DNA from: a virus
DNA: 24,245 bases
Virus record (IMG/VR): IMGVR_UViG_3300046464_000255
Coordinates: 1-24,245 of that record
Reading direction: 5' to 3' (one strand)
The notes beneath the pieces were generated by a model that saw nothing but the letters and a program-made list of their open reading frames with translations, was not told the origin of the DNA and did not search any database. Position numbers and translations under genes: made by a program. This document shows, in pieces, positions 1 through 24,245 of this stretch; the stretch's first letter is position 1, and every line of letters starts with the position of its first letter.

Positions 1-123
1 GCAGATACTGCAAATCTAAAACCAGGAAAATATTTTTACGATCTAATATTAAACAGTCCTGCTGGATCTACTACAAGAGCAGTAGAGGGGACTATTTTAG
101 TTAAGAAATCAGTTACGAGATAA
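1..123 (+). CDS. C-terminal fragment of a probable virion (tail-fibre-type) protein
   Basis: Only the last 40 codons are in the window, read in frame 1 to a TAA stop at 121-123. The visible peptide has a beta-strand pattern, including GKYFYDLILN, then TTRAVEGTILVKKSVTR. This 'YDL...RxxEGTxxV...VTR' ending is, from memory, common at the C-terminus of small structural proteins of marine T4-like phages, but I cannot name the protein. It is the only supported plus-strand gene, and it converges on the minus-strand gene to its right with an 11-bp overlap of the two coding ends. The reading frame is certain; the function is inference. Confidence 0.6.
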   Translation, partial: ADTANLKPGKYFYDLILNSPAGSTTRAVEGTILVKKSVTR

Positions 124-1228
124 ATGCCTTGATAAAATCATCATCAAGTTGTTTGAAGACATATTCTGCTTCTTCAATAGATGATGCATGACCTTCAGAA
201 ATTAGTTTGTCAATAGCATACTCATAAGAATTATTTACACCACCAGTAACTCCATCTCTACTCTGACGGCTCCTATCATAAGTACCAAAACTAAATCTTT
301 CTTTTTTTCTTGATGGTTTTTTTACTTCAGGTGTTACTTGAGTTTGTGGCACTCTAGTTTGTGGTACTCTAGTTTCTGGTGCTGTATTTTTTGGTGCTGG
401 TCTCGCAAATTCTGGACCACCAACCTCATCACCTATTTTAATTTCAGATCCATCAGAAGTAAAGTTATCTTGATCTGCCTTTTTATCAGGATCAGTTTTT
501 CGTGGTTTTACTTCTGGAGTTTTTACTTCTGTAGGTTCTACTTTAGTTTCTGTGGGTTTTACTTCTGTAGGTTTTACTACAGGTACGTCACCCGCTCGAT
601 TATTAATTAAACCTACGCCTAAGCCAACACCAACACCTGTTGTAATCAACGTATTTTTTATTTTTGGACCAACTGGTGTTTTTGGTGTTACTGGTGCTGC
701 TGGTGGTGATGCTGCTGCAGGTGCAGGTGCTGCTACTGGTGTAGGTTCAGGTGTAGGTCGATAAGTAGAAGACCCAGGTCTTACTTGTGTTAGTTTATCC
801 GGTTGCCATTTCGTTGGATTTTTTTTTGCTGCGTTGGGTAATCTTTTTGCAAGTGTATTGTAGAGATTTCTTTGCGCTGGCGTGGGATTTGTCAGAGCAG
901 CAAGTTCCTTGATCTTAGCAGCATTCCTTGATCTTAGAGCAAGATTTCTAGTTATTGGGTTTGTTACAAACTTAGCAGCAGTCTTAAGTCCTTGCCAAGC
1001 TCTTGAACCATATTGGATAACCTTCAATGCACCTTCATTAAGTTCTATAAAATCTGGATCTTTTCTATTAATATCAACATATTCCAAAGATTCTAAAATA
1101 AATTCAACTTCTTCTTCATTATCATTAGACCAAAATTCTACAATCTCTTCATTCGTATAACCTGCTTTAAGCAACGAATATGATGTTTCATAAAATACTT
1201 TTTCATCTTCAGTAAGATTATAATACAT
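113..1228 (-). CDS. Late-expressed protein with Pro/Ala-rich and PTEVKPTE repeats, putative internal virion protein
   Basis: About 371 aa, no recognised enzyme. I place the start at the ATG at 1226-1228. A TTG at 1235-1237 would add three residues, and neither has a strong ribosome site. Visible parts: an acidic helical N-terminus (1-70); a segment with AWQGLK; a long Pro/Ala/Lys linker with PTE-VKPTE-type repeats and a RVPQT duplication; a glycine-rich hydrophobic stretch (GVGVGLGVGL) that could insert in a membrane; and a C-terminal helix pair beginning YEYAIDKLISEGHASSIEEA. An LNE-G site near residue 65 fits the gp21-type prohead protease rule (L/I-x-E). A CATAAATA box lies just upstream. 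Low-complexity linkers, late promoter and neighbourhood suggest a virion component; the function is unknown. Confidence 0.7.
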   Translation of the reverse strand: MYYNLTEDEKVFYETSYSLLKAGYTNEEIVEFWSNDNEEEVEFILESLEYVDINRKDPDFIELNEGALKVIQYGSRAWQGLKTAAKFVTNPITRNLALRSRNAAKIKELAALTNPTPAQRNLYNTLAKRLPNAAKKNPTKWQPDKLTQVRPGSSTYRPTPEPTPVAAPAPAAASPPAAPVTPKTPVGPKIKNTLITTGVGVGLGVGLINNRAGDVPVVKPTEVKPTETKVEPTEVKTPEVKPRKTDPDKKADQDNFTSDGSEIKIGDEVGGPEFARPAPKNTAPETRVPQTRVPQTQVTPEVKKPSRKKERFSFGTYDRSRQSRDGVTGGVNNSYEYAIDKLISEGHASSIEEAEYVFKQLDDDFIKAFIS

Positions 1229-1252
1229 TTCTGCCAATAAAACTTATCTTAT

Positions 1253-1260
1253 TATTTATG
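1253..1260 (-). promoter_or_regulatory. T4-type late promoter box (CATAAATA)
   Basis: The minus strand reads CATAAATA, one base off the T4 late consensus TATAAATA recognised by the gp55/gp33/gp45 transcription system. It lies 24 nt upstream of the ATG at 1228, which leaves a short leader. It falls in the gap just after the stop of the 141-aa gene. Confidence 0.5.
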
Positions 1261-1261
1261 A

Positions 1262-1687
1262 TTATTTTAGAACACATTTGTTTGTAGCTCGCACATACCT
1301 ATGAGTCTTGTAATTGCAATAAGGATTTCCTGTATCTGTTTTAGGTCCTGTAGGATCTTTAGGTTTAGGATCTTTAGGTTTAGGATCTTTAGGATCAGGA
1401 GTTGGTGTGCTAGATGAATTCTTATCTCTACTCTGTATATACTGATCTATTTTAGGACCAACAATTGGTATATTTCCAGTAAAATCTGATACTTGTTTCG
1501 ATTTACCCGCTTTCTCAAGTGCCCATGGAACTACTTGAGAAAGAGTCACACCCAATCCGGCACCGTATCCGAGACCCTTAGCAGTATTGCCTGCTATTTT
1601 TAAACCATTCCACGCTGCTCCCCAAAATTCATATAAATTATCTCTCGCTGTATTTGACTCAACAACAAATTGCTTATATGTTTTCAT
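1262..1687 (-). CDS. Putative internal capsid protein with T4-like capsid-targeting leader
   Basis: 141 aa. The first ten residues, MKTYKQFVVE, closely match the capsid-targeting sequence of the T4 internal proteins IPI and IPIII (MKTYQEFIAE), which is removed by the prohead protease gp21 after Glu10. Here the cut would fall between E10 and S11. The body has a helical segment (AAWNGLKIAG), a glycine-rich hydrophobic stretch and a VGPKI motif, all echoed in the downstream 371-aa protein. Then come KDPKPKDPKPKDP repeats and a short Cys-containing tail (NPYCNYKTHRYVRATNKC). An exact late box TATAAATA lies 18 nt upstream of the start. Packaging inside the head is inference from the leader; no enzyme domain is seen. 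Confidence 0.75.
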   Translation of the reverse strand: MKTYKQFVVESNTARDNLYEFWGAAWNGLKIAGNTAKGLGYGAGLGVTLSQVVPWALEKAGKSKQVSDFTGNIPIVGPKIDQYIQSRDKNSSSTPTPDPKDPKPKDPKPKDPTGPKTDTGNPYCNYKTHRYVRATNKCVLK

Positions 1688-1705
1688 ATCTACTATCTTT
1701 TTAAA

Positions 1706-1713
1706 TATTTATA
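1706..1713 (-). promoter_or_regulatory. T4-type late promoter (exact TATAAATA)
   Basis: An exact match to the T4 late octamer on the minus strand, in the short gap between the 65-aa ORF and the capsid-targeted protein, 18 nt before the ATG at 1687. It marks the switch from the RNR/primase run to late genes. Confidence 0.75.
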
Positions 1714-1714
1714 A

Positions 1715-1912
1715 TTACTCCTTGTATGCATCATACCCATTATAATCCCCAAACATAAAACCATCGGACAGGGCAGCCTCCCTGTACGATGCATATGCGT
1801 CTTTTAATTGTGTTTTCTTTGAAGGAGGAGGTGGAGTAAGAGGTTCTATCTCATCCATCTCCCTCCAAACTTCCTCAAAGTTGGAATCCCGAGAAGGTAT
1901 CTTTTTTGACAT
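1715..1912 (-). CDS. Hypothetical protein, 65 aa, overlapping the end of nrdB
   Basis: Starts MSKKIPSRDSNFEEVWREMD and ends GDYNGYDAYKE. The ATG at 1910-1912 has a strong ribosome site (GGAGGA, about 10 nt upstream). This fixes the start even though the frame stays open further upstream inside nrdB. The gene overlaps the nrdB 3' end by 38 bp in another frame, so it is probably translated by coupling. It is acidic with a short proline run and has no domain I recognise. It could be an accessory factor for ribonucleotide reduction by position, but nothing in the sequence shows this. Confidence 0.7.
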   Translation of the reverse strand: MSKKIPSRDSNFEEVWREMDEIEPLTPPPPSKKTQLKDAYASYREAALSDGFMFGDYNGYDAYKE

Positions 1913-3059
1913 CTTGCTTAATTCCTCCGACGATGTAAGACTCAACCTCAGTCTCCTGAGGAGCGACCTGAAGACCCTTCGACGAAATCCAATGTTCCGT
2001 CCAGGGGAGTGGGTTATTCTTTGCGGGTATGTCATAGATAGGTTTTAATCCAATTGCTTTCATTCTACGGTTGGCAATCCACTCAACATACTGCTGCAGC
2101 AGTTTATCATTGAGACCAATCATAGATCCATCTTTGAACAGATATTCTGCCCAGAGTTTTTCTTGGTTAACACAGTTATCAAAAGCACTGACTAACCACT
2201 TTTCTTCTTCTTTGAAGATCTTTGCCATATCAGGATCATCACCTTCTCTCCACTTCTTCAGAATATTCTGAGTAATGGCAAGATGCTGATTCTCATCTCT
2301 GGCAATCAGTGAGATGATTTTTGCACTTCCTTCCATAAGTTTGAGTTCGCCAAAAGCAAAACTGCACGCAAATGATACGTAAAAACGAATACCTTCAAGA
2401 ATATTAACGTTTGCAACTGCTCTGAAGAGTTTGCGCTTAAGTTCATATCTTGCATCTTGTGCATAGGTGATTCCTTCTAGAGCGTGTGACCATTGGTTAG
2501 AATTATCATAATGATGAGCAGCATTAATGAATTCATTATATGCCTGTGTAACTGTAGTAGCACGTTCTACAATACGGTTATCATTTAGAATATGATCAAA
2601 CACATCTGAGGGATCTGGATAGATGTTCTTAATGATATGTGTGTAAGAACGACTATGAATCATCTCCATGAATCCCCAGACCTCCATACACGCTTCCAAT
2701 TCAGGAAGAGAGCAATAAGGAATGAATGCCATACCAGGACCACGCCCCTGTACAGAATCCAACATAATCTGATACTTCAAATTAGAAGTAAAGATATGCT
2801 TTTGTTCTGGACGAAGAGTTTGATAGTCTGAACGATCTTTCTGGAGAGATACCTCTTCAGGTCTCCAGAAGTATCCTAATTGTTGTGTGGTGAGTTTATC
2901 AAAGATTGGATACTTATAAGAATCGTATCTTTGAATACCCAAAGGTTTACCAAAGAACATTGGTTGCTTTTTGGTATCATATTCTTCTGCATTAAAAACA
3001 GTCATGGATTCGACCACTGGTCTTTCCTCATTGTTCGTCTTAAATTTTACAAGACTCAC
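1875..3059 (-). CDS. nrdB: Ribonucleoside-diphosphate reductase small subunit (class Ia, R2)
   Basis: 394 aa, full length. It holds the diiron/tyrosyl-radical centre that activates NrdA. All expected ligands are visible by comparison with E. coli R2: D101, E132 and H135 in a MEMIHSRSYTH block, radical Tyr139 in the same block, E222 (LEGIRFYVSF), then E256 and H259 (LIARDENQHL). The C-terminus ends GFQL, like the R2 tail (NFQL) that docks on NrdA. Translation starts at a GTG (3057-3059) with a strong GAGGAGGAA-type ribosome site inside the last codons of nrdA, so nrdA and nrdB overlap by 20 bp and are coupled. The last codons overlap the following 65-aa ORF. Confidence 0.97.
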   Translation of the reverse strand: MSLVKFKTNNEERPVVESMTVFNAEEYDTKKQPMFFGKPLGIQRYDSYKYPIFDKLTTQQLGYFWRPEEVSLQKDRSDYQTLRPEQKHIFTSNLKYQIMLDSVQGRGPGMAFIPYCSLPELEACMEVWGFMEMIHSRSYTHIIKNIYPDPSDVFDHILNDNRIVERATTVTQAYNEFINAAHHYDNSNQWSHALEGITYAQDARYELKRKLFRAVANVNILEGIRFYVSFACSFAFGELKLMEGSAKIISLIARDENQHLAITQNILKKWREGDDPDMAKIFKEEEKWLVSAFDNCVNQEKLWAEYLFKDGSMIGLNDKLLQQYVEWIANRRMKAIGLKPIYDIPAKNNPLPWTEHWISSKGLQVAPQETEVESYIVGGIKQDVKKDTFSGFQL

Positions 3060-5340
3060 AGTCTTCCTCCTCGGCGTTTTCTAGTTGAGCGATTAATGTT
3101 TCAAGACTTTCTTTGGAATCATCTGTAATTTCATCAGTCTTGAAATCGTATGTGTTTTGATAATATGAAGTCTTCCAACCGTATTTGTATGTAGTTAGAA
3201 GATCTTGTGCCATTACTGAAACTGGAACTTCATTGTCTGGATAGTTCTCTGGATTATAACTCCAATTACCACTAATTGCTTGGTCAAAAAACTTTTGCAT
3301 TATAGCAACAATATTAATATACCCAGCGTTGCTAGGCATATCCCACAGAAGGGTATAACTATTTTTAAGAGTCGCGTATTGCGGAACAATCTGTTTGAGT
3401 GGTCCTTTTTTGCTTTTCTTAATGGACAGATATCCTCTAGGTGGTTCAATTCCATTTGTTGCGTTTGACACAACGGAACTGCTCTCCGATGGCATCTGAG
3501 CAGACAATGTTGAGTTCCTAACTCCGTGGGTAAGTACCCTTTGTCGAAGATTTTCCCAATCATAGTGAAGCTCATTTGGAATTATTTCATCCACATCATG
3601 TTTATATGTATCGATTGGAAGAATTCCATTTCCATACTTGGTTCGGTTACTGTATTCACAGGCACCTTTTTCTTCTGCCAAATCTACTGTAGCAGAAATT
3701 AGATAATATTGGAAGGACTCTGTAAGGTCGTGTACGAGTTTCCAGGCACCTGGATCACCGTATGATTGCCCGTGTTTGGCGAGGTAATGAGCAAGACCGA
3801 TGAAACCAACACCGAGAGATCTCCGCGCTCTAGTAGCGATTTCTGCTGCTCTGACGGGGTATCCTTGGAGATCAATGAGTTCATCCAAACTCCGAACAGC
3901 AAGATCACAAAGACTTTGAAGATCTTCCAGATCCCTAATTTTTCCAATATTAATAGCACTAAGTATGCAGAGAGCAATTTCTCCGTTTTCATCATCAATA
4001 TGTTGCAATGGTTTAGTAGGAAGAGTTATCTCTTGACAAAGATTACTCATCTCAACCTTATCAATAAAAGATGAGTGAGTATTGCAATGGTCGATATTCA
4101 TAATGTAGAGACGACCAGTCTCTGCTCGTTCTTTTAGAATATCTAAGAAAAGATCTTGTGCCCCGATAGTTTTTCTTGGAGTAAACTCATCTGATTCATA
4201 ACGTACATAGAGATCGTCAAATGTATCAGTACCAAAAGCATCATAAAGACCTGGTACGTCATGCGGTGAGAATAAGCTAATTTCTGCATTCTGGATGAAA
4301 CGTTCATAGAACAACTTAGATATTTGAATAGAATAATCTAATTTACGAACACGATTGTCCTCAGTTCCTTTATTATTTTTAAGAACTAGGATGTCTTCGA
4401 TTTCTTGGTGCCAGATAGGAAAGTGAACTGTAGCAGAACCACCTCTGATGCCGTTTTGAGTGCAGCATCGTACAGTTGATTCAAACTTTTTAAGGAAGGG
4501 GACCACGCCTGTGTGTTGTACCTCTCCACCTCTGATTTTAGCGTTGATGCCACGGATTCGACCTGCGTTGATGCCGATTCCTGCACGTTGTGCAACATAT
4601 TTACCAATAGCCATATCACTGCTAAAGATACTATCGAGGGTGTCATCAACATCAACGAGAACACAACTCGCAAATTGACGGAGAGGCGTTCGCACTCCTG
4701 CCATGATTGGCGTTGGGATGTTGATTTTGTGTCTTGAGATTGCGTCATAGTACTTCTTTACGTAATCGAGTCTGGTTTCTTTTGGATACTTTGCAAAGAT
4801 AGTTGCTGCAATCAACAAGTACATAAACTGGGGAGTTTCGTAAACAGAATTACTGCTCCTGTCTTGAACCAAGTACTTATCAACCACCTGACGTAAACCA
4901 GCGTAGGTGAACAAATAATCACGAGAATGATCAATCAAAGTTTGAAGTTTATCAAACTCATCGGTATCATATAAATCTAATATCTCAGAATCATATACGC
5001 CACGCTCAACGCAACGCTCAACGTGCTGTCTTACTGTAGGAACTTCGTGTAGACGACCATACAATTGCTTCCTGAGAGCGAACAGAAGCAACCTTGCTGC
5101 CACAAACTGATAGTTGGGATGTTCCAGATCAATCAAATCACTTGCAGAGCGAATCAAGATCTCCTGAATCTCTCCTGTAGTAATACCATCATAAAATTGA
5201 ATACCAGATTGCATTTCAACTTGAGATGCAGAAACACCTGCAAGGTCTACACACGCTTCCTCCACCATAACGTGGAGTTTATTTAAATCAAGAGGTTCAG
5301 TCTTTCCATCTCTTTTGACTACCTTTGTACCATTGCTCAT
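3040..5340 (-). CDS. nrdA: Ribonucleoside-diphosphate reductase large subunit (class Ia)
   Basis: 766 aa from the ATG at 5338-5340, which forms an ATGA overlap with the primase stop. A TTG at 5350-5352 would add four residues. It reduces NDPs to dNDPs with NrdB. Visible parts: an N-terminal ATP-cone (KVVKRDGKTEPLDLNKL); redox Cys226 (FASCVLVDVDDTLDSI); the N433/C435/E437 catalytic triad in SNLCQEI; the second redox Cys458 (ALCILSAINI); the radical-transfer pair Y726-Y727; and a mobile C-terminal tail ending CESCKI. The tail cysteines are spaced CxxC (761, 764), whereas the E. coli tail is CxxxxC. The protein reads as a close relative of proteobacterial NrdA along its whole length. Confidence 0.97.
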   Translation of the reverse strand: MSNGTKVVKRDGKTEPLDLNKLHVMVEEACVDLAGVSASQVEMQSGIQFYDGITTGEIQEILIRSASDLIDLEHPNYQFVAARLLLFALRKQLYGRLHEVPTVRQHVERCVERGVYDSEILDLYDTDEFDKLQTLIDHSRDYLFTYAGLRQVVDKYLVQDRSSNSVYETPQFMYLLIAATIFAKYPKETRLDYVKKYYDAISRHKINIPTPIMAGVRTPLRQFASCVLVDVDDTLDSIFSSDMAIGKYVAQRAGIGINAGRIRGINAKIRGGEVQHTGVVPFLKKFESTVRCCTQNGIRGGSATVHFPIWHQEIEDILVLKNNKGTEDNRVRKLDYSIQISKLFYERFIQNAEISLFSPHDVPGLYDAFGTDTFDDLYVRYESDEFTPRKTIGAQDLFLDILKERAETGRLYIMNIDHCNTHSSFIDKVEMSNLCQEITLPTKPLQHIDDENGEIALCILSAINIGKIRDLEDLQSLCDLAVRSLDELIDLQGYPVRAAEIATRARRSLGVGFIGLAHYLAKHGQSYGDPGAWKLVHDLTESFQYYLISATVDLAEEKGACEYSNRTKYGNGILPIDTYKHDVDEIIPNELHYDWENLRQRVLTHGVRNSTLSAQMPSESSSVVSNATNGIEPPRGYLSIKKSKKGPLKQIVPQYATLKNSYTLLWDMPSNAGYINIVAIMQKFFDQAISGNWSYNPENYPDNEVPVSVMAQDLLTTYKYGWKTSYYQNTYDFKTDEITDDSKESLETLIAQLENAEEEDCESCKI

Positions 5341-6308
5341 ATTTTTTTCCAAGTGTTGAATTTAATTTTTGCTTCTAAACCAGAGTATGTGTTTGATTTT
5401 AACACATCCATAATATTAAGTCCAGCAGAGACCATATCGTTAATGTCCTTTTGCTCAATTGCAGTTGGCCAAATAACTACGGAGTCGCCTCTATCGATGA
5501 GTTTGGATACTCTGTTGACGATCTCTCTATTGCGTGGTTCGTTATCAAGAACCCAAATATAATCGCTCCAACCAAACGAGCCAATATCAACATCGGACCC
5601 GCACATAGCAACAGCGTTTTCCACGAACGTGGAGTCAAAGGGTCCTTCGACGATATAGATTGATCTCCCTGTGTTGATTTTATCAAGTCCGTAAATTTTC
5701 GGGGATTCATCTTCCAACATCACGGTGATATATTTAACCGGATTAGGAATTAGACTTCTTCCTTGGAATCCAATTAAATTTTTATCTTGATCATACATTG
5801 GTATAATAATTCTAGATTCATCTCTACCAACAACATCAAAAGTTTGTTTCTGGGTGTTTACCCATTGTTTGAACTTTTCAGCATAGTAAAATTGATCTGG
5901 ATTTAAACCACGATTAATTAAATATTTTTTAGAATCTTCGTTTTGAGATGCCTTAGGCAAATCTATACTTTTTCTGAATACTGGTTTTTTAAAAGTAAAT
6001 TCAGGTTCATCTACTACAAAGTTTCTACCTGTATGCCCTTCTTTAAACTTCTCCATTGTATATTGCTTATGGAGAGTTCCATCAATCTTCTTAATAAAAT
6101 TGTTCAACGACAAACTAGCACCACAATTATGGCACTTGAAGTTGGTATTGTTCTTCACAACATAAAAATATCCCCGCGTCTTATTCTTGTTCTTCTGCGA
6201 ATCACCACAGATAGGACAGCGAAAGTTATAGAGGTCTGCCTTGACTCTCTTAAATTTCTGAAGACGTGTTGATATTATCCCAACATACTTGGAGTCAACC
6301 AGATCCAT
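5337..6308 (-). CDS. 61: DNA primase, T4 gp61-like
   Basis: 323 aa, close to the usual size of T4 gp61. It makes RNA primers for lagging-strand synthesis together with the gp41 helicase encoded elsewhere in this window. An N-terminal zinc ribbon is clear: C31/C34 (CPICGD) and C59/C62 (CHNCG). A Toprim core follows, with the catalytic Glu at about 221 in IYIVEGPFDS and the metal-binding Asp at about 255 in WVLDNEPRN. The stop overlaps the nrdA start (ATGA). The ribosome site is weak, and the gene begins 10 bp after the preceding 129-aa gene. Placing primase inside the RNR run ties priming to dNTP supply. Confidence 0.93.
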   Translation of the reverse strand: MDLVDSKYVGIISTRLQKFKRVKADLYNFRCPICGDSQKNKNKTRGYFYVVKNNTNFKCHNCGASLSLNNFIKKIDGTLHKQYTMEKFKEGHTGRNFVVDEPEFTFKKPVFRKSIDLPKASQNEDSKKYLINRGLNPDQFYYAEKFKQWVNTQKQTFDVVGRDESRIIIPMYDQDKNLIGFQGRSLIPNPVKYITVMLEDESPKIYGLDKINTGRSIYIVEGPFDSTFVENAVAMCGSDVDIGSFGWSDYIWVLDNEPRNREIVNRVSKLIDRGDSVVIWPTAIEQKDINDMVSAGLNIMDVLKSNTYSGLEAKIKFNTWKKI

Positions 6309-6318
6309 TACAATAGGA

Positions 6319-6708
6319 CTACTTCTGTTGTTCTATTATAACTGGTGTTTGGTTAGGAGTCAAGAAATTTCCCATCAATTTTTGACCTGGTATGCTAACC
6401 AAGAATGATATTACAGTCAGGGCACCAGCAATGGTCCACATCTTCTTTTCCATAAGACGAAGACGATCATCAATTAATCTAATATCTCTCTCACAACCTT
6501 TCTTTATTTCCTCTGCTTTACGATTTACTTCGCGATGTACACTATCTACCTTCTCAAAGAGTACAGCGTCAATTCTATCTTGCTTATCTAACTTCTCATT
6601 ATGGACTGCTAGAAGTTGACCCATCTTTACGGAGTTATCCTGCAAAGATTCAACTACTCTTTCCAATCTTTCTAAAATAGCAGCATTTACACCAGCAACA
6701 TCATCCAT
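6319..6708 (-). CDS. Coiled-coil protein with one C-terminal membrane segment, 129 aa
   Basis: The start is the ATG at 6706-6708, in a TAATG overlap with the upstream gene; a TTG seven codons upstream is unlikely. Residues about 8-95 form a long charged helix (ILERLERVVESLQDNSVKMG onward), then one hydrophobic segment, WTIAGALTVISFLVSI, and a short polar tail. This looks like an inner-membrane-anchored coiled coil, with the long N-terminal part on one side of the membrane. I do not recognise a family. Its place directly before primase and RNR could mean a membrane tether for replication or a spanin/holin-like role; neither is shown. Confidence 0.75.
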   Translation of the reverse strand: MDDVAGVNAAILERLERVVESLQDNSVKMGQLLAVHNEKLDKQDRIDAVLFEKVDSVHREVNRKAEEIKKGCERDIRLIDDRLRLMEKKMWTIAGALTVISFLVSIPGQKLMGNFLTPNQTPVIIEQQK

Positions 6709-6905
6709 TAGACTTGACCCGTTCGCCAACGTGTCCTTAATCCAGGCATCTTTCCTCTAGCAAGTATAGGTGGTTTCTTTTTCTTTATAGGAGGATCATC
6801 ACCTGCTTCAACAGAACCAGCAATCTGACCATTACCCATCGCCATAGTAGGACCACCCTCTTCTTTGAGAGTTCTTACAATATCAATGATCTTATTGATG
6901 TCCAT
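6708..6905 (-). CDS. Conserved small phage protein, 65 aa
   Basis: Starts at the ATG at 6903-6905 in a TAATG overlap with the 123-aa gene and ends in a TAATG overlap with the coiled-coil gene. It begins with a short helix (MDINKIIDIVRTLKEEG), then NGQIAGSVEAGDDPPIKKKK and a strongly basic tail rich in Arg/Lys/Pro. I recall similar small proteins, with a central 'IAGxVEAGDDPP' motif and basic tail, in marine T4-like phages, without known function. The basic tail could bind nucleic acid. Confidence 0.75.
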   Translation of the reverse strand: MDINKIIDIVRTLKEEGGPTMAMGNGQIAGSVEAGDDPPIKKKKPPILARGKMPGLRTRWRTGQV

Positions 6906-7276
6906 TAGAGTGATTGTAATTCCTTTAAACAAACTTCGTCGATATCAATTCCAGAGATTCTAGTTTTTGGAAAATCTGGAATTCTATTTAAAAAAACTAA
7001 AAAACTTTTTATTGCTGGCCAGAGTTCTTCCTCTAAATTGTAAAACAATAGAGGAACTGCGGCTTCATCAAATACATTAAACAATATAATAAGATGATTC
7101 AATATTAGATGAATCTTAAGTTCACCCGTATTTTTATATCTTTTTAACAATCGTTTAATATACCGAATACGTTTGAGATCTGATTCAAAATCATCCCGTG
7201 TTACGGCTTGAGGATTGTTATAAAATTTTATAGCGAAGAGCAAGTAGTTACTCTCGTTCAATTCATCAAATCTCAT
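6905..7276 (-). CDS. Conserved hypothetical phage protein, 123 aa
   Basis: Begins MRFDELNESNYLLFAIKFYN and continues as an all-helical protein (RDDFESDLKRIRYIKRLLKR, then a hydrophobic LNHLIILFNVF helix and EEELWPAIKSFLVFLNRIP). This matches, from memory, a conserved family of marine T4-like phages with no assigned role. The stop shares a base with the next start (TAATG). The start lies 9 bp after the late-type 94-aa gene with no terminator between them, so a late promoter upstream may also read into this run. No catalytic motif is visible. Confidence 0.8.
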   Translation of the reverse strand: MRFDELNESNYLLFAIKFYNNPQAVTRDDFESDLKRIRYIKRLLKRYKNTGELKIHLILNHLIILFNVFDEAAVPLLFYNLEEELWPAIKSFLVFLNRIPDFPKTRISGIDIDEVCLKELQSL

Positions 7277-7285
7277 ACCATATTA

Positions 7286-7570
7286 TCAGCTATCAGCAAA
7301 TTGTGTGTCGTCGGATTGATCACCAGTGATTGAACCCATTGCGACAAGTGTTTCCGACTTTACTCTCAGATTACCATGCATATCCATATGGGTGGAAATA
7401 CCAACCCAACCAGAATGTGCAGGGGCAAATTGAGAACCGCCAGCAGTTGCAACACCTTGTTCGGTGGCATCTACACCATACATCTCAATCGTAACTGAGG
7501 TTGCATCAGATAGTGCAGAACCAAATTTTGGTTCGTCACCATTAGTGTCAGTATTTCCCCAAAGAGACAT
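7286..7570 (-). CDS. Small virion-type protein, 94 aa, late promoter
   Basis: Starts MSLWGNTDTNGDEPKFGS and is rich in Gly, Ala, Ser and Thr with a beta-rich look (GWVGISTHMDMHGNLRVKSE). The 'M(A/S)LWGxxDxxxxxPKF' opening recurs, from memory, in presumed structural proteins of cyanophages. The gene has its own exact TATAAATA late box 30 nt upstream and a good AGGTAA ribosome site, both consistent with virion assembly. The exact role is unknown. Confidence 0.75.
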   Translation of the reverse strand: MSLWGNTDTNGDEPKFGSALSDATSVTIEMYGVDATEQGVATAGGSQFAPAHSGWVGISTHMDMHGNLRVKSETLVAMGSITGDQSDDTQFADS

Positions 7571-7599
7571 TTTTTATTACCTGTGAATCTTTATAAAGA

Positions 7600-7607
7600 T
7601 ATTTATA
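7600..7607 (-). promoter_or_regulatory. T4-type late promoter (exact TATAAATA)
   Basis: An exact late octamer on the minus strand in the 49-bp gap before the 94-aa gene. No terminator separates it from the primase/RNR run downstream. Confidence 0.75.
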
Positions 7608-7619
7608 AAAAGTATGGAA

Positions 7620-7820
7620 CTACTCTTCGCGGGCAGCAATTGCTTTCGTGACAACTTCTAAGAGTTGATCGTCCATTTCAGTCTTGGTCAACTTAACTGC
7701 CTTAGCAAGAATAACAAGACAGATCTCAACCATTTTCTCACCGAGTTCTTCATTTTCGGGAATCTTAGCAACAGCATCAGAGATAATCTTTGATGCTAGC
7801 GGAAGTAGGAATGCAAGCAT
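7620..7820 (-). CDS. Small hydrophobic/helical protein, 66 aa
   Basis: Begins MLAFLLPLASKIISDAVAKI, then an acidic turn, a second hydrophobic helix (MVEICLVILAKAVKL) and a helical C-terminus ending AAREE. It could be a peripheral or two-helix membrane protein. The opening resembles small 'M(L/I)..LLPLASK' proteins I recall from marine T4-like phages, of unknown role. No late octamer or clear ribosome site is visible upstream. A weak TATAGT-like element sits at about 7840, but I do not call it a promoter. Confidence 0.65.
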   Translation of the reverse strand: MLAFLLPLASKIISDAVAKIPENEELGEKMVEICLVILAKAVKLTKTEMDDQLLEVVTKAIAAREE

Positions 7821-7876
7821 TTAATTAATAGCAATTACACTATATAGCGTCTTAATGTTTTACTTGGAGAATCTCT

Positions 7877-9070
7877 TTAGCACTCAGAATCCATAACAGC
7901 ATTTGATGATGTCATAATTTTCATAGTCTCTTCGCCACTCTTTGGCATAACCATAGGATTCTTCATTCCCATCGCTCTCAACTTATTCTTAAGAAGTTCT
8001 CTATAAGTTCTTCTTTCGTTAGGAGTAGATTCTTCCTCTTTTTTATTTTCACCTTTTGGACACTCACAAGGATTTTTGCCACACTTAGGACACATTTCCT
8101 CAGAAATAACTTCTGCTTCCTTAATCATCTCAAAAAGACGCTTTCTTGCAGGAGAAACTTCTTCCTTACGAACATCATTAATTCTATTATTTGCAATATC
8201 AGCACCATCAATAGGCATTATCTGAACAGCAGGTTCCATACCTTTTGCAATTGGTTTGTAGTTATTGACTGCAACCGTTTTTTCTTTTGATGCAGCAACT
8301 TCACCAATAAACTCCTCACTCATACCTTTCTTCTTTGCCATCGCAGCACCAATTGCTTTGCGACGATTTAGAATATACTTATCAGACTTATCCTTATCAC
8401 CATCATTGTCCACATCACCATCTTCCTTTCCTACGGGATCCAGTTTTTTCTTTTCTTTAGGTTTTTCACCTTCTCTTTTAGTCCCTTCATAAGGATCACC
8501 ATGTTCAGTCATCTCAACTTTGAGACCCTTTGCTCTCAGTTCAGTGATCTTTTGGCGATTAGCATATCTAACATATGCCTTCTCAGTCTTAGGATCAAGA
8601 ACTCTTACCTTATACTTTCTATCTTCTGATTCTTCTAACTGAAGTTCATAAGAATTCTTCTTAGTATTTTCAACAAATACTTTGAAAAGAGCACCAGCAA
8701 CATCATTAGTTGCCCAACTATCTACGCCGTAATTTTCTTTAGCAACTTCTTTCTTTTCTCCACCACCAGAAGGAGAACCCTCACCTTTGGGAAAGAGTTT
8801 TGCACGGACTGCTGATTGTTCCTGAGATGTAAGATTACTATTCTGCATATACTGAGAGAATGCTGCTCTTAACTCGATACCTTCTCTTCTTGCACGATAA
8901 CGAATATCATAAACTGCTTGACGGATTTTCTTCTCAGATCCACCCTCACCACTATCATTACCACCACCAGATGGTTTATTACCAGATGGTTTAGCACCAC
9001 CACCAGATCTGGCGGTTACTGCAGGGGAATGATTTCTCGCAGGGAGTTCCTCAAATATCTTTTTAATCAT
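7877..9070 (-). CDS. Late 397-aa protein with EF-hand/dockerin-like loop and Cys cluster, putative virion-associated
   Basis: No enzyme fold recognised. After a Gly/Ser/Pro-rich N-terminus (about 20-45) comes a helical domain, then a predicted mixed domain around YELQLEESEDRKYKVRVLD. Next is a charged linker leading to DVDNDGDKDKSDKYILNRRK at about 230-250. This fits a 12-residue calcium loop (D at 1, 3, 5 and 12) followed by a dockerin-like helix. Toward the C-terminus is a small Cys cluster, CPKCGKNPCECPKG, which could bind zinc. Overlapping ATAAATA boxes upstream and no good ribosome site mark it as late. Similar acidic calcium-loop proteins occur in marine T4-like phages; packaging is inference. 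Confidence 0.75.
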   Translation of the reverse strand: MIKKIFEELPARNHSPAVTARSGGGAKPSGNKPSGGGNDSGEGGSEKKIRQAVYDIRYRARREGIELRAAFSQYMQNSNLTSQEQSAVRAKLFPKGEGSPSGGGEKKEVAKENYGVDSWATNDVAGALFKVFVENTKKNSYELQLEESEDRKYKVRVLDPKTEKAYVRYANRQKITELRAKGLKVEMTEHGDPYEGTKREGEKPKEKKKLDPVGKEDGDVDNDGDKDKSDKYILNRRKAIGAAMAKKKGMSEEFIGEVAASKEKTVAVNNYKPIAKGMEPAVQIMPIDGADIANNRINDVRKEEVSPARKRLFEMIKEAEVISEEMCPKCGKNPCECPKGENKKEEESTPNERRTYRELLKNKLRAMGMKNPMVMPKSGEETMKIMTSSNAVMDSEC

Positions 9071-9088
9071 CGGAAGAATTCTAGAATA

Positions 9089-10354
9089 CTATTTCTTTAT
9101 CTTATATTTATTTATGAATTGTCTTCCGCTAGACATTGCGCCAGGAACAAGGGATATAACATACTTCAGATGTGCATCAGTTCCCACTAAACGCTCATCA
9201 GGATTTACACCAGATTTAGTGGTACCGTTTACAATCTCTTCGTTCACTTCATTCACATCTTTAATCCAAGATTTGAACATAATATTATCTTCAGTAACAC
9301 AGATGAGATGATTTGCACCTCTACGAACAATTTTACCAATCAGTCCAGTATTCATATGTTCAACCAATTCACCAATTCTATAAATTGTCTTGCTAATATA
9401 ATTTTCACGAAGAGTTTGTTGATCAAATTTTGGTGCCATCTCCCAGATACCCCACTCTTCCTTAATACCCATTGATTGTCTTACAGTATCAAAGAGTTGT
9501 TTTGAATCTCTTTTTGACATTCCGTCAGGCATTGCAGATTTAAAAGTTTTATAGTCATTTTCAGATGCTGCTAGTCTTAATCTTGAAGCAGAAAGTCCTT
9601 CTACACCGTCAGCATCTGGATCTCTTTCGCCGGCAGAAATAACATCAATAGTATCAAATTGATATAGTTTGCCATTATAATTTCCTGAGAGTTTCTCAAA
9701 CTCTTTTACTCTATCTCCACCACCAACAATTCTTACATTAGCATAACCATCAGTATGTGCTTTCTTCAGTACATCAAAAATGGTTCGTGTATTTGCATCA
9801 TTTGAAATATTCTTACTATGCTGAGGGAACATTCCCCTCATAAATGCAACTTTAGCATCTGCTTCAAGTGGATTTTTCTTAGGATCATTTGAACGTGAAG
9901 GAACAATCATATAGTCTCCATCATCTCCTTTAGCAGATGCTGCAGCAGTATCCATCAACTGTTGATGACCTAAATGTGGTGGATTAAATCTACCAAAAGC
10001 AATAGTAAGAGTTCCTTTTGTTTTTTTAACCTTTGGTGGTCCTGCTTCTAAATCTGTAGGAGACTTTGTTTGCTCAGGTTTGGGTTCTGCCTTAACCTGC
10101 CCAGGTTCTTTCTGTGCTAAAGCAGGATCATTAAAATTAGGATTGGAAACGTTTTTTTCTAGATCAGTTTGGTCTGGATCACCCTTACCAATTTTTTGTC
10201 TCTTATTATAAAACTTTAGTCTACCCTTTTCAGTTTTCGCAACGAATTCGCCGGAAGTACGATCATACCATCCCCCATGCCCATCTCCCCGCAAACCTAG
10301 ACGAGTTGCTTGTTGTGCAGCAGATTCACTTAGAAATTGGAATAGACTTTTCAT
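9089..10354 (-). CDS. NMNAT/cytidylyltransferase-like enzyme with capsid-targeting-type leader
   Basis: 421 aa. Residues 1-10, MKSLFQFLSE followed by S, look like a T4 capsid-targeting leader with an ideal gp21 site (L-S-E / S). Residues about 15-52 form a small domain with HGGWYDR and KFYNKRQ. After a linker comes an HxGH-class nucleotidyltransferase core: AFGRFNPPHLGHQQLM (HLGH at 127-130), IVGGGDR at about 209, and GLSASRLR at about 253, in the place of the ISSTxxR motif of NMNAT-type enzymes. About 120 C-terminal residues add a small beta domain (GLIGKIVRRG) and a basic INKYKIKK end. Adenylyl or cytidylyl transfer is expected; the substrate is unknown. The stop of the upstream 71-aa gene overlaps the start (ATGA). 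Confidence 0.85.
   Translation of the reverse strand: MKSLFQFLSESAAQQATRLGLRGDGHGGWYDRTSGEFVAKTEKGRLKFYNKRQKIGKGDPDQTDLEKNVSNPNFNDPALAQKEPGQVKAEPKPEQTKSPTDLEAGPPKVKKTKGTLTIAFGRFNPPHLGHQQLMDTAAASAKGDDGDYMIVPSRSNDPKKNPLEADAKVAFMRGMFPQHSKNISNDANTRTIFDVLKKAHTDGYANVRIVGGGDRVKEFEKLSGNYNGKLYQFDTIDVISAGERDPDADGVEGLSASRLRLAASENDYKTFKSAMPDGMSKRDSKQLFDTVRQSMGIKEEWGIWEMAPKFDQQTLRENYISKTIYRIGELVEHMNTGLIGKIVRRGANHLICVTEDNIMFKSWIKDVNEVNEEIVNGTTKSGVNPDERLVGTDAHLKYVISLVPGAMSSGRQFINKYKIKK
9105..9116 (-). promoter_or_regulatory. Overlapping T4-type late boxes (CATAAATA/AATAAATA)
   Basis: The minus strand carries CATAAATA (9109-9116) overlapping AATAAATA (9105-9112), inside the last codons of the upstream nucleotidyltransferase gene and 34 nt before the ATG of the 397-aa gene. 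Each is one base from the T4 late consensus. Confidence 0.5.
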
Positions 10355-10566
10355 TGATATTTGTTTCTACGTAGTTCTAAAGTAACACTTCCACGATTCA
10401 TAGAAATATACTTCAGTATGTCATTTCTTATCTTTATATATTTATCCTTTTCTTTGCCCTTAACAGAATCAATTTCTCTTTGAAAGGTTACGTAAATATA
10501 TCTCGCAAAGTTCTCATAACTATCACCATCATAATCTTTAATCAACTCGGAAACATAATTAGACAT
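10351..10566 (-). CDS. Hypothetical protein, 71 aa
   Basis: Starts MSNYVSELIKDYDGDSYENF at 10566. A GGAG lies 12 nt upstream; longer versions would start inside the previous gene. It overlaps the preceding 309-aa gene by 8 bp and the following nucleotidyltransferase start by 4 bp (ATGA), so it is part of a coupled late run. It is charged and helical with a basic end (TLELRRNKYQ). No family recognised. Confidence 0.7.
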   Translation of the reverse strand: MSNYVSELIKDYDGDSYENFARYIYVTFQREIDSVKGKEKDKYIKIRNDILKYISMNRGSVTLELRRNKYQ

Positions 10567-11488
10567 ACTTTTTGATGCTCCTACCACCTTTTCCACTGAT
10601 CACCATTCTAGCACCTTTTATGCCATAATTTGAACGATCACCTTTATAGATGCACATAAAAACTGGTTCGTAAGCACCACCAACTGGGTCACCATTGCTA
10701 TGTGTTTGTGCTGAAGCAGTCAGTTTATATCTGACTGAATCTACTTTAGATATATTAACTGTTCCTTGAAGAAGAACATCAACATTTTGAATACTATAAG
10801 GTCCGCCAAATCCATTACCATAAATTGTCTGCATCTTCAATGTATTATCTTGAATTTTTCTGGCAACAGTTGTGGCGGGTGGCATTGTTGCTCCAAACAT
10901 TGCTTGGCAGGTAGAAACAAATGCTTGAGTTTCTGGATGTGCTGCCAATACAGGTTCACCTCTTTGAGTAATACCACCCCACTGCTGAATTGCAGTTGCA
11001 GATGAACCATCCTTATGAGATACAAATCCAACCATTCTTCCAGAGACATCTCTAAAATGAAAGTCTGATTTGGGTGTTCCAGGAGTACTTTCAACACTTA
11101 CTACCTGATAAAAATTTTTACCAATCTTTAAAGTGACAAAGTCAGATCCAATTTGACTTTTTATTTGCTCCAGTTTTCTTCTTATAGAACTTACTTGAGC
11201 ATCTTCTGCTGCTGTTGTATTTTGAGTTCTTCCAGAAAAAACTGAATCCTTATATAACTGAGTTAATCTAACTTGCCCTCGCATCGTTGTAGGAAGAACA
11301 ATACTTGAACCTTGCTGATATTGAGCAAGATCATCTACACTACTCAATGTATTAGCAATAGTAGGATCAATTTTTACCTTCTTACCATTACTTTCGACCA
11401 AAATAAAATCTCCCCTGCTTGCAATCCTTGTGCGAAACAGAGAGAAGTTATTTCTTTTTTTAAGTTCTGCGGGAGATAATCCTGCCAT
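10559..11488 (-). CDS. Late 309-aa phage protein with a possible PD-(D/E)XK-like nuclease core
   Basis: Starts MAGLSPAELKKRNNFSLFRT with an AAGGGA ribosome site and an AATAAATA box upstream. It resembles, from memory, a conserved marine-phage family. The middle (about 120-165) reads: a beta strand with FVTLKIGKNFYQVVSVES, then TPKSDFHFRDVSG, then GFVSHKDG. The order 'E133 ... K-S-D142-F ... S-H-K159' resembles the pattern E-x(n)-D-x(n)-(E/D/S)xK of type II restriction-enzyme-like folds, though the usual acid before the Lys is a Ser-His here. The C-terminal third is beta-rich with a basic end (GGRSIKKYV). The nuclease idea is inference; a structural protein is the main alternative. Confidence 0.7.
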   Translation of the reverse strand: MAGLSPAELKKRNNFSLFRTRIASRGDFILVESNGKKVKIDPTIANTLSSVDDLAQYQQGSSIVLPTTMRGQVRLTQLYKDSVFSGRTQNTTAAEDAQVSSIRRKLEQIKSQIGSDFVTLKIGKNFYQVVSVESTPGTPKSDFHFRDVSGRMVGFVSHKDGSSATAIQQWGGITQRGEPVLAAHPETQAFVSTCQAMFGATMPPATTVARKIQDNTLKMQTIYGNGFGGPYSIQNVDVLLQGTVNISKVDSVRYKLTASAQTHSNGDPVGGAYEPVFMCIYKGDRSNYGIKGARMVISGKGGRSIKKYV

Positions 11489-11496
11489 ATCCCTTT

Positions 11497-12033
11497 TTAG
11501 GTATTTATTAAACTTCTATTCATTTGTGCGAAACAATGAACTACCATTATATGTTTAATACCTTTAGTAACAGGCAATCCTCTATGTAAAAATGTCCAAC
11601 TTGATGGAAAGATAAGAGTATGATTCTTTTTAGGTTTGATTATTCGATCAGTAAATTCAGTTTCACCACCTTCAAAATCATCATTTAAATATGTAATAGA
11701 AGATATAACTCTCTCAAGAGATTCACGACTTAATTCATCACAATGCCAATCAAATTTATCCCCAACATTGTACCTAGCAATCTTTAGATCATACATTATC
11801 TTTCCATTGGTAAATTTAGAAAGATATTGAACCTGAATTGGATCAATTAACTCTGCATATTTTTCCATAATAAGAGGAAGTCTAGGAGCATCCTCAAGAT
11901 TCAATACTCCTTCTCTTAAAACATCCCTATCTCCATTATACCCAGGAGATCCAATTAACCATTTATCAGACTCAAGCAAATTAGAAACTGGTTCTAATTG
12001 GTCATCAGTAAAAACTTTATCATAAAAAATCAT
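11497..12033 (-). CDS. 2OG-Fe(II) oxygenase, PKHD/prolyl-4-hydroxylase type
   Basis: 178 aa from the ATG at 12031-12033. The open frame runs further upstream, but only into the tRNA gene. The cupin-type facial triad is visible: H97-x-D99 in DWHCDE, and H150 in FLHRGLPV. K160, ten residues after the distal His, would hold 2-oxoglutarate. The hallmark ITYLNDDFEGGETEF block sits between them. Such enzymes hydroxylate peptidyl proline or related targets; in marine T4-like phages they are common, but their substrate is not settled. It lies 18 bp after tRNA-Ala and has no clear ribosome site. Confidence 0.88.
   Translation of the reverse strand: MIFYDKVFTDDQLEPVSNLLESDKWLIGSPGYNGDRDVLREGVLNLEDAPRLPLIMEKYAELIDPIQVQYLSKFTNGKIMYDLKIARYNVGDKFDWHCDELSRESLERVISSITYLNDDFEGGETEFTDRIIKPKKNHTLIFPSSWTFLHRGLPVTKGIKHIMVVHCFAQMNRSLINT
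11502..11509 (-). promoter_or_regulatory. T4-type late promoter box (AATAAATA)
   Basis: One base off the late consensus, 13 nt before the ATG at 11488 and inside the 3' end of the hydroxylase gene. It separates the early-type replication run from the late run. Confidence 0.5.
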
Positions 12034-12051
12034 ATTACAGTTTACATAAAA

Positions 12052-12124
12052 TGGAGTTAAGCGGACTCGAACCGCTGACATCCTGCTTGCAAAGCAGGCG
12101 CTCTACCAACTGAGCTATAACCCC
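12052..12124 (-). tRNA. tRNA-Ala(UGC): tRNA-Ala (anticodon UGC)
   Basis: 73 nt folding into a standard cloverleaf. The acceptor stem is GGGGTTA/TAACTCC, the D-arm stem GCTC/GAGC, the anticodon stem CCTGC/GCAGG with loop TTTGCAA, and the T-arm AGCGG-TTCGAGT-CCGCT, with A at position 73. The acceptor stem contains G3-U70, the identity pair that alanyl-tRNA synthetase reads, which confirms the assignment. The 3' CCA is not encoded and must be added by the host. The first ten bases are shared with the 3' end of the upstream 63-aa coding region. It may raise decoding of GCA/GCT codons during infection. Confidence 0.96.
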
Positions 12125-12306
12125 TTGAGATAGTCCTTCTCTTTTTGATATGGGACTACTTCTTTAGTGTATAGTTTCCATCCTTCGTGAAGTTCAGGAA
12201 CTAACCACTGATCAACCCGATAACAGTATTGCCAATTAACGGGTTGAATACAATTCATAACAACTACAGTCCAAAATGCTGTAGCATAATTAAGAATCGT
12301 GTACAT
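12115..12306 (-). CDS. Small membrane-anchored protein, 63 aa, ending inside the tRNA gene
   Basis: Starts MYTILNYATAFWTVVVMN at 12306 in a TAATG overlap with the DUF401-like gene, so it is probably translated by coupling. The N-terminus is one hydrophobic segment; the rest is soluble, with aromatic and charged residues (VDQWLVPELHEGWKLYTKEV). The TAG stop at 12115-12117 is made from tRNA bases 8-10, and the last codons overlap the tRNA acceptor strand. No family recognised. A partner role for the preceding membrane protein is plausible from position only. Confidence 0.7.
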   Translation of the reverse strand: MYTILNYATAFWTVVVMNCIQPVNWQYCYRVDQWLVPELHEGWKLYTKEVVPYQKEKDYLKGL

Positions 12307-13331
12307 TAGATTGCAAAAGTTATAATCGCTGCATATCCAATAAGTATGCCACACAGACCACCAATTACTTTATAATATTTCCTAATAGGAGTTCCAAAAT
12401 ATTGTTGTCCAATCATCAAACATTTATGTGCAGGTGACAATAGATATCCAGAATATTCAGTGCAGAGGAACCACACCAAGTATTGGGGACCGAAGATTGC
12501 TACCAGAGCAGAAGTCATACCAGCATACTTACCAGATGAACCCATAATCCAAGCAGCAACCATAGCAACAATTGAAGCGGGAATTAACATTTCAGGAGTT
12601 GCTGTTTTTAAGTATTCCATCACAGGACCTTTTATTTGCCCAACAACACCACTAAATGCAAGAACAATAGTAGCAATGATAGCAAACTTACCATCCAACC
12701 ACTTGCCCCACTTCCAATCTTTAAATACAATAGAGTAATAGATTGACATCCCAAGGAACCAAGGGAAGAAGAAGATTGCCCCACCTTTACCTGTATTCAA
12801 TAGAAGAATAATAGTAGCAATCAGTGGTGCCCATCCTGTAAGAGCACGACGCCAATTGAACTCACGAACATTATCTAAAATATTAACACTTTCAGGATCA
12901 ATCTTTGAGAAGATATACCACCAAGTATACGATAATGTAATGATAAGAGGAACGATTGTATATCCAAGAAATGTCGTATAGGATACTCCCATCACCGCCA
13001 TAGGTAAGACAACTGTCTTCTCTAGTGGTGACCACCAATAATAATGATGGGTAGACAAATAATCAATTACACCAAAATAAGAACGTTTTTTCTTTTCTGC
13101 TGGAGCAATAGCATCTAGGAGTGGTGCAGATAATGCCACACGTCCTGGAATAGGAAGTACGCCACCTAAAAGTGAGGTTAGAATAATAATAAGACGATTA
13201 TCACTAACATATCTTTTTATTAGTGAGTATACATCTTCAAGTGCATGATATTCACGAATGAACCCACCCAGGATCATAATACCAAAGATGTACCCCATGT
13301 AGAGTTCATTTTTAATTATAGATTCTATCAA
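12306..13331 (-). CDS. Multi-pass membrane protein, DUF401-like (putative transporter)
   Basis: About 341 aa with some eight to ten hydrophobic segments. The stretch LLGGVLPIPGRVALSAPLLD (about 54-73) matches, from memory, the signature of the DUF401 membrane family (LLPmPGGAlfSAPlvD). The following IDYLSTHHYYWWSPLEKT fits that family's second conserved block. These proteins sit in the ion-transporter-like fold group but have no proven substrate. Start: a TTG (13329-13331) overlapping the mazG stop, with GGTGA just upstream; the ATG at 13298 is the alternative and would still keep the first membrane segment. It lies within the replication run, so expression is likely early or middle, in the host inner membrane. 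Confidence 0.75.
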   Translation of the reverse strand: MIESIIKNELYMGYIFGIMILGGFIREYHALEDVYSLIKRYVSDNRLIIILTSLLGGVLPIPGRVALSAPLLDAIAPAEKKKRSYFGVIDYLSTHHYYWWSPLEKTVVLPMAVMGVSYTTFLGYTIVPLIITLSYTWWYIFSKIDPESVNILDNVREFNWRRALTGWAPLIATIILLLNTGKGGAIFFFPWFLGMSIYYSIVFKDWKWGKWLDGKFAIIATIVLAFSGVVGQIKGPVMEYLKTATPEMLIPASIVAMVAAWIMGSSGKYAGMTSALVAIFGPQYLVWFLCTEYSGYLLSPAHKCLMIGQQYFGTPIRKYYKVIGGLCGILIGYAAIITFAI

Positions 13332-13738
13332 AGATCACCAACTTCTCTATTCTCAGAATAGTATACATCAAACTGTCCACCAGGATAACGCTTCTCAAGT
13401 TTCTTTACGTTGCGAGCAACAACTTCATCAAGAGAAACACCAAGTGCCATACACGCTTGGGCAACATACCACATCAGATCACCAAGTTCGATGAACAGAT
13501 GTTCCTTGTTTGCTTCATCCCAAGGTTTGCCTTGGAAGATAAGTTTCTTGATGATTTCAAGGAACTCTCCACCTTCAGCATTGATACCAACACCAGCGGT
13601 CAGAAGACGTTCAATGTTTGCACCCTTTTCATCCAGTTCAACTAGACGATCTGCAAGGGCAACAAAATCTGTAGATTGGTCTGAAGTAACAGCATCTACA
13701 AACTTCTGATACTTTTCAAAATCAACTTGCTTACTCAT
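13328..13738 (-). CDS. mazG: MazG-like nucleotide pyrophosphohydrolase
   Basis: 136 aa, a single MazG domain. The metal-binding pattern ExxE(x22)ExxD is visible: E58/E61 in AEGGEFLEIIKK, and E84/D87 in FIELGDLMWYV. It ends with the KRYPGGQFDVYYSENR block typical of the phage MazG group. The domain hydrolyses (d)NTPs to monophosphates. In cyanophages it was once proposed to lower ppGpp, but nucleotide-pool recycling from host DNA is the safer reading. It is coupled to gp41 (TAATG upstream) and overlaps the downstream membrane-protein start. Confidence 0.93.
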   Translation of the reverse strand: MSKQVDFEKYQKFVDAVTSDQSTDFVALADRLVELDEKGANIERLLTAGVGINAEGGEFLEIIKKLIFQGKPWDEANKEHLFIELGDLMWYVAQACMALGVSLDEVVARNVKKLEKRYPGGQFDVYYSENREVGDL

Positions 13739-15117
13739 TAGAATTTAAATCCGTCGAATGCTTTTTTAGGTTTCTTTTCGTCCTCATAATTATACTGCTC
13801 TTCTTGCCCAGAGTCAAGTATATCCTCCTGTGCTGTTTGCTCACAATCATAAAGACGCATCTTGGCACGGTCAATGCCAATAACAAATCTCTTGAAGACC
13901 GAGATATCGTTATAACGGTTCTTCAACTGCTTCACCATAATCTGTCCCAACTGTTCAAGTTCCTCAGTGCTAATAAGGGCAAACATAAGATCAGCAGTAG
14001 CAGGGAGACCAAAGGACTCAGAAGTGTCAGTAAGGTCAACATCAGAGCTGCCATAACCAGAACGAGTGGTCTGGGTGGCAGATACGATAGGGACCTCGGC
14101 TTCGACAGCCAATCCTCTAAGTTCCTCTGCAATCGACTTAACAAGAGTATAGGAATTAATATTGGCAGATCCCTTGTAACGCGACGAGGCACAAATATTG
14201 AGATAATCCACGAATATAATATCAGGTCTAAAAGATTTCTTAAGTGCAAGTTCACTAAGAAGTGCTTTAAAATGTCCACTATGAGCACTTGCAGTAGGAT
14301 ACTCTTTAATTATAAGTTGACCCTGTGTTTTTTTGTTCAAACTAGTAACTTTGTTTTCAAACGAAGTTTTAGGAAGATCCACAAGATCTTGAATTGGCAC
14401 ATTCAAAAGGTTTGCATCAATGCGTTCAGCAATTTTTTCCTCTGCCATTTCCATTGTAATGTATAGTACGTTACTTCCACTAAGGAGAACGGAGCTAGCC
14501 ATATGGCACATAAACAAAGACTTGCCGACACCTGTCCCAGCAAGAGCGATATTAAGACTCTTGTTAACCAGACCACCTTTCGTAATCTTATTGAAATACT
14601 CAAGATCAAAGGGAATACGATTTTCTTTCTGATGATAAAATTCATATCTCTCTTGATAGTCTTGAAGATAATCATGTCCAATATGATTATCAAATGAAAT
14701 CGCTAGTGCATTAGATAATATTGAAGGAATCGCATCACGATTTTTCATTTCATCTTGCCCATCGGCAATACTGATTGACTCCATCAGAGCAAGATAAATT
14801 GCACGATCACGACACCACTTTTCAGTAGTATCAGTCAACCAATTTTGTTCTACCGAAATATCGGTAAAACTTGAAATAATCTCACGAGAATCTTTTACTT
14901 CCACTTCAGAAAGGTCGGTGCGATTCTCTAACTCAATCGTAAGTGCTTCTGTTGTAATGGCAGAACCATACTTCACAATAAACTGGGTAATCTCCTCAAA
15001 GATAATTTTTTCGGTTCTCTGCTCAAAATAATCAGGTTCAATAAACGGAATTACTTTGCGAGAGTACTCTTCATTGAAAACAAGGTTTCGTAGAATAGTT
15101 GACTCAATTCGCTCCAT
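13738..15117 (-). CDS. 41: Replicative DNA helicase, T4 gp41-like (DnaB family)
   Basis: 459 aa from the ATG at 15115-15117; a TTG seven codons upstream is less likely. The N-terminal helical domain (to about 165) is followed by a RecA-type ATPase: Walker A at 193-200 (AGTGVGKS), YITMEMAEE after it, Walker B in DIIFVDYLNIC, and the VSATQTTR sensor segment. T4 gp41 is about the same size. It unwinds DNA at the fork and works with gp61 primase. The start overlaps uvsX by 14 bp. The acidic/basic C-terminal tail ends KKAFDGFKF. Confidence 0.95.
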   Translation of the reverse strand: MERIESTILRNLVFNEEYSRKVIPFIEPDYFEQRTEKIIFEEITQFIVKYGSAITTEALTIELENRTDLSEVEVKDSREIISSFTDISVEQNWLTDTTEKWCRDRAIYLALMESISIADGQDEMKNRDAIPSILSNALAISFDNHIGHDYLQDYQERYEFYHQKENRIPFDLEYFNKITKGGLVNKSLNIALAGTGVGKSLFMCHMASSVLLSGSNVLYITMEMAEEKIAERIDANLLNVPIQDLVDLPKTSFENKVTSLNKKTQGQLIIKEYPTASAHSGHFKALLSELALKKSFRPDIIFVDYLNICASSRYKGSANINSYTLVKSIAEELRGLAVEAEVPIVSATQTTRSGYGSSDVDLTDTSESFGLPATADLMFALISTEELEQLGQIMVKQLKNRYNDISVFKRFVIGIDRAKMRLYDCEQTAQEDILDSGQEEQYNYEDEKKPKKAFDGFKF

Positions 15118-16123
15118 AAGAATAAGTTTGTTTTGCAATGGTGTTCAGTTGTTCCATCACCTCTGGGGTGAAGTATGTTTCGGGATCTTTGTAAATTGCT
15201 TTGGCGTAGACTTTTTTAACCTCACCGTCAACAGTCATCTCATAACGACCTCCAACGTTTTTCCAAAGTCCGCCAGCCTCACCAAGTTCAAGAAGACCAA
15301 AATATCGATCAAGACCACGCTCATCATAATAAAGGCGCACTGTAACATTTTGGTTCTCCTTACTTAAACGCGACTTAGCAGTCTTTGCCTTGATAAGATT
15401 TCCAATGATCTCTGTTCCATCCTTTTCTTTTTTCTTAGACAAGTGGATGATAGTTGAGGCGGCGTACTTGAGTCCAGAACCTCCACCCATTTCCTTAGTA
15501 GGGACGTAAGCACCAATGACATCGTAAGTGTGGTTAGTAACAATCATAGGGATATTTGCTTGACCCAACTTGAGTGTGAGCATACGGAACGCACCTTTGA
15601 TCAGTTGGGATTTAGTCATATCCCGAACCAATTTATCGTTGAGCGTATCAGTAATCTCTTTCTCAGTGGAAAGCATCCCCAAAGAGTCTAGCACAAACAT
15701 ACAGGGTTTGCGATCTTGTTCAGGTGTTTTTTGATACATATCCACTGCCTTGAGCGCCTTTCCACGGAACTCTTCAACAGTAACTACATTAACAACAACT
15801 AATCGTTCTAAGTCAATGCCACGACTTGCAAGAAGAGATTTGTTAACTGCTGCTTCAGTGTCAAAGTACAGACAGTAACCACCAGGATTACTATCCAGAA
15901 AATTCTTAACCACAGCGAGACTAAAGAAAGTCTTCCCAGTAGAAGACTCCCCAGCAATGGCAGTAATCTTATTCCCAGAACAACCACCAAATAGACTACC
16001 TGATATGAGTCCGTTAAGAATGAACGAACCCGTGTCCACGTAAGTTTCTGTGTCGTCGATGTCTTTTGCCAGTTTGGTATAGTCATCTCCGATCTCTTTT
16101 ACAATCTCTTTTAAAAAATCCAT
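15104..16123 (-). CDS. uvsX: RecA-like recombinase UvsX
   Basis: 339 aa. It drives strand exchange for recombination-dependent replication and repair. Walker A is GESSTGKT at 58-65. The Walker B-like strand is CMFVLDSLGMLS, and the DNA-binding loop region contains KEMGGGSGLKYAAS. Its length is a little under that of T4 UvsX. Start ATG at 16121-16123 in a TAATG overlap with the 55-aa gene; the end overlaps gp41. In T4, gene 40 lies between uvsX and 41; here the two are adjacent. Confidence 0.95.
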   Translation of the reverse strand: MDFLKEIVKEIGDDYTKLAKDIDDTETYVDTGSFILNGLISGSLFGGCSGNKITAIAGESSTGKTFFSLAVVKNFLDSNPGGYCLYFDTEAAVNKSLLASRGIDLERLVVVNVVTVEEFRGKALKAVDMYQKTPEQDRKPCMFVLDSLGMLSTEKEITDTLNDKLVRDMTKSQLIKGAFRMLTLKLGQANIPMIVTNHTYDVIGAYVPTKEMGGGSGLKYAASTIIHLSKKKEKDGTEIIGNLIKAKTAKSRLSKENQNVTVRLYYDERGLDRYFGLLELGEAGGLWKNVGGRYEMTVDGEVKKVYAKAIYKDPETYFTPEVMEQLNTIAKQTYSYGAN

Positions 16124-16290
16124 TAAATAACAAATCCAAATTCTTCGCGTGCTACTTTTTTATATGTATCAGGGTTAGTTTCCCTAATCTTTTTGATCGT
16201 ATTGATTTTTTGATAGAGAGCAGCATCTCCACCAAGTCTCAATGCACTTACAATAGTTGCAAGTTCCTTGTCGTTAATAGGAAGTTCCAT
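16123..16290 (-). CDS. Conserved small protein between gp43 and UvsX, 55 aa
   Basis: Starts MELPINDKELATIVSALRLG at 16290 in a TAATG overlap with the polymerase gene, and ends in another TAATG overlap with uvsX. It is an all-helical, charged protein ending REEFGFVI. I recall a protein of this type at the same position in marine T4-like phages, with no assigned role. Its fixed position between polymerase and recombinase hints at a replication accessory, but nothing in the sequence proves it. Confidence 0.8.
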   Translation of the reverse strand: MELPINDKELATIVSALRLGGDAALYQKINTIKKIRETNPDTYKKVAREEFGFVI

Positions 16291-18791
16291 TAGGAGAAAA
16301 ATAATTCCAGGTTTACAGTTTTTTCTACATTCCACCCAATTGCATCAAGGATTGCCTTGAGAGGTTCGACAAAACTCTTTTCAAATTGTAGGTCATAGTC
16401 GATATATTTGTCAAGGTCAAGTTCTTTAGGGAACTCTTGAATGAATGAGATCACATTCTCCCTAATAATATTGGGTTTCTTCAAATAGAGAAATTTGATC
16501 TTTTCTCCATTATTGATAAGTGAATATTTATTGGTGAGTTTTTTCTCCTTAATATAATGATTGAAGAGAAGAGCACCACGACAATGAATTGGAGTTCCTT
16601 TAGCATAGATGCTGGAGTATGATCTATATTTTACTACATCAGATACAGAACGTGGAAAAGCAATCTGTTCTGGCGGAAGTTTTTTGAACTCGGTTCGACA
16701 GTTATCAATGTACTTAATAACATCTTCTTCAGTGCCACTCATCATAAGTTTAAGACCATCCTTAATCATCGTGCGACAGGGTGCTGGTGTTGAGGACTTA
16801 ACTGCCTCAATGCCCATCATCTTCAGTTTAGGTTCATCGTAACGAACACCTTCACTGTCCCATACATTAAGAATGTATCGCTTCTTAGCGGTCCAGATAC
16901 CACGTTCAGCAATGTTCTCACGCTTCATCTGCATCTTCTGGTCATAAGCATTCACATACGTTGCCAGTTCTTCGTAGCAACGGTCAATATACTTTTCAAG
17001 TTCCATCTCACAGACCTTATTAAGGAACGTGACAATGCTTTCAGTAGTTTTCTCTCTTCCCTGGTATACATTTTCAACCAGAGGACCCAAGTTAAGATAA
17101 ATGGAATCGGTATCAGAAGCAATAACATAATCAACATCATTTGTTTTCAAGATCTTATTGATCTTTTGATTCATCTTATTCTCAATCCAACGGATTGAAA
17201 CTTGACCTGAGAGAGTAATTGCTTCAGCATTTGCCAGTTTATAATACCTAAAATACTGATTACCAATAGCACCATATGCAGAGTTGAGTTGAATCTTTCG
17301 TGCCATCTGGATGTTATTGCATCTGGCGATTTCCTTCTCAAGCGTTTTAGTTGGAGTTTTTTCATACTGTTGTTTCGCCTGCAACATCTTCTTTTTATAG
17401 ACGGTTCGATCCTTATAGATCTTATCCATCAGTTCTGGAAGAAATCCCCTCTTGTCCTTTCGATACATTGAACCATTAGCACAAACAGCATTATCGCTGT
17501 ATAGTTCAAAGTTTATCTCTTGATTAAGGATTCTATCAACCGTAGCTGATGGGTGTCTCTCCTCAAGTAACGTCTCTGGAGAGATGTTGTATTGCATAAT
17601 AAGATGAGGGTAGAGAGAGTTAAGGTCAAAAGACACAACCCAATCATACTTTCCCGGAACCGGTTCCTTGACATATGCACCTGCATACTTAGAGTCTTTA
17701 TCAGAACGAACGATGGGAGGGATTACAATGTTCCTCTTTTTAAGGTAATTGTAGATAATCGTATCCCACATACGAACCTGAGAGAACACATCAGCATAGT
17801 TCGCTTTAGCGTCATACGCCATAACGATTGCTAGTTCAATCAGTTTCATCTTGTCTTCCATACGGTCAACAAGTTCCACGTCAATGATATTGTATTCTAC
17901 AAACTTCTGCCACCCTTTAGTATAGAAATCTTTGAAGGTATCAAACTCAGAGTGATCGAGTTTCTTTTGTCCAAGTTCTACACTCGCAATGTAATCCAGT
18001 CGATAGGATTCTTGCGCCTTATAAGTGAACTTCTTATAAAGATTTAGGTAATCAAGTTGTGTAATACCACCAACATCGTAAGAAATATGTTTGCGACCTG
18101 CAATAAATGTTTCCTTCTCAGTAACAAGACCCCAGGGAGACAATCGCTTCATCAACTTCTCACCCAAGATCCTATCGATACGACGTACAAGATACGGCAT
18201 ATCATACAGTTCACTATTCCAACCAGTAACAACTTCAGGAGTGTTATCTTCAATCATCCACCAGTTGATGAAATCATTCAGAAGTTCATACTCAGTCCTA
18301 AACTGCTTGTAGATAACATTCTGTTGCTTGTTATTGAAGGGTCCTTGCCCCCAAGTGCGAATCTGTTTAGTAGTATAATCCTGCACCGTAATCAGAAGAA
18401 CTTCCTCTGCAGCAGACTCTACATCAGGGAATCCATTTTCAGTCTTTACCTCAATATCAATTGTAGAAATCTTGATCTTTGTAGTATCAAACTTAATTTC
18501 TTCTTCAGGATACTTCTCAGAAATATACTGATAGATGTATCTATCGTTTCCGTAGATTTTGAAGTTGTCTACACCATCATACCTTTTAATGAACTCGCGG
18601 CAATCACGAACAGTTCCAGGTTCAATAGATTCAACATATTCTCCCTCAAGAGTTTTGTATTTTGTTTTTTTGTTGGCAGCAACAAAAAGAGTCGGGTAAA
18701 ACTTTTCTCTGGTTGCAAAGTGTCTACCGTCTTCATAACCACGGACCAAAAAGTGATTCCCAACCATTTGGACGTTCGTGTAAAATCTCAT
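16290..18791 (-). CDS. 43: DNA polymerase, T4 gp43-like (family B) with 3'-5' exonuclease
   Basis: 833 aa, slightly shorter than T4 gp43. Exonuclease motifs: Exo I D112/E114 in STIDIEV, Exo II in VVTGWNSELYD (about 187-197), Exo III Y300/D304 in YNIIDVELV. Polymerase motifs: A with D389 in SFDLNSLYPHLI; B in KIQLNSAYG at 499-507; C with D560-T-D562 in VIASDTDSIYL. All are intact, so it should be a proofreading replicase. There is no split gene, intron or intein, although gp43 is split in some T4-like phages. The start ATG forms an ATGA overlap with the 85-aa gene. Confidence 0.97.
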   Translation of the reverse strand: MRFYTNVQMVGNHFLVRGYEDGRHFATREKFYPTLFVAANKKTKYKTLEGEYVESIEPGTVRDCREFIKRYDGVDNFKIYGNDRYIYQYISEKYPEEEIKFDTTKIKISTIDIEVKTENGFPDVESAAEEVLLITVQDYTTKQIRTWGQGPFNNKQQNVIYKQFRTEYELLNDFINWWMIEDNTPEVVTGWNSELYDMPYLVRRIDRILGEKLMKRLSPWGLVTEKETFIAGRKHISYDVGGITQLDYLNLYKKFTYKAQESYRLDYIASVELGQKKLDHSEFDTFKDFYTKGWQKFVEYNIIDVELVDRMEDKMKLIELAIVMAYDAKANYADVFSQVRMWDTIIYNYLKKRNIVIPPIVRSDKDSKYAGAYVKEPVPGKYDWVVSFDLNSLYPHLIMQYNISPETLLEERHPSATVDRILNQEINFELYSDNAVCANGSMYRKDKRGFLPELMDKIYKDRTVYKKKMLQAKQQYEKTPTKTLEKEIARCNNIQMARKIQLNSAYGAIGNQYFRYYKLANAEAITLSGQVSIRWIENKMNQKINKILKTNDVDYVIASDTDSIYLNLGPLVENVYQGREKTTESIVTFLNKVCEMELEKYIDRCYEELATYVNAYDQKMQMKRENIAERGIWTAKKRYILNVWDSEGVRYDEPKLKMMGIEAVKSSTPAPCRTMIKDGLKLMMSGTEEDVIKYIDNCRTEFKKLPPEQIAFPRSVSDVVKYRSYSSIYAKGTPIHCRGALLFNHYIKEKKLTNKYSLINNGEKIKFLYLKKPNIIRENVISFIQEFPKELDLDKYIDYDLQFEKSFVEPLKAILDAIGWNVEKTVNLELFFS

Positions 18792-19045
18792 TCTGTAGTA
18801 AGTTTCAAATACTGTGCAATAATGTCGGGAGATGGATCTGCAATAGTGAGAATATTTTCAGCACGTATCATCAGTTCCGTTTGATTAGTTCCCTTCGGCC
18901 AGGGTTCCATATTATCTTCAGAATAGAATCTATATGGTTTAGTTAGCTTGCAATTAGGATCACCAATAGCAGCATCTACTTCTTCAATCTCACTGATGAT
19001 GACATTATCAACATCAATGAGCAAACACTTAACAACTTTATCCAT
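18788..19045 (-). CDS. Small beta-rich protein, 85 aa, paralog of the preceding gene
   Basis: Starts MDKVVKCLLIDVDNVIISEI at 19045 with a GAGG ribosome site inside the end of the 118-aa gene (8-bp overlap), and ends in an ATGA overlap with gp43. Aligned by eye with the 118-aa protein, it shares a common plan: N-terminal strand pair ending (L/I)ISxxxEV, a central PW, then a (I/V)(I/R)A(D/E)xxxTI(A/C)(D/E)PxP block. This suggests tandem duplication. The strand pattern is reminiscent of Sm-like small barrels. It sits where T4 carries RegA, the translational repressor, but it is not RegA. Confidence 0.75.
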   Translation of the reverse strand: MDKVVKCLLIDVDNVIISEIEEVDAAIGDPNCKLTKPYRFYSEDNMEPWPKGTNQTELMIRAENILTIADPSPDIIAQYLKLTTE

Positions 19046-19394
19046 TTAAAACCTCAGTTTCACTTAGTGGGATTTCTTCAACTTCCATTTTAGCAGAAGT
19101 TTTCTTAATAAACATTTCCCTTACACTAGGGATAGGTTCGCAGATAGTAGAAACAGTATCTGCAGTAATCACAAAAGTAGTATCACTTGAAAGAATCATC
19201 CAAGGTGTAAGTACAATATCTAGCTCATAATTTCCATTTCCAGTATCACTTTCCATTAGAGCAACTTTTTCCTGAGTTCTAATGAAGTGAGGACTTTCAA
19301 GCATATATCCCCGAACTTGATCTTCTTGAGCAACTTCTTTAGCGTCACTGATCAGGGTTTCTCCTGTTTTCAGGAGCATCAATTTGATAGACAT
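19038..19394 (-). CDS. Small beta-rich protein, 118 aa, first gene after an early promoter
   Basis: Starts MSIKLMLLKTGETLISDAKE at 19394; a GAGG lies 13 nt upstream, a rather long spacing. Proteins opening '(I/V)xLLxLKxGExxI(S/A)D' occur, from memory, near gp43 in marine T4-like phages. Compared with the next protein it has an insertion (about 45-60) and an acidic C-terminal tail ending SETEVLNG. It is the first gene of the replication run, directly after a consensus sigma70 promoter, so it is probably among the first proteins made. Function unknown; see the 85-aa neighbour for the shared plan. Confidence 0.78.
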   Translation of the reverse strand: MSIKLMLLKTGETLISDAKEVAQEDQVRGYMLESPHFIRTQEKVALMESDTGNGNYELDIVLTPWMILSSDTTFVITADTVSTICEPIPSVREMFIKKTSAKMEVEEIPLSETEVLNG

Positions 19395-19416
19395 AATTTC
19401 ATAATTTCCTCAATTC

Positions 19417-19445
19417 ATTATAGCAAGAAAAAAGAGGAGCGTCAA
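19417..19445 (-). promoter_or_regulatory. Consensus sigma70 (early) promoter for the replication run
   Basis: On the minus strand, TTGACG (19440-19445) and TATAAT (19417-19422) are separated by exactly 17 bp, the best host-type promoter in the window. The -35 lies in the 3' arm of the glyA terminator hairpin, and the U-tract falls in the spacer. Transcription would begin at about 19410 and lead directly into the 118-aa gene and gp43. The compact stem-loop plus early promoter matches the 'PeSL' cassettes described between modules of T4-type phages. Confidence 0.85.
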
Positions 19446-19469
19446 CTGGATTGTGCCAGTTGCCCCTCT
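19428..19469 (-). terminator. Rho-independent terminator after glyA
   Basis: On the minus strand, an outer 5-bp stem (AGAGG/CCTCT) and an inner 6-bp stem (AACTGG/CCAGTT) enclose a 6-nt loop, with an internal loop between them and six U residues after the stem. It starts 24 nt after the glyA stop. It is the sister of the hairpin at 20733-20772. Confidence 0.85.
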
Positions 19470-19495
19470 GCGGCGACGATATTCAATTTTATTTA
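19465..19495 (-). repeat. glyA-flanking direct repeat, copy A
   Basis: A 31-nt block that reads, on the minus strand, TAAATAAAATTGAATATCGT then CGCCGCAGAGG. It begins with the glyA stop codon (TAA) and runs into the 5' arm of the terminator hairpin. Copy B (20768-20799) differs by one substitution (G/A) and one extra A. Sequence conservation outside the stem argues for more than a simple terminator. Confidence 0.85.
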
Positions 19496-20722
19496 GTAGA
19501 GAGGATTACCTTCACAAAGTTTAGACACTCTTCTTAAACATTCTTCTTTATTCCCATCTTCCTCATAATTTTTTAATCGACTTGCAATAATATCAGCAAC
19601 CTCAATGAAATCATTCTCATCAAATCCTCTTGTAGTGAGAGCAGATGAACCTAATCGTAATCCACTGGTAACAAAGGGCGATTCTGGATCAAAAGGAACT
19701 GTATTTTTATTCGCAGTGATATTAATTTCACTTACCAGTTGATCAGCAATCTTTCCAGTAATTCCCAAACTCCTCAAATCAAGTAGAACAATATGGTTAT
19801 CTGTTCCATCAGATACAATGTTAATGCCATTTTCAATTAATCTCTTGGCAAGTGTTTTTGAATTAGAAACGACTTGCGAGCAATACTCTTTAAACTCTGG
19901 TTTAAGTGCCTCACCAAATGCAACTGCTTTTGCAGCAATCACATGTTCCAATGGACCACCCTGAGTTCCTGGAAATACTGCCTTGTCCAACCTCTTACCC
20001 ATCTCAACATCATTAGACATAATCAACCCACCTCTCGGACCTCTCAGAGTCTTATGAGTTGTTGTGGTAACTACATCTGCATATGGAAGTGGTGATGGAT
20101 GAACACCTGATGCAACCAATCCTGCAATGTGTGCAATGTCTGCTAATAGATATGATCCAACTTCATCAGCAATATTCCTAAACTTACTGAAATCAATTGT
20201 TCTAGTATATGCAGAGAATCCACAGATGATAAGTTGTGGTTTACATTCCTTTGCAAGTTCTAATATTCTATCATAATCCAGTCTACCAGTCTCATCAACT
20301 TCATAGTGGCAAACATTGAACCACTTACCAGACATATTAACTTTTGATCCGTGGGATAGATGACCACCATGAGATAGATCAAGAGATAGAACAGTGTCTC
20401 CTGGTTTCAGAAGAGCAAGGAATACAGCAGCATTTGCTTGTGCTCCACTATGAGGTTGGACATTTGCCCACTCGGCGTTGAATAGTTTTTTTACTCGTTC
20501 TCTTGCAAGATCTTCAATTTGGTCAACCCATTCACATCCACCATAGTATCTTTTACCAGGCAATCCTTCTGCATACTTATTAGTAAGAATTGAACCCTGT
20601 GCTTCCATCACATCAGGAGACGTAAAGTTCTCACTAGCAATCATCTCTAGATGATTCTGTTGTCTCTCTAATTCTTTTTGGATAAATCCGTGAACTAATG
20701 AATCGTTGACTTGTAAACTCAT
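19493..20722 (-). CDS. glyA: Serine hydroxymethyltransferase
   Basis: 409 aa from the ATG at 20720-20722, which has a GGAG ribosome site 6 nt upstream; a TTG four codons earlier is not needed. It is a PLP enzyme that turns serine and THF into glycine and 5,10-methylene-THF, feeding purine and thymidylate synthesis. Visible: [18 protein letters not shown] at the N-terminus, [15 protein letters not shown], the HSGAQAN block near 91, D195/H198 in [13 protein letters not shown], and the PLP lysine K224 in [14 protein letters not shown]. It is full length with no damage. The gene stands alone between two copies of a leader/stem-loop element, unlike the coupled genes around it, which suggests insertion as a cassette. 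Confidence 0.97.
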
Positions 20723-20732
20723 AATAATCTCC

Positions 20733-20772
20733 AAAAAATAGAGGACTTACTGGATTTTACCAGTCGTCCTCT
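20733..20772 (-). terminator. Stem-loop with U-tract directly before the glyA ribosome site
   Basis: Minus strand: a 7-bp outer stem (AGAGGAC/GTCCTCT) and a 5-bp inner stem (ACTGG/CCAGT) around a 6-nt loop, then A and six U, then immediately GGAG and the glyA ATG. It can stop transcripts from the tiny upstream ORF or act as an attenuator in the glyA leader. Unlike the sister hairpin it has no clear TTGACA/TATAAT pair. Confidence 0.75.
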
Positions 20773-20799
20773 GCGGTGACGATATTCAATTTTTATTTA
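20768..20799 (-). repeat. glyA-flanking direct repeat, copy B
   Basis: Minus-strand block matching copy A (19465-19495) at all but one base and one inserted A, ending in CACCGCAGAGG, and leading into its own hairpin. A CATAAATA late-type box (20794-20801) overlaps its 5' end, so glyA may have a late promoter. Twelve bases spanning its hairpin arm (CAGAGGACGACT) recur exactly at 20919-20930 as the ribosome site of the tiny ORF. Confidence 0.85.
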
Positions 20800-20833
20800 T
20801 GGAGTGGTTAGATATAGATTTGTGGGTGGACCA

Positions 20834-20917
20834 TTAGGGTAGTATGCTAGAGATGGGACCACCGATAAAAATAGTCATTGCAATTCCAACGGTGAGAGTG
20901 GCGGCTGTAAAGTTCAT
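20834..20917 (-). CDS. 27-aa single-pass membrane peptide
   Basis: A complete small ORF, MNFTAATLTVGIAMTIFIGG then PISSILP, with a TAA stop. Almost all of it is one hydrophobic helix. The ATG has a GAGG ribosome site 8 nt upstream and a TATAAT box about 25 nt upstream, so it is likely to be translated despite its size. It fills most of the gap between purM and glyA. No family can be named; small single-helix phage peptides may modulate host membrane complexes, but that is speculation. Confidence 0.6.
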   Translation of the reverse strand: MNFTAATLTVGIAMTIFIGGPISSILP

Positions 20918-20940
20918 AAGTCGTCCTCTGTAAGTACATA

Positions 20941-20973
20941 ATTATATAGAGTATACTGTATCATAGTGATACA
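20941..20973 (-). promoter_or_regulatory. TATAAT box with operator-like palindrome in the -35 region
   Basis: TATAAT lies at 20941-20946 on the minus strand, about 24 nt before the tiny ORF. There is no good -35 hexamer. Instead a palindrome, TGTATCA-cta-TGATACA (20957-20973; 7-bp arms), covers that position, and a further TGATACA copy lies at 20978-20984. The layout resembles an activator-dependent (middle-type) or repressed promoter. Confidence 0.5.
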
Positions 20974-21004
20974 CTTCTGTATCAAATATGGCAAAAAATT
21001 GTTA

Positions 21005-21940
21005 TCAATCAACAACATTTCCAATAATCCAGGACCTCATACCGAAAGGAGTATCTGCAATAAGACATTGCGTATTTTCCGCTACTTCTTTTGGCACTAC
21101 CAAACAGAATCCAATGCCAAGATTGAATACATTACGCATCTCATCTTCAGTAATATCTCCTGCCTTCTGGATCTTATTGAACATTTCTGGTCTCTCCCAA
21201 GCATCATAGTCAACATCAACTCTAAGACCTGCTGGAAGGCATCGTGGGAGGTTCTCAGGCAGTCCTCCCCCAGTAATATGTGCCATACCAAGAATGGGGA
21301 CTTCATCCAACAGGTACTGGATGAGACGGGCATAGATGGTGGTTGGTCTTAGCAACTCAGGCATCTCTTTATACTTAATATAATTTCTCCACAGCATATC
21401 ATTGACCAGTGTATATCCATTACTATGAAGACCACTACTCTCAATACCGATCACTACATCACCTGATTGAATATTATTGCCGTTAACAATATCATTCTTC
21501 TCTACAATACCAGTACAGAAACCAGCAAGGTCATAATCATTTGCTCTGAAATGTTCAGCAGTTTCTCCACCAATAAGTTCCATCCCCGCCATTGTGCAAC
21601 CAACATTAATCCCGTACACAATGTCACTGACATTGGCATCAAGTGTTTTAGTGGAGATATAATCTAAAAAATATAATGGTTTAGCACCAGAACATATAAC
21701 ATCATTGACGCACATAGCAACAAGATCTTGTCCAATAGTGGTGTAATCATTGGCGATCCTACAGATATTCATTTTAGTTCCGACACCATCAGCACCAGAT
21801 ACTAATACAGGTTTCTCATATCCTGATGGTACTTCCATCATTCCACTGAACCCACCATCAATCTTAGGTGCCAGTACCTTAATATATTCCACAAAAGATC
21901 TACCTTTAATAATGTCAACACCAGAAGTTTTGTAGTCCAT
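21005..21940 (-). CDS. purM: Phosphoribosylformylglycinamidine cyclo-ligase (AIR synthetase)
   Basis: 311 aa, somewhat shorter than the about 345 aa of E. coli PurM. It closes FGAM to AIR using ATP, the fifth step of purine synthesis. Visible family blocks: SGVDI at the N-terminus, LVSGADGVGTKMNI, GQDLVAMCVNDVICSGAKPL, ELIGGETAEH, SSGLHSNGYTLV, and HITGGGLPENLPRCLP. All are intact. The C-terminus is trimmed, ending IIGNVVD soon after the GMRSW block. Start ATG in a TAATG overlap with the 89-aa gene; last gene of the coupled purine run. Confidence 0.96.
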   Translation of the reverse strand: MDYKTSGVDIIKGRSFVEYIKVLAPKIDGGFSGMMEVPSGYEKPVLVSGADGVGTKMNICRIANDYTTIGQDLVAMCVNDVICSGAKPLYFLDYISTKTLDANVSDIVYGINVGCTMAGMELIGGETAEHFRANDYDLAGFCTGIVEKNDIVNGNNIQSGDVVIGIESSGLHSNGYTLVNDMLWRNYIKYKEMPELLRPTTIYARLIQYLLDEVPILGMAHITGGGLPENLPRCLPAGLRVDVDYDAWERPEMFNKIQKAGDITEDEMRNVFNLGIGFCLVVPKEVAENTQCLIADTPFGMRSWIIGNVVD

Positions 21941-22209
21941 TAGTGAATTTCTCCTTTCGCAATTTGTTCACGACGTTTTAGTTTCCATACTATGTAATCC
22001 ATTGTTGGAATACACATTGGGTTCCAACCTACAAATGTTGTGGATTCCTTACTTGGGATCTTCCAACAGGGAGCATCGTCATTATCAAGATCTAATGATT
22101 TACGATACTCATCCTCACCAAGTAAAACAACTGCTCTCTCAGCAGCATTCAAACTCTTGAAACAATCAAAGCAGTTCTTTCTAATCTCATCAGGGATGTG
22201 GTGTTTCAT
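21940..22209 (-). CDS. Hypothetical protein, 89 aa
   Basis: Starts MKHHIPDEIRKNCFDCFKSL. It is linked by TAATG overlaps on both sides: with the 62-aa gene before it and with purM after it. Mostly helical and charged, with Cys13/Cys16 spaced CxxC, a later lone Cys in APCWKIPSK, and a basic end (VWKLKRREQIAKGEIH). The CxxC hints at metal or redox binding, but with too few ligands to call. Function unknown. Confidence 0.72.
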   Translation of the reverse strand: MKHHIPDEIRKNCFDCFKSLNAAERAVVLLGEDEYRKSLDLDNDDAPCWKIPSKESTTFVGWNPMCIPTMDYIVWKLKRREQIAKGEIH

Positions 22210-22397
22210 TATTTAAATAATAAACTACAAACTACATACAATCCCATTGCAGACCAGTATCCCAAAGTTGATAACCCAAAAATACCTGGTATGACAGCAT
22301 TCCATGCCAACATAAGTATCAAAGGTACTACAAGGAGAACTATAACTGCACTCATAATAGTTTGTGAATCTATAACAGTTTTTGATAATTTTTTCAT
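22209..22397 (-). CDS. Small two-pass membrane protein, 62 aa
   Basis: Starts MKKLSKTVIDSQTIMS at 22397 (ATGA overlap with the 73-aa gene) and ends in a TAATG overlap. Two hydrophobic helices are clear: SAVIVLLVVPLILMLAWNAV and a second with LGYWSAMGLYVVCSLLF, with a basic N-terminus likely kept in the cytoplasm. The size and layout also fit a class II holin, but its place in an early metabolic run argues against lysis. Function unknown. Confidence 0.72.
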   Translation of the reverse strand: MKKLSKTVIDSQTIMSAVIVLLVVPLILMLAWNAVIPGIFGLSTLGYWSAMGLYVVCSLLFK

Positions 22398-22615
22398 TTC
22401 ACAACAACGTCCCAAGCTTTCTCAAATTTATCATCCCAGTTATTGCAATATGGAGGATAGAAAGCATTCAGTGCAGCAGTAGTATCAACAATTCGTTGAG
22501 AATCACCAGCATCTACTGCTTCTTGTAGTTGATCAAGAAGAAATGAGAATGTATTAATCTGATTGAATGACTCTTGAAGGTCGTTCATTACTGTCCAGGT
22601 TTTGTTAACTGTCAT
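22394..22615 (-). CDS. Hypothetical protein, 73 aa
   Basis: Starts MTVNKTWTVMNDLQESFNQI; it overlaps the purC stop (ATGA) and the next start (ATGA). It is acidic and helical, with aromatic residues in the C-terminal half (NAFYPPYCNNWDDKFEKAWD). I recall a similar 'ExxNxxNTFxFLLDxLQEAV' protein in cyanophages, without function. No catalytic motif. Confidence 0.75.
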   Translation of the reverse strand: MTVNKTWTVMNDLQESFNQINTFSFLLDQLQEAVDAGDSQRIVDTTAALNAFYPPYCNNWDDKFEKAWDVVVK

Positions 22616-23310
22616 TGAATTGCCAGTGGTTGCAGTCGGTCAAGGATCTCACGATAGGCAGGGACGATATCTCCTTCATCTTTTCTGAATAGATCCTTAT
22701 CGAATCGTTCATCACTACCAATCTTCCATAGTCTCATACTATCAGGACTGATCTCATCGGCAAGATACAAATCACCGTGAGCATCATAACCATACTCAAC
22801 CTTAAAATCTACAAGATCAATACCTAAGATGTAGAACATCTGACGAAGGTAATCATTGACCCGTAATGTCATCTCAATGAAAGGGTCAGGATTGTATCCC
22901 ATCAGACGCACACGATCTGGTGTCAGAAGAGGATCGTGCTTGCTATCATCCTTCAGAAAGAACTCAACAATCGGTTGCGGTAGTGGAGCACCTTCTACAA
23001 GAGTTGTCTCACGAACAATAGATCCAGCAGCACGATTACGACAGATGACTTCTAATGGAACGATACCTACCTTCTTACATACCATCTTATTTGCACCAAC
23101 CATATTAATATAATGAGTTGGGATATTTTCTTTGGAAAGTTTTTCAAAGATGATGGATGAGATACTACAACACAGAGATCCTTTTCCTAAAGGATGATCT
23201 TCCTTCTCTCCGTTGCCAGCAGTCACTTTATCATGATACTCAATGATAACCTGCTGTGCGTCATCTCCTTGATAAACGGTTTTAACCTTACCTTCTATAA
23301 TTACTTCCAT
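22612..23310 (-). CDS. purC: SAICAR synthetase
   Basis: 232 aa, about the E. coli length. It joins aspartate to CAIR with ATP in purine synthesis. Visible: EGKVKTVYQ (N-terminal ATP site), GNGEKEDHPLGKGSL, the signature run from GANKMVCKKVGIVPLEVICR to RNRAAGS, and LADEISPDSMRLW (substrate/ATP end). All conserved residues I can check are in place. TAATG overlap upstream, ATGA overlap downstream. Confidence 0.96.
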   Translation of the reverse strand: MEVIIEGKVKTVYQGDDAQQVIIEYHDKVTAGNGEKEDHPLGKGSLCCSISSIIFEKLSKENIPTHYINMVGANKMVCKKVGIVPLEVICRNRAAGSIVRETTLVEGAPLPQPIVEFFLKDDSKHDPLLTPDRVRLMGYNPDPFIEMTLRVNDYLRQMFYILGIDLVDFKVEYGYDAHGDLYLADEISPDSMRLWKIGSDERFDKDLFRKDEGDIVPAYREILDRLQPLAIQ

Positions 23311-23504
23311 TAATCCTCCTGCTTGTATGTAATAGTAATTTGTTTGTATACTTCATCTCTATTGTCACTGTTGTATACATTACAACGTTCGATCTTAGCA
23401 TTTAAGATTTTCACTACATTATCGAGTTGTAAATTAACTACAAAATCTGTAAATACAGGAGTGATTCCTATTTTATTAGATCCTGGTGCGTTAAAATCGG
23501 TCAT
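23310..23504 (-). CDS. Hypothetical protein between purS and purC, 64 aa
   Basis: Starts MTDFNAPGSNKIGITPVFTD in an ATGA overlap with purS and ends in a TAATG overlap with purC. Predicted mostly beta with a central helix (LQLDNVVKILNAKIERC) and a strand-like end (YKQITITYKQED). It is close in size to small purine-pathway accessory subunits, but no motif supports that. Function unknown. Confidence 0.72.
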   Translation of the reverse strand: MTDFNAPGSNKIGITPVFTDFVVNLQLDNVVKILNAKIERCNVYNSDNRDEVYKQITITYKQED

Positions 23505-23779
23505 GCTTCAATACCTTTAGGGAAATTTTCAATCTCAGTCAATTCATAATCCCAATCTTCCATAACTGTGTTAGCAAGAAATCTATCAGAAAGCATTTCG
23601 AGTTCCTTCTCAGCATACTCTCTAGTTTCTGCCTCTAACCAAACATCAATCACCTTGCCAAGTCTAAGTTTCTTGATGTCCAACTCGGACAGTCTCTTAC
23701 AGGCATCTCTCACAGCATTACCAGGAGAGTCATCCACCTGCGATCTCAAACGAACGAATACAAGTGCTTTAAACTTCAT
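23501..23779 (-). CDS. purS: FGAM synthase subunit PurS
   Basis: 92 aa. PurS is the small dimeric scaffold that joins PurL and PurQ to make FGAM in bacteria without the fused PurL. The fold's landmarks are visible: an opening strand KFKALVFVRLR, then DSPGNAVRDACKRL, LRLGKVIDVWLEAE, and the C-terminal ANTVMEDWDYELTEIE (compare LLANTVIEDYRYEVEE in Bacillus PurS). No PurL or PurQ lies in the window, so the host or a distant phage gene must supply them. The start overlaps the 57-aa gene; the end overlaps the next (ATGA). Confidence 0.93.
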   Translation of the reverse strand: MKFKALVFVRLRSQVDDSPGNAVRDACKRLSELDIKKLRLGKVIDVWLEAETREYAEKELEMLSDRFLANTVMEDWDYELTEIENFPKGIEA

Positions 23780-23942
23780 TATTATAATATGCGATAGTTG
23801 CGTGAAACTTATCTATGGGATCAATAGTCTCTCCCAATGCACTTCTTATTCTTACTTTCACTTCTTCATTACTAATCTCTTTCAAGATCTGTCGTAGTTC
23901 ATCATCATCAAACTTGACGTAATAGTTATCACGATGCTTCAT
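23769..23942 (-). CDS. Hypothetical protein, 57 aa
   Basis: An uninterrupted small ORF starting MKHRDNYYVKFDDDELRQIL and ending HATIAYYNNEV, with an ATGA overlap at its start and an 11-bp overlap with purS at its end. It fills what would otherwise be a 160-bp hole in the coupled purine run, which is the main support for it. Charged, helical, ending in a strand. No family recognised. Confidence 0.65.
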   Translation of the reverse strand: MKHRDNYYVKFDDDELRQILKEISNEEVKVRIRSALGETIDPIDKFHATIAYYNNEV

Positions 23943-24103
23943 GCTTTCTCCCTCTCGTCAAGTGCTTCATTAATGATTTGCTTCAACTCGACACGTTCTT
24001 CTGGTGTAAATATTGTGCGAATTTTTACTGGCATAGGATCATAACTACTTGGGTTCTTTGATCTACCAGGTAAACTCATACCCTGTGTGTCAATTTTATC
24101 CAT
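23939..24103 (-). CDS. Hypothetical protein, 54 aa, first gene of the purine run
   Basis: Starts MDKIDTQGMSLPGRSKNPSS at 24103, just after the U-tract of the terminator; MSLPGRS at 24079 is an alternative start. Neither has a good ribosome site. Pro- and Ser-rich N-terminus, then KIRTIFTPEERVELKQIINE and a charged helical end, EALDEREKA. The ATGA overlap with the next gene supports it. Function unknown. Confidence 0.65.
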   Translation of the reverse strand: MDKIDTQGMSLPGRSKNPSSYDPMPVKIRTIFTPEERVELKQIINEALDEREKA

Positions 24104-24129
24104 AAAAAAAGAGGGTTGTTTGACCCCCT
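24104..24129 (-). terminator. Rho-independent terminator after hsp20
   Basis: Minus strand: a 6-bp stem (AGGGGG/CCCTCT, one G-U pair), an 8-nt loop, and seven U residues, ending against the ATG at 24103. It closes the hsp20 transcript. Confidence 0.75.
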
Positions 24130-24130
24130 T

Positions 24131-24159
24131 ATTGTAGCATATAAATTGGTTAAAACCAA
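24131..24159 (-). promoter_or_regulatory. Possible sigma70 promoter for the purine run
   Basis: TTGGTT (24154-24159) and TACAAT (24131-24136) with a 17-bp spacer on the minus strand, overlapping the hsp20 stop. Initiation would fall at about 24124, inside the 5' arm of the terminator hairpin, so new transcripts would lack that arm and escape termination. The -35 is weak. Confidence 0.45.
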
Positions 24160-24245
24160 ACTTTTTTCTGATGATGTTCAGGTACGATCCTACCAAGAAC
24201 AATAGTTAGCAACCCATCCTCAAATTCAACTGATCTAACTTCCGT
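24150..24245 (-). CDS. hsp20: Small heat-shock protein Hsp20, C-terminal fragment
   Basis: The last 31 codons of a gene that continues past the right edge, with a TAA stop at 24150-24152. The peptide VEFEDGLLTIVLGRIVPEHH followed by QKKVWF matches the end of the alpha-crystallin domain (GxLxI) and the tail of phage Hsp20 proteins (IPEHQKKxVY). hsp20 is a hallmark gene of T4-like cyanophages; it holds unfolding proteins soluble. Confidence 0.85.
   Translation of the reverse strand, partial: TEVRSVEFEDGLLTIVLGRIVPEHHQKKVWF

Follow-up and report, generated by a model that had tools for sequence, protein, structure and literature searches.

The locus and its main gene

The window, that is the whole stretch of DNA analysed here, is a viral contig of 24.2 kb and a fragment. 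It contains a 421-aa open reading frame at 9089-10354, for which the first-pass annotation had given no strand; the frame exists as described and lies on the minus strand (ATG at 10354, stop codon at 9091-9089), and the plus-strand reading of the same interval is closed. The encoded protein starts with MKSLFQFLSESAAQQ. Its closest named relative is PSSM2_194 of the Prochlorococcus phage P-SSM2 (67% identity over the full 421 aa), a member of the T4-GC190 group of the Kyanoviridae, and a match to phrog_395 over residues 108-419 (E=1e-100) places the window protein in the same T4-GC190/phrog_395 family. Pfam PF01467 (CTP_transf_like) is matched by residues 118-221 with 30.1 bits, above the gathering cut-off of 21, which, together with the H127-L-G-H130 motif and fold support, upholds the earlier proposal of an HxGH nucleotidyltransferase core.

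Upstream of this core (Table 1), a linker with low model confidence (pLDDT 37-50 for residues 51-100 in the AF2 model) and poor conservation in the alignment follows an N-terminal module. Downstream of it, residues 328-366 form five strands in the AF2 model with moderate confidence, and phrog_4808 matches residues 309-384; S-RIM44 and S-PM2 encode this C-terminal domain as a separate gene. The domain may be SH3/KOW-like, a label which reflects our reading of the strand pattern and not a database match.

Table 1. Features of the window discussed in the text (positions refer to the window)
Feature	Position	Strand	Basis
Leader-bearing nucleotidyltransferase, 421 aa, T4-GC190/phrog_395 family	9089..10354	-	ORF, Pfam, PHROG, P-SSM2 identity
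Leader MKSLFQFLSE, residues 1-10; predicted prohead-protease cut E10/S11	10325..10354	-	L8-x-E10, conservation, profile
Module 'GDGHGGWYD...AKTEKG.LKFYN', residues 11-50	10205..10324	-	hmmsearch, AF2
Variable, mostly disordered linker, residues 51-111	10022..10204	-	pLDDT, poor alignment conservation
(H/T)xGH nucleotidyltransferase core, residues 112-296	9467..10021	-	AF2, Foldseek
Catalytic motif H127-L-G-H130	9965..9976	-	(H/T)xGH in 254/254 homologues
Second motif S255-A-S-R-L-R260 (ISSTxxR equivalent)	9575..9592	-	S-x-[ST]-x-x-R in 254/254 homologues
Small all-beta C-terminal domain, residues 328-366	9257..9373	-	AF2 five strands, phrog_4808
Neighbouring cluster gene, 397 aa	7877..9070	-	phrog_3326/4359/38880 matches shared with S-SCSM1 gp92
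66-aa protein, close to S-SCSM1 gp94; cluster synteny marker	7620..7820	-	Sequence comparison
Second leader-bearing gene, 141 aa, MKTYKQFVVE then S	1262..1687	-	Leader score

The gene cluster in the window matches gp90-gp99 of S-SCSM1, where most genes upstream of the primase are annotated virion proteins; gp92 carries this annotation as well. A homologue of gp21 (Peptidase_S77) was found in all nine reference genomes tested, including P-SSM2, and none in the 24.2 kb of the window. A 341-aa DUF401 membrane-type protein is encoded at 12306-13331 on the minus strand, between 2OG oxygenase and MazG genes.

A lineage-specific leader

The protein begins with MKSLFQFLSE followed by S11, and the tripeptide L8-S9-E10 fits the L/I-x-E rule for cleavage by the prohead protease gp21 (PMC9026906). 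Among window-like loci 80/80 have the leader, as have 80/80 of the S-SSM5-like ones, so that the two clades together give 160/160; the sequences follow the consensus MK-x-F-x-x-F-[LI]-x-E or differ little from it. By eye, four of the 80 window-like leaders are one residue shorter and miss the L/I-x-E site (MKFFHQFQES three times, MKTFINFIES once). It is also found in cluster C phages (three sequences; scans that used the S-CREM2 or the S-CRM01 enzyme as a single query yielded one locus each) and in phage C48C1. The enzymes of S-CREM2, S-CRM01 and C48C1 lack the central stretch of the N-terminal part but retain the leader immediately before the core. The leader is better conserved than the linker downstream of it.

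Within the enzyme family the leader is lineage-specific. It is absent from 80/80 Vellamovirus-like loci and from the homologues of S-PM2 (a DUF6267 fusion), MED4-213 and the jumbo phages 121Q, PHA46 and Deifobo. An absence of the leader from the whole family, which had been named as a finding that would speak against packaging, is not what we observed, though several lineages are leaderless. In a tree of the enzyme core the leader status requires two changes, with the placement of long branches being unsure. All four orthologues detected in virions by mass spectrometry (MS) that we examined carry a leader (S-SM1 MKKFSAFLNE, S-SCSM1 MKSFLQFLKE, S-CREM2 MKNFSSFLTE, S-SZBM1 MRFRQFIIE). Residues 1-10 of the window protein are, with high probability, a capsid-targeting leader. 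No discussion of capsid-targeting sequences in cyanophages was found in the literature searched, the coverage of which was incomplete.

Two annotated start sites in related phages deserve mention. The annotated start of the C48C1 cytidyltransferase lies too far downstream, within the (H/T)xGH region (position 3956 of the stretch examined), and an upstream GTG start gives the leader MIKNFSQYLLE back. Similarly, the annotated start of S-RIM44 gp100 removes the catalytic GRFQPPTTGH, which an upstream ATG restores (position 4058 of the stretch examined).

Leader scores and virion proteins

A position profile trained solely on 30 distinct leaders of the window clade gives the window gene, itself within the training set, a score of 24.3, and homologues outside the training set scores of 23.0 (S-SCSM1), 18.5 (S-CREM2), 15.7 (S-SM1) and 12.5 (S-SZBM1). 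A score of at least 9 is reached by 1.0% of 401 annotated S-SCSM1 and S-CREM2 genes without a virion report. The profile was also applied to T4 at 1-45 kb and 44.5-88 kb. In the latter region, gp2, IPIII, IPII and IPI rank 1 to 4 among 506 candidate starts; in the former, which contains no annotated internal proteins, the best match is an internal start. The leader proposed in the first-pass annotation therefore stands, being conserved in every locus of the two clades and described by a profile that recovers the T4 internal proteins. The N-terminus of T4 gp2, the DNA end protector (MAIFQIINES; position 32386 of the stretch examined), outscores these internal proteins.

In S-CREM2 (219 genes, 52 of them with products in virions) the five highest leader scores all belong to virion proteins detected by MS, namely the nucleotidyltransferase, the APH/ChoK-like kinase gp14, gp13, the SAM lyase gp6 and gp136. 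Leaving out the nucleotidyltransferase, the next-best four are all in virions (p=0.0027), although gp12 to gp14 adjoin each other and the top-scoring genes are thus not fully independent. In S-SCSM1 the nucleotidyltransferase ranks first among 282 genes and gp30, which has no virion report, second; with one of two leader genes in virions, the association is not replicated in this phage, which is merely consistent with it. With the two phages combined, a score of 11 is reached by 6 of 100 virion genes and by 2 of the 401 others (p=0.001), a result that rests on S-CREM2. Both T4 internal proteins and other virion enzymes are thus recovered by a profile made without them.

The residue 11-50 module and other cargo-like genes

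The AF2 model predicts a helix and four strands for residues 11-50 (pLDDT about 80-85). An HMM of this segment matches the S-CREM2 kinase gp14 (two copies) and S-CREM2 gp12, both detected by MS in virions (PMC10665884), and in addition S-CRM01 g128, the S-CRM01 kinase g130 and ACG-2014f gp183. Judged from these matches, residues 11-50 are a separate domain that recurs in a kinase and an HNH-like protein of virions, which suggests a candidate cargo adaptor.

S-CREM2 gp12 (7704-10313 of the stretch examined) was published as a CRISPR-Cas9 nuclease; it has no Pfam match and a match to phrog_3561. With an HNH-like motif read by eye, it resembles an HNH-type protein that bears the leader and the module, and not Cas9. 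In S-CRM01, g131, g130, g129 and g127 start with leaders, whereas the leader of g128 follows an N-terminal extension; the genes g131-g127 (702-5280 of the stretch examined) form an apparent head-cargo operon that includes a kinase and the nucleotidyltransferase.

The window contains a second gene of this kind. The leader of the 141-aa gene has the second-best score of 427 starts in the window, and a perfect late-promoter box (TATAAATA) is located at 1706-1713 on the same strand. The protein has no PHROG match; by its T4-IP-like leader, the gene is likely a second head-cargo gene.

A broader, more speculative reading is that the Kyanoviridae possess a portable head-loading system, in which a T4-type leader, often combined with the 40-residue adaptor, would be attached to unrelated enzymes and would serve to inject a set of host-manipulating or anti-defence proteins. 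The cargo would comprise the nucleotidyltransferase, the kinase and the HNH-like protein, the SAM lyase with the leader alone, and possibly NAD repair directed against NAD-depleting defences. We regard this reading as conceivable and, at present, doubtful.

Fold, motifs and possible substrate of the enzyme

The AF2 model, calculated from 45 homologues, is of high confidence for residues about 112-296 (pLDDT mostly 80-95). In Foldseek searches of the PDB, NadD, the NaMN adenylyltransferase, came out on top (E=4.9e-6), with PPAT and FAD synthetase fitting about equally well. At the sequence level, a phmmer search of PDB sequences with the single protein returned nothing, and the family profile gave only weak matches. 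Both (H/T)xGH and SxSxxR motifs are present in 254/254 collected homologues. The GRFxPPHxGH and KNPL segments presumably recall NadM.

Fold and motifs favour an adenylyltransferase over a cytidylyltransferase as the predicted activity. Of the identity proposed in the first-pass annotation (NMNAT or cytidylyltransferase), the NMNAT side is thus favoured, but no NMNAT equivalog cut-off is reached in NCBIfam (TIGR01526, 25.3 bits versus 341; TIGR00482, 19.0 versus 112). NMN or NaMN as the substrate is therefore a tentative assignment, which we hold at somewhat below even chances.

The alternative that survives best is a packaged enzyme that acts on something other than NMN, either as another adenylyltransferase (for FMN, for phosphopantetheine, or acid- or RNA-activating like TmcAL) or on nucleic acids together with the adjacent DUF6267 protein. 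PPAT has the highest target-normalised TM-score of the Foldseek matches (0.71), FAD synthetase is among the best fold matches, and the best PDB sequence match of the family profile, MJ0951/UPF0348 (E=1.8e-4), is not an NMNAT. Moreover, DUF6267, which has nucleotidyltransferase-like motifs, is encoded directly upstream of the enzyme in 74/80 S-SSM5-like and 71/80 Vellamovirus-like loci and is fused to it in S-PM2. However, it is adjacent to the gene in 0/80 window-like loci, Foldseek gives no significant match in the PDB for the structure predicted for it (RNA ligase at E=0.12), and the best NCBIfam matches of several family members are TIGR00482 and TIGR01526, the NaMN/NMN adenylyltransferases, though far below cut-off. 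Taken together, we consider this alternative rather unlikely. In DUF6267 itself (1781-2977 of one stretch and 126 similar loci), KWDG/KxDG, EGxV and K motifs recall ligase-type covalent nucleotidyltransferases; as Foldseek did not support this suggestion, a ligase function is not relied on here.

Virion association and proposed mechanism

Virion association of this protein family has been known for some time. The T4-GC190 putative citidylyltransferase was found in purified S-SM1 virions by Sullivan and colleagues in 2010 (PMC3037559), S-SCSM1 ORF91 was found in virions with a proposed effect on host NAD (PMC9602691), and S-SZBM1_140 (PMC9146016) and S-CREM2 ORF154 (PMC10665884) were detected as well. 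S-SCSM1 ORF91 and the window protein share 49% identity. An NMNAT is reportedly present also in S-CBWM1 virions. The packaging proposed in the first-pass annotation hence agrees with leader-bearing orthologues in the virions of four T4-like cyanophages, but it is not new; both virion association and the NAD idea are already published, and the earlier interpretation, which is right for the most part, was largely anticipated. The present analysis contributes a proposed mechanism of entry (leader plus adaptor), the limits of this mechanism and a statistical test made independently.

We propose that the gene product travels as cargo in the head of a T4-like cyanophage, as a leader-packaged, cleaved and injected adenylyltransferase, and as a whole this is the reading we favour, if with some reserve. 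Residues 1-10 would bind the nascent prohead core as a capsid-targeting sequence, and a gp21-type protease would cut after Glu10, leaving in the head a protein whose first residue is Ser11. The processed protein would then enter the host with the DNA. Its (H/T)xGH nucleotidyltransferase core would be catalytically intact and most likely work as an NMN/NaMN-type adenylyltransferase, acting on an NAD-type cofactor pool, or a related one, already in the first minute after infection. Leader, conservation, catalytic motifs, fold and shared module are established here, and virion presence was established by others for orthologues. MS detection does not place a protein inside the head; location there is inferred, as are cleavage, ejection and substrate. 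Location in the head is probable, and injection into the host fairly so.

Alternatively, the protein might be a structural or scaffolding component of the prohead core, its nucleotidyltransferase activity being exerted late, during assembly, or being irrelevant. Nearly all S-SCSM1 counterparts of the cluster genes are annotated virion proteins, and the T4 internal proteins, which have similar leaders, are parts of the core that are not essential (PMC9026906). Yet both catalytic motifs are kept in every homologue, even in leaderless stand-alone copies of jumbo phages, which points to a selected enzyme activity; we hold this alternative to be improbable. Still less probable is that the protein is not packaged at all, and that an abundant intracellular enzyme with an incidental likeness to a leader co-purified with the particles. 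Carry-over into particle preparations was raised by the authors of both the S-CREM2 (PMC10665884) and S-SCSM1 (PMC9602691) studies, the MS signal in virions is low (three unique peptides for S-CREM2 and two for S-SZBM1), and the leaderless lineages indicate that the enzyme can work without packaging. On the other hand, the protein was detected in four phages by different research groups, the detection of unrelated S-CREM2 enzymes in virions is predicted by their leader score, and conservation of the leader exceeds that of the following linker. Finally, a cytidylyltransferase, for glycerol-3-phosphate or another substrate, is what many cyanophage records state and what the generic Pfam name CTP_transf_like suggests. 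Such an activity is very improbable, and this function and cell-wall roles were rejected on fold and family matches, as no cytidylyltransferase is among the 50 PDB fold matches listed, which are mostly adenylyltransferases, and the NCBIfam matches are adenylyltransferases.

Packaging and injection of the enzyme would matter because the gene belongs to the core set of those marine myoviruses that are most abundant, and because the virion association of its product has since 2010 lacked an explanation for entry or proof against carry-over. A conserved T4-type leader provides a concrete and testable packaging mechanism and predicts a Ser11 N-terminus in virions. In addition, the leader profile allows likely injected proteins to be listed from cyanophage sequences, among them kinases and SAM lyases that have been detected in particles. 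Should NAD be its product, the enzyme would provide a step of NAD synthesis that is present ahead of any phage gene expression.

Comparison with known systems

The nearest counterparts are the T4-GC190 members PSSM2_194, S-SM1 SSM1_190, S-SCSM1 ORF91, S-SZBM1_140 and S-CREM2 ORF154, which share family and leader with the window protein and show no important difference from it; the window copy, which is encoded on an uncultured IMG/VR contig, differs from them in sequence only. The S-CREM2 kinase gp14, SAM lyase gp6 and HNH-like gp12 have a leader like that of the window protein, and gp14 and gp12 also the same N-terminal module, whereas their catalytic domains differ. With NadD, NadM and NadR the window enzyme shares the fold and the (H/T)xGH and SxSxxR motifs, but it has extra N- and C-terminal phage domains and remains below the equivalog cut-offs. 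If the substrate is NMN, its logic would be comparable to that of NARP1 (Adps/Namat) and NARP2, by which NAD is restored during infection; in that account (PMC12774641) these pathways are not described as head cargo, and no partner enzyme is recognisable within the window.

The leaders of the T4 internal proteins IPI, IPII and IPIII (MKTYQEFIAE in IPIII and IPII) agree with that of the window protein in length and pattern and have an L/I-x-E site, and gp21 is encoded by genome relatives of the window. The internal proteins are small, basic and non-catalytic, in contrast to the multidomain enzyme considered here, and their packaging, cleavage and injection are proven, while those of the window protein are proposed. 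An enzyme carried in the T4 head is the ADP-ribosyltransferase Alt, which is thought to act on the host at once (PMC9026906). The folds of Alt and the window enzyme are unrelated, and while Alt uses NAD, the window enzyme might make it.
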